Source of the DNA: Candidatus Methylomirabilis sp.
Lineage (GTDB): Bacteria; DYJV01
Direction of reading: 5' to 3'
DNA: 46,375 nucleotides
Assembly (NCBI GenBank): GCA_020722945.1
Contig: DYJV01000004.1
Span: 2,802-49,176 of the forward strand
In this document: positions 1 through 46,375 of the stretch, piece by piece
Numbering within the stretch: the stretch's first letter is position 1
Layout: every line of letters begins with the position of its first letter
Notes under the pieces: model-generated
What the model saw: the letters and a program-made list of their open reading frames with translations, nothing else
What the model was told of the DNA's origin: nothing
Databases searched by the model: none
Program-made: the position numbers and the translations under genes

Positions 1-24
1 ACAATTTTTAAAGAGGTGATAAGT

Positions 25-447
25 ATGGCAAAAAAGAAAAAAGATGAAGATGCAGAGATAAAAACTGCTAAAGAGATAGCAGAAGAGAAAAATGTGGCGG
101 AAAAAAGTGAATCTAAAAAAAGCAAAAACGAAGAGGCTACTAAAGAGACTAAAACCGAAAGCAAGAATGAAGTCCCAAGCGATTTAAAACTCACATTTTC
201 ATCATATCTTTTGATGCTGGGCGCACTTGGATGGCAGTTTCTTGGCAAAGTCCCAAATCCTGCTAACGGAAAAATTGAAAAAGATTTGTTACAAGCACAG
301 CAGATTATTGATTTATTAGGTATTCTTGAAGAAAAAACAAAAAATAATCTCTTGCCTGACGAAAAAAATATTTTAGATTCAACGCTGATTAATTTGAGAT
401 TAAACTATGTTGAAGAAATAAAAAAAGATAAAGAAGGAGGAAAGTAG
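25..447 (+). CDS. DUF1844 family protein
   Basis: A 140-residue protein of unknown function. The first ~45 residues are almost entirely Lys, Glu and other charged residues and are probably disordered. The rest, from about residue 50, matches the DUF1844 pattern: a hydrophobic stretch (SSYLLMLGALGWQFLGK), an N-P motif, then a helical part with LLQAQQIIDLLGILEEKT. I chose ATG 25 because AAGAGGTGAT sits just upstream; the in-frame GTG at 16 lies inside that ribosome-binding site. The gene is followed after 4 bp by a tiny basic ribosomal protein and then moxR, all on the same strand. The family is usually encoded near translation or membrane-insertion genes, but no biochemical role is established. 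Family assignment is fairly sure; function is unknown. Confidence 0.8.
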   Translation: MAKKKKDEDAEIKTAKEIAEEKNVAEKSESKKSKNEEATKETKTESKNEVPSDLKLTFSSYLLMLGALGWQFLGKVPNPANGKIEKDLLQAQQIIDLLGILEEKTKNNLLPDEKNILDSTLINLRLNYVEEIKKDKEGGK

Positions 448-451
448 TTAT

Positions 452-544
452 ATGCCCTGCGGGAGAAAAAGAAAATTGAGAAAAATCAAAAAACACAAAT
501 TAAAAAAACGAAGAAAAAGAGATAGACATAAGAAAAAAATATAA
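452..544 (+). CDS. Tiny basic ribosomal protein of the AURKAIP1/COX24 (bS22-like) type
   Basis: A 30-codon ORF begins MPCGRKRKLRKIKKHKLKKR and ends in a run of Arg, Lys and His. The MPCG start followed by K/R-rich sequence with two spaced His residues is the pattern of the bacterial AURKAIP1/COX24 domain proteins, which are small-subunit ribosomal proteins (bS22 in mycobacteria, mS38 in mitochondria). A strong AAGGAGG lies at 434-440, eleven bases before the ATG. It starts four bases after the DUF1844 stop, so the two are probably co-transcribed. It is short enough to be missed by automatic callers. Assignment rests on composition and the N-terminal motif, since a protein this short has little else to compare. 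Confidence 0.8.
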   Translation: MPCGRKRKLRKIKKHKLKKRRKRDRHKKKI

Positions 545-561
545 TTTAAGGTAAATTTACT

Positions 562-1554
562 ATGAAAAAAGATTCTATACTGATTGAGAAATTTACTGCT
601 TTAAAGAAGGGACTATCTAAAGAGATAGAAAAAGTAATTATTGGCCAAAAAGAAGTTATAGAAAAATTACTTATAGCACTTCTTGCTAAAGGACATTGCA
701 TTATAATTGGTGTCCCCGGACTTGCTAAAACCCTTCTTGTAAAGGCTATTGCACAATCTCTTGATTTAACTTTTAATCGTATCCAATTCACACCTGATTT
801 GATGCCTTCTGATATTACAGGCAGTGATATTATTGAAGAGACTCACACCGGTAAACGAGAATTTAAGTTCATCCAGGGACCTATATTTACAAATATTGTT
901 CTTGCTGATGAAATAAACAGAACACCGCCAAAAACACAGTCTGCACTTTTACAGGCTATGCAGGAAAAAATAGTTACTATTAATGGGAAAACTTACCCTA
1001 TAGATTTACCTTTTTTTGTTCTTGCCACACAAAATCCTATTGAACAGGAAGGAACTTATCCTCTCCCAGAAGCGCAATTAGATAGGTTTCTTTTCAGTAT
1101 CAATATAGATTACCCAGATGAAAAGGCAGAAAAAGAGATTGCTAAAAAGGATACTACTGAAAAATTGAAATTAATAAAAAAAATCATTAAAAAAAAGGAA
1201 CTACTTGAAATACAGAGTATTGTAGAATCTGTTCCTGTTTCAGATTATGTCCTTGATTATGCAGTAAAATTGATACGGCTAACACGACCAGAAAAATCAA
1301 ACCCAATAACATATGTTAATGATTTTGTTGAATGGGGTGCAGGACCAAGAGCTGCTCAATATCTTGTTCTATCCGCTAAAGTTAAAACATTGCTTGACGG
1401 AAGGTTCGCTCTATCAAGAGATGATATAAACTTTGTTGCTAACAATATCTTAAGTCATAGAATAATAACCAATTTTAATGCAGAGGCAGAAGGTATAAAA
1501 CCAGCAAATATTATATCTGAAATTATTAAATATCTAAAAAAATCTACAAAATAA
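562..1554 (+). CDS. MoxR-family AAA+ ATPase
   Basis: A 330-residue AAA+ ATPase of the MoxR/RavA group, thought to act as a chaperone that assembles or activates protein complexes together with vWA-domain partners. The Walker A motif GVPGLAKT is at residues 50-57 and Walker B (VLADEINR) has Asp116-Glu117. The MoxR signature ATQNPIEQEGTYPLPEAQLD follows as the sensor 1 region, and the C-terminal lid domain is complete. The length is normal for the family. It is followed 45 bp downstream by a DUF58 gene, the classical MoxR partner. The client of the pair cannot be read from this window because no further vWA or transglutaminase gene is adjacent. Confidence 0.95.
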   Translation: MKKDSILIEKFTALKKGLSKEIEKVIIGQKEVIEKLLIALLAKGHCIIIGVPGLAKTLLVKAIAQSLDLTFNRIQFTPDLMPSDITGSDIIEETHTGKREFKFIQGPIFTNIVLADEINRTPPKTQSALLQAMQEKIVTINGKTYPIDLPFFVLATQNPIEQEGTYPLPEAQLDRFLFSINIDYPDEKAEKEIAKKDTTEKLKLIKKIIKKKELLEIQSIVESVPVSDYVLDYAVKLIRLTRPEKSNPITYVNDFVEWGAGPRAAQYLVLSAKVKTLLDGRFALSRDDINFVANNILSHRIITNFNAEAEGIKPANIISEIIKYLKKSTK

Positions 1555-1599
1555 ATGATTATTCTTACTTATAATTAATCATCCATAAGATAAAAGAGT

Positions 1600-2511
1600 A
1601 TGGCATATAAAAAAAGTTCAATATATATTGACCCTCATCAGATAGCAAAACTGAAAAATCTTACTATAAAAGCACAGACCATAGTTGAAGGTATGATAAC
1701 AGGCTTACATAAAAGTCCGCACCATGGAATCAATGTTGAATTCAAAGAACATAGGCAATACTTTCCGGGGGATGATATAAAACATATTGACTGGCGCGTC
1801 TTTGCAAAAACTGACAAGTTTTTTATTAAAAGATTTGAAGAAGAGACCAACCTTTTTATCTACATTCTGCTTGATATAAGCAATTCAATGGACTTCAAAT
1901 ATAACAATGAAAATATATCCAAAATTGAGTATGCCAAATATCTTGCTTCCTCAATAATGTATTTAGCACTTTTACAAAATGACACCCCGGGAGTTGTACT
2001 CTTTTCCAATAATATTGTAAACTTCTTCGAACCAAGGAATAGTTTTTCTTACATAAATAATATAATAAAAAATTTTGAAAAATTACAACCATCTGGGGAA
2101 ACAAGTTTCAAAAAAAATCTTATAAAAGTTGCACAAAAAATAAAAAAACGCTCCCTTATACTGCTCATATCCGACTTTATGGGAGATATAAACGATATAA
2201 TCGAGGGAATAAAATATTTAAAAGGTAAAAAAAATGATGTGGTTCTATTCTCAATAAACGATGAAGCTGAACGCGAATTCCCATACAAAGATAATATAAA
2301 ATTTATAGATATGGAAACCGAACAGTCAATAATTTTAAATGCTCACTATATCAAAGATGAATACAAAAGAAACTTTGACAACCATTATTATATGATAAAA
2401 AAATTTGCTTTAAAATCGCGAATAGACTACTTTCCTTTTTATACTGCAACAAATTTTGGTGAATCACTCTACAGTTATCTAATAAAACGAAGTCAAATAG
2501 TCGATTCTTGA
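1600..2511 (+). CDS. DUF58 domain protein with vWA-like fold (MoxR partner)
   Basis: A 303-residue protein with the DUF58 hallmark Y-F-P-G-D-D-I-K-H-I-D-W-R around residues 52-64, followed by a vWA-like part containing the metal-site motif DISNSMDF (D-x-S-x-S). No membrane segment is apparent, so it is the short cytosolic form. DUF58 proteins accompany MoxR ATPases and probably serve as adaptors or clients whose metal-dependent adhesion site is remodelled by ATP hydrolysis; that role is inferred from the family. The ribosome-binding site (AAAGAG) is weak. Pairing with the gene at 562 supports a functional MoxR-DUF58 unit. Confidence 0.9.
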   Translation: MAYKKSSIYIDPHQIAKLKNLTIKAQTIVEGMITGLHKSPHHGINVEFKEHRQYFPGDDIKHIDWRVFAKTDKFFIKRFEEETNLFIYILLDISNSMDFKYNNENISKIEYAKYLASSIMYLALLQNDTPGVVLFSNNIVNFFEPRNSFSYINNIIKNFEKLQPSGETSFKKNLIKVAQKIKKRSLILLISDFMGDINDIIEGIKYLKGKKNDVVLFSINDEAEREFPYKDNIKFIDMETEQSIILNAHYIKDEYKRNFDNHYYMIKKFALKSRIDYFPFYTATNFGESLYSYLIKRSQIVDS

Positions 2512-2545
2512 TTTTTAAAATTTAAGTTATATATTTAAATTAATT

Positions 2546-3412
2546 ATGAAAGTTGCACCGTTAAAAGTGGACAATTTTGCAGGTTCTTATTATTGTGAAA
2601 CTAAAGATATGGATATAATAGTAGGAAATATATATATCTTTAAAACTAAATTCGGATTAGAATCCGGTAAAGTATTAAGAAAACCATTTGAAATAAAACA
2701 GAGAAAAATTAAAGATATTGGTGAATTTGTAAGATTGGCAAATCAAGATGATTTTAAAAAAATAGAGAAATTAGAGAAAAAAAATATAACCGCATTAAAA
2801 GAGGCAAGGGAAAAACTTTCTAAACATAATCTTCCAATGAAAATTTTTGAAGCCCGGTATATGTTTGATGAAACAAGAATTATCTTCTATTTTACAGCAG
2901 AAAACAGAATAGATTTCCGGAACTATGTCAGAGATTTAGCAGCAATTTTCAAAAAACGAATTGAAATGAGACAGGTTTCTGATAGAGATGAGGCACGTAT
3001 GTTAGGCGGTATTGGAATTTGCGGCAAAGAGTTCTGTTGTTCCCAATTTTTGCGTGAATTTAATAATGCATCAATTAAAATGGTGCGCGAACAAAATCTT
3101 TCTTTAAATTCATCTAAAATCTCTGGCCCCTGCGGCAAAGTTCTATGCTGTCTCGCGTATGAATATGAAACTTATGCAAAACTTGTCAAGGAATTCCCAA
3201 AAACAGATACAACTGTAAAATTTAATTCCAGCAGTGTAGATAGAGAAAAATATACAGGATATGATTTACCTTATTCCAGTGATATGACAGGGACAGTTAA
3301 AGGTATAAATGTTCTTAAAGAAATGGTATATGTGGAACTTGAAAATGAAAATATTATTGAAGTTCCATTAAAAAGCATAAAAAAATCAGGGGTTTTCAAT
3401 GTCCTTAAATAA
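2546..3412 (+). CDS. PSP1 C-terminal domain protein (RicT/YaaT-like)
   Basis: A 288-residue protein of the PSP1 family. The central part carries the family core (EARYMFDETRIIFYFTAENR) and the Cys-rich segments GICGKEFCCSQFL and SGPCGKVLCCLAYEYE, which give CxxxxCC and CxxxxCC patterns. In Bacillus the homologue RicT (YaaT) acts with RicA and RicF, binds iron-sulfur clusters and helps RNase Y maturation of transcripts, and also affects phosphorelay and competence. Whether that role holds here is unknown because RicA/RicF genes are not in the window. A C-terminal segment (about 230-288) is beta-rich. The 3' end overlaps metG by 14 bp, suggesting translational coupling; PSP1 and metG neighbours are common. 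Confidence 0.9.
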   Translation: MKVAPLKVDNFAGSYYCETKDMDIIVGNIYIFKTKFGLESGKVLRKPFEIKQRKIKDIGEFVRLANQDDFKKIEKLEKKNITALKEAREKLSKHNLPMKIFEARYMFDETRIIFYFTAENRIDFRNYVRDLAAIFKKRIEMRQVSDRDEARMLGGIGICGKEFCCSQFLREFNNASIKMVREQNLSLNSSKISGPCGKVLCCLAYEYETYAKLVKEFPKTDTTVKFNSSSVDREKYTGYDLPYSSDMTGTVKGINVLKEMVYVELENENIIEVPLKSIKKSGVFNVLK

Positions 3413-4928
3413 AAAAGAGTATTTTTATATAACAACTCCAATATATTACATTAATGATGAACCTCATATAGGGCACTTCTACTGCACAACTGCAGCAGAT
3501 ATTTTGGCTCGATATCATCGCCTAATTGGTGATGAAGTATATTTCGTTACAGGAACAGACGAAAACAGTCAGAAAACTTTACAAGCAGCAGAAAAGGCAG
3601 GAATAGACCCAAAAGAATTTACCAATAGTATGGCAAAAAAATGGGAAGAAACCTGGAAAAAATTAAACCTCAGTTTTGACTATTTTGTCAGAACAACTGC
3701 TCCTGAACATAGGAAATCTGTAGAAAAATTACTTATTAAATGTAATGAAAAAGGAGATATCTATAAAAAAGAATATGAAGGTTGGTACTGTGTTGGCTGT
3801 GAAAAGTTCTTGACGGAGTCTGAATTAGTGGATGGTAAATGTCCTGTTCATAAAACTAAACCTGACTGGATTAAAGAAGAAAATTATTTTTTTAGATTAT
3901 CAAAATATGAAAAAGAATTGTTAGATTTGCTAAATAATAAAAAATTTGCATTACCCGATTCAAGAAAAAATGAAATGTTAGAATTCATAAAGCAAGGCTT
4001 ACAGGATATAAGTATCTCTCGCGCAACAGTCAAATGGGGAATTCCTTTACCAATAGACAAATCACAGGTTGTATATGTATGGTTTGATGCTTTAATCAAT
4101 TATCTGACTGCACTTGGATATTATAACGATGATGAAAAGATGAAAAAATTCTGGCAAAATGCAATCCATCTTGTTGGCAAAGATATATTCCGATTCCATA
4201 CTATTATGTGGCCTGCTATGTTACTATCCGCCGGATTAACTCCACCTAAACAGGTTTTTGGTCATGGTTTTTTTACAATAAATGGAGAAAAAATCAGCAA
4301 ATCACTCGGGAATGCAATTGACCCTGTTCAGTTGGCAGAAAAATATGGAGTTGATGCTATCAGATATTTCATTATGAGAGAAATCCCTTTTGGAAAAGAT
4401 AGTGACTTCTCAACTGAAAGATTGGAACAGCGTTATAAAGGTGATTTGGCGGATGATTTGGGAAATCTTTTGAATCGTTCTTTAAATATGGTAATAAAAT
4501 ATAGAAATGGCGAAATTCCAGAACCTGATTTATCTGAACTTACAGAACTTGAAGAGAATGCCAATAAACTTGTTTATACAATAGAAGAGAGATACAAAAA
4601 TTTTGAGTATAGCCAAATGCTTGAATCAATATGGGAATATATTAAAAGCATAAACAAGTATATTGATACTATGAAACCATGGGAACTTAATAAAAAACAA
4701 GAAAATAAAAAATTGGATTTCGTTTTATATAATATTATGCAATCTCTAAAAATTATTGCCCTTTTCATATACCCCATAATGCCGCAAACTGCAAATAAAA
4801 TTTATAAGCAAATAGGGAGTGAAAAGGATATTGAAACTGAAAACTATCTTACAGCAGTTAAATGGGGGAGTTTAACCCCAAAAACGAAAGTAAACAAAGG
4901 AGAAGTTCTTTTTGCAAAAATTGAATAG
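3399..4928 (+). CDS. metG: Methionyl-tRNA synthetase
   Basis: A 509-residue class I aminoacyl-tRNA synthetase that charges tRNA-Met. The N-terminal TTPIYYINDEPHIGHFY contains the HIGH motif, and KISKS is at residues 298-302. The connective insert has one zinc knuckle of CxxC...CxxH type (CVGC...CPVH). The anticodon-binding helical domain follows, and the protein ends near residue 509. It therefore lacks the C-terminal EMAP/tRNA-binding dimerisation domain found in longer MetG proteins; this short form is known in many bacteria. The start is supported by AGGGG six bases upstream, inside the end of the PSP1 gene. Identity is certain. Confidence 0.98.
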   Translation: MSLNKKEYFYITTPIYYINDEPHIGHFYCTTAADILARYHRLIGDEVYFVTGTDENSQKTLQAAEKAGIDPKEFTNSMAKKWEETWKKLNLSFDYFVRTTAPEHRKSVEKLLIKCNEKGDIYKKEYEGWYCVGCEKFLTESELVDGKCPVHKTKPDWIKEENYFFRLSKYEKELLDLLNNKKFALPDSRKNEMLEFIKQGLQDISISRATVKWGIPLPIDKSQVVYVWFDALINYLTALGYYNDDEKMKKFWQNAIHLVGKDIFRFHTIMWPAMLLSAGLTPPKQVFGHGFFTINGEKISKSLGNAIDPVQLAEKYGVDAIRYFIMREIPFGKDSDFSTERLEQRYKGDLADDLGNLLNRSLNMVIKYRNGEIPEPDLSELTELEENANKLVYTIEERYKNFEYSQMLESIWEYIKSINKYIDTMKPWELNKKQENKKLDFVLYNIMQSLKIIALFIYPIMPQTANKIYKQIGSEKDIETENYLTAVKWGSLTPKTKVNKGEVLFAKIE

Positions 4929-4943
4929 GAACAATATAACATT

Positions 4944-5059
4944 AAGGGTCTCGTTAAACTTAAAATTTACTAAATTAAAATCCCCCCAGCCCCTTTAGAA
5001 AAAGGGGGACAGAGGGGGATTTCTCCTCACATTTCATTGCGAGTGGAGTGAGAAACCCA
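4944..5059. repeat. Dispersed palindromic repeat between metG and an ATPase gene
   Basis: This 147-bp gap holds no gene. It contains a nested imperfect palindrome at 4978-5022: AAATCCCCC pairs with GGGGGATTT and, inside it, CCCCTTT pairs with AAAGGGG. A second weak palindrome follows (TTTCTCCTCAC with GTGAGAAA). The left part GGGTCTCGTTAAACTTAAAA resembles, in reverse complement, the stretch at about 23563-23587, so the locus appears to share a module with the miniature element there. G-rich palindromes of this type are common as dispersed repeats in AT-rich genomes. No transposase is present. Confidence 0.6.
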
Positions 5060-5075
5060 TTAATGGTGGATAACT

Positions 5076-6164
5076 ATGAACGAAGAAAATTTAGATACTA
5101 TTAAAATATCACGATTTCGTGGTGGCGATTTTGTTAACCGAAGTGATACTCTAAAACAGTGGAAAAAATTTTTTATTAAATGGCCAAATCAGGTAACCTT
5201 TTTATATGGTCCTAAATCCTGTGGGAAAACAACTCTATTGGAAAAAGTTAGAGAACAGGTCGCAAAAAATGGAAGAGTAACATTCTTCTGGTATGAACTA
5301 CGCGAAGAGACATTTACAGATTATCAAGGGGTTATGAATGTTCTCTTCCCAATAGCAGAAAATAGCCAATCAAATATAAAACATTTTGCTGTAACAAAAA
5401 AAGAATGGGAGCATCTCAAAGCAAATGAACTTTTACCCTATCAAATTATAAATAGACATATTGAAAAAGAGACTGAAGCAGGGAAAAAAGTCGTAATTGT
5501 CATAGATGAATTACAATCTTTAAAAGGCATATATATTGATACAGAAAAGATGCTATTTAAAGAATTGTTAAACTACTTTGTTCGCTTAACAAAAGTTGAG
5601 CATAAGGCACAAGTTATTCTGGTAACTTCCAATGCGTATTTTATTGAAGAAATTTTTACCGATTCTCAATTGGAAGGCTCATCTGAATTTATATTTCTCG
5701 ATTATTTAAATGAAATAGAAGTTACTAAATGGTTGATGAAATATCAGTTTACTGATAATGATATAAAATATATATGGGATAGAGTGGGTGGTTATAGTTG
5801 GCTACTTATGCAAATTATTATGAAAAAAAAGAGGCAAGAAGATTGGAAAAAATTGATTGAAGAGGCTATATCACAGGCAAAAGGAAAAGTGATTACTGCG
5901 GTTAACCATATTGAGACTGATAAATTCAAAGTGGAGATTATTCGTTTTTTAAAGCAACTTGTAAATAACGACGGAGTGATGAATCTCGGACTTGGAATGT
6001 TTAACCGTAAAATATTAAACTTCCTCATTGACAATGAGATTATTTTTTATGACCCTGTTAATGCAAGAATAAGCGTCCAATTTAAACCATTTTATTTTGC
6101 AATCAAGGAAGCATTATCTGATTATAAAGGAAAGACAGAAGAAGCGGATTGGTTTCCTGATTAG
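5076..6164 (+). CDS. P-loop ATPase of the archaeal-ATPase (STAND-like) type
   Basis: A 362-residue ATPase. It opens with a short segment ending FVNRSDTLKQW, typical of AAA/STAND ATPases that are told apart by an N-terminal F-x-x-R motif. Walker A is GPKSCGKTT (near residue 45) and Walker B is VIVIDELQSL (near residue 145). A sensor-like LVTSN follows and then a winged-helix-like C-terminal region. The overall layout resembles the archaeal-type ATPase family (PF01637), whose members are mostly of unknown function and often sit alone. Here it stands between metG and the membrane trio at 6186, with a repeat just upstream. No effector domain is fused. Function is not known. Confidence 0.75.
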   Translation: MNEENLDTIKISRFRGGDFVNRSDTLKQWKKFFIKWPNQVTFLYGPKSCGKTTLLEKVREQVAKNGRVTFFWYELREETFTDYQGVMNVLFPIAENSQSNIKHFAVTKKEWEHLKANELLPYQIINRHIEKETEAGKKVVIVIDELQSLKGIYIDTEKMLFKELLNYFVRLTKVEHKAQVILVTSNAYFIEEIFTDSQLEGSSEFIFLDYLNEIEVTKWLMKYQFTDNDIKYIWDRVGGYSWLLMQIIMKKKRQEDWKKLIEEAISQAKGKVITAVNHIETDKFKVEIIRFLKQLVNNDGVMNLGLGMFNRKILNFLIDNEIIFYDPVNARISVQFKPFYFAIKEALSDYKGKTEEADWFPD

Positions 6165-6185
6165 TCTAATTTAAAGGAGTTAAGT

Positions 6186-6377
6186 ATGAGATATATATTA
6201 CTTATAAGTTTTATACTTTTTATATTTACAAAAAATTCTTATGCCTATCTTGACCCGGGGACTGGCAGTTACATTCTACAGATTCTTATAGCATCTGTGC
6301 TTGGTGCCCTTTTTGCAATTAAAGTTTTTTGGAGAAAAATTATAGGATTTTTTAAGTCTTTATTCAAAAGAACCTGA
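6186..6377 (+). CDS. Small membrane protein with YLDPGTGSY motif
   Basis: A 63-residue protein with two hydrophobic segments: residues 1-20, which may be a signal sequence or first helix, and about 28-45 (LQILIASVLGALFAIKVFW), with a basic C-terminus. Between them lies the sharply conserved-looking motif AYLDPGTGSYILQ. I recognise this as a recurring small family found with methyltransferase and sulfatase-like genes, but know no function. A good ribosome-binding site (AAAGGAG) lies 5-6 bases upstream. The methyltransferase gene starts one base after its stop, and that gene overlaps the next, so the three are almost certainly one operon. Confidence 0.75.
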   Translation: MRYILLISFILFIFTKNSYAYLDPGTGSYILQILIASVLGALFAIKVFWRKIIGFFKSLFKRT

Positions 6378-6378
6378 A

Positions 6379-7770
6379 ATGGACAAAAAAGCATCTTTAC
6401 AAATAGAGCCTGCTTCATTCCGTGACCCAAGTGGTTTTATATTCAAGTACAAAAATAATTTATATCGCCAGATAAACCAAAGTTACAAAGACAATTTTGA
6501 ATTTTTCATCAATTCAGGTCTTTATAATAAACTAATAGAGAAAAACCTTATAATTCCTCACAAAGAAACCACATTTAAAAAAATTTCAAAAAATGGTTAT
6601 AAAATAATTCAGCCTGAAAAAATAGAGTTTATCTCATATCCATATGAATGGAGTTTCTCACAGTTAAAAGATGCTGCACTTACAATATTAGAAATCGAAA
6701 AAATAGCACTTCAATTCGGAATGAGTTTGAAAGATGCCAGCGCCTATAATATACAATTCAAAGATGGAAAACCCATACTTATTGATACTTTATCATTTGA
6801 ACAATACCAAAAGGGGAAGCCATGGATTGCTTACAAACAGTTCTGCCAACATTTTCTATCACCACTTGCTCTTGCTGTTTATAAAGATATAAAACTGATA
6901 CATCTTTTAAAACTTTTTATTGATGGTATTCCACTCAGTTTAACTTCAAAATTGCTGCCATTATCAACCCATTTTAAATTACCACTGTTATTTCATATTC
7001 ATGCCCACGCAAAATCACAAGAATATTTTTCCAATAAAAAAATAAATACCAAACTTAAACATAGAGAAATACCAATCTCATCATTTTTCGGTTTAATTGA
7101 TAGCCTTGAATCCGCTGTAAAAAATTTAAAACTTAAAAAGAAAAAAACAGAATGGTCTGATTATTATAACATAACAAACTATACCCAAACAGCCTTTAAT
7201 CATAAAAGAAAGATAATTTCAGATTTCATGTCAGAAATTAGACCTAAAAATGTCTGGGATGTTGGAGCCAACATCGGCATATTCAGTCAAATACCTGCAG
7301 ATAAAAATATTTTCACTCTCTCAATTGATTCTGATGCTATGGCAGTTGAAAAAAATTATCTTACTTGCAAAAAAGAGAATAAGAAAAATATATTGCCATT
7401 GGTAATTGATATAACAAATCCTTCGCCTTCAATCGGATGGAATAACACTGAACGACCATCCCTAATAAAGCGCGGACCTGCTGATATGATTATGGCTCTT
7501 GCTTTAGTTCATCACCTTGCAATATCTAATAATCTTCCTTTTGATAAAATAGCAGAATTTTTTTCTAATTTATGCGAATATTTGATAATTGAATTTATTC
7601 CTAAAAATGATTCACAGGTTCAAAAACTTCTACAAAACCGTGAAGATATTTTCAATAATTACACTCAACCCGATTTTGAAAAATCATTCAAAAAATTCTT
7701 CAAAATTATGCAAACAACTAAAATTAAAGAATCAGAAAGAATAATATATTTAATGCGGAGAAAAAAATGA
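6379..7770 (+). CDS. SAM-dependent methyltransferase, two-part (nodulation-methyltransferase-like)
   Basis: A 463-residue protein. The N-terminal half (about 1-250) is an uncharacterised conserved region with ASFRDPSGFIF, FISYPYEWSFSQLKDAAL and KDASAYNIQFKDGKPILIDT; the last resembles the catalytic-loop/metal-loop arrangement of protein-kinase-like folds, but that is only a resemblance. The C-terminal half carries methyltransferase motif I (VWDVGANIGIFS) and a post-motif ALALVHHLAIS. The substrate is not known; related proteins are loosely annotated as nodulation (NoeA-like) methyltransferases. It lies between the small YLDPGTG protein (1-bp gap) and the sulfatase-like membrane protein (4-bp ATGA overlap), so it likely modifies the same surface or lipid-linked glycan that the sulfatase-like protein acts on. 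That link is inferred. Confidence 0.8.
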   Translation: MDKKASLQIEPASFRDPSGFIFKYKNNLYRQINQSYKDNFEFFINSGLYNKLIEKNLIIPHKETTFKKISKNGYKIIQPEKIEFISYPYEWSFSQLKDAALTILEIEKIALQFGMSLKDASAYNIQFKDGKPILIDTLSFEQYQKGKPWIAYKQFCQHFLSPLALAVYKDIKLIHLLKLFIDGIPLSLTSKLLPLSTHFKLPLLFHIHAHAKSQEYFSNKKINTKLKHREIPISSFFGLIDSLESAVKNLKLKKKKTEWSDYYNITNYTQTAFNHKRKIISDFMSEIRPKNVWDVGANIGIFSQIPADKNIFTLSIDSDAMAVEKNYLTCKKENKKNILPLVIDITNPSPSIGWNNTERPSLIKRGPADMIMALALVHHLAISNNLPFDKIAEFFSNLCEYLIIEFIPKNDSQVQKLLQNREDIFNNYTQPDFEKSFKKFFKIMQTTKIKESERIIYLMRRKK

Positions 7771-9278
7771 AACGAATATTTTATCCAATACTTTTTGCTT
7801 TATATCCAATTCTTTCTCTCTACTCATACAATATTAATGAGATGTCTTTTACTGAAACTCTGTTGCCTTCTGCCATTATGATTTCTGCTACATCCTTAAT
7901 CTGGTTTTTATTGTCACTATTGATTAAGAACAAGTATAATGCAGGACTTATAACTTCTTTATTCCTCTTTTTTCTTTTTACTTACGGTAGAATATGGGAT
8001 TATCTATATGACATATTTAATAAAAACCATTGGCAGGAAAGTATATTTTTCATTATATGGTGGCTATTATTTTTGCTTTTTTCTTTTATCATAAACCACA
8101 CAAAAAAACGAATCAAGCAGGCGACCTATTATCTAAATACTGTCTCAATCATTCTTATAATACTTCCTATCATTATGATATTTTTTAATATTGCTTTCAC
8201 TCCCAAAGAAAAAATCAGCAATCAATTCAAAAATACAAATGTCACTAAAAAAGGAGAGTATCCTGATATATATTACATAATACTTGATGGCTGTGGAAGA
8301 ACCGATGTTTTAAAACACTTTTATAATTATGATGATTCAAATTTTATAAACTTCTTAAAGAAAAAAGGGTTCTATATCGCTGATAAAAGTATTCCAAATT
8401 ATACTCAAACCGCTTTATCTCTCTCTTCATCTCTAAATATGAAATATCTTAATGAGATTGCAAAAAAGATGGGTGAAAAATCATATAACAGAAAACCGTT
8501 AAGAAATATGATAAGATATAATAAAGTATCAAAAATCTTAAAACAGTTCGGATATAAATTTATCTCCTTTGCCACAGGAATCGCTGTTACAGAGATACCC
8601 AATGCTGATATATATCTATCACCGTCATGGAGTTTCACAGAATTTCAAAATATCTTACTCAACACAACTCCGTTTCCATTTATCTGGGGGCTTTTCTCTA
8701 AAAAGACACAATATGATATACATCGGGAGAGGATACTATATATTTTAAATAATATTGCAAAGACACACAATACAGGCGGACCTAAATTTGTTTTTGCCCA
8801 TATTATTGGGCCACATCCACCATTTGTCTTCGGTAAAAATGGTGAGTCTGTTAATGCAAAAAGAAAATTCTCTTTTGCTGATGGCGGATTTATAATGAAA
8901 AGAGAATCTTATGTAACAAATTACAGAAATCAGTTGATATTTATTTTTAGCCAGATTAAAAATGTTGTAAATCAACTGCTTTCAAATCCGAATAAAAAAC
9001 CTATAATAATAATACAAGGTGACCATGGACCTGGCTCAATTCTAAATTGGCGACATTTTAATAAAGATATAATATGGGAGCGAATGTCAATGTTAAATGT
9101 ATATTATTTTCCAGATAAAGAGAAATATAAATATCTATATAAAACAATATCGCCAGTAAACAGTTTTAGAATAATTTTCAACAACTGGTTTGGGCTAAAT
9201 TTTAAACTTCTTCCTGACAAAAGATACTTTTCATCCTGGCAACAACCATATAAATTTTATGATGTTACTGACTGGTGA
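7767..9278 (+). CDS. Membrane-anchored sulfatase/alkaline-phosphatase-superfamily protein
   Basis: A 503-residue protein. Five or so hydrophobic segments occupy residues 1-150, followed by a large extracytoplasmic domain. That domain begins PDIYYIILDGCGRTD, and has NYTQTALSLSSSLN (candidate Thr nucleophile region), FAHIIGPHPPFVF and IIIQGDHGPGS, which are the ordered metal-site motifs of the sulfatase/phosphoglycerol transferase superfamily (as in LTA synthase and EptA-like enzymes). The likely reaction is transfer or hydrolysis of a phosphate or sulfate group on a surface glycan or lipid; the substrate cannot be told. GGAG lies six bases before the ATG, inside the methyltransferase gene. The extra N-terminal helices resemble those of phosphoethanolamine transferases. 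Confidence 0.8.
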   Translation: MKRIFYPILFALYPILSLYSYNINEMSFTETLLPSAIMISATSLIWFLLSLLIKNKYNAGLITSLFLFFLFTYGRIWDYLYDIFNKNHWQESIFFIIWWLLFLLFSFIINHTKKRIKQATYYLNTVSIILIILPIIMIFFNIAFTPKEKISNQFKNTNVTKKGEYPDIYYIILDGCGRTDVLKHFYNYDDSNFINFLKKKGFYIADKSIPNYTQTALSLSSSLNMKYLNEIAKKMGEKSYNRKPLRNMIRYNKVSKILKQFGYKFISFATGIAVTEIPNADIYLSPSWSFTEFQNILLNTTPFPFIWGLFSKKTQYDIHRERILYILNNIAKTHNTGGPKFVFAHIIGPHPPFVFGKNGESVNAKRKFSFADGGFIMKRESYVTNYRNQLIFIFSQIKNVVNQLLSNPNKKPIIIIQGDHGPGSILNWRHFNKDIIWERMSMLNVYYFPDKEKYKYLYKTISPVNSFRIIFNNWFGLNFKLLPDKRYFSSWQQPYKFYDVTDW

Positions 9279-9318
9279 TTTTAATTATAATGTTATAAAT
9301 TTATATCTGGAGGATAAA

Positions 9319-9618
9319 ATGAAAATAGACCTTGGTGAACTTGCAAAATGTTATCGTAAAATTTTAGGAACTTATCATCAGAGCCTTGATGTATTTGTAT
9401 TTACTAGAAATAAAAAATTTTTGGGGAACATTTGCTTTAGAAAAGAATGCCCCGCCCGTTCAATAGATTGTGGGGTCCCGGGTTGTGGTAAAATTAAATA
9501 TATCAGGAGGTTCCCAAATTTAAATTTCAATGAAAATGATATATCAAAACTTGAATATAAGGTACTCGGGGTAAATCTCAAACATCAATCAGACTTCAGT
9601 TTTTCCATCAAATCCTGA
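9319..9618 (+). CDS. Small cysteine-rich hypothetical protein
   Basis: A 99-residue protein I do not recognise. I chose ATG 9319 over an upstream start at 9259 because CTGGAGG lies six bases before it, and the upstream start would overlap the sulfatase gene. It has five Cys residues, four of them in NICFRKECPARSIDCGVPGC, so a metal site or disulfides are possible. There is no signal peptide or membrane helix. Its last 30 bases overlap, on the opposite strand, the remains of a DUF4143-type ATPase, so the present C-terminus may have been created when that gene was inserted or decayed. It may be expressed with the 6186-9278 operon. Confidence 0.55.
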   Translation: MKIDLGELAKCYRKILGTYHQSLDVFVFTRNKKFLGNICFRKECPARSIDCGVPGCGKIKYIRRFPNLNFNENDISKLEYKVLGVNLKHQSDFSFSIKS

Positions 9619-9741
9619 AAGATTTACCTTACAAAAAGTTTTACCTACCTGCCTTGCACCCTTCAAAAGCATTGGTTTACGTCCTGAGATGCTTTTCCAT
9701 TCAAGCAAATATTTATAAAATTCTCTATTTAAAATAATCAT
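9589..9741 (-). pseudogene. Remnant of a DUF4143-type AAA ATPase (N-terminal fragment)
   Basis: A 50-codon minus-strand ORF reads MIILNREFYKYLLEW and then RKPMLLKGARQVGKTF, after which similarity stops and a stop codon appears about ten codons later. The second part is the Walker A region typical of the AAA_14/DUF4143 ATPases, proteins of about 400 residues. Only the first ~40 residues remain, so this is a truncated relic. A promoter-like TTGACA lies upstream at about 9759-9764, with TATGAT 17 bases on. DUF4143 ATPase genes are often duplicated and lost in such genomes. No remainder of the gene is found on either side. Confidence 0.65.
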
Positions 9742-9874
9742 AAAGATAATATACTACAATGTCAAACAAAAATCAACTTTTTCCTATAAAAAATATGTAA
9801 TTTTACATTTTTTTTGTATGAATAAGGTGTAATGCGGACATCCTTTCAAATTTATATATATAAATAATTTAAAT
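9742..9874. other. Non-coding spacer before the histidine kinase stop
   Basis: This AT-rich stretch shows no ORF of note. It holds the promoter-like sequence of the DUF4143 remnant and a T-run (around 9810-9819) preceded by the small palindrome TGTAATTTTACA. On the plus strand this could act as a weak terminator for the operon ending at 9618, but the stem is only five base pairs. Confidence 0.3.
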
Positions 9875-12274
9875 CTATCCTACCATTTCCATAAGTTCTT
9901 TTAGTAATCTTTTTAATGTAAATGGCTTCTGAAGAAATCTATTATCACTATACTTTAAAGTGCCGTTATGAATTGCTGAATTTTTTGTATATCCTGAAAT
10001 GAAAAGTATTTTTACATCAGGATACAAATTCTCTATCTTCTTCGCAACTTCCCCACCTGATATATCCGGTAAAATAATATCTGTAATTAGAATATCAGGT
10101 TTTTCTGAAATATCTCCCGTTTTTGATATACTATTAATAAATCTAAGTGCTGCGTTACCCTTTTTAACAGCATATACTTTTGCTCCCATTTCTTCTAAAA
10201 ATTTTACCATTATATTTCGGATATCTGTATCATCTTCAACAATCATTATATTCTTATCTTTTAATCCTGCACTGGATATTGATATTATATCATCAGATTT
10301 TTTATGCTCTATGCTAACACCATTTCTTATATAAGGGAAATATATCTTAAATGTTGTCCCCCTCTTGGGAACAGAATAGACAAATATAAATCCACTATTA
10401 TTTTTAACAATTCCATATACAGTTGAAAGACCAAGCCCTGTTCCTGACTCTTTGGTTGTAAAAAAAGGTTCAAAAATATGGTCAACTGTATATTCATCCA
10501 TCCCAATCCCATTATCTGAAAAAGTCAACATAACATATTCTCCAGCCTTCATTTTCTCATGATAATATGAATATTTATCATCAATCATAACCAACTTTGT
10601 TTCAATAATTATCTTACCGCCATCAGGCATTGCTTCATTTGCATTTGATGCTAAGTTCAAAATAATCTGCTCAAATTGCATTGGGTCAATCTTTACCTTT
10701 AACGGTGCATCTTCAAGATAAAGTTTTATATCTATATTCTCTCCAATGACCCTCTTTAAAATAGGATGAATCTTCTCTATTTTATCATTAATCAATATTG
10801 TCTGTGGATTACTTATCTCCTGACGGCTAAATACTAAAAGTTTATCTGTTAAATCAGCCGCTTTATTAGATAACCTTTCAAGCGCAGCAATATCTTTTTT
10901 TAATTCACCTGTTATTTTTCTATGGTCCTTGATAAATTCCACTGTGCTGATAATCCCTGTTAAAATATTATTAAAATCATGGGATATACCACCCACCAGC
11001 CTACCAATAGACTCCATTTTTTGTGCTTGAAATAGATGCTTTTCCATATTCACTTCTTTAGTAATATCCTGAATAATCAGTATTATCATTCTTTGATTAA
11101 ATATATATTGAAATCCAATAATACTTATAACTATAATATTATTGTTTACTTCGTTCTCTATACGTGTAGGACCTACAAACTTTTTACATTTAATGTCTGT
11201 AATAAAATTTTTAATAGGTTTTTTATTTAATATTTTTATATCATCAAGACTTTTGACTTCTACTCCCTCTATATCTAATATCTTTTTACCTGCATTATTA
11301 ATAAAATTTATCTCTTCTTTCTCATCTAACAGAACTATTCCATAAGGCATATTATTTATAATACTTCTATACCGCATTTCTGAATCCTGTAATTCTTTAG
11401 TCCTTTCAGTAACTTTACTCCGCAATATCCTATTCCAATAAATTACTATTAATAAAATAAATAATATTACTGCTAATGTTATTAATAAAATCTTCAATAT
11501 GCTATTAAACTTGATAACTTTAGTTCCAAACCATTTGTTATATATTTTATCATACTCCCTGCTCTCCTTCATAGCCCGCAACGCTGCTGTAAACTCATTC
11601 TTATATCGTATCTTTCCCTTTGGAAATGCAATCACACGAGGTGATATCATTATCGGTGTCCCAATAACCTTTATATCTTCATATCCTAATCTATTTATTA
11701 AAAAAATTCCTGTAAAATAGTTGCCAAAATAAGCAAACGAATTTCCAGATTCAAGATATTTTATAGCATCTTCCTGGGACGGTAATGGAACTATAATGGC
11801 ATCTGGAGATTCTTTTGCAAGAACATTATGAGATATATCCGCATCTTCCACTGCGACAGTATGATGCGCAAGTTCAGAAACTTCTGACAGACCAACAACA
11901 TCAGATTTAACAAAAATTGTGAGTTTTAAATCTAATAAAGCCTCATCTGTAAATTCAAAAGACTTACTCCGTTCTTCTGATGCAGCCATACAGAGCATAT
12001 CAATCTCACCGTTTAAAAGTTTCTGATATGCATCTGCCCATTTCATCGACTGCCATTTTATGTTGTAGTTTAATTTATACGCAATAGATTTTATTATATC
12101 AACATTAAATCCTTTTGCAACGCCGTTCTCATAATATTCGTGTGGTGGATAATGCTCATCAATTCCGACAATTATATCCCGATTCTCATAGCCATTACAA
12201 TAAATAGAAACTGTATTAATTAATATAGTTAAAAAAATAGTAATAATAGATATCCTCATAAATCTACTATTCAT
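9875..12274 (-). CDS. Hybrid sensor histidine kinase with periplasmic solute-binding sensor
   Basis: A 799-residue hybrid kinase. In order: a signal/first membrane segment (about 6-24); a type 3 solute-binding domain (about 33-250, amino-acid-binding fold, beginning RDIIVGIDEHYPPHEYYENG); a transmembrane helix (about 258-281); a PAS domain (about 300-410, YRSIINNMPYGIVLLDEKEE); HisKA with phospho-acceptor His432 in GGISHDFNN; HATPase with N-box NLASNANEAM, DNGIGMD and GTGLGLSTVYGIV; and a C-terminal receiver with acidic pair EDD, phospho-site Asp732 in LITDIILPD and the conserved Lys in FLQKPF. It probably senses a small solute such as an amino acid in the periplasm. No separate response regulator is next to it. 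The ribosome-binding site GAGGGG lies seven bases before the ATG, and a TATAAT-like box lies about 20 bases further up. Confidence 0.95.
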   Translation of the reverse strand: MNSRFMRISIITIFLTILINTVSIYCNGYENRDIIVGIDEHYPPHEYYENGVAKGFNVDIIKSIAYKLNYNIKWQSMKWADAYQKLLNGEIDMLCMAASEERSKSFEFTDEALLDLKLTIFVKSDVVGLSEVSELAHHTVAVEDADISHNVLAKESPDAIIVPLPSQEDAIKYLESGNSFAYFGNYFTGIFLINRLGYEDIKVIGTPIMISPRVIAFPKGKIRYKNEFTAALRAMKESREYDKIYNKWFGTKVIKFNSILKILLITLAVILFILLIVIYWNRILRSKVTERTKELQDSEMRYRSIINNMPYGIVLLDEKEEINFINNAGKKILDIEGVEVKSLDDIKILNKKPIKNFITDIKCKKFVGPTRIENEVNNNIIVISIIGFQYIFNQRMIILIIQDITKEVNMEKHLFQAQKMESIGRLVGGISHDFNNILTGIISTVEFIKDHRKITGELKKDIAALERLSNKAADLTDKLLVFSRQEISNPQTILINDKIEKIHPILKRVIGENIDIKLYLEDAPLKVKIDPMQFEQIILNLASNANEAMPDGGKIIIETKLVMIDDKYSYYHEKMKAGEYVMLTFSDNGIGMDEYTVDHIFEPFFTTKESGTGLGLSTVYGIVKNNSGFIFVYSVPKRGTTFKIYFPYIRNGVSIEHKKSDDIISISSAGLKDKNIMIVEDDTDIRNIMVKFLEEMGAKVYAVKKGNAALRFINSISKTGDISEKPDILITDIILPDISGGEVAKKIENLYPDVKILFISGYTKNSAIHNGTLKYSDNRFLQKPFTLKRLLKELMEMVG

Positions 12275-12451
12275 AAAATGCCCCTCATTTAATTATAGTA
12301 TATTAAAAATAAAAAACAACCCTTTTTATTTTTCGCATTGGCAGGATTAGGAGAGCACTTCGTCTCATCCTGAACCCTGCATTAATGCCTTCTACATCCA
12401 CACTTTTTTCGTCCCAAATAATCAGCCCACAATTTTTTTAACTACTTACTT
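12275..12451. repeat. Intergenic inverted repeat between two minus-strand genes
   Basis: The spacer holds a nested imperfect inverted repeat at 12335-12388. GCATT (12335-12339) pairs with AATGC (12384-12388), GCAGG with CCTGC, and CAGGAT (12342-12347) with ATCCTG (12367-12372). It is GC-rich compared with its surroundings. It lies between the stop of the OmpL47-like gene and the promoter of the kinase, so it could be the terminator of the former, but no T-run follows it on either strand. It may equally be a dispersed repeat. Confidence 0.4.
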
Positions 12452-13396
12452 TTATTTGCCTAACGGCTTCAGTTCAATTGCTGGAGGTGTTGAGTCCGAA
12501 ACAAATGATACTTTTGTTTCATCAGAAATGTTGCCTACATTATCAATCGCTTTTGCTACTATTGTATGTTCCCCTTCCTTTGTTATAGTAATCGGTGATT
12601 CATATACAATATATTCACCACCATCAATTGAAAAAATAATTTTGCCAACCCCTGATTCAGTATCAGACGCTTCAATTTGATATTGAAAATTTTTTGGCGC
12701 ATACTGCTTGTTCTCTTTAATATAAAACTTCCCGCTCGGTATGATTTTAACAACAGGCTTTTCTGTGTCTACAAATATTGAAAAAGTTTTTTCAGCCGAA
12801 CTATTCCCTACATTATCAATCGCTCTGTATTTGATAATATGGTCGCCCGCTTTTTCAACTGAAAACGGATTTGTATATGTTTCATATTTTCCACTGTCAA
12901 TCGAATATTCTATGGTTTTAACCCCTGATAATGAATCAGAAGCAATAATAGAATATTTTACCACACCAGAGGCATAAACTTTATCCTTTGTCCCATATAA
13001 TTTATAATCATACGAGATAGAAACTTCTGGTGGAGTATTATCAATAATCACAGAATAAGCAATGGTTTTAGATTGATTACCAACATTATCATCTGAATAG
13101 TAATAAATAGTGTGCTGCCCTTCCTCTGAAATTGAAAATGGAGTTTTATACTCTATAAAATCACCCTTATCAATCTTATAATAGAGTGATTTAATATCAG
13201 ATATGTTATCTGACCCTGCAAGATTAAATTTCAATGCAGAAGTTACATAATCAATTTTCCCGTCATTATAAACTGTTGCCTCTGTTTTACTTTCCGCTTC
13301 TGCACCTGCTTTTTCTTTACCATAAACCATAAAATTGGTTATCCCTATAAAAAGCATTGTAATAACAATCAATGAGATTAAATTTTTTATTCTCAT
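12452..13396 (-). CDS. Exported protein with three OmpL47-like/Ig-like repeats
   Basis: A 314-residue protein with an N-terminal hydrophobic signal segment (about 5-25). Three repeats of some 85-90 residues follow, each with the same landmarks: a D-x-x-S-(G/D)-(V/I) turn, YSIDSG-type and EGxHTI strands, then DNVGN, and in two or three of them DxTPP or DTEKP at the junction. This is the arrangement of OmpL47-type beta-sandwich repeats found in spirochaetes and many candidate phyla, where they are surface-exposed or periplasmic. No membrane anchor or sorting signal is visible at the C-terminus. A strong GGAGGTG lies five bases before the start. It follows manC by about 25 bp and is probably co-transcribed. 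Confidence 0.8.
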   Translation of the reverse strand: MRIKNLISLIVITMLFIGITNFMVYGKEKAGAEAESKTEATVYNDGKIDYVTSALKFNLAGSDNISDIKSLYYKIDKGDFIEYKTPFSISEEGQHTIYYYSDDNVGNQSKTIAYSVIIDNTPPEVSISYDYKLYGTKDKVYASGVVKYSIIASDSLSGVKTIEYSIDSGKYETYTNPFSVEKAGDHIIKYRAIDNVGNSSAEKTFSIFVDTEKPVVKIIPSGKFYIKENKQYAPKNFQYQIEASDTESGVGKIIFSIDGGEYIVYESPITITKEGEHTIVAKAIDNVGNISDETKVSFVSDSTPPAIELKPLGK

Positions 13397-13420
13397 ATCA
13401 ACACCTCCATAAAATATTTA

Positions 13421-14503
13421 TTAATTTTCAAAAAAATCTTTTGCAAGATTTTCATCATCTCTTATTAATTCAACAATCTTTTTTACTTCCTGTTCTTTGG
13501 ACTTATCCATAACAAGAACTGCGTTACCGCTCTTAACTATAATTAAATTTTTAACGCCTATTGTTGCAATCAAATCGCCATCACTTACTATTATGCTATC
13601 TTTAGTCTCTTTTCCCTTCCAGAACGATTTTATCACATTTCCGTTATCATCTTTTGGAAGCAATCTTTCCAATGCTCCCCATGACCCAACATCGTCCCAT
13701 ATAAACCTTGCTTTCATACATAGAACATTATCCGCTTTTTCCATTACACCATAATCAATAGAAATTTTATCTAAATTCTGAAAAACCTCTTTAATAACAA
13801 TCTGTTCCCTATCGGTATCAATTGCATCCTGAATCTCCATTAACCCTTCAAACAGTTGGGGCATATATTTTTCCAGGGCTTCGAGTATTGCTGTTGTGGT
13901 CCATACAAACATCCCACTGTTCCATACATAATTACCTTTTGAAAAATAATATTTTGCAGTCTCTAAATTTGGCTTTTCCTTAAACGATTTTGCCTCAAAT
14001 GCTTTGTTATCAAAAGCATCATTAACAACCTCACCAAGCTCAATATATCCATAGCCTGTGGCTGGTTTTGAAGGAATAATTCCAAAAGTTATAAGACACC
14101 CTGAATCCTTAGCTATATTTGAAGCAATCTCAACATCATTCTGAAAAATATCCTTCTCTTTTATAATATGGTCCGCAGGCAGTATTACTACAACCTCACC
14201 CGGGAACCTTTTGTTAACATAGATTGAAGCCAATCCAATTGCTGCTGCAGTATCCCGTGGCATTGGTTCAACTATAAAATTATCACTATTGAAATCAGAA
14301 ACAATCTCTTTTATTGGAGATACAAGGTCTTCACGCGTTGATATAAAAATATCATCTAAATCAACCATTCCTGCCACCCTATCTATTGTATCTTCGAGCA
14401 TACTCTTATCTCCAATAATAGGTAACAACTGTTTAGGTTTGTTCAAGCGGCTAAATGGCCAAAATCTTTCGCCTTTGCCGCCTGCAATTATGATTACCTT
14501 CAT
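13421..14503 (-). CDS. manC: Mannose-1-phosphate guanylyltransferase
   Basis: A 360-residue nucleotidyltransferase that makes GDP-mannose from GTP and mannose-1-phosphate. The N-terminal IIAGGKGERFWPFSRLNKPK is the ManC/AlgA nucleotide-binding signature (G-x-G-x-R-(F/L)-W-P-x-S-R), and EPMPRDTAAAIGLAS and FxEKP motifs follow. There is no C-terminal isomerase (cupin) domain, so it is the short monofunctional form. GDP-mannose feeds surface polysaccharide or lipid glycosylation; the Ugd at 24800 supplies another sugar-nucleotide. It starts five bases after the rpsU stop and no clear ribosome-binding site is visible apart from AGGG, about 15 bases upstream. Confidence 0.95.
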   Translation of the reverse strand: MKVIIIAGGKGERFWPFSRLNKPKQLLPIIGDKSMLEDTIDRVAGMVDLDDIFISTREDLVSPIKEIVSDFNSDNFIVEPMPRDTAAAIGLASIYVNKRFPGEVVVILPADHIIKEKDIFQNDVEIASNIAKDSGCLITFGIIPSKPATGYGYIELGEVVNDAFDNKAFEAKSFKEKPNLETAKYYFSKGNYVWNSGMFVWTTTAILEALEKYMPQLFEGLMEIQDAIDTDREQIVIKEVFQNLDKISIDYGVMEKADNVLCMKARFIWDDVGSWGALERLLPKDDNGNVIKSFWKGKETKDSIIVSDGDLIATIGVKNLIIVKSGNAVLVMDKSKEQEVKKIVELIRDDENLAKDFFEN

Positions 14504-14508
14504 ATTAA

Positions 14509-14712
14509 CTAAATTTTTCCCTGGTCTTTGCGACGTTTCTTTTCCATTTTTCGCTTAGCTTTGTTTATCTTGTCTCGTTTTAATTTAGATGGCTTAGTAT
14601 AATACATATTCTCTTTAACTTTGGTTGTTATACCTTCTTTCTCTACCATCTTATTAAATCTCCGTAAAGCCTCTTCAATGCTTTCACGCTCTCGTACATA
14701 TACAGTTACCAT
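14509..14712 (-). CDS. rpsU: Ribosomal protein bS21
   Basis: A 67-residue basic protein of the 30S subunit, beginning MVTVYVRERESIEEALRRF and ending in a Lys/Arg-rich tail. The sequence and size are typical of bS21. I prefer ATG 14712 over the GTG at 14724, because AAAGG ends only two bases before the GTG and because bS21 proteins start at this Met. It heads a minus-strand group with manC and the OmpL47-like gene, unlike the usual rpsU neighbours (dnaG, yqeY). Confidence 0.95.
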   Translation of the reverse strand: MVTVYVRERESIEEALRRFNKMVEKEGITTKVKENMYYTKPSKLKRDKINKAKRKMEKKRRKDQGKI

Positions 14713-14753
14713 ATTATATATCACAACCTTTCTATATTAAATTTATTACTATA

Positions 14754-14781
14754 ATAATACCTTTTTATTTTATAGTTTCAA
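14754..14781 (-). promoter_or_regulatory. Probable sigma70-type promoter of rpsU
   Basis: On the minus strand TTGAAA (14776-14781) is separated by 16 bases from TATTAT (14754-14759). It lies about 40 bases upstream of the rpsU start and diverges from the glpQ-like promoter at 14830. Confidence 0.5.
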
Positions 14782-14829
14782 GTTTTTTTTACATTTTTTA
14801 ATAAAATTTTTTAACAAAGCAAAAAACCG

Positions 14830-14857
14830 TTGACATTATTATCAATTCTGTTATACT
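14830..14857 (+). promoter_or_regulatory. sigma70-type promoter of the glycerophosphodiesterase gene
   Basis: TTGACA (14830-14835), a 16-base spacer and TATACT (14852-14857) lie immediately before the gene. The first base of the ATG at 14866 is only nine bases after the -10 box, so transcription should begin at or next to the start codon. The mRNA would be leaderless, and no ribosome-binding site is visible. Confidence 0.65.
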
Positions 14858-14865
14858 ATGATATT

Positions 14866-15609
14866 ATGAATATATGGAGAAAAAGAAGCAATAAACCAAT
14901 GGTATTAGGACACAGAGGAGCAAAAGGACTTGCACCTGAAAATACTATCGCCAGTATGAAAGAAGCAATAAAATATAATGTTGACTTAATTGAAATTGAT
15001 GTTCAATTGTCAAAAGACGGAAAAGTAATCGTCATGCACGATGCAACTGTTGATAGAACCACTGATGGCACAGGATATGTAAAAGATTTAACTTCATCTG
15101 AAATAAAAAAACTTGATGCAGGAGTAAAGTTTAATCCTAAATTTAAAAATGAAAAAGTTCCGTTCCTTGAAGAAGTAATTGAATTTCTAAAAAATTATCC
15201 GAATGTTAGATTAAATATTGAAATTAAAAATGGTCCCGTGTTTTATCCAAAAATTGAAGAAAAAGTTGCTGAAATTATTAATGATTATAACTATCACAAT
15301 AGTGCTATCGTTTCATCATTTGACCATATTGCTTTGAAAAATATAAAAGAGATAGATAGCAGAATCTATACAGGCCTTCTTTTTATGTCCCGATTATACA
15401 ATCTTGAAAAATATGTGGAAGAACTCCAACTCTCTGCAATTCATCCAATGTGGTTTTATCTTACAGAAGATATTGTTAAATCAATGCATAAAAACGATAT
15501 TGCTGTTAATACATGGATAATTGATGATATGTCTTTATACAAAAAATTTGCATCTATAGGAATAGACAGTTTCGGCACAAATTATCCTGATAGATTTAAT
15601 TTTTCCTAA
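14866..15609 (+). CDS. Glycerophosphodiester phosphodiesterase
   Basis: A 247-residue GDPD-family TIM-barrel enzyme that hydrolyses glycerophosphodiesters to glycerol-3-phosphate and an alcohol. The catalytic start VLGHRGAKGLAPENT carries the HRG and PENT motifs, followed by LIEIDVQLSKDGKVIVMHD with the metal-binding E-x-D and the second His (MHDATVDRTTDG). The C-terminal NTWIIDD and GTNYPD are also typical. There is no signal peptide, so it is probably cytoplasmic (UgpQ-like). I chose ATG 14866; it sits just after a strong promoter and implies a leaderless transcript. It is a single-gene unit converging on the restriction-modification gene. Confidence 0.92.
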   Translation: MNIWRKRSNKPMVLGHRGAKGLAPENTIASMKEAIKYNVDLIEIDVQLSKDGKVIVMHDATVDRTTDGTGYVKDLTSSEIKKLDAGVKFNPKFKNEKVPFLEEVIEFLKNYPNVRLNIEIKNGPVFYPKIEEKVAEIINDYNYHNSAIVSSFDHIALKNIKEIDSRIYTGLLFMSRLYNLEKYVEELQLSAIHPMWFYLTEDIVKSMHKNDIAVNTWIIDDMSLYKKFASIGIDSFGTNYPDRFNFS

Positions 15610-15638
15610 TAGCCATAAAGTAAGATTGAAAGACTCTT

Positions 15639-18600
15639 CTATATTTTATCCTTAAGTTTTTCGTCAATCTCTTTCTGAATCAGGATTGTTTTCAAGATGG
15701 CTGTGGCAATTAATAGGTAATGGCGGGAATCTTCCAATCTCTCTCCTTTTCTATCCTGTAGATATTTTTGTAAAACAATATATCCACCTATCTGATAGTT
15801 CCACAATTCTGGTGTAATGCCTTCAAAATATTTATCCTTGTTTATGTAAACTCGCTTCTCTTTTTCTTTGTAAATTACTTTTTCAATACGATTATTTTCA
15901 CCTTCACCACGATATTTTGCTATAGGTTTATTTAGTTCATTGCTTTTTAATAAGTGCAAATCAATTACTCTTTTACCTAATTTTGATAATCTCTCAAACA
16001 ACTTATAATCCTCAACAAAAGGTATTCTTGGAAAATCTATTTTTAAATATTCAGCATATTTTGTGCGATAAATATCGCTGTAAAGAATTGCATAAATATA
16101 GTAAAGTATCTGCTCTGGCGTAGGCTTTTTATCATAATAATTTTTTAACAACTCAAAAATTTCATCTGAAATATTTGGTTCTTTTGTTATATACTCTGCC
16201 TGTGATTCAAAAAGCATCATTGTGCTTTTAAACTTTTTATCTGTAATATTGTTTGCGGTATTTTTATAAAGATAAAGGGGAAATAAATAGTTAATTTCAC
16301 TTGTTTTATTTGAAATATAACTACTCTCTATAATTTTGTCAGTAATCAAACAATGAAACCAATTTTTACTTGCCTTCACTTGCCTTGTCGTTACCAGTCC
16401 AAAATTTTCACCTGCCAGTATATGTCTCATAACTCGTTTTCTCGTTCGCCATACAACTGCATCATGGTAAAATATCCATCTCATATCAAAGGGACGATAT
16501 AATATGGGTTTTATAAAATCCTTTAAATTAGAATCATCTATATCCTGTAATATATTCCATGCTTTTCGTATGCTCCATCCCTTGTGCTTATCAATTTGAA
16601 AAAACAAATGTAAGTTTTCATCATCATATTTACTATTTTTGAATAACCGAATTCTATTTTCAAGCAATTTTTTATCCTTATCAATGACAAATTTATCGCG
16701 TGAAGTTACAATCCCTGTATTATTTACAGGAAAAATATCTGTTATTTTATGCCATTTTAAATAATGTTTTATCTTTTCTGTATGTCTCGGAATAAAAAAG
16801 TAATATGGAGAGTTCGGTTCTATCTTTTCATACTTACAACTTCTTATATCATTTTTCTCTAAATAGTTATACTTTTCTTCTCTTAATCCAAATAAATCTG
16901 AATAAAAAACTTTGCAACCTTTTTTATTCGCCAACTTGATAAAAATCGCAATAGCAACTCCCTGCATTATATCAAAAACATTCTCATCTTTTCCACCTTC
17001 AGATGTCTTTTCCTTCTTCAAACTATTCCCGTGTCCATTCAAAATATAAATCTCATTAAAAGTTTTCATTAGACTCTGCCGCATTCCCCTGAAAGTTGGG
17101 TTATCAAGGTAACTATGATTTGTAATCATACCAACAATACCTTTTCCTGACTTCTGAATTTTCCATTGAGCAAACCTTAAGAATTTAACATAATCATCCT
17201 GCAACCATAATTTTTTCTCGCCAAGTGGTTGCCCATCTACTTTGTAGTAACTTTGAGTGCCGTCAATATCTTCTTTGAGTAAGCGTTCAGTCCATTCATT
17301 GATATTTGCAGAAATACCTGAATATGGTGGATTGCCTAATATCACAAGAATTGGTTTATCTTTTTTTATCTTGCCCGCCTTATGACTCTCCTCACTTAAA
17401 GCGCGCAAACCAGGTATATTCTGCTGCTCCAACTCTTCCACCTCAAGCGTGTTTGTTAAGTATAGTTTAAATCTATCTCTCTCTTCAAGTTTATACCCCA
17501 ATTCATCCAGCAAAAAACTTATTTTTAAATGTCCAATAGAATAAGCAGCCATCATCAATTCAAAACCAAAAAAATTCTCTAAAATGTGATTTTTAATAAA
17601 ATCATTTTTTGCCCCATCACCATATTTTGTCACATACTCATCAACAGCAAGTTTAATTGCCTCAGCAATAAAAGTGCAAGTCCCTGCTGCAGGGTCAAGA
17701 AGCGTAACATTTTCTGAGGCAAGTCCATCATTTAATTTAAAATGTGACTTTAATATTTTATGTATAGATTTTACAATAAATCTTACAACGGATTCGGGTG
17801 TATAATATACTCCTCTTTTTTCACGAGTTTCAGGGTCATATTCTTTTAAAAAAGTCTCATAAAAATGTATAATAGGGTCTTTGCCTTTGCCCTCTTTGTA
17901 ATAATTTTTTAAAATTCCATTTATGTCTGCAACAGATAAAACTTCAGAAATATCATCTATAATAATTGCCATCTGCTCTGGCAATTTCCCAAGCGATATA
18001 AAATTAAAAACATCTTTTAAAATACCAATAGTTTCTGGAATAAACACATAAGCGCGTTTACGATTAAACTCTTCTTTAGCACGGGTGCGTGCAGCAAAAA
18101 GTCCATAGCAGATTGTTTGTGAATATAAATCAGCAAACTCTTCTTCTGTTAATCCTGAAATTAGATATTGTTTAAAAGCATTATAAAAACCTATTATATC
18201 ACCGTGCTCGCTTTTCTCTTCTTTTAATTCTTCAATAATAACCTGGTCTTTAAGAAACCGGGTTCTTTTTGCTAATTCTGCAGCAAGATCTTGAGCATTA
18301 AAAACCTTTGGCAAAGAAAAACTGAAAAATTTTGTGATTAAATCCTGAAATCCTTCTGTTTTTTCTATTGGCGGAACGGTTTTTAACTCTGCTGCAACAT
18401 AAGGACGGGCAACGGTTGCCTTCTCTGTAAGTCTTCCATTTCTGAAAAGACGAAATTCATAGAAGTTTGTCAAAATTAGATTTGGAAAGGTCTTTCTATA
18501 ACGCATTAATTGTTCACTATTTTCTACATTATCAAGATTTGTATCTGGAGTTTTTGCTTCTATATAGCCGACAATATGAAGTTTTCCATCCCATATCCTA

Positions 18601-18785
18601 AAATCAGGATTGCCTGCCTCTGTAGTTTTAGGAAGAACTGTTATGTAAATATTATTTTTATTCAGAGTGTTTGCAATATTTTCAAGAAATTCTTTCAAAT
18701 AAAAATAGTAACTCTCTTCTCTTGCATCGCCCTGTAAAGTTGTTTGTGCAATCTGTTTAACATAATCCTTCAAAAATTTCTTCAT
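15639..18785 (-). CDS. Single-polypeptide restriction-modification enzyme (type IIG/ISP-like)
   Basis: A 1048-residue protein joining nuclease and adenine methyltransferase. The N-terminal part (about 1-150) has a PD-(D/E)xK-like core with the pattern PDFRIW...YIEAK (Glu76 and Lys78). A helical linker follows. The methyltransferase has motif I LLDPAAGTCTF (Asp364) and motif IV LGNPPYSG (Asn485), marking N6-adenine methylation of gamma-class order. The C-terminal ~400 residues should be the target-recognition part. A protein of this kind methylates and cuts DNA without other subunits; whether it also has a translocase cannot be shown, since I see no helicase motifs. The gene stands alone; no ribosome-binding site is obvious. 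nth ends about 180 bp upstream. Confidence 0.88.
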   Translation of the reverse strand: MKKFLKDYVKQIAQTTLQGDAREESYYFYLKEFLENIANTLNKNNIYITVLPKTTEAGNPDFRIWDGKLHIVGYIEAKTPDTNLDNVENSEQLMRYRKTFPNLILTNFYEFRLFRNGRLTEKATVARPYVAAELKTVPPIEKTEGFQDLITKFFSFSLPKVFNAQDLAAELAKRTRFLKDQVIIEELKEEKSEHGDIIGFYNAFKQYLISGLTEEEFADLYSQTICYGLFAARTRAKEEFNRKRAYVFIPETIGILKDVFNFISLGKLPEQMAIIIDDISEVLSVADINGILKNYYKEGKGKDPIIHFYETFLKEYDPETREKRGVYYTPESVVRFIVKSIHKILKSHFKLNDGLASENVTLLDPAAGTCTFIAEAIKLAVDEYVTKYGDGAKNDFIKNHILENFFGFELMMAAYSIGHLKISFLLDELGYKLEERDRFKLYLTNTLEVEELEQQNIPGLRALSEESHKAGKIKKDKPILVILGNPPYSGISANINEWTERLLKEDIDGTQSYYKVDGQPLGEKKLWLQDDYVKFLRFAQWKIQKSGKGIVGMITNHSYLDNPTFRGMRQSLMKTFNEIYILNGHGNSLKKEKTSEGGKDENVFDIMQGVAIAIFIKLANKKGCKVFYSDLFGLREEKYNYLEKNDIRSCKYEKIEPNSPYYFFIPRHTEKIKHYLKWHKITDIFPVNNTGIVTSRDKFVIDKDKKLLENRIRLFKNSKYDDENLHLFFQIDKHKGWSIRKAWNILQDIDDSNLKDFIKPILYRPFDMRWIFYHDAVVWRTRKRVMRHILAGENFGLVTTRQVKASKNWFHCLITDKIIESSYISNKTSEINYLFPLYLYKNTANNITDKKFKSTMMLFESQAEYITKEPNISDEIFELLKNYYDKKPTPEQILYYIYAILYSDIYRTKYAEYLKIDFPRIPFVEDYKLFERLSKLGKRVIDLHLLKSNELNKPIAKYRGEGENNRIEKVIYKEKEKRVYINKDKYFEGITPELWNYQIGGYIVLQKYLQDRKGERLEDSRHYLLIATAILKTILIQKEIDEKLKDKI

Positions 18786-18968
18786 CACTTGTTTAATAAT
18801 ATAATTCTTTTAATATGTATTTCAATCTTTTTAGATGTTAGATGGTAAATTTTAGAGCCTACAGTCGAATGTCTAAAGTCTAACGCTTGCAATCGTATTT
18901 CAATTTATTTCTATCGTATCCCTCCACCTTTGTCACCTTTATTGCCCTTACTACCCTTATTACCATCA
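18786..18968. repeat. Spacer with a degenerate 9-bp tandem array (18921-18974)
   Basis: About six imperfect copies of a 9-bp unit lie directly behind nth. Read on the minus strand they are GGTAATGAT, GGTAATAAG, GGTAGTAAG, GGCAATAAA, GGTGACAAA and GGTGGAGGG. Read in the same frame they would encode Gly-x-x triplets, but a stop codon separates them from nth. The remainder of the spacer is AT-rich with no gene; the short phrase GTCTAAAGTCTAACG near 18871 looks like other dispersed repeat debris. Confidence 0.5.
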
Positions 18969-19631
18969 TTACCTTATATCCCCCTTCCCTATGCCGTATT
19001 CACAATATTTATTCAATGAACATATTTCACATTTAGGGTTTACAGGGCTGCATATATTCTGACCGTAAGTGACTAGTACCCGATTGATGATTTTCCAGTA
19101 TTTGCACGGCAACTTTTTTCTAAGCACCATCTCAGTCTCAAATGGAGTTTTTGTTTTAACATATCCCCATCTGTTTGTTATTCTATGAACATGGGTATCA
19201 ACGCATATTCCATATTTATCAAAAACTTCGGTTATGACAAGATTTGCTGTTTTTCTCCCAACACCTGGAAGTTTCATCAATTCATCTATTGTGTCCGGAA
19301 CTTTACCGCCATATTCAGATATCAACTTTTTCGCCAACAGTTTTATATGCCTCGCTTTTGCACGATAAAATCCAACAGGATAAAGAATCTTTTCCAATGT
19401 TTTTATCGAAAACTCTGACAAATCTTCAGGAACATTTATCAATGTAAACAGCCGCTCAGAAACAGCAGAAGTAACAGCATCTTTACTTCGTGCACTTAAA
19501 ACTGTTGAAATTAAAACATAAAATGGATTTTTATATTTTGCATATATCCTTTCAATTACAGGTGGAGTTAACGACCTTATTTCTGACTTTAAAACTGCAA
19601 ACACTTCATCAATATTATCATTTGTTATCAT
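18969..19631 (-). CDS. nth: Endonuclease III (DNA glycosylase/AP lyase)
   Basis: A 220-residue base-excision repair enzyme that removes oxidised pyrimidines and cuts the abasic site. The helix-hairpin-helix LPGVGRKTA contains catalytic Lys127, and Asp145 lies in VDTHVHRITNRWGY. The C-terminus has the [4Fe-4S] ligands Cys194, Cys201, Cys204 and Cys210 with the standard C-x6-C-x2-C-x5-C spacing. Length is normal. It overlaps the 3' end of trmI by 14 bp and follows nadC-trmI in one transcription unit. Confidence 0.97.
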   Translation of the reverse strand: MITNDNIDEVFAVLKSEIRSLTPPVIERIYAKYKNPFYVLISTVLSARSKDAVTSAVSERLFTLINVPEDLSEFSIKTLEKILYPVGFYRAKARHIKLLAKKLISEYGGKVPDTIDELMKLPGVGRKTANLVITEVFDKYGICVDTHVHRITNRWGYVKTKTPFETEMVLRKKLPCKYWKIINRVLVTYGQNICSPVNPKCEICSLNKYCEYGIGKGDIR

Positions 19632-20382
19632 TTATAAATATTTTCCTTCCAAAAATCAGGTAACCAGTATGTCCTACCATTCTATCCTCCGGTCTCATTC
19701 TATATGGATTCAATTTATAATACCTTTGGAAAAGTTCCATTATTTCTATATCACAAAATTTTGATTTCATGGCAGGAATTACCTCTGAAATCTGATTCAC
19801 AGTTGGAACAATAATTCCCAGCATTGCAGAAGGTTTTAATATATTATAAACTATATCAAGATATTCCCATGGTTCTTTTACATCAAGAAAAGCAGCATCA
19901 AAATCTTTCTCATCAATCCCATCTTTTATATCCTGAAAATGTATTTTAACTCTATTAATATCCCCAAACTTTTCTATATTTTTTTTTGAATTTTTAACAA
20001 ATTTTTCATCTTTTTCATAGGTAAAAACCATACCATCAGGCGCAACTGCCCGAGATAAAGTTAAAGCCAAAGCCCCTGAACCTGTTCCGCATTCAAAAAC
20101 TTTAAAGCCATGCTGAATATCCAGTTTTGAAACTATAAAAAAATTATCTTTCGGATATATAATCTGCGTATCACGTATTGCCCCAAACAGAATAATATCC
20201 TCAATAGTCGGTTTTAAAACAAAATTGTTATTAACTTCTATTCCGAACGGCTTGCCAATAATTTCCGATAATTTAATAACACCTGTTTTTGTTGTAAATA
20301 TCTTTTCAGGAACAACTTTTATACAATATTTTTTCCCTGAAGTATAAATTATTACATAATCATTCTCTTTTATATATTCCAT
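19618..20382 (-). CDS. trmI: tRNA (adenine-58-N1)-methyltransferase
   Basis: A 254-residue class I SAM methyltransferase that makes m1A58 in the T-loop of tRNAs. The beta-rich N-terminal domain is followed by IYPKDNFFIVSKLDIQHG and then motif I FECGTGSGALALTLSRAV, the TrmI signature. AAFLDVKEPWEYLD supplies the motif IV region, and the C-terminal RPEDRMVGHTGYL is typical. Bacterial TrmI is a homotetramer. It begins 10 bases after nadC ends and its end overlaps nth by 14 bases. Confidence 0.92.
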   Translation of the reverse strand: MEYIKENDYVIIYTSGKKYCIKVVPEKIFTTKTGVIKLSEIIGKPFGIEVNNNFVLKPTIEDIILFGAIRDTQIIYPKDNFFIVSKLDIQHGFKVFECGTGSGALALTLSRAVAPDGMVFTYEKDEKFVKNSKKNIEKFGDINRVKIHFQDIKDGIDEKDFDAAFLDVKEPWEYLDIVYNILKPSAMLGIIVPTVNQISEVIPAMKSKFCDIEIMELFQRYYKLNPYRMRPEDRMVGHTGYLIFGRKIFINDNK

Positions 20383-20392
20383 AAATATATCG

Positions 20393-21250
20393 TTAGTGAA
20401 GCAGAAGTGAAAAATCTATTGCTTTGGCTGAATGTGTAATACTCCCTACAGAGATATAAACTACCCCTAATCTTGCTATTTTTTTGGCGTTTTTAATGGT
20501 AACATTTCCCGAAACTTCTAACTTCGCTTTTCCATTATTTATTTTCACGGCTTTTTTAATATCTTTCAGAGTAAAATTATCAAGCAAAATCACAGGAACA
20601 TTATATTTCAAGGCTATCATCAATTCCTCAATGTTACTAACTTCAATCTCATAGGGAGAACTAAAATTTTTCATCTTCTGCAATGTTTTTTCAATTCCGC
20701 CACAGCTGAAAATATGGTTCTCTTTTATCAATACTTCATCCTTCAAATTAAACCTGTGGTTTCTACCACCTCCAATATAGACCGCATACTTTTCTAAAAG
20801 CCTTAACCCAGGTAATGTTTTCCGTGTATCAAGCAGCGTTGTATTATACTTTTTAATACTATTCACAATCTTATTTGTGCATGTAGCTATACCAGAAAGA
20901 TGCTGTAAAAAATTTAGGGTAACCCTCTCCACCTTTAATATCGAAGATGATTTTCCCCTGATTTTTATTATTATATCACCTTTATCAATCTTATCACCAT
21001 CGTTTTTTAATAAGTCAATCTTTAATCTGCTATCTATTTTTTTAAAACAGGCCTTTGCAATTTCAGAACCGCATAATATCCCGCTACTTTTGGCAATAAC
21101 TTTTGCATTAGAGATACTATTTTTATCTATGAGAATTTGAGTTGTTTTATCATACTTTGATAAATCCTCTTTTATTGCTGTTTCAAAAATTCGGTCAAAT
21201 TCAATCTTGTAACTTTTATTATTTAAAATGGACTTTAAGTATTTTTGCAT
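20393..21250 (-). CDS. nadC: Nicotinate-nucleotide pyrophosphorylase (quinolinate phosphoribosyltransferase)
   Basis: A 285-residue enzyme of de novo NAD synthesis that converts quinolinate and PRPP to nicotinate mononucleotide. Clear motifs are LDTRKTLPGLRLLEKYAV, GGGRNHRFNL and VLIKENHI, plus the late barrel strands (VPVILLDNF, LEVSGNV, YISVGSITHSAKAIDFSL). Length is normal. nadA and nadB are not in this window, so the gene has separated from its usual partners. No ribosome-binding site is visible; the promoter region faces the HEAT-repeat gene on the other strand. Confidence 0.96.
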   Translation of the reverse strand: MQKYLKSILNNKSYKIEFDRIFETAIKEDLSKYDKTTQILIDKNSISNAKVIAKSSGILCGSEIAKACFKKIDSRLKIDLLKNDGDKIDKGDIIIKIRGKSSSILKVERVTLNFLQHLSGIATCTNKIVNSIKKYNTTLLDTRKTLPGLRLLEKYAVYIGGGRNHRFNLKDEVLIKENHIFSCGGIEKTLQKMKNFSSPYEIEVSNIEELMIALKYNVPVILLDNFTLKDIKKAVKINNGKAKLEVSGNVTIKNAKKIARLGVVYISVGSITHSAKAIDFSLLLH

Positions 21251-21307
21251 GTCAGACGTATGTTAATACTTTTAAATAAAAAATCAATAAATTTTTTACA
21301 CCTAAAT

Positions 21308-21345
21308 TCTTAATATTTATCTGGAAATAACGATAAATATTAAGA
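21308..21345. promoter_or_regulatory. Long inverted repeat touching the HEAT-protein start codon
   Basis: TCTTAATATTTATC (21308-21321) and GATAAATATTAAGA (21332-21345) are perfect inverted copies, 14 bp each, separated by ten bases. The right arm ends on the A of the ATG at 21345. No conventional ribosome-binding site is visible. As DNA it could be an operator shared with the divergent nadC gene; as RNA it would bury the start codon in a hairpin. Confidence 0.55.
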
Positions 21346-22331
21346 TGATATATAAAAAACTTTTTTTCCTGTTTATATGTTTACTTATATTCACTTCATC
21401 TGGATTTGCAATAACAAATAGCAATTCTACCAATAAGCAAAAAACAGTTTCGGAAGAGACTTTAAAATTTTGGGAAAGCACATTAAAATACGGAACATCC
21501 GCACAAAAAAAAAGCGTTCTCTCCGCTATTCAGGGAAATAATATTAAGGAAGCAGCGAATATAATTGTAAACCAATTACCTGAAGAAAAAAATCTGGTTG
21601 TGAAAAAATCAATGATATCAACACTTGTAGCCATAAGTAATCAGACAGTACGTCCATATATTCTAAATATGATAAAAAAGAGTAATCTGAATGAAGATAT
21701 GGAAGAATTTATCTTAAATGCAATAAGTCTCACAAAATTTAAGGAAACTGGCAAATATCTATTGAAATATCTTGATTCCAAGAGTATCACAATAAAAGAA
21801 TCAGCCCTACGTGCTATTGCAGCAGTTGAATACACGGAAGCAGTTCCTTTGATAATAAATAAATTGAAGGAAGAAAAATCAGACAGAATTAAAACTGAAA
21901 TGATTTTAACTTTAGCAGAGTTAAAATCTGAAAAAGCACAGACCACTCTAATATCAATTTTTACCAATAACAACGAGAAAAGTATCAACAGGGGTTTTGC
22001 TGCAACAGGACTTGGATATATTAAAAATGAACTGTCATATAAAATTCTGCGTGAATATTACGAAAAAGTTGATACCCAAATCAAGTTGAGAATCATTGAT
22101 TCTTTGGGTAATTTGGATAATAAACAATCTATTGATTTACTGATAGATTGTTTAACAGATGACGATAAAAATATCAGATATTATGCTGCACAATCTCTTG
22201 GTAAACTGAAAGCAAAAGAGGCAGTGGAAATATTAAAATATAAAAAAGATTACGATTTGGAAACAAATGTTAGAACTGCTGCTGATAAAGCATTAGAAAC
22301 TATTGTTGGTGTTACAAATGACAAAAAATGA
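21345..22331 (+). CDS. Exported HEAT-repeat protein
   Basis: A 328-residue protein with a signal peptide (about 1-22, FLFICLLIFTSSGFA then a cleavage-like site). The rest is built of helical repeats of about 30 residues: ESALRAIAAVEYTEAVPLI, AQTTLISIF and IDLLIDCLTDDDKNIRYYAA followed by QSLGKLKAKEAVEIL are typical HEAT/PBS-lyase-like units. Such solenoids bind other proteins; here the location is presumably periplasmic. The 3' end overlaps the RsbW-like gene by 14 bases, so the two are translationally coupled, although one product is exported and the other cytosolic. Regulation may involve the inverted repeat at the start codon. Confidence 0.8.
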   Translation: MIYKKLFFLFICLLIFTSSGFAITNSNSTNKQKTVSEETLKFWESTLKYGTSAQKKSVLSAIQGNNIKEAANIIVNQLPEEKNLVVKKSMISTLVAISNQTVRPYILNMIKKSNLNEDMEEFILNAISLTKFKETGKYLLKYLDSKSITIKESALRAIAAVEYTEAVPLIINKLKEEKSDRIKTEMILTLAELKSEKAQTTLISIFTNNNEKSINRGFAATGLGYIKNELSYKILREYYEKVDTQIKLRIIDSLGNLDNKQSIDLLIDCLTDDDKNIRYYAAQSLGKLKAKEAVEILKYKKDYDLETNVRTAADKALETIVGVTNDKK

Positions 22332-23295
22332 TACGGAAAACAGAAAAGTATTAAATTTTATAGCAGACATTAATTCTACTCTGGAAGAGATATCTGTTTA
22401 CTTAGGCAAGAAACACAAAATTCATCTTACACTTCTAAATAATATAAAATCAAATTACTCAATAATAGCCTTAAAAAAGAAATCAGACTTAATAATGAAA
22501 ATTATAAATAAAAATTTTATCAGTCCGTCTATAATTGATAATGATTATTTCAGGAGATTACGAAATTTTATATTCTCTGATTTGTCTATTTTCGTTGATA
22601 TGTTTAACTTGTTTTTTAATAAACTGTTGTCAAAATATAAAACAAATTTTTTTGGTAAAGATAAATGGGAAGATGAAAATCCAATAACCCTATTGAGCGC
22701 TTCTTACTTTTTATTAAACTTAAATTTTAGAAATCTCCGCAATATAGTTAATCGCTACTTTAATCTCGGATTTGAAGAACATAGTGAACTTCTAATCAAA
22801 AAAGATGATGATAAAATATGGGACACTTCTAAAATGAATTTCAAGGAGTTTATAAGCGATATTAAAAAAATTAAAGAATATGCTGAGGAGATATTGGATG
22901 AAATTGATATTGAGGAATTCAAAACAAATATGCTGATGAAACTTCAGATTAGCGAATTTATAAAGAATGCCATACGACATGGAAATAAACTTGATAAGAC
23001 CAAAAAAGTAAAAGTATGGTATGATATAAACCAGGATTATGCAAAACTTATAATAGAAGATGAGGGAGATGGATTCAAGGGAATTGAAGAATGGAACCGA
23101 TTTAATAAGTTACGGAATAAATATATTAAAGCACAGGATATTGGCAACGTTTTAAAATATGCTTCATACAGAACAAATGCGAGTATGGAAAATGATGGCG
23201 GAAATTTTCTTTTCTCCGCTTTAGAATATTGGGATAGCGGGGTTATTTTTAATGAAAAAAGAAATAAGGTTGTAGTGATAAAATATTTTTATTAA
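22318..23295 (+). CDS. RsbW-like ATP-binding (anti-sigma/serine kinase type) protein with long N-terminal region
   Basis: A 325-residue protein. Residues about 1-195 are helical and unrecognised. The C-terminal ~125 residues form a HATPase_c_2 domain: N-box ISEFIKNAIRHGNK, then IIEDEGDGFKGIEEWN, and after a helical insert NDGGNFLFSALEYW. The domain is closely similar to the protein at 23977 (N-box, DEGxGFK, SYRT, DGGN, KRNKVV). Such domains bind ATP and act on sigma factors or STAS proteins. ATG 22318 is used because the alternative start at 22303 is deeper inside the previous gene. It lies convergent to the STAS/RsbW pair across a miniature element. Confidence 0.8.
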   Translation: MTKNDTENRKVLNFIADINSTLEEISVYLGKKHKIHLTLLNNIKSNYSIIALKKKSDLIMKIINKNFISPSIIDNDYFRRLRNFIFSDLSIFVDMFNLFFNKLLSKYKTNFFGKDKWEDENPITLLSASYFLLNLNFRNLRNIVNRYFNLGFEEHSELLIKKDDDKIWDTSKMNFKEFISDIKKIKEYAEEILDEIDIEEFKTNMLMKLQISEFIKNAIRHGNKLDKTKKVKVWYDINQDYAKLIIEDEGDGFKGIEEWNRFNKLRNKYIKAQDIGNVLKYASYRTNASMENDGGNFLFSALEYWDSGVIFNEKRNKVVVIKYFY

Positions 23296-23423
23296 GGTAA
23301 TAACTCGGGTTTTCAAAAAAGTTACGTAGATAGGTCAGCCTTCAGAGTTGAGCGAAGCTAACCCCTTCAGGTTGGGCGGATTTAGGGATTCAACCTACGG
23401 CAATGGGCTACATTTAACTCACT
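23296..23423. repeat. Repeat-like non-coding stretch before a miniature element
   Basis: No gene is visible here. The sequence is less AT-rich than the genes around it, with two copies of CCTTCAG or CTTCAGG, a GTTGAGCGAAGCTAACCCC phrase and TTCAACCTACGG. Phrases of this kind occur as dispersed repeats in several uncultured bacterial genomes. The 5' part GTAGATAGGT and 3' part AACCTAC are loosely inverted. It abuts the element at 23424. Confidence 0.4.
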
Positions 23424-23631
23424 ATCGTAAACTTAAGAGAAAACTCGGTACATGTCATTCCCGCGAATGCGGGAATCTCGTAAAAACTTTGTTAAATTCA
23501 AATAACTTTCATTCGTAATAGTGCTTTAAAGCCAGTTTTCTACTATCGTCACACTAAAAATTAGCAAATTTAAGTATAACGAGACCCCTGCATACGCAGG
23601 GGTGACAGTTGAGAGCCCTTAAGTTTACGAT
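23424..23631. mobile_element. Miniature inverted-repeat element (MITE-like), 208 bp
   Basis: The ends are perfect 14-bp inverted copies: ATCGTAAACTTAAG (23424-23437) and CTTAAGTTTACGAT (23618-23631). Inside are two perfect palindromes: ATTCCCGC-gaat-GCGGGAAT (23457-23476) and ACCCCTGC-atac-GCAGGGGT (23584-23603). It has no coding capacity. No clear target duplication is visible. The same two internal palindromes, slightly changed, recur in the element at 31301, which has different ends. Confidence 0.65.
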
Positions 23632-23663
23632 GATGGTAACCCGTGGCTACCAAAATATTAAGT

Positions 23664-23984
23664 TTATATAGATTTATAGTATTTAAAAAACTGTCCTATT
23701 TTAGTAGCAGTAAAAACTTCAAGAACATCCGGAGAAATCGATAATATACCAAGTTCACCATTATCCGTATTTTTAAGCTCTTTCATAGCATCCATAAGAC
23801 AGCCCAAACCTGAACTATCAATATATGTTATATTTTTAAAATCCACTATTATCTTTTTGTACCCCTTACCAATACCATCTTTCAAAACTTCTTTCAGTTC
23901 AGCCACATTATTTATATCTATAGTTGCATCCTTCTTATCAACCCTAACTATAAAAAGATTTCCTTTGACTTCTGATTTAAACAT
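23664..23984 (-). CDS. STAS-domain anti-sigma factor antagonist
   Basis: A 106-residue single-domain STAS protein of the RsbV/SpoIIAA type. The phosphorylation loop reads NITYIDSSGLGCLMDAM, with the conserved Asp-Ser pair. Such proteins bind an RsbW-like kinase when unphosphorylated and free a sigma factor or other target; phosphorylation on the Ser ends this. Its start overlaps the RsbW-like gene by 8 bases, strong evidence that these two are partners. GGAAAGG lies just before the ATG. Confidence 0.93.
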   Translation of the reverse strand: MFKSEVKGNLFIVRVDKKDATIDINNVAELKEVLKDGIGKGYKKIIVDFKNITYIDSSGLGCLMDAMKELKNTDNGELGILSISPDVLEVFTATKIGQFFKYYKSI

Positions 23985-24531
23985 TTGCCTTTCCTTTTAC
24001 ATCATTTTCACTATAAATTTTAACACAAACAACTTTATTTCTTTTGTTATTATATATCATCCCACCATTCCAAAATTCAATAGCAGCAAAAAGTGCATTA
24101 CCACCATCTACTTCTGTACTTTCATCGGTTCTATAAGAAATATACTGAAGCATCTCATCAAATTTATTTTCAAGAAAACATTTTGTTCTCTTAGCGTTGA
24201 ACTCATTCCATTCTTCTAAATTTTTAAACCCCTCGCCTTCATCTTCCACTATAATACGCACCATCTTTTTTTTACGATTAAATTCCCACCATACTTTCAC
24301 CTTTTTATTCTTATCATTCTTGTTACCATGAACAATAGCATTCTTAATCACTTCGCTAATTTGCTGCTCAAGCAAATTGCCCATTTTAAACTCTTCCGGA
24401 GAATCAAAGGCTATTATCGTGGCATAATTCCTTATCTGTTTATATTTACTCGGAAATTCTCTATACTTCATTCCTTTGATGTCAAAATATTTACTGTGCT
24501 CATCTACCAACAATTTTCTAATCTGATTCAT
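23977..24531 (-). CDS. RsbW-like ATP-binding anti-sigma/serine kinase
   Basis: A 184-residue protein of the HATPase_c_2 (RsbW/SpoIIAB) type. N-box ISEVIKNAIVHGNK and G1-like VEDEGEGFKNLEEWNEFN are clear. Then comes a roughly 35-residue insert ending YISYRTDEST, and a last block DGGNALFAAIEFWNGG and NKRNKVVCVK. The insert and the DGGNALFAA block are not part of classical RsbW, but are shared with the protein at 22318. I chose ATG 24531 because GGAG lies six bases upstream; the ATG at 24543 has the ribosome-binding sequence too close. It is co-transcribed with the STAS gene. Confidence 0.85.
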   Translation of the reverse strand: MNQIRKLLVDEHSKYFDIKGMKYREFPSKYKQIRNYATIIAFDSPEEFKMGNLLEQQISEVIKNAIVHGNKNDKNKKVKVWWEFNRKKKMVRIIVEDEGEGFKNLEEWNEFNAKRTKCFLENKFDEMLQYISYRTDESTEVDGGNALFAAIEFWNGGMIYNNKRNKVVCVKIYSENDVKGKANV

Positions 24532-24621
24532 ACGCAACTCCATCCTTTTACATTAGAATATCTATTATCAATATATTGAAAATTTTTAACAAGAAGTCAG
24601 GTTTGTTTAAGAATCATCTTT

Positions 24622-24650
24622 ATTATAAATCTTTTTAATATAAAAGTCAA
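24622..24650 (-). promoter_or_regulatory. sigma70-type promoter of the RsbW-STAS unit
   Basis: On the minus strand TTGACT (24645-24650) and TATAAT (24622-24627) are 17 bases apart. It fits a transcript entering the gene that starts at 24531. Its upstream half is one arm of a 16-bp inverted repeat with the promoter at 24723. Confidence 0.65.
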
Positions 24651-24722
24651 ATTATTTTTTATTCATACAAAACGGTAACAAAAAATTGATGACAAAGACA
24701 TATTCAATCAGATAGATACAAT

Positions 24723-24750
24723 TTGACTTTTATATATATTTAGATATATT
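24723..24750 (+). promoter_or_regulatory. sigma70-type promoter of ugd
   Basis: TTGACT (24723-24728), a 16-base spacer and TATATT (24745-24750) precede ugd by about 50 bases. The sequence AATTTGACTTTTATAT (24720-24735) is the exact reverse complement of 24638-24653 in the divergent promoter. Confidence 0.5.
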
Positions 24751-24799
24751 CATTATTATTTTTATTAAACTTATATCCAAGTAGTCAAGGAGAACAATT

Positions 24800-26110
24800 A
24801 TGAAAATTTCAGTAATTGGAACTGGGTATGTTGGATTAGTTACAGGAACATGCCTATCAAATCTTGGTAATGATGTTATTTGTGTTGATATTGATAAAGA
24901 AAAAATTGAAAAATTAAAGAAGGGGATTCCTACCATATATGAACCAGGGCTTAAGGAATTACTTGTAAAAAATATAAATAATAATAGACTAACATTTTCG
25001 GATTCATTACAATATGGCATTGAAAAATCGGATATAATCTTTATAGCTGTCGGCACACCTGAAAGTGAATCAGGTGAAGCAGATATGAAAGCAGTATGGG
25101 ATGTTGCAAAAAATATAGGTAAATATATAAATGGCTATAAAATTATAATAAATAAGAGTACTGTGCCTGTCGGGTCAGGCGACGAAGTTAGGAAAATTAT
25201 AAATAAAAATATGAATGCCAAAAAACACAAATTTGATGTAGTTTCAAATCCTGAATTTCTTAGGGAGGGTTCAGCAATTAGTGATTTTTTATCGCCTGAC
25301 AGAATAGTTATTGGCTCTGACAATCATAATCCAGCAAAAATTATTACACGTTTATATGAACCACTTAATGCTCCCATAATCACAACTGATATAAAAAGCG
25401 CAGAACTTATAAAATATGCTTCAAATGCTTTTCTTGCAACAAAAATCAGTTTTGTAAATGAGATTGCAAATCTCTGTGAAGTAGCCGGTGCTAATGTTGA
25501 AGATGTTGCTACAGGAATGGGATTAGATAAAAGAATTGGCGAAAAGTTTCTAAATGCAGGTATCGGCTATGGTGGAAGTTGCTTCCCTAAAGATACCATA
25601 GCGCTCGTCTCAACTGGAAAAAAGTTCGGATATAATTTAAAAATAGTTCAGTCAGCAATTGAAGTTAATAAAATACAGCGAAAACTCTTTTTTGAAAAGA
25701 TATCTAAATTTTTCAAAAGCAGATTGGAGAATAAAAAATTTGGAATCTGGGGGACTTCATTTAAGCCTAATACAGATGATATGAGAGAATCTCCTTCTGT
25801 AGATATTATAAAATTATTTTTAAAAGAAAATGCACAGATTAATATCTATGACCCTGTTGCCATTGCTGAAACTAAAAAAATTTTTAAAAATAAAATAAAC
25901 TATTTTAGTAATGCTTATGATGCAATTGTGGATTGTGATGCACTTGTAATTATAACAGAATGGGACGAATTTAAGCAAGTAAATTTTAGCAAAGTTAAAA
26001 ATTTGTTGTCTGCTCCAATTATATTTGATGGCAGAAATATGTACGACTTAAATTATATGAAAGAGTTGGGCTTTAAATATATATCTGTAGGAAGAAATCA
26101 AGTTTTATAA
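24800..26110 (+). CDS. ugd: UDP-glucose 6-dehydrogenase
   Basis: A 436-residue NAD-dependent enzyme that oxidises UDP-glucose to UDP-glucuronate, a precursor of acidic surface polysaccharides. The Rossmann start is KISVIGTGYVGLVTGTCLS; the catalytic Cys is in GIGYGGSCFPKDT; FLREGSAISDF and the C-terminal UDP-binding domain (GTSFKPNTDDMRESPS) are complete. The family also includes UDP-N-acetyl-mannosamine dehydrogenases, but the motifs and length fit Ugd best. AAGGAG lies nine bases before the ATG. It is a single gene with its own promoter. Confidence 0.93.
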   Translation: MKISVIGTGYVGLVTGTCLSNLGNDVICVDIDKEKIEKLKKGIPTIYEPGLKELLVKNINNNRLTFSDSLQYGIEKSDIIFIAVGTPESESGEADMKAVWDVAKNIGKYINGYKIIINKSTVPVGSGDEVRKIINKNMNAKKHKFDVVSNPEFLREGSAISDFLSPDRIVIGSDNHNPAKIITRLYEPLNAPIITTDIKSAELIKYASNAFLATKISFVNEIANLCEVAGANVEDVATGMGLDKRIGEKFLNAGIGYGGSCFPKDTIALVSTGKKFGYNLKIVQSAIEVNKIQRKLFFEKISKFFKSRLENKKFGIWGTSFKPNTDDMRESPSVDIIKLFLKENAQINIYDPVAIAETKKIFKNKINYFSNAYDAIVDCDALVIITEWDEFKQVNFSKVKNLLSAPIIFDGRNMYDLNYMKELGFKYISVGRNQVL

Positions 26111-26111
26111 A

Positions 26112-26255
26112 ATGTATAATATCACTATTATAGGAACAAACTGTATCGACATAATTCATCAACCTAATACAAAAATGCCTTCTAAACTTTTTTGCATCCC
26201 TAAAATCCAAACAAGTCGGTTTTTTCACAAACTAAAACAAATAATTAAAATATGA
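26112..26255 (+). pseudogene. Possible short ORF or gene relic after ugd
   Basis: A 47-codon ORF starts one base after the ugd stop and reads MYNITIIGTNCIDIIHQPN then loses any recognisable pattern. The opening beta-strand-and-turn looks somewhat like the start of PfkB-type sugar kinases, so it could be the relic of such a gene, but this is a weak resemblance. No ribosome-binding site of its own is seen apart from the ugd end. The remaining spacer to 26290 shows no other feature. Confidence 0.2.
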
Positions 26256-26290
26256 CGCAACAGATATGGTATGATGACGTGATTATAAAA

Positions 26291-29200
26291 TTATTGAGCC
26301 AGATTCAAATATGGTAAAAGAGAACGAATCTGCTGACGCGCTCTTACAATCATCCCGCTTACCTGTGGATTATTTATCCCTTGAGCAACATTTATGAATC
26401 GCTGATAAGTATCAAATGCTTTTTTATATTCCTTTAATTTACTGTAACTCTCTGCTAAATAGAATAAAGCATTGGGTTCATTTGGCCTTTGTGCTAAAAC
26501 TTTTTCCCATAATCTTATTGCTTCATTTAATTTGTTAAGCTGAGTATAAAGATTGCCAAGATTCGCTAATAAATTGAAACTGCTTGGTATATTTCTAACT
26601 CCACGTTCAAGAACATTTACCGCTTCGTTATACTGAAACCTGTCAATATACGCTCGGGTCAACTCTAAATAAAGATTCTCCTGTTTAGGATTTTTACTTA
26701 AATTATTCTCCATCTCTTTAATCTTAAAAGTTGGATATGTAATATAGGCATTTGCTCGTCTTACCCCTAATTGTGCATCTCTATATCCTGGATTTAATTC
26801 ATCTGCTATTTTATAATACTTCAATGCTTTTTTCATATAGTCTGCCTCTTTGTCGGGGTTAAAAAGGGCTTTTCTTTCATAACCTCGTCCCGCTGCAAAA
26901 TATGCTCGAGGTGCATTGTCTTGCTTGTTCTCAATTTCCGCCGCTATTAAATAACTGCTGATTGCCTCGTCAAGCAATTTGTTGATGCCAACTATATCAT
27001 TCTCCCTGCTATATATGTTAATCTGCTGTTCCAACAGAAGTCCTAAGTTGAAATGAATAGCTGTCATATCATAGCCAAATATCTTTGCTCGTCTGTAATA
27101 AGAAAATGCTTTCTCATTATACTTTATATAATCACTTTTATACTTTTTCCTTTCACTCAATGATATAACAGGGTTCTGCGATTTATTATATGCATTGTAT
27201 GCGTTTGCAAGTTCTATATCTCCCATCTGAAAACTATAATTAGCAATAATCTCTCGCGATAAATAGTCCCAATGAACTGCTTCTTCTGGATACTCTTCCC
27301 ACGCAAAATCATAATATAGCCAATAATTTATTGGTGGAATGAAAACCTCATTTTTGTGACAGATTCTATATAGAATTCCTTCTTGCCTATATTCTAAATC
27401 CATTTTATATCTATTGTTAATTTCGTTTAATCTCCCGAAATCTTTCCATGTATAGTATATCGGCCTTCCTGTCATTATTTTTTGATAATCATGCGTTACC
27501 TGAGATTCAAACAACTGATTCGGCGTCATTCTCATCATATCACCGTAAAGAAGAAAAACATTACCTTTTTGGTCAAAAATACCTCTTTTCAGTGAATCAT
27601 TTGGAGCATTTGGGTCATTAACATCAGGTCGTAGATATTCAACATAATTATGATATAGAAGTGAAAAAACTTGATTATCCCCGCCTTCTGTAAAGAGAAT
27701 AGATTTATATTCCAGATTCTTTAGCATATTCTGTCCATAATTGTCATTAGCCCAGGCATGACGAACATTGTTCTCATCATAATTGGCTCTAAAGGGAATA
27801 TAGGTAAGCATTATAAAGATTGCAGCCGTAATATATTGAAATTTTTTCACATTTTTCCCATCAGCAAATCTTTTTTCATAAAACCGAGATGCAAGTGTAA
27901 ATACATACTCAATGCCTAAAAGTATCCAGAATATGTTTATCATATATGAGGGAATAAAGAATACTTCTGCAAAAAACATATCCCGTGCTGTAAATTTAAA
28001 ATTATTAAACTGCATAAAGGCTAAATCATAGTATAATAAAAATGAGATTGTAAAGTAGAACCATTTTTTGTTTATCTTAAATAATCTGTAAAGACCAAAA
28101 AATGTGAAAATATATAGCCAAGGTGTAAATTGGTCGAGCCGCCATTTCATCAATATTGTTGCCTGAGTAAGCATAACTTTTAAACTTCTTGCATTCTGAG
28201 CAAAGCCACGATACTGCTTACGGCTAACTACCATCAATAATCTATCAAGTGTTTCAGGGTCTCCCCAGTCAAGGGGGGCATTTGCTCGCGAGCGTATTGG
28301 CATATAGGCATATATAAAAAGACCTAATGCCAAAAAAATACCAGATATTAATACTACCTTTAAAACCTTAGGATTATTCTCATATATTTTGACAAAGGAA
28401 TACCCTATTAAAAACAGAATAATTATCTTCGCCATATTGTCAAAGGAATCAGGCAACTGGTAATATACAACCATAATCAATGCCAATATATATGCAACTG
28501 TAGCAGAAATAACAACCTTGAGAAATACCTTATCCTTTAAATGTGGATATAGAAAGAAAAAAGTAAAAGGTATAAAATATCCCAGTATAATATGATGGTC
28601 ACCCATTGCAATTCCAAATATAAAATAGAACAGAAACATTATCTTTACAACTGGATTCCAATGATACATTCTGTTTTTATCTGGTTGAAGCATCTGCGTA
28701 TTGTTTGTAATTCTATCTTCATAAACAAGTGCCATCAAAAACATCATAGGTAAAAACAGTGAATTTAATGTATATACTTCAGCAATAACTGCCTGTGCCC
28801 ATAAGTCGTTACTAACTAAAAAATAGAGTGAAGCTGCTATTGCTGGTATTTTTGCAAAAAAGAAATTTTTCGTTCTATTTTCAAAATGATATCTGCCAAG
28901 AAATTTAATAAAGAAAAGATACGATAATGCTACTGTTAAAGCCCCTCCAAAGGCTGACAAAAAAGTTAATCTATATACTATCCTACCAATTGGATAAAAT
29001 AACCACATAAAAAGTTTGCCTACAACACAGTAAAGTGGATATCCAGGGGAATGTGCTCCACCTAAAAAGTATGCTGCACAAGTTAACTCACCACAATCAC
29101 CGGCTGCAATTCCAGGCGTCATCGTATAAACATATAAAGCCAGACTGATTGCAAACATACCTAAAAATATCAGATAGTCAGTAGTGGAAAATTTATATAC

Positions 29201-29389
29201 CCTATCCGCTGTGATAGGAAAAAATCTTTTTTCCTCTTTTTTGGGTGTTGCACTATCATTATTCACATTTTTTATATACCTTATAACTTCATTCTTCTGA
29301 ACACCAATCATACGAGAAATCTGTTCAGGAGTCCTTTTGTCAATATTGTTCCGAATAAACGCTTTCTGCTTTTCACTTAGTTTTCCCAT
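26291..29389 (-). CDS. Large DUF2723 membrane protein with TPR tail
   Basis: A 1032-residue protein. Residues about 1-45 (SEKQKAFIRNNI, then EQISRMIGVQKNEVIRYIK) look like a small helix-turn-helix or cytoplasmic cap. DUF2723 begins near residue 75 and has about a dozen membrane segments up to ~540; AGDCGELTCAAYFLGGAHSP near the start carries the acidic E/D residues seen in protein O-mannosyl-type glycosyltransferases of the GT-C fold. A soluble part follows, then TPR repeats at about 780-1020 (YLELTRAYIDRFQYNEAVNV, LANLGNLYTQLNKLNEAIRL, ALFYLAESYSKLKEYKKAF). It probably glycosylates exported proteins or lipids using a polyprenyl-phosphate sugar; the donor is not known. AGGAG lies six bases before the start. 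It is nine bases downstream of the LamG/FN3 gene. Confidence 0.88.
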   Translation of the reverse strand: MGKLSEKQKAFIRNNIDKRTPEQISRMIGVQKNEVIRYIKNVNNDSATPKKEEKRFFPITADRVYKFSTTDYLIFLGMFAISLALYVYTMTPGIAAGDCGELTCAAYFLGGAHSPGYPLYCVVGKLFMWLFYPIGRIVYRLTFLSAFGGALTVALSYLFFIKFLGRYHFENRTKNFFFAKIPAIAASLYFLVSNDLWAQAVIAEVYTLNSLFLPMMFLMALVYEDRITNNTQMLQPDKNRMYHWNPVVKIMFLFYFIFGIAMGDHHIILGYFIPFTFFFLYPHLKDKVFLKVVISATVAYILALIMVVYYQLPDSFDNMAKIIILFLIGYSFVKIYENNPKVLKVVLISGIFLALGLFIYAYMPIRSRANAPLDWGDPETLDRLLMVVSRKQYRGFAQNARSLKVMLTQATILMKWRLDQFTPWLYIFTFFGLYRLFKINKKWFYFTISFLLYYDLAFMQFNNFKFTARDMFFAEVFFIPSYMINIFWILLGIEYVFTLASRFYEKRFADGKNVKKFQYITAAIFIMLTYIPFRANYDENNVRHAWANDNYGQNMLKNLEYKSILFTEGGDNQVFSLLYHNYVEYLRPDVNDPNAPNDSLKRGIFDQKGNVFLLYGDMMRMTPNQLFESQVTHDYQKIMTGRPIYYTWKDFGRLNEINNRYKMDLEYRQEGILYRICHKNEVFIPPINYWLYYDFAWEEYPEEAVHWDYLSREIIANYSFQMGDIELANAYNAYNKSQNPVISLSERKKYKSDYIKYNEKAFSYYRRAKIFGYDMTAIHFNLGLLLEQQINIYSRENDIVGINKLLDEAISSYLIAAEIENKQDNAPRAYFAAGRGYERKALFNPDKEADYMKKALKYYKIADELNPGYRDAQLGVRRANAYITYPTFKIKEMENNLSKNPKQENLYLELTRAYIDRFQYNEAVNVLERGVRNIPSSFNLLANLGNLYTQLNKLNEAIRLWEKVLAQRPNEPNALFYLAESYSKLKEYKKAFDTYQRFINVAQGINNPQVSGMIVRARQQIRSLLPYLNLAQ

Positions 29390-29398
29390 TGAATTCTC

Positions 29399-30829
29399 CT
29401 ATCTAATATATATTCTCTCTTCATTTGAAAATTTACTCTCATTATAGGGCTCCTTGCTGTCATAAGCAGTTACCCTGAAATAGTAGTACCCTTTACCAGA
29501 TAATTGAATAATATAACTCAGATTTTTTCCAACATCAAGTTTATTTTCATACTCGTTCGTCCTTCTCCCCCAATATATTATATAACCTTTTAAATCATCC
29601 TCATTTGATGATTCCCATTCAATTTTTACAGAACTTTTATCTTCTCTCTTAAGTGTCATTATTCTCGGCGGATTCGGTGGGATGTTTTTGCTATAATCAA
29701 TCTCTACTCTATTCAGACTTGGGGAACTCCCATCAGGATTTCTATATAACATAACCTCCCATTGAAAATAGCGTAAATTTTTTATATCCCTTTTCACAAT
29801 ACTATTGCTCTCTAATCCTTCTATTATGTTAGTTCTTTCGTTCATACTAAATTCATTGTTACTGTATCTAATATATATCTTCGAAGTTGTATCCGTAATA
29901 TTGGAAAATTGAAACTCTATTTTATCTATGCTACTGTTAAAATATCCTAAATCAATAATATCTGAAATAATCTTTGCACCTTCCATATACATTGTGTTAT
30001 CCAATAAAAATTCTCTTATATTATTTCTGCTGATTCTAAAATTATCCATATAGCCAAAGAAATTTTCACATAAGATTAAATCTGAACCATCTTTTTCGAA
30101 AAAATGAGGAACTAAAATCTCATCCTTAATATTCCCTGTTTTTGTTGCAAATTTAAAATCAATAATTTTTCCGTTAATAATCTCTTCAATCATTCCTCTC
30201 TGCCGATTAAATGTTACTGCTATATGATGCCATTCATATCTTTTAAGTTTATACTTGTTATCCATTACAATGGAATATGTTTTCCCCTCTGTATCGTAAA
30301 ACATATTTAAAAATTCTATTACTATCATGTTCTCAAAACTCTTTATCATAAACCCGTAAAAGATACCTTCATTATAAATGCCTTTGTAAACTATTTTAGA
30401 ATCATTCAGCAAAGTAGGGTATATCCAAAAATCTATAGTAAAATTCCCTAAATCTACTGAATTGGCAAGCCAACTCTTTTTATCAACTTTAACTTCTACT
30501 TTGTCGCTGGGGTCCAAAAAACCAGCCGTAAGTGTCCCTTGAAATTTTATGTTTTCATTTATACGGTACTTGCTTTTCAAAATTCCGTAATGTTCGCTCA
30601 TATCTTTAACTTCTGAAGGTTTTTCATTATTAAAATTTAAAAAAAGTTCTGTAAAAGAATCAGGCTCCTCATTGAACTCTTTTATTTTTATAATTCTTCC
30701 GTTCTTTTTTGAATATATTTTACTGCCATTATAAATTTTAGTTTTTCCCCATCCCTGATTATTTCCATTTATCAAAGTATCTGCGAGTATATTAACATTA
30801 AATAATAATATAATAATAAGATATATCAT
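29399..30829 (-). CDS. Exported LamG-like and fibronectin type III protein
   Basis: A 476-residue protein with an N-terminal signal (about 1-17, IYLIIILLFNVNILA). Residues about 125-265 fit a concanavalin-like LamG jelly-roll (LGNFTIDFWIYPT, YEWHHIAVTFNRQRG, GYMDNFRISR). A second beta-rich segment follows (about 270-375), then a fibronectin type III-like domain to the end (PPNPPRIMTL, KIEWESSNEDDLKGYIIYW, YYYFRVTAYDS). No catalytic motif is visible, so it is likely a carbohydrate- or protein-binding surface component. It overlaps rpiB by four bases and precedes the DUF2723 gene, forming one transcription unit. Confidence 0.78.
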   Translation of the reverse strand: MIYLIIILLFNVNILADTLINGNNQGWGKTKIYNGSKIYSKKNGRIIKIKEFNEEPDSFTELFLNFNNEKPSEVKDMSEHYGILKSKYRINENIKFQGTLTAGFLDPSDKVEVKVDKKSWLANSVDLGNFTIDFWIYPTLLNDSKIVYKGIYNEGIFYGFMIKSFENMIVIEFLNMFYDTEGKTYSIVMDNKYKLKRYEWHHIAVTFNRQRGMIEEIINGKIIDFKFATKTGNIKDEILVPHFFEKDGSDLILCENFFGYMDNFRISRNNIREFLLDNTMYMEGAKIISDIIDLGYFNSSIDKIEFQFSNITDTTSKIYIRYSNNEFSMNERTNIIEGLESNSIVKRDIKNLRYFQWEVMLYRNPDGSSPSLNRVEIDYSKNIPPNPPRIMTLKREDKSSVKIEWESSNEDDLKGYIIYWGRRTNEYENKLDVGKNLSYIIQLSGKGYYYFRVTAYDSKEPYNESKFSNEERIYIR

Positions 30830-31281
30830 TTTTTCCCCTCTAATTTGAATATCTTTTTTATTCTTCTTTTATGTCTCTCTTGATTACTGAATGGAGTAGA
30901 AAGCCATAATTTAAACAGATTATACGCTTTTTTAGGTTTTATTAGTCTTCCACCGAAAACAGCTACATTTGCATCATTGTGTAGTCTACTCAACCTGGCA
31001 GTATCTTTACTATATAGCAATGCAGCGCGTATCCCTTTTATTTTGTTTGCAACAATACTTGCACCTATGCCGCTACCACACATAAAAAGTCCGACACTAT
31101 TCTTATGCTTTGCAACCGCTTTTGCCCCTTTGGAAATTATATCAGGATAATCTGTTGGTTCTTCTGAAAAAACCCCCATATCTTCTATTTTATAACCCTC
31201 TCGTGTAAGTCGATTTTTCATATACTCCTTCAACTTATAACCAGCATGGTCTGATGCCACAAATATTTTCTTATCATTCAC
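30826..31281 (-). CDS. rpiB: Ribose-5-phosphate isomerase B
   Basis: A 151-residue sugar-phosphate isomerase that interconverts ribose-5-phosphate and ribulose-5-phosphate. The core KKIFVASDHAGYKLKEY, active-site GLFMCGSGIGASIVANK (Cys68) and ARLSRLHNDANVAVFG are all present. I set the start at GTG 31281, with GGAG about eleven bases upstream. The frame stays open to 31383, but residues from there (RGDSCIRRNDNG) are translated from a miniature repeat and are not part of the enzyme. The gene therefore begins about 20 bp from the edge of that element and may use a promoter within it. Confidence 0.92.
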   Translation of the reverse strand: MNDKKIFVASDHAGYKLKEYMKNRLTREGYKIEDMGVFSEEPTDYPDIISKGAKAVAKHKNSVGLFMCGSGIGASIVANKIKGIRAALLYSKDTARLSRLHNDANVAVFGGRLIKPKKAYNLFKLWLSTPFSNQERHKRRIKKIFKLEGKK

Positions 31282-31300
31282 CTTCAATATACTCCTTATT

Positions 31301-31463
31301 AGAGTTGTTGCATAATTCATTATTTTGTAAAAATAAGGCCCGTTGTCATTCCTGCGTATGCAGGAATCGCCTCGATTTTTCACATAATATCGTGAATTAT
31401 CAGATATGAGACCCCTGCATTCGCAGAGGTCTCATAGTGTCAAATTAATTATGCAACAACTCT
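31301..31463. mobile_element. Miniature inverted-repeat element (MITE-like), 163 bp, between parB and rpiB
   Basis: The ends are perfect inverted copies: AGAGTTGTTGCATAATT (31301-31317) and AATTATGCAACAACTCT (31447-31463). The element is flanked by the 3-bp direct repeat ATT (31298-31300 and 31464-31466), a plausible target duplication. Inside are the palindromes ATTCCTGC-gtat-GCAGGAAT (31348-31367) and ATGAGACC...GGTCTCAT (31406-31435). No coding capacity. The right end supplies two bases of the parB stop codon; the left end lies just upstream of the rpiB start. Confidence 0.75.
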
Positions 31464-32307
31464 ATTGTAATAAATATTCGGTAATTCTGTCAAAATCATC
31501 ACTTGAATAATACTCAATAACTATCTTCCCAGAATTGGTATTTCCATTTATCCTAACCTTTGTTCCAATCTTCTTTTCTATTCTATCCTCAAACTCAAGA
31601 ATTTCTGGTGGTTTGCTTTTTAATTTTGTCTTGTCTTCTTTTTTATGTCCAATCTTATACCTGCTAATAAGTTGTTCAGCCTCTCGCACAGAAAGTCCTT
31701 CTTTAATAATCTTATCTCTCATCTCCAGAACAAGGTTCAGATTCTTAATATTAATCAAAGGCCTAACATGCCCTGGTTGTAGTCTGCCATTCTTCAAATC
31801 ATCCAAAATTTTATTCGGCAAATTTAAAAGACGCAAACTATTTGCAATAGTGCTTCTCTGTTTTCCAACTCTTTTTGCTAACTGTTCCTGAGAAAGATTA
31901 AACTTATCAATCAACATCTTATACGCTTTAGCCTCTTCAACAGGGTCAAGGTTCTCTCGTTGTATATTTTCAATCAGCGTAATTTCTAATTTCTCATCAG
32001 CATCAACATCACGTATAATAGCCGGGATTGTTTTCATTCCTGCTAATTTAGCAGCACGCCATCTTCTCTCCCCAGCTATAATCTCATACCCTTTATCCTG
32101 TTTGCTCACAATAATAGGTTGTATCACTCCCTTTGATTTAATAGAATCGGCTAATTCTGTTATATTAACAAATTTATCCCGAGGCTGTTCAGGATTAGGA
32201 ACTATCTTTGAAACCTCAATCTCCTGTATCCCTGAATCTACATCCTTAGTCTCTCCGAGCAGTGCATCCAATCCTTTACCCAAAACTTTTTTACTATTTA
32301 CCGACAT
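31462..32307 (-). CDS. parB: Chromosome partitioning protein ParB
   Basis: A 281-residue parS-binding CTPase. The N-terminal domain has IEVSKIVPNPEQPRDKF and GERRWRAAKLAGMKTIPA (the GERRxRA CTP/nucleotide motif), then LIENIQRENLDPVEEA. The helix-turn-helix is LSQEQLAKRVGKQRSTIANS, and the C-terminal dimerisation part ends at the TAG codon. I chose ATG 32307 because GGAG lies ten bases before it; a TTG at 32313 would be too close. The gene overlaps parA by 14 bases. Its stop codon TAG arises where the miniature element begins, but the protein length is ordinary, so at most a few residues were changed. Confidence 0.96.
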   Translation of the reverse strand: MSVNSKKVLGKGLDALLGETKDVDSGIQEIEVSKIVPNPEQPRDKFVNITELADSIKSKGVIQPIIVSKQDKGYEIIAGERRWRAAKLAGMKTIPAIIRDVDADEKLEITLIENIQRENLDPVEEAKAYKMLIDKFNLSQEQLAKRVGKQRSTIANSLRLLNLPNKILDDLKNGRLQPGHVRPLINIKNLNLVLEMRDKIIKEGLSVREAEQLISRYKIGHKKEDKTKLKSKPPEILEFEDRIEKKIGTKVRINGNTNSGKIVIEYYSSDDFDRITEYLLQ

Positions 32308-33061
32308 TTTCAATTATCTCCTTTGCAAACTCATTGTAACTTGAAGCCCCAGTTGAATCAGGCATATATAAATTGATTGGGACCCCAAATGAAGGGGCCT
32401 CGCTAAGCTTCACATTACGCGGAATAATAGTCTTAAAAACTTTATCCTTAAAATGTGCGGTAACATCAGCAACAACCTGTGACGACAGATTAGTTCTGCT
32501 GTCATACATAGTAAAGAGAATACCCTCTATATCAAGTGCAGGGTTCAATCTATTCTTTACCAGTTTCACTGTTTTTAATAACTGAGACAATCCTTCCATT
32601 GCATAATACTCACATTGAAGCGGTATCAATATAGAATCAGCAGCAACAAGTCCATTTAAAGTTAAAATTCCTAATGATGGCGGAGCATCAATAATTATAA
32701 AATCAAATTCTGTTCTAACTTCATCTACTACTTTTCTTAACAATTGTTCCCGTTTCTCTATATGGTTCATTTCAACCTGAGCGCCCGCCAAATTCATATC
32801 AGACGGTACTATATAAAGGTTTTTAATTTTAGTTTCAAGTAAAACATTTTTTATGCTCACAGTTTCAATAAGACAATTGTAAATACTTTTTTTAATAGAA
32901 ACTTTTTCAATACCAAGCCCGCTTGTGGCATTTGCCTGCGGGTCAATATCAATAAGTAAAACCTTTTTCCCGAACAATGCCAAATAACTGGAAAGGTTTA
33001 TCGCAGTAGTTGTTTTTCCTACTCCGCCTTTCTGGTTCGCAATTACTATAACTTTTCCCAT
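32294..33061 (-). CDS. parA: Chromosome partitioning ATPase ParA (Soj)
   Basis: A 255-residue deviant Walker ATPase. Its N-terminal ANQKGGVGKTTTAINLS has both Lys11 (deviant signature) and Lys16; FDFIIIDAPPSLGILTLN and LIPLQCEYYAMEGLSQLL are also typical of Soj/ParA. It forms nucleoid-bound gradients that move ParB-parS complexes. The short N-terminus, without a helix-turn-helix, is the chromosomal type. Two parS sites lie within 125 bp upstream. Confidence 0.97.
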   Translation of the reverse strand: MGKVIVIANQKGGVGKTTTAINLSSYLALFGKKVLLIDIDPQANATSGLGIEKVSIKKSIYNCLIETVSIKNVLLETKIKNLYIVPSDMNLAGAQVEMNHIEKREQLLRKVVDEVRTEFDFIIIDAPPSLGILTLNGLVAADSILIPLQCEYYAMEGLSQLLKTVKLVKNRLNPALDIEGILFTMYDSRTNLSSQVVADVTAHFKDKVFKTIIPRNVKLSEAPSFGVPINLYMPDSTGASSYNEFAKEIIENVGK

Positions 33062-33081
33062 ATTTATATTCCCATCTATAA

Positions 33082-33097
33082 TGTTTCACATGAAACA
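33082..33097. other. parS site (one mismatch)
   Basis: TGTTTCACATGAAACA matches the near-universal parS consensus TGTTTCACGTGAAACA in 15 of 16 positions. It lies 21 bases upstream of the parA start and should bind ParB and also allow autoregulation. Confidence 0.9.
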
Positions 33098-33166
33098 TTA
33101 ATATAATATATTATTCTATAATGTCCAATAATTTTCACAAATCTGTGATTTCAAAAATCTTGCCCG

Positions 33167-33182
33167 TGTTTCACGTGAAACA
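33167..33182. other. parS site (perfect)
   Basis: TGTTTCACGTGAAACA is the exact parS consensus. With the copy 70 bp away it forms a small centromere next to parA. Such clusters usually lie near the replication origin. No dnaA gene or DnaA boxes are seen in the window. Confidence 0.95.
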
Positions 33183-33336
33183 TTGCTATTAGTCTGCTCG
33201 TTTACCTTCACTATACGATTAAAATTCATTACAACATAATCACAAAAATCCTTTGACTTTTATATTATTTTTGTTAACTTGAATGTCTTGAAGTAATGAA
33301 CCCTTTTAAACCAAATTTATTTAGCGAGGTTATAAA
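33183..33336. promoter_or_regulatory. argF upstream region
   Basis: The spacer contains TTTGACTTTTATATT at 33252-33266, resembling the -35 ends of the promoters at 24645 and 24723, followed by an imperfect -10. It may start argF transcription. No arginine-box (ArgR) palindrome was recognised. Confidence 0.35.
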
Positions 33337-34254
33337 ATGAAAAAAATAGATAAGAAAGATTTAATCAGTGTTAAAGATTTAACAATAGAAGAAATATACA
33401 GAATACTCGATTTAACAAAGAAACTTAAAAAAAAGAATAAAAAACTGTTGAAAAATAAGACACTCGGATTAATATTTGAAAAACCGTCAACAAGAACAAG
33501 GGTCTCATTTGAAATTGGAATATATCAATTAGGGGGCATAGGTTTATATCTGAATAGAAACGATTTACAGATTGGAAGAGGAGAGTCAGTTAAAGATACT
33601 GCTATGACACTTTCACGCTATCTTGATGGGATAATGATAAGAGCATTTTCACATTCAATGGTAGAAGAACTTGCTCAATATGCAACAATTCCTGTTATAA
33701 ACGGACTTACTGACTTATTGCATCCCTGTCAGGCATTATCAGACTTCTTTACAATTGTTGAATACAAAAAGAGATTGTCAAATCTTAAAATCGGATTTAT
33801 AGGCGATGGTAACAATGTTGCTAATTCTTTGATAATAACCGCAGCTAAAACAGGCGCCAATATAACTGTTGCTTCTCCTGAAGGATACACTGTTAAAGAT
33901 GAGATAAAATCTATCGGTAATGATATTGCCAAAAAAAGCGGGAGTAGAATTGAATTTACTTCCGACCCCGCCGAATCTGCCAAAAATGCAGATGTCCTTT
34001 ATACAGATGTGTGGGTCTCAATGGGACAAGAACAGGAAAAAAGTAAAAGAAATGAAATTTTTCAGAAATATCAAATAAATTCTTCATTACTTAAATATGC
34101 AAAAGATGATGTTATAGTTATGCATTGTTTGCCTGCTCATAGAGGAGAAGAAATAACTGATGAGGTTATTGATGGCAACTATTCCGTTGTATTCGATCAG
34201 GCTGAAAATAGACTCCATACTCAAAAAGCAATTATGGCACTCCTTATGAAATAA
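33337..34254 (+). CDS. argF: Ornithine carbamoyltransferase
   Basis: A 305-residue enzyme that makes citrulline from ornithine and carbamoyl phosphate. The carbamoyl-phosphate loop FEKPSTRTRVSFE, HPCQALSDF and the ornithine-specific HCLPAHRGEE late loop are all present, which separates it from aspartate carbamoyltransferase. Length is normal. GCGAGG lies seven bases before the ATG. No other arginine gene is adjacent; instead a CHAT gene begins 24 bases after its stop. Confidence 0.97.
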   Translation: MKKIDKKDLISVKDLTIEEIYRILDLTKKLKKKNKKLLKNKTLGLIFEKPSTRTRVSFEIGIYQLGGIGLYLNRNDLQIGRGESVKDTAMTLSRYLDGIMIRAFSHSMVEELAQYATIPVINGLTDLLHPCQALSDFFTIVEYKKRLSNLKIGFIGDGNNVANSLIITAAKTGANITVASPEGYTVKDEIKSIGNDIAKKSGSRIEFTSDPAESAKNADVLYTDVWVSMGQEQEKSKRNEIFQKYQINSSLLKYAKDDVIVMHCLPAHRGEEITDEVIDGNYSVVFDQAENRLHTQKAIMALLMK

Positions 34255-34278
34255 ATTTTTATCTATCGGAGATGCTGT

Positions 34279-35571
34279 TTGAATTTTTTTATCATAAAAA
34301 TCGAAAAGTATATAGACCTGAAAAAGAAATTTTTTACATCAGAGAAACAGTTAAAACAATTTTCAAATATACTATTTCTTATCTCCGAATCTCAAAAAAT
34401 TTATGGTGGATTCCAAGTTGTCCGTGTAAAAAAAGAAAATAATATATATCGCCTCTATCACGAAAATAGACTAAAACTTCGCCGAGGAGTCCCCCTTAAA
34501 TCTATAAAAAATATACTTCATCTTAAACTTTCAAGCCAAAAAGTAACAAAAATAGAGAAAAAAACTTTTGTCAAAATTCTACAAATGCTTAATAAGATAA
34601 ACTTCCCCCAACTTGCTTCTGATATTCTCTATATCGATATGAATAACAACAACTTGAATATAAGGTATTTAAAAAATTACACTGAAATCCAAATTGTTCG
34701 GGAATCAATTAGCGTTGATAAAAAAATCCTTGATAATGATACAGAAAGATTTGTCAATATAATCAAAAATAAGTCCGATATTGCTCTTATTAAAAACATG
34801 GGATTCAAACTCTTCAAATTATTTTCAAAATCAAATATATTCTCTAAAAATATCTTATATAATCGCTATATCATTATTACCAGTAATAGCAGTATGGTCA
34901 CAAAAATACCTTTTGAGTTGATATATGATGGCGCAAATTTTTTCATAGAAAAAATAAGCCTTGGAAGAGGTATATATCTTGATAGTCTGCCTTATGAAGC
35001 ATTTAACCTCAACCAAAAATCCAATATAACAATTCTTCTCCCTAAATATAAAAATATACATTTCACTGCGAAAAAAATCTCTGCCCTGTTCGCAAATAAA
35101 AATTTGAACTATACAATCTATAACAAAAAACTTAAAACACAGGAGTTTGTCCATATATGCGAAAATTCTAAAATACTCTATTTTGGCGGACATTCTATAT
35201 TTGATAAAACCAGAAAAGATTATGGCTTGAAATTATCTGATAGTGATATTTTCTATCTTCAGGATTTTCAGCTATGCTCATCTCTGCCAGAATTTATAAT
35301 ATTCCACGCCTGCTTCGAAAATAAATTTTTTCAATATATAGAAAAAAAACTGCATCTATTATTTAAAAATGGCACCAAAAATATACTGATGCCTTTTATG
35401 GAAATTCCAATCGAATCGGACAGCTTTATCCAATTCTTTATGAAAAAACTTCTCGCAGGACATCCAATAGGCGACGCTTTCGAATACTCTGCCATAAATG
35501 GAATAAAAACCAACCAGCATGATTGGAAATTCTTCAGACTATATGGAGACCCTAAATTAAAATATTTCTAA
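34279..35571 (+). CDS. CHAT-domain (caspase-like) protease homologue
   Basis: A 430-residue protein. The N-terminal ~180 residues are Lys-rich and unrecognised. The C-terminal ~200 residues are a CHAT domain: an early strand YIIITSNSSMVTKIPFELI, catalytic His305 in ILYFGGHS, and catalytic Cys345 in IIFHACFEN. A late GHPIGDAFEYSAIN plus LYGDPKLKYF ends the fold, as in clan CD (caspase/separase-like) peptidases. Both catalytic residues are in place, so the protein may be active. Unlike most CHAT proteins it has no clear TPR array. The start is TTG 34279 with CGGAG seven bases upstream; there is no ATG in frame nearby. The next genes encode a sigma-like and an anti-sigma-like protein, which suggests regulated cleavage of one of them. 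Confidence 0.8.
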   Translation: MNFFIIKIEKYIDLKKKFFTSEKQLKQFSNILFLISESQKIYGGFQVVRVKKENNIYRLYHENRLKLRRGVPLKSIKNILHLKLSSQKVTKIEKKTFVKILQMLNKINFPQLASDILYIDMNNNNLNIRYLKNYTEIQIVRESISVDKKILDNDTERFVNIIKNKSDIALIKNMGFKLFKLFSKSNIFSKNILYNRYIIITSNSSMVTKIPFELIYDGANFFIEKISLGRGIYLDSLPYEAFNLNQKSNITILLPKYKNIHFTAKKISALFANKNLNYTIYNKKLKTQEFVHICENSKILYFGGHSIFDKTRKDYGLKLSDSDIFYLQDFQLCSSLPEFIIFHACFENKFFQYIEKKLHLLFKNGTKNILMPFMEIPIESDSFIQFFMKKLLAGHPIGDAFEYSAINGIKTNQHDWKFFRLYGDPKLKYF

Positions 35572-35612
35572 AATTTTTTGGAAAAATTTAAACTTTTTTT
35601 TGTATATAATAT

Positions 35613-36500
35613 ATGAGAGTAGATGAATTAAAAATTAAAAGATTAATTGCAGATTATTTGAAAAACAATGAGAATGAAAATATCTTATTTGATATTATAA
35701 AGGAGTTGAGTGAAATGGTATATAATTACCCCAGAATAGTATTTAGAAAAGATTTGGATACTTGCTCTGATTTCTACATATATTTCATAAGCGACATAAA
35801 AAAAATTATATTAAAATATAACTCACAATTGGCAAACTTTAATACTTATCTTAATATCGCATTAAAATCAAGATATATAAACTGGTATAATAAAACAATC
35901 TCAAAGCAGCAACTAAATGAGGTCCCATTGGAAAACTTAAATAATGAAAACATCCCATCACTCGAAGATAAAATTACGTATAATATTTATATTAATAAAC
36001 AATATGATAATATAAATTCAGAACTAAAATCCCTGATTAATAGTATATTAAAAAAACTGCCACAAAAAGAGATGCTTATAGTTAAACTTCTCTTTTACCC
36101 AATTGATTCAGAAACTTTAAAAATACTCTCAGCCCATCTGAATACATCCCTGAAAATGACATACAAAAAATATATGGCAACCTATCATAAGCATAACCTG
36201 ATTGAAAAACAGAATGAATTAAGAGAAAAAATTTATAAGACTGAAAATAGAATCTATGCATTAAAGAATAAAATAGATAAACTCAAAAAGCAAAACAAGA
36301 GTTATAAATCAGTCGCTAATTTCAAACAGAGACTGGAATCTATACTATCAAATCAACGGCTTAAACTCTATAAAAATAATTATGTGATGAGCTTTAAAGG
36401 AATAGAAGAACTGCTAAAAATATCAAAAAGTGAAATTTATACAAAATATAAAAAATTAAATCAAAAATTGCAACAAGAGTTATCACAATATGCAATATAA
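35613..36500 (+). CDS. Divergent sigma-factor-like protein
   Basis: A 295-residue protein. Residues about 30-90 (NYPRIVFRKDLDTCSDFYIY, then LANFNTYLNIALKSRYINWY) have the look of a sigma region 2 core helix bundle in the order of sigma70-family factors. Residues about 150-195 contain SILKKLPQKEMLIVKLLF followed by a helix-turn-helix-like LKILSAHLNTSLKMTYKKY, as in region 4. After a coiled-coil segment (about 196-240) comes a second HTH-like end (SFKGIEELLKISKSEIYTKY). The identification is by arrangement rather than by strong identity. An anti-sigma-like zinc-finger gene starts 16 bp downstream and a CHAT protease gene lies 41 bp upstream, which supports the call. I know a few similar proteins with D-x-x-x-D-F-Y-x-Y-F in spirochaetes, also annotated only weakly. 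Confidence 0.55.
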   Translation: MRVDELKIKRLIADYLKNNENENILFDIIKELSEMVYNYPRIVFRKDLDTCSDFYIYFISDIKKIILKYNSQLANFNTYLNIALKSRYINWYNKTISKQQLNEVPLENLNNENIPSLEDKITYNIYINKQYDNINSELKSLINSILKKLPQKEMLIVKLLFYPIDSETLKILSAHLNTSLKMTYKKYMATYHKHNLIEKQNELREKIYKTENRIYALKNKIDKLKKQNKSYKSVANFKQRLESILSNQRLKLYKNNYVMSFKGIEELLKISKSEIYTKYKKLNQKLQQELSQYAI

Positions 36501-36516
36501 AGGCAGGTTTCCAATT

Positions 36517-37152
36517 ATGAATAAAAAATGTAGATATTTTGATGAAAATAGGATGGCAGCATATATTGAGAACCGATTAAATCCCGTAGAAAGAGAAGCA
36601 TACGAAGAGCATCTATTCCAGTGTGATTACTGCCTAAATATATACTTTAATATGGAACAAGAGATAAAACTAATTAAACAAGCAAGACCGAAAATAATCC
36701 CTGAAAACTTACTTGAAAAGGCTATAAATAAAACACTCCCGAATCGCTTTAAAAAAAGAATTGTAAAAAATTTTTCTGAAATTATTATAAAAATGTATGA
36801 AAAAGGAATGGAAATATTAAAAACCGTAAACATCACAAATCTAACTCCTGTTCCTATCCAGGCAGTTCGAGGCAATAAATCAACATTATTAAAAAAGATA
36901 ATTTTAGAAAGTGATGTAAAAGGGATTTTATATAAAATGTTAATAGAATTTTATACTTACAATAGAATAAAAATCAAACTCAATTTTTTACAAATTATGG
37001 ATTCATTAAAAAATGAAAATATACAATTAGAAAGTCCTGAAGGGGAAATAGTTCACTCATTCAAATCCGAAGCCCTTTTCGATGATTTATCTAAAGGAAC
37101 TTATAAAATAAAACTTAAAAACATCACACTTTCAAAAATCAATATAAAATAG
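36517..37152 (+). CDS. Zinc-finger anti-sigma-like protein
   Basis: A 211-residue protein with an N-terminal ZAS/zf-HC2 motif: DENRMAAYIENRLNPVEREA then EEHLFQCDYCLNIY, giving H-x3-C-x2-C at His32, Cys36 and Cys39, with Cys5 a possible fourth ligand. This fold holds sigma factors of many groups. No clear membrane segment follows; the middle is Lys-rich and the last ~60 residues look beta-stranded. So it would be a soluble anti-sigma factor, not a membrane-spanning one. I chose ATG 36517, preceded by AAAGG and CAGG, over the ATG at 36490 that overlaps the sigma-like gene. Position right after the sigma-like gene supports a pair. Confidence 0.7.
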   Translation: MNKKCRYFDENRMAAYIENRLNPVEREAYEEHLFQCDYCLNIYFNMEQEIKLIKQARPKIIPENLLEKAINKTLPNRFKKRIVKNFSEIIIKMYEKGMEILKTVNITNLTPVPIQAVRGNKSTLLKKIILESDVKGILYKMLIEFYTYNRIKIKLNFLQIMDSLKNENIQLESPEGEIVHSFKSEALFDDLSKGTYKIKLKNITLSKINIK

Positions 37153-37164
37153 CGGAGTTACAAT

Positions 37165-37701
37165 ATGAATATAAAAAAAATTGAATCAAAGCAGATACAC
37201 AAAGGTAAATATATCTCATTTTACAGTGATAAAATATTAATAAATAATTCTATAAAAGCGGTTCGGGAATATATGACATATCCGCCTGCTGTTGGGATTA
37301 TTCCTGTTCTTGATAATGGTAACATTGTTATGGTAGAACAGTATAGATATACAAACGACATCACTTCACTTGAAATTCCAGCAGGCAAGATAGCACCAAA
37401 CGAAGACCTTAAAATAGCATCTGTCCGTGAATTAGAAGAAGAGACGGGCTTTAAATGTTCTCCTGAAGATTTAAAGCAGATTTATACTTACACGCCTGCA
37501 ATATCATACTCAACTGAAAAACTCACTCTATTTATTGCAAAAAATTTAAAAAAAGGAAAAGCAAAACCAGATGAAGATGAGTTTATCAATGTAATCACGC
37601 TTCCTGTATCTAAAATTATGGAAAAAATAGATAATAACGAAATTATGGATAGTAAAACAGTATTAGCAATGCTTTTATATATCAGATATGAAAAGATTTA
37701 A
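37165..37701 (+). CDS. NUDIX hydrolase (ADP-ribose pyrophosphatase type)
   Basis: A 178-residue NUDIX protein with the canonical box G-x5-E-x7-R-E-L-x-E-E-x-G-F, seen as GKIAPNEDLKIASVRELEEE then TGF. An upstream VEQYRY and LEIPAGKI pattern is typical of the ADP-ribose pyrophosphatase (NudF) group, which cleaves ADP-ribose to AMP and ribose-5-phosphate. It probably protects against toxic ADP-ribose. Its end overlaps the NusG-II gene by 14 bases. GCGGAG lies six bases before the start. Confidence 0.93.
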   Translation: MNIKKIESKQIHKGKYISFYSDKILINNSIKAVREYMTYPPAVGIIPVLDNGNIVMVEQYRYTNDITSLEIPAGKIAPNEDLKIASVRELEEETGFKCSPEDLKQIYTYTPAISYSTEKLTLFIAKNLKKGKAKPDEDEFINVITLPVSKIMEKIDNNEIMDSKTVLAMLLYIRYEKI

Positions 37702-38065
37702 AATTGGCGATATAATTGTTACACTCTTATTACTCGGCTTAGCAATATACTTACTACTAACATTAAATATAAAAAAATCTAACCGTATAAAAATTGAAAT
37801 TGATTCTCCATATTCAAAAAGATATTACACTTTCAGCAAAAACAGTAGAACATTATTTGTCAAAGGAAAAAGAGGCATATCAAAAATAGTTATAGCAACA
37901 AATTATGTAAAAATGTTAGATTCTGCCTGTCCCCATAAACTCTGCGTCAAACAGGGAAAAATATCAAAACCAGGTCAATCTATTATATGCCTTCCTAATC
38001 AAGTAATAATAAAACTGGTAGCAGAACCACATAAAGATGCGGGGGTAGATGCAATTTGTCACTAA
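37688..38065 (+). CDS. NusG domain II family membrane protein
   Basis: A 125-residue protein with one N-terminal membrane helix (about 9-27, IIVTLLLLGLAIYLLLTL) and an outside domain ending CPHKLCVKQGKISKPGQSII. These cysteines and GQxIxCLPN are the signature of the small NusG domain II proteins, encoded next to Gx transporters or Rnf/ApbE genes in many bacteria. It is not the transcription factor NusG. Function unknown, but probably linked to the membrane protein that overlaps it by 10 bases. Confidence 0.8.
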   Translation: MKRFKIGDIIVTLLLLGLAIYLLLTLNIKKSNRIKIEIDSPYSKRYYTFSKNSRTLFVKGKRGISKIVIATNYVKMLDSACPHKLCVKQGKISKPGQSIICLPNQVIIKLVAEPHKDAGVDAICH

Positions 38066-38586
38066 TAGATAAAATAAAAACTCTTACACCAAAACAAAAA
38101 CTGCCATATTATGCATTTCTAATCGGTTTCGGCATAGCAGCAAATCTTTTGGAAAATATCATACCCAAACCACTCCCGTTTTTAAGAATAGGAATAGCAA
38201 AGATTGCACTTCTTATCGTTATCTACTCTTTTGACATAAAGTATGTCTTATTATTTTCAATTCTCCGTGTATCAATATCAACTCTAATTACAGGAACACT
38301 TTTTACCCCTATTTTCATCTGGAGTTTATCCGGCTCAATCGGAAGTGCCTTTATTATGTTTGCTATTGCGCACACATATTTCAAAAAATATTTTTCAATA
38401 TATGGGATAAGTATAATAGGCGCAACCACAAACAATATAATCCAATGGTTTTTTATAACAATATTTTTTAATTTTTATTACTATACAATATTACCATTTG
38501 TTTTATTAATAAGTATTGCCAGTGGCGGAATTGTCGGCTACATTACAAATTATATCTCCAAAAGCTATGATAAATATATGAAATAA
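38056..38586 (+). CDS. Gx transporter/HepA-like membrane protein
   Basis: A 176-residue integral membrane protein with about five hydrophobic helices and the typical KQKLPYYAFLIGFGIAANLL, then ENIIPKPLPFLRIGIAKIAL, start. It belongs to the family annotated either as Gx transporter or as heptaprenyl diphosphate synthase component I (COG4769). The sequence fits a membrane transporter better, since it has no prenyltransferase motifs. TTG 38056 is the start, with GGGGGT upstream. Its stop abuts the convergent beta-propeller gene (38587). Confidence 0.8.
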   Translation: MSLIDKIKTLTPKQKLPYYAFLIGFGIAANLLENIIPKPLPFLRIGIAKIALLIVIYSFDIKYVLLFSILRVSISTLITGTLFTPIFIWSLSGSIGSAFIMFAIAHTYFKKYFSIYGISIIGATTNNIIQWFFITIFFNFYYYTILPFVLLISIASGGIVGYITNYISKSYDKYMK

Positions 38587-39756
38587 CTACTTTGTTATAA
38601 CAGCTGTAATATCTTTTTCCTTCCAGTATGCTATATCATTCACCTCAATTTTATTACCTGATTGAACACTCTCGTCAACCTGACAATAGCAATAATCATC
38701 ATAAACTGTAATCACTTTTAACAGTCCCTTAAATTTATTATTGTCCATCCCAATTACCTGCCCAGTAAATGGATTTTTCCTCTCTTCGTATGCCTCCAGA
38801 CTCATTCCCATAGTAACACCCTGCTTGAACCCAATATTTACTCTGAAAATTTTATCCAACTTAAAAGCATCTATATACTTATCTATCTCCTTTATGTATA
38901 TTATCTCATTCTTTTCATAAGAGCAATATTTTAAAAACTTTGACAGTTTCGGAGTATAAATACTACTATCACTTAAAACATTAACTTTCAGCCGTGTCGG
39001 AATATGTGCTATATATAAATCCCTACCATTAACAACATATACAATAAATTTATTATCCTGTGATATTGCAAAATCTGTTATCTCATCATACTCCTCTACA
39101 ACATTAACTGTCTTAAACAAATTTATATCCATCAGTTTAATCTTTTTCAAATCATTATCCTGAAATATATACTTATTCTCGTTTTTGAATGGCAATACTG
39201 TTTTAATAAACTCTCGTGTTATAACATCAGATTTCAAATTACTCTTATAGGTAGATATATGAAACTCTTCATCAAAATATATAATAGATTTATCATTATT
39301 CATAAAGAATGGTTTACTGCCATCCCCCAAAAATGAATTTTCTCCATTCGCCAATTCCATCAAATAAATTTTAGAACCATCTGAATAAACAATTTTACTG
39401 TTATCATAACTAAAATTCATATCAACAATTTCAGTAGTTGCTAAATTGAAACTTTTGGTATTCGTTGGCCCTTTATAAACAATCAATTTATCTTTTTGAG
39501 AAGTTGCAATTATTTTGCCGTCATTTGACCATACAGGAATAATTCCTGTATCATAAAATAGTGTGATAGCAGTCGATTTCTTAATATTATATATTTTCCA
39601 TATCTTTTTTCCTGTGTTTTTCCCAATAACTGAATATAGAAATTCTTCGTCCTCTTCTGTTGACCATATAGCATTGTTTCCATTGACGGTTACACTCTGA
39701 AGGCTATTAATAAAAAAGAATGGGACAATCAAAAATAATATAATTTTTTTAACCAT
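38587..39756 (-). CDS. Exported beta-propeller-like protein
   Basis: A 389-residue protein with a signal peptide (about 1-22, IILFLIVPFFFINSLQ). The next ~250 residues are repeated blocks (IIPVWSNDGKIIAT, MNFSYDNSKIVYSDGSKIYL, ITDFAISQDNKFIVYVVNGR) resembling TolB/WD40-like propeller blades. The last ~90 residues (RVNIGFKQGVTMGMSLEAYE) look like a small beta-barrel tail. I do not recognise the family. GGGGGG lies six bases before the start. It follows the iron-ADH homologue by 28 bp. Confidence 0.65.
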   Translation of the reverse strand: MVKKIILFLIVPFFFINSLQSVTVNGNNAIWSTEEDEEFLYSVIGKNTGKKIWKIYNIKKSTAITLFYDTGIIPVWSNDGKIIATSQKDKLIVYKGPTNTKSFNLATTEIVDMNFSYDNSKIVYSDGSKIYLMELANGENSFLGDGSKPFFMNNDKSIIYFDEEFHISTYKSNLKSDVITREFIKTVLPFKNENKYIFQDNDLKKIKLMDINLFKTVNVVEEYDEITDFAISQDNKFIVYVVNGRDLYIAHIPTRLKVNVLSDSSIYTPKLSKFLKYCSYEKNEIIYIKEIDKYIDAFKLDKIFRVNIGFKQGVTMGMSLEAYEERKNPFTGQVIGMDNNKFKGLLKVITVYDDYCYCQVDESVQSGNKIEVNDIAYWKEKDITAVITK

Positions 39757-39784
39757 ACTATCCCCCCATTATATAAAAAACTAT

Positions 39785-40945
39785 TTAATATGCAGTGAGC
39801 ATAATATTTAGAATATCTTCTTTTGAGATGGGTGAAGGAACATAATTAAGGAAGCTGTATCTTCTTGCCACACTTGATATCAATGGCAAATCTTCTTTAT
39901 TTACTTTATAATCACTCAACTTTTGCGGCACTTTCAAATCAAATAATAATTTTCTCACACCTTCAATAGCTTTAATTGCAGCCTCAACAACTGTAATATT
40001 AGCAACCTCTTCACCAAGTGATTTAGCTATATGCACATATTTGTTTGGAGATACCGTAAGATTAAATTCCATTACATGAGGCAATATTATGGCGTGAGCA
40101 ATATTCTTATATATATTAGTCTTCCCTGATAAAGCTAAAACAGTTGCTTCACAGCTTCCCAAATGAGAAGTCAAAAGAGAAAGAGAAACCAGAACAGTTG
40201 CCATCATAACATTGGAACGTGCAGTTAAATCATCTTTATTCATAAAAAGTGTCTTCAAACTTTTCCCAACAAGTTCAACAGCCCTCACCGCAGATGAATC
40301 AGAGATAGGATTCGAAGATGCTGATATATAAGACTCAATAGCATTTGACAGCACAGCAAATCCAGAGCCAACAGTATAATTTAACGGCAACGACAAAGTC
40401 GTTTTAGGGTCAACCAATGTATATAATGGGAATAATGATTTATTTCTAAATTCTTTTCTGATATTATCATCACTATCTTGTAAAATAAATTTATCATCAA
40501 AAGCCTGAACAACTGCCGGAATAGTTGGAATAATAATAACCGGAACCGCATCATCTGACCCAATTTTACCGTTTAAATATTCAACAACTGACCCTTCATT
40601 TTTAGCAAGATACGCAGATGCTTTTGCACTATTTATAACACTACTACTCCCGAGAGCAATAACTAATTTTGCATGTGATTGCCTTAATAACTCAGCCACC
40701 TCATCTATAACATCATTCTCAGGGTCCCTTCTTATGTTATCATATAGTATATAATCAACCCCACTTTTCTCTAATAAATTTTCCACCCGCGGCAGCAATC
40801 CTATTTTACGCATAACATCACCATTGGTTATAATAAATACTTTATTTGTATACTCAACAGCAATCTCGCCTATCCTGTTAAAAACATCAGCACCAAAAAT
40901 TATTTTAGTTGGAAACGTATATTCAATTGTTCTAACAATTGGCAT
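39785..40945 (-). CDS. Iron-containing alcohol dehydrogenase homologue lacking metal ligands
   Basis: A 386-residue protein with the iron-ADH fold: EYTFPTKIIFGADVFNRIGE at the start, ALGSSSVINSAKA in the NAD loop place and IILPHVMEFN before the last third. Comparing with the usual GMDALTHAIE and GYVHAMAH...PHG motifs, the four metal ligands Asp, His, His, His are replaced by Ala197, Asn201, Glu266 and Lys280. The NAD-binding GGGS is also changed to LGSS. It therefore probably does not catalyse metal-dependent alcohol oxidation and may bind a ligand or have another chemistry. AGGA lies eight bases before the ATG. It precedes the beta-propeller gene. Confidence 0.8.
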   Translation of the reverse strand: MPIVRTIEYTFPTKIIFGADVFNRIGEIAVEYTNKVFIITNGDVMRKIGLLPRVENLLEKSGVDYILYDNIRRDPENDVIDEVAELLRQSHAKLVIALGSSSVINSAKASAYLAKNEGSVVEYLNGKIGSDDAVPVIIIPTIPAVVQAFDDKFILQDSDDNIRKEFRNKSLFPLYTLVDPKTTLSLPLNYTVGSGFAVLSNAIESYISASSNPISDSSAVRAVELVGKSLKTLFMNKDDLTARSNVMMATVLVSLSLLTSHLGSCEATVLALSGKTNIYKNIAHAIILPHVMEFNLTVSPNKYVHIAKSLGEEVANITVVEAAIKAIEGVRKLLFDLKVPQKLSDYKVNKEDLPLISSVARRYSFLNYVPSPISKEDILNIMLTAY

Positions 40946-40976
40946 AATTAATTCCTGACTAATTATAAATTACTAC

Positions 40977-41014
40977 AAAAAAGGCGATAGTGAAGCTCCC
41001 GCCCCACCATCGCC
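40977..41014 (-). terminator. Rho-independent terminator after the FlgM-like gene
   Basis: On the minus strand GGCGATGGTG pairs with CACTATCGCC across a 12-base loop, with a single mismatch, and is directly followed by six T residues. It ends transcription from the 41397 gene before the iron-ADH homologue. Confidence 0.85.
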
Positions 41015-41070
41015 TCTTAATCTATTTTAACATAATACTTGTTATCCCTTTTTTCAATATTGTTTATTCA

Positions 41071-41397
41071 CTACTTCTCTTCATCACCTAAGCTTTCTAA
41101 TATCTTATCTCCCATTCCAAGAAATTTTTCTGCAATTCTTTCGGCTACAATTTCTAATGCTTTATTGCTTACTAAATTACCTGCTGCCACTTTTGCTTTA
41201 GCAGCATTAACTTTATCGCTTCTCACTTCTCCAACCTTGTTTACTATTCCTTTATATTTTTCAAATTCAACTCGCCTTTTCGCTTCATCAGAAATTACTG
41301 CCTCATCTTTGCGTTTGACTCCCTTGTTCTGATTTATTCTTTTAGTCTTTTGAGTACCAATAATATTTTTAATTCCTGTAATTCCTTTAATATTCAT
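41071..41397 (-). CDS. FlgM-like (anti-sigma-28-type) protein
   Basis: A 108-residue protein starting MNIKGITGIKNI and with the FlgM layout: a disordered Lys-rich first part containing DEAVISDEAKRRVEFEKYKG, then VNKVGEVRSDKVNAAKAKVA and AERIAEKFL helices near the end. FlgM-type proteins hold sigma-28 (FliA) until flagellar export. No flagellar gene or fliA is in the window, so it is either an orphan or a relative with another partner. ATG 41397 is preferred; AAAGGTGG ends nine bases upstream, three bases from the alternative ATG at 41403. It has its own terminator. Confidence 0.6.
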   Translation of the reverse strand: MNIKGITGIKNIIGTQKTKRINQNKGVKRKDEAVISDEAKRRVEFEKYKGIVNKVGEVRSDKVNAAKAKVAAGNLVSNKALEIVAERIAEKFLGMGDKILESLGDEEK

Positions 41398-41447
41398 AAT
41401 CATTTACCACCTTTCAATTGACTTATCGTCATTTTAAAAATATTTCT

Positions 41448-42134
41448 TTAATAAATTTTCGGGTTGAATATGATAACATACTCACCTTTAATATTATCGT
41501 CTAAATTTTCTAAAACATTATCAATATTATTAATTATACTACTTTCAAAAACTTTTGTCAACTCTTTAAATATATATATTTTTATATTACCCATACGTTC
41601 CCTTAACAATAATAAAGTTTTCTTTAATCTGTGTGGTGATTCATAAAGTATAACATTCCATTCCAAATCTTTTATTTTATCTAATAAATTATTCCTTTTT
41701 TTATTACTCTTTGGCAAAAACCCAACAAAAAGCGAGGGATTAGATGATATCCCAGATATTGAAAGTGCAGTAACAAAAGCCGAAGGTCCTGGTATAGGTT
41801 CAACTCGAATACCATTTGTATTACAGGCGTCAACAAGAGTATTCCCAGGGTCAGAAATACAAGGGGTTCCGCTATCAGTTATCAAAGCAATGCTCTCCCC
41901 CTGCAGAAGTTGACCAATAACTTTATCCTTTTTTCTCCATTCATTGCCCGCAAAAAAACTTTCTACTCTTTTACTTATATCATAATGATTTAACAGTTTC
42001 AATGCCCGGCGAGTATCTTCTGCCAATATGAAATCAACGCTATTTAATACCTCTATCGCTCGAAATGTTATATCTTTTAGATTACCAATAGGTGTAGATA
42101 CAATATATAATTTCCCTGAATGCTCCTCTTTCAT
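41448..42134 (-). CDS. rsmI: 16S rRNA (cytidine1402-2'-O)-methyltransferase
   Basis: A 228-residue tetrapyrrole-methylase-fold enzyme that modifies C1402 in the ribosomal decoding centre. Signatures are KLYIVSTPIGNLKDITFRAI, LAEDTRRALKLL, ALITDSGTPCISDPG and PGPSAFVTALSISG. It is about 50 residues shorter than E. coli RsmI: the C-terminal helical domain is missing after KGEYVIIF. The fold core and SAM site are complete, so it may still be active. Its ATG overlaps the stop of the preceding unknown gene by one base (TAATG). Confidence 0.93.
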   Translation of the reverse strand: MKEEHSGKLYIVSTPIGNLKDITFRAIEVLNSVDFILAEDTRRALKLLNHYDISKRVESFFAGNEWRKKDKVIGQLLQGESIALITDSGTPCISDPGNTLVDACNTNGIRVEPIPGPSAFVTALSISGISSNPSLFVGFLPKSNKKRNNLLDKIKDLEWNVILYESPHRLKKTLLLLRERMGNIKIYIFKELTKVFESSIINNIDNVLENLDDNIKGEYVIIFNPKIY

Positions 42135-42586
42135 TAATATTCACTTCGTTTTCCCTGATATACATTATTTCTAATAATATCAGCGTTAACTACATCTATA
42201 TCTATCTCTGCAAATCTGGACAACTCATTTAAAACATTCTTGCTGTTATCCATTACAAAAAACTTAAAAAACGCTGCAGTTTTAACAATATCTTCTTCAT
42301 CAAGCACTATATTGTTTAATGGTATTGAATCACCTGTATTATATCTATAAAATCTACCTACAACTATCCCATTCTTATCTTTTATAGTGAGATATTTAGT
42401 TGTATCAAAATTTGGTTCCTTATCTCCATATATCTTTAATTCAGAATCCGCATGAATTTTGTCAAAAACTAATCTATACCCATATTTTTTTAAGATTCTA
42501 TTAATATCACTTGCTCTTATCTTCACATAATTCTCCATCTTTGCAATCAATCTATCATAGCTATTTATATAAATATCGGCAGACAA
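42134..42586 (-). CDS. Hypothetical protein between acyl-CoA ligase and rsmI
   Basis: A 150-residue protein I do not recognise. It is predicted soluble, with an alternation of charged helices and short strands (RASDINRILKKYGYRLVFDK, KYLTIKDKNGIVVGRFYRY) and no Cys. The ORF opens with TTG 42586; an ATG at residue 17 (42538) is also possible and neither has a strong ribosome-binding site. It is coupled to rsmI by a TAATG overlap and lies 11 bases after the acyl-CoA ligase, so all three should share a transcript. Confidence 0.6.
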   Translation of the reverse strand: MSADIYINSYDRLIAKMENYVKIRASDINRILKKYGYRLVFDKIHADSELKIYGDKEPNFDTTKYLTIKDKNGIVVGRFYRYNTGDSIPLNNIVLDEEDIVKTAAFFKFFVMDNSKNVLNELSRFAEIDIDVVNADIIRNNVYQGKRSEY

Positions 42587-42597
42587 CTATCAAAAAT

Positions 42598-44349
42598 TTA
42601 CTTTACCTTATATTTTTTTTCTAAATAGAGATATCGTTTAATCTTTCTAGTAGAAGTCTTTGCCAACTCTTCAGGATGAATTTTAAAATCAGCTACCCGT
42701 TTATATATAGGAAGCTTTGCACAAATATTTCGTACCTCATTATTAATAAGTTTTCTTATTTTTTCCTCATTATTAAATTTAACCCCCATCCTTCTGCCAT
42801 ACTCATCAATATACTGATAATCAGGAACAATAAGAGCAGTTACAGTCTCACCCCTATCTCTATCTGAAACCCTTTCTCCATAAACCATTGATTCAAGAAT
42901 AAAAGGAGATGCATTAAGTTTTGCCTCAATCTCTTCAGGGAAAACATTCTTTCCTCCGGATGTTACTATTAAATTCTTTTTTCTGCCAGTTATATGAATA
43001 AACCCTTTCTTGTCTATATAAGCATAATCACCAGTATATAACCACCCATCTTTTATAATCTCATTTGTTGCCTTTTTATTTTTATAATAACCTTTCATCA
43101 CAATGTCACCCTTCACAATTAATTCTCCTATACCATCCTTATCAGGCTCGTCTATTTTAACCTCAATTTCTGGCAGTGGTAAACCAACAGAATAATAATC
43201 AACATATTCAAGAGTGCTAACAGATACTACCGGTGAAGTTTCAGTCAAACCATATCCCTGTAAAATAGTCATCCCCAAATCATCAAATGCCTCAGCAACA
43301 TCAGCCCTCAAAGGTCCGCCTCCACTAATGAAAAATCGTATTGTTGAAAGGCCTGCCTTATCCCGCAAAGTTTTAAAAACCTTCTTCCCAATTTTTTTAC
43401 CAAATACTACTCTTGTAATCTTTACTACAAACCTCATTAATGAAAACACTAATCTTACAGCAACTGGTTTCTCTTTTATCGCTTTTTCTATTCCTTTATA
43501 TAACTTCTCAAAAAGTAATGGAACACCGAGCATAATTGTAACTTTAGTCTCTTTTATATTAGCAAGAATATTAGATGATTTTAAACTTTCAGCATATGTA
43601 ATGGCTGCCCCATTATATAAAGGGACCAAAAAACCTGCTGTACATTCAAAAGAATGATGTATCGGTAAAACTGAAAGAAATGTATCGCTCTCATCAAACA
43701 ATATCATACGAGATGCTAACTCCACATCAGAAATGATATTATTATGAGTTAACATAACCCCTTTCGCTACACCTGTAGTTCCAGATGTATATAAAATCTC
43801 AAGTATATTGTTAGGTTTAGCCCTGGGCATAAATATACTCTTCACTCTATTCCCTTTCTCAATAATATCTTTAAATAAAACAACCCTTTTATCACTCTCA
43901 ATCTCATCAAAACAGATGATTCTCTTTAAACTTTTAACCTCATTAAAGACTTCCTTAACATTGTCACATAATTTTTTGGATACAAAAATAAATTTAGCAC
44001 CTGAATGATTTAAAATATACTCAATTTCAGCTACCCCAAGTTGCGCATCTAAAGGAACAACTATTCCGCCGGCTTTTGCAATTGCAAGATAAGCCATCCC
44101 CCATTCTGGCCTATTTTCACTATATACTGCAACCCTCTCTTTAGGCAATAGCATCATTTTCCTTAAACCTTTGGCTAACCAACAAATATTATTCCATAAT
44201 TCGCCATAAGTAATTTTCTCATAAACCCCATTAACTTTTATCTGCATCACAACTTTATGAGTAAACTGCTTAGCACTATTTTCAACCATCTCTAAAACAG
44301 TTTTATACCCTTTTCTATCCCTTACAACATATTGTTCAGGAGTTAGCAT
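42598..44349 (-). CDS. Long-chain acyl-CoA ligase (AMP-forming)
   Basis: A 583-residue ANL-superfamily enzyme that activates long-chain fatty acids with ATP and CoA. The phosphate loop is LYTSGTTGVAKGVMLTH; A5 is GYGLTETSPVVS; the A7-A8 region is YTGDYAYIDKKGFIHITGRK then KNLIVTSGGKNVFPEEIE; and a C-terminal Lys in STRKIKRYL fits the catalytic Lys. The family place is closest to the FadD15/FAA-type ligases. GGAGG lies five bases before the ATG. It heads the transcript with the unknown gene and rsmI. Confidence 0.94.
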   Translation of the reverse strand: MLTPEQYVVRDRKGYKTVLEMVENSAKQFTHKVVMQIKVNGVYEKITYGELWNNICWLAKGLRKMMLLPKERVAVYSENRPEWGMAYLAIAKAGGIVVPLDAQLGVAEIEYILNHSGAKFIFVSKKLCDNVKEVFNEVKSLKRIICFDEIESDKRVVLFKDIIEKGNRVKSIFMPRAKPNNILEILYTSGTTGVAKGVMLTHNNIISDVELASRMILFDESDTFLSVLPIHHSFECTAGFLVPLYNGAAITYAESLKSSNILANIKETKVTIMLGVPLLFEKLYKGIEKAIKEKPVAVRLVFSLMRFVVKITRVVFGKKIGKKVFKTLRDKAGLSTIRFFISGGGPLRADVAEAFDDLGMTILQGYGLTETSPVVSVSTLEYVDYYSVGLPLPEIEVKIDEPDKDGIGELIVKGDIVMKGYYKNKKATNEIIKDGWLYTGDYAYIDKKGFIHITGRKKNLIVTSGGKNVFPEEIEAKLNASPFILESMVYGERVSDRDRGETVTALIVPDYQYIDEYGRRMGVKFNNEEKIRKLINNEVRNICAKLPIYKRVADFKIHPEELAKTSTRKIKRYLYLEKKYKVK

Positions 44350-44432
44350 AACTGCCTCCAGAATTATATTTTCCCCTCCAAAACATACTTTATTATACCT
44401 AATTTTAAACTGAATGTCAATTATCTTATATC

Positions 44433-44461
44433 TTGACTTTGTTTTATTAAATTATTATCTT
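44433..44461 (+). promoter_or_regulatory. sigma70-type promoter of the FecR/barrel gene
   Basis: TTGACT (44433-44438), 17 bases and TATCTT (44456-44461) lie about 36 bases before the ATG. The spacer to the divergent acyl-CoA ligase gene holds no other feature. Confidence 0.45.
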
Positions 44462-44497
44462 AAATTATATATATAGAATATTCATAGGAGGACCACT

Positions 44498-46375
44498 ATG
44501 AAAAAATATGTAATACTCTCTTTTCTATTACTGTTTTCTATAACATTATACAGCCAAAAAATAAAAATAACTGAAGTCTTTGGAACTGCCGAAGTTCTTG
44601 ACCTCTCATCCAATCAATATAACTGGTTAAAATGCACAAGCGGAATGATACTAAATCCGAAAAGTAAAATAAGAACTGGGAACAACTCATTCGTTAAAAT
44701 TTTATTAGAAGGAGATAAGTTAATAATAAAAGAACACTCAGTAGTCAGTTTACAAGATATCTCGATTGAAAGTCAGGGCAAAAGTATTATAAAACTGATA
44801 ACAGGGAAATTACGCGGAATATTCAAATTTATGCATCAAAGAAATGGAGAATTGCTTATTAATACACCCACAAGTATAGTCGGAATTAGAGGAACTGATT
44901 TTGTAGTTGATGCCTCTTTTAATGGTGTAAACAAAATTTATGTGTTTGACGGCAATGTAGAAGTTGCAAATATCAAAATGCCTGATTTAACTGTTACTGT
45001 GCCTGCCTATAAAATGACAGAAGTACTCCCTGATTTGCAGCCAAAAATCCCTTTTGATATACCTGAACCAATCTTAAATGAGTATGGAATTACTCCACAA
45101 AAAACTGCCCCCATTGCTACAGAACCAACTGTTACACCATCTGCTACAACAAGTCCACAACCAGTCACACAAGTAGAGGAAAACCCAAAAGTTGAAAAAC
45201 CAATAGAGACACCGGTAAATACAAAAGAAACTGTTAAGAATCCAGAACCAACACCCAAGCCAACACCGAAACCAAAACCACAGCCACAAAAACCAAAATC
45301 TCAGAAACCTGCCCCACAAAAAAAGAAAGAGCCATGGTGCCCTGACCCTAAACTTGAATTTCATATGGGATTTGATTTCCAATATTTGAATATTAACAAT
45401 AAAGGATATGGACTCATAGCACTTATGCCTGAATTTGCTATTTGTAAAATAGGAATAGGACTCTATATGCCAATTGTAATATTATCATATCAGCATTTCT
45501 TCTATTCAAAAAAATGGTATAACCACAATGAGTGGGATTTTAAATCTCCTTCTGATTCTCTACACGATTTTATCATAAAATTTATGTATATTTATTATGG
45601 TAAAAAAGGGGACCCATTTTACATCAGAATTGGAACTATACCCGATATAACCTTTGGGAATGGCTTTATTATGAATCAATATTCCAATATGCTGGGCTTC
45701 CCCACAATAAGACGAATTGGATTTGAACTGGGATATATATATAATAATCTTGTAGGCATAGAAACAATGTGTGCAGATTTAGGGAGACGAGAAATATACG
45801 GCGGAAGATTTTTAGTAAAACCTTTCGGACAAGTTCAAATGAAAATGCTCTCAAAATTTGAAATAGGAACTACTCTTGTCTCTGATGTCAATGTTGGTAC
45901 AAATAACTCAAAAGTTATAAATTGGGGGTTTGATGCCGGTATGCCAATACTTACCACTCCTTTGTTTAATATAAAATATTCTCTTGACTGGGCAACTTAT
46001 TCAGTATATGCCCCAACTCTCACAGGTATAGACGGATGGAAAGGTTCAGGCAACTTCGGATTTGCTACTGGATTTAGAGGAAATTTGTCAATATTTTTGT
46101 TAAGGGCAGAATATAGATACTTGAAAAACGGCTATATCTCTGAATATTTTGACCCATTATATGAGGTAGAGAGAGAAAAGAAATTTGATAAATTACAGGC
46201 TATGTATAATACCCCATCTCCTTCAATCGTTAATGGTTATCTTGTTGAACTTGGAACAACTATTTCAGGAGCAGGTAAACTTGGCTTTAGATTTCAGGAA
46301 TATTATGGTGATTCAATACAAAACAAAGCACGTGTATATCTTACTCTTCAAAAAGGAGTAATACCTTATGGATAT
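44498..46375 (+). CDS. FecR-domain protein with proline-rich linker and beta-barrel-like region (incomplete)
   Basis: The frame is open for 626 codons to the window edge, so the 3' end is missing. The first ~20 residues are a signal peptide (KKYVILSFLLLFSITLYS). A FecR domain follows (about 22-160), with GNNSFVKILLEGDKLIIKE, ITGKLRGIF and LINTPTSIVGIRGTDFVV as its landmark strands; the last is the diagnostic T-P-T-x-x-x-G-I-R-G-T-D-F motif. A Pro/Lys/Thr-rich linker (about 205-283) leads into about 340 residues of alternating beta strands with aromatic ends, as in an outer-membrane barrel. In known FecR proteins the domain senses or transmits signal through the envelope. AGGAGG lies six bases before the ATG. 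The fusion with a barrel suggests a periplasmic FecR domain anchored to the outer membrane. Confidence 0.8.
   Translation, partial: MKKYVILSFLLLFSITLYSQKIKITEVFGTAEVLDLSSNQYNWLKCTSGMILNPKSKIRTGNNSFVKILLEGDKLIIKEHSVVSLQDISIESQGKSIIKLITGKLRGIFKFMHQRNGELLINTPTSIVGIRGTDFVVDASFNGVNKIYVFDGNVEVANIKMPDLTVTVPAYKMTEVLPDLQPKIPFDIPEPILNEYGITPQKTAPIATEPTVTPSATTSPQPVTQVEENPKVEKPIETPVNTKETVKNPEPTPKPTPKPKPQPQKPKSQKPAPQKKKEPWCPDPKLEFHMGFDFQYLNINNKGYGLIALMPEFAICKIGIGLYMPIVILSYQHFFYSKKWYNHNEWDFKSPSDSLHDFIIKFMYIYYGKKGDPFYIRIGTIPDITFGNGFIMNQYSNMLGFPTIRRIGFELGYIYNNLVGIETMCADLGRREIYGGRFLVKPFGQVQMKMLSKFEIGTTLVSDVNVGTNNSKVINWGFDAGMPILTTPLFNIKYSLDWATYSVYAPTLTGIDGWKGSGNFGFATGFRGNLSIFLLRAEYRYLKNGYISEYFDPLYEVEREKKFDKLQAMYNTPSPSIVNGYLVELGTTISGAGKLGFRFQEYYGDSIQNKARVYLTLQKGVIPYGY

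Follow-up and report, generated by a model that had tools for sequence, protein, structure and literature searches.

A conserved trio of CHAT protease, ECF-type sigma factor, and soluble zinc-finger anti-sigma-like genes outside CRISPR loci

CHAT proteases are abundant in bacteria, and few of their substrates are known. Does the locus described here, in which a gene for a CHAT-like protein is followed on the same strand by genes for a divergent sigma-like protein and a zinc-finger anti-sigma-like protein, encode a switch in which such a protease controls transcription? The precedent comes from type III-E CRISPR, where the CHAT protease Csx29 cuts Csx30, an inhibitor of an ECF sigma factor, resulting in release of the sigma factor (PMC10028731). 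We analyzed the locus within its window, a 46,375-nucleotide stretch of DNA from Candidatus Methylomirabilis sp., and compared it with related loci in other genomes.

Results

Layout of the Locus

The gene coordinates of the initial annotation, together with its intergenic gaps of 41 and 16 bp, held when the open reading frames (ORFs) were checked (Table 1). The third ORF, which ends at 37152, has possible starts at 36490 and 36517; the latter, from which the 16-bp gap is counted, is preferred because homologues support it. The trio is embedded in a longer same-strand run, with argF 24 bp upstream and a NUDIX hydrolase gene 12 bp downstream, and the genome contains one sigma factor and one CHAT protein of these types. 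The surroundings had been described as free of CRISPR and Cas genes, which agrees with our inspection of the window ORFs, among which no Cas-like gene, Cas7-11 included, was evident; a cas1 gene lies elsewhere in the same genome, on contig 57 (1064-1924), far from the window. Two related proteins that by eye resemble RsbW-type ATPases are encoded in opposite orientation at 22303-23295 (+) and 23977-24543 (-) of the window.

Table 1. Features of the trio and its flanks (positions in the window)
Feature	Positions	Strand	Remarks
argF (ornithine carbamoyltransferase), syntenic flank outside the system	33337..34254	+	counterpart at the equivalent position in L188, 70% identity
CHAT (caspase-like) protease gene	34279..35571	+	430 aa; TTG start, GGAG ~7 bp upstream
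CHAT N-terminal domain, candidate sensor	34279..34580	+	weakly DCD/EVE (PUA-like) in homologues
Catalytic His305 (predicted)	35191-35193	+	invariant column in family alignments
Catalytic Cys345 (predicted)	35311-35313	+	invariant column in family alignments
Divergent ECF-type sigma factor gene	35613..36500	+	295 aa; TIGR02937, family profile, alignment
Sigma region 4, probable C-terminal helix-turn-helix (aa ~258-290)	36384..36482	+	alignment; TIGR02937 match to aa 290
Soluble zinc-finger (zf-HC2) anti-sigma-like gene	36517..37152	+	211 aa; Pfam, profile matches, AlphaFold2
H-x3-C-x2-C zinc ligand motif HLFQCDYC (His32, Cys36, Cys39)	36610..36633	+	near invariant, 75 homologues
Linker aa 86-118, predicted disordered, ending in Arg118 (36868-36870), candidate CHAT cut site	36772..36870	+	
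C-terminal beta-sandwich domain aa 126-210	36892..37146	+	AlphaFold2 model
NUDIX hydrolase, syntenic flank	37165..37701	+	counterpart at the equivalent position in L188, 58% identity

The First Gene Encodes a Predicted CHAT Protease

When searched by itself against Pfam, the window CHAT protein gave no match, CHAT (PF12770) included, and its identity therefore rests on its homologues. A genuine CHAT protein from a different phylum is matched at E = 8e-7, and full-length homologues exceed the PF12770 cut-off with E values down to 8.6e-14. A profile of the homologues matches, in the PDB, SAVED-CHAT (8tl0, the best match), the Craspase TPR-CHAT protein, and separase. The dyad assigned to the protein at the outset, His305 and Cys345, coincides with invariant alignment columns: both residues are conserved in 89 of 89 homologues, and in an eight-member alignment GH and C are invariant. 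With this dyad intact, the product of the first gene is predicted to be an active cysteine protease. The Pfam scan gave no TPR match, bearing out the initial remark that the usual TPR array is missing, and a hydropathy scan revealed no membrane helix in the window CHAT.

The N-terminal domain of the CHAT relatives matches Dev_Cell_Death (PF10539) weakly in four of six cases (best E = 3.6e-4) and EVE (PF01878) weakly in one (E = 1.3e-4), both falling under the curated cut-off in full-length scans; no DCD/EVE domain was detected in the window CHAT itself. We take PF10539 and PF01878 to be PUA-like domains, and a PUA-like N-terminal domain is perhaps the sensor of the CHAT protein, a lead rather than a finding. 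Fusions of a CHAT protease to weak matches of the plant Development and Cell Death or EVE domains were observed at L195, L198, L206, L207, and L232.

The Second and Third Genes Probably Encode a Sigma Factor and Its Inhibitor

The protein encoded from 35613 had been called a sigma factor from gene arrangement only. It now also has a TIGR02937 match (E = 6.3e-10 over aa 28-290; 38.9 bits, just below the 42.9 cut-off), and its homologues are unambiguous ECF sigma factors. The normal-length sigma factors of other trios clearly pass the sigma70-ECF model, and a family profile built with them matches SigW, SigE, and others. A phmmer search of the PDB with the window sigma alone returned nothing meaningful. 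The window sigma belongs to a long form of about 255-320 aa, and in the alignment a helical insertion splits its region 4. As judged from these matches, the gene at 35613 probably encodes a divergent sigma factor of the ECF type.

In the third protein, the H-x3-C-x2-C motif had been read correctly, and its assignment as anti-sigma-like gains support from a Pfam zf-HC2 match of 24.8 bits, above the 22.2 cut-off, and from matches of the family profile to RsiW, DdvA, ChrR, and RsrA in the PDB. A hydropathy scan found a membrane helix in 0 of 75 zinc proteins; the family is thus distinct from transmembrane anti-sigma factors of the RseA type, which are cleaved by RIP. Family membership therefore suggests a soluble anti-sigma factor as the product of the third gene.

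An AlphaFold2 model of the zinc protein (59-sequence alignment, mean pLDDT 79) consists of helices to approximately residue 98, a low-confidence segment spanning residues 86-118 (pLDDT<50), and a confident beta-sandwich from approximately residue 126. The C-terminal beta domain is common to the zinc homologues, among which weak CarboxypepD_reg/SpaA matches occur; a fold search of the PDB with the model gave no significant match. Arg118, at the end of the predicted linker, is kept in 74 of 75 zinc proteins, as strongly as the zinc ligands, and after clustering at 50% identity (55 representatives) its conservation is second only to that of Tyr196. The usual context of this arginine is P..P.[AV].[VIL]-R-[GS]. 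Two anti-sigma relatives, at L199 and L190, are without the zinc Cys residues, and the former keeps a linker motif, LTPLASRG.

The Trio Recurs across Unrelated Bacteria

The initial annotation had asked whether the three genes are neighbors elsewhere. They are, across several phyla and in two gene orders. In the window's own branch, all seven of the closest full-length relatives of the window CHAT adjoin a long sigma gene, and the zinc protein is also present beside six of them; at the seventh the contig ends. In one genome of another phylum (G396, locus L188), argF, CHAT, sigma, zinc protein, and NUDIX genes stand in the same order, with identities to the window of 70, 32, 33, 34, and 58%, respectively. 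Among 198 sampled genomes of the phylum of G018, whose members are spirochaete-like by sequence, a soluble CHAT was found in 89, a long sigma in 122, and both in 81 (Fisher p=2e-15, a test that ignores kinship). In group f268, putatively Brachyspira-like by sequence, CHAT and sigma are encoded at distant sites, as seen in the one genome read at both loci (G461).

A profile search of 386 genomes with the anti-sigma protein only (four seed rows) yielded eight new full-length relatives, of which seven adjoin sigma and CHAT genes. Two of these seven loci have the CHAT gene first and a thioredoxin-like gene between CHAT and sigma. The eighth relative, as in its congener G018, adjoins a gene for a PP2C phosphatase.

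A CHAT-core scan of 84,980 named species returned 198 relatives, of which 80 were kept. Neighbors were counted at the 64 of these 80 loci that have at least 1.5 kb upstream: the zinc protein is present in 55 and zinc protein plus sigma in 54. They define a second branch with normal-length sigma factors and often membrane-anchored CHAT proteins, in which the order is sigma–zinc protein–CHAT (54 of 64 loci) and which extends over Deltaproteobacteria/Desulfobacterales (Desulfobacterota), Nitrospirae (Nitrospirota), Nitrospinia, Omnitrophota, Schekmanbacteria, and Myxococcales (Myxococcota). Desulfonema magnum (L098) is a cultured relative that has the trio. Most CHAT proteins of this branch are longer, and 62 of 80 have a predicted membrane helix following the core; an N-terminal cyclase domain is present in some. 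At L010, Pfam places a class III cyclase domain at the N terminus of the CHAT protein, which also has a C-terminal membrane helix and a CsgG-like domain; those at L073 and L074 have a cyclase domain that by eye resembles that of L010 and likewise a C-terminal membrane helix.

The trio is thus a conserved neighborhood across unrelated bacteria. Its third member varies: the PP2C phosphatase gene takes the third place in the G018 group, which fits a view of the third gene as an exchangeable input, and several genomes encode the sigma and zinc proteins but lack a CHAT of this type. At L011, L076, and L181, all of one genus, a CBS-SpoIIE (PP2C) phosphatase gene comes after the sigma and zinc-protein genes, in the place of a CHAT gene.

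A Proposed Route from CHAT Protease to Sigma Factor

The explanation that we favor, and to which we give somewhat better than even chances, is that the CHAT protease relieves the inhibition exerted by a soluble zinc anti-sigma factor on an ECF-type sigma factor, most likely by a cut in the linker. In this view the three genes make up a single regulatory module. As expected from its family, the zinc-finger protein would hold the sigma factor inactive; the CHAT protein would sense a cytoplasmic cue, perhaps via its N-terminal PUA-like domain; once activated, it would relieve the anti-sigma factor, the likeliest way being a cut in the disordered linker that joins the sigma-binding and beta domains; and the freed sigma factor would bring RNA polymerase to a regulon. 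Such relief fits the locus because of the anatomy of the trio, the conserved catalytic residues, and the Csx29/Csx30 precedent.

The conserved arginine in the disordered linker is a plausible CHAT cut site, and Arg118-Gly119 would be the best candidate bond. The same arginine persists in relatives without a detected CHAT (G018, G165, G420, G409, and G472) and is absent at L198 although a CHAT gene adjoins; in this small set, linker arginine and CHAT presence show no clear association. We also considered the residue at W+1 in GTFW-x-V, acidic in 64 of 89 family members vs. 6 of ~29 other CHAT proteins, as the equivalent of the separase S1 Asp. This reading was dropped because the 7x8a alignment puts K670 at W+8, not W+1. 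At W+8, the position of the separase S1 Asp, the residue is not acidic in the family members checked, and the S1-pocket comparison thus gives no support for Arg specificity.

We consider it unlikely that the CHAT protein controls the anti-sigma factor non-proteolytically, through binding or scaffolding, or that it cuts another protein that in turn switches the anti-sigma factor. In favor of this alternative, a PP2C phosphatase can replace the third gene, the linker arginine is retained where no CHAT was detected, and the beta domain could serve for docking. However, the invariance of the catalytic dyad argues for a role of proteolysis. ECF sigma factors frequently transcribe neighboring genes, and the CHAT gene could accordingly be a target of the sigma factor; its product would then be an effector, for instance a protease that kills the cell, and not the activator of sigma. 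The sigma/anti-sigma pairs that stand alone in some genomes and the distant CHAT copies in group f268 genomes would suit such an arrangement, but in the window the CHAT gene leads the trio, where the short distance to argF leaves little room for a promoter, and L188 has the same order; we regard this alternative as quite improbable. We give still less credence to a CHAT protease that cuts or degrades the sigma factor itself and so keeps its level low. Proteolytic regulation of this kind was proposed for ECF54, whose context includes CHAT and other peptidases (PMC8999054), but ECF54 was described without an anti-sigma factor, whereas here one is conserved beside the sigma factor in most loci. 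Chance neighbors without a functional link are hardly credible, since recurrence of the trio in many unrelated genomes and in two gene orders contradicts them.

Relation to Known Systems

Relief of the anti-sigma factor by the CHAT protease, our preferred explanation, has parallels in several described systems. The trio places genes for a CHAT protease and an ECF-type sigma factor beside one for a putative sigma inhibitor, a combination known from type III-E Csx29/Csx30/CASP-sigma, and its homologue sigma factors match NF041236, below the cut-off of that model. In contrast to type III-E, the window has no evident Cas7-11, its CHAT lacks TPRs, the putative inhibitor is a zinc anti-sigma protein with a beta domain, not identified as Csx30, and the trio is widely distributed, with no tie to CRISPR at the loci read; PADLOC returned no match for the window proteins. 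Of the type III CRISPR proteases, the trio would share protease-gated anti-sigma/sigma logic with CalpL/CalpT/CalpS and has a CHAT protease in common with SAVED-CHAT (PMC11417357), but CalpL uses a Lon protease where the trio has a CHAT, and the cyclic-nucleotide SAVED sensor was not detected in the trio. In ECF54, an ECF sigma factor lies beside CHAT-domain proteins and proteolysis was proposed (PMC8999054); the sigma factor of the trio similarly adjoins a CHAT gene but has the zinc anti-sigma protein as an additional, conserved neighbor. The H-x3-C-x2-C sigma-binding domain is shared with the ZAS anti-sigma factors RsrA, ChrR, and RsiW, and the zinc protein is soluble, as are RsrA and ChrR, whereas RsiW is membrane bound; it differs from ZAS proteins in its C-terminal beta domain, its conserved Arg linker, and its coupling to CHAT.

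Protease-gated anti-sigma control in CRISPR (Csx29, CalpL) and the CHAT context of ECF54 are therefore already known. In its logic, the trio is a genuine and conserved relative of Csx29–Csx30–sigma that stands outside CRISPR. We found no description of a non-CRISPR sigma–zinc anti-sigma–CHAT trio in a full-text search of open-access papers, and the trio is apparently a widespread, undescribed switch whose novelty is provisional. If the anti-sigma protein is the substrate, CHAT-gated transcription would be a general signaling mode outside CRISPR, and each family locus would supply a candidate substrate of its own together with a candidate cut site, both directly testable.

A broader reading, tentative and in our view somewhat doubtful, is that non-CRISPR CHAT switches form a phylum-spanning family in which a sensor CHAT, soluble in the window's branch and fixed to the membrane in the second, would cut a soluble zinc anti-sigma factor after a conserved Arg and so release an ECF-type sigma factor. 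Type III-E CRISPR may then have drawn its Csx29–Csx30–sigma set from such a pool, which, if true, would offer a possible origin for the CRISPR-linked version. As a separate observation, chain B of PDB entry 8rot is a 991-aa CHAT protein with a zinc-finger anti-sigma-like N terminus (E=0.017), possibly a fused version.
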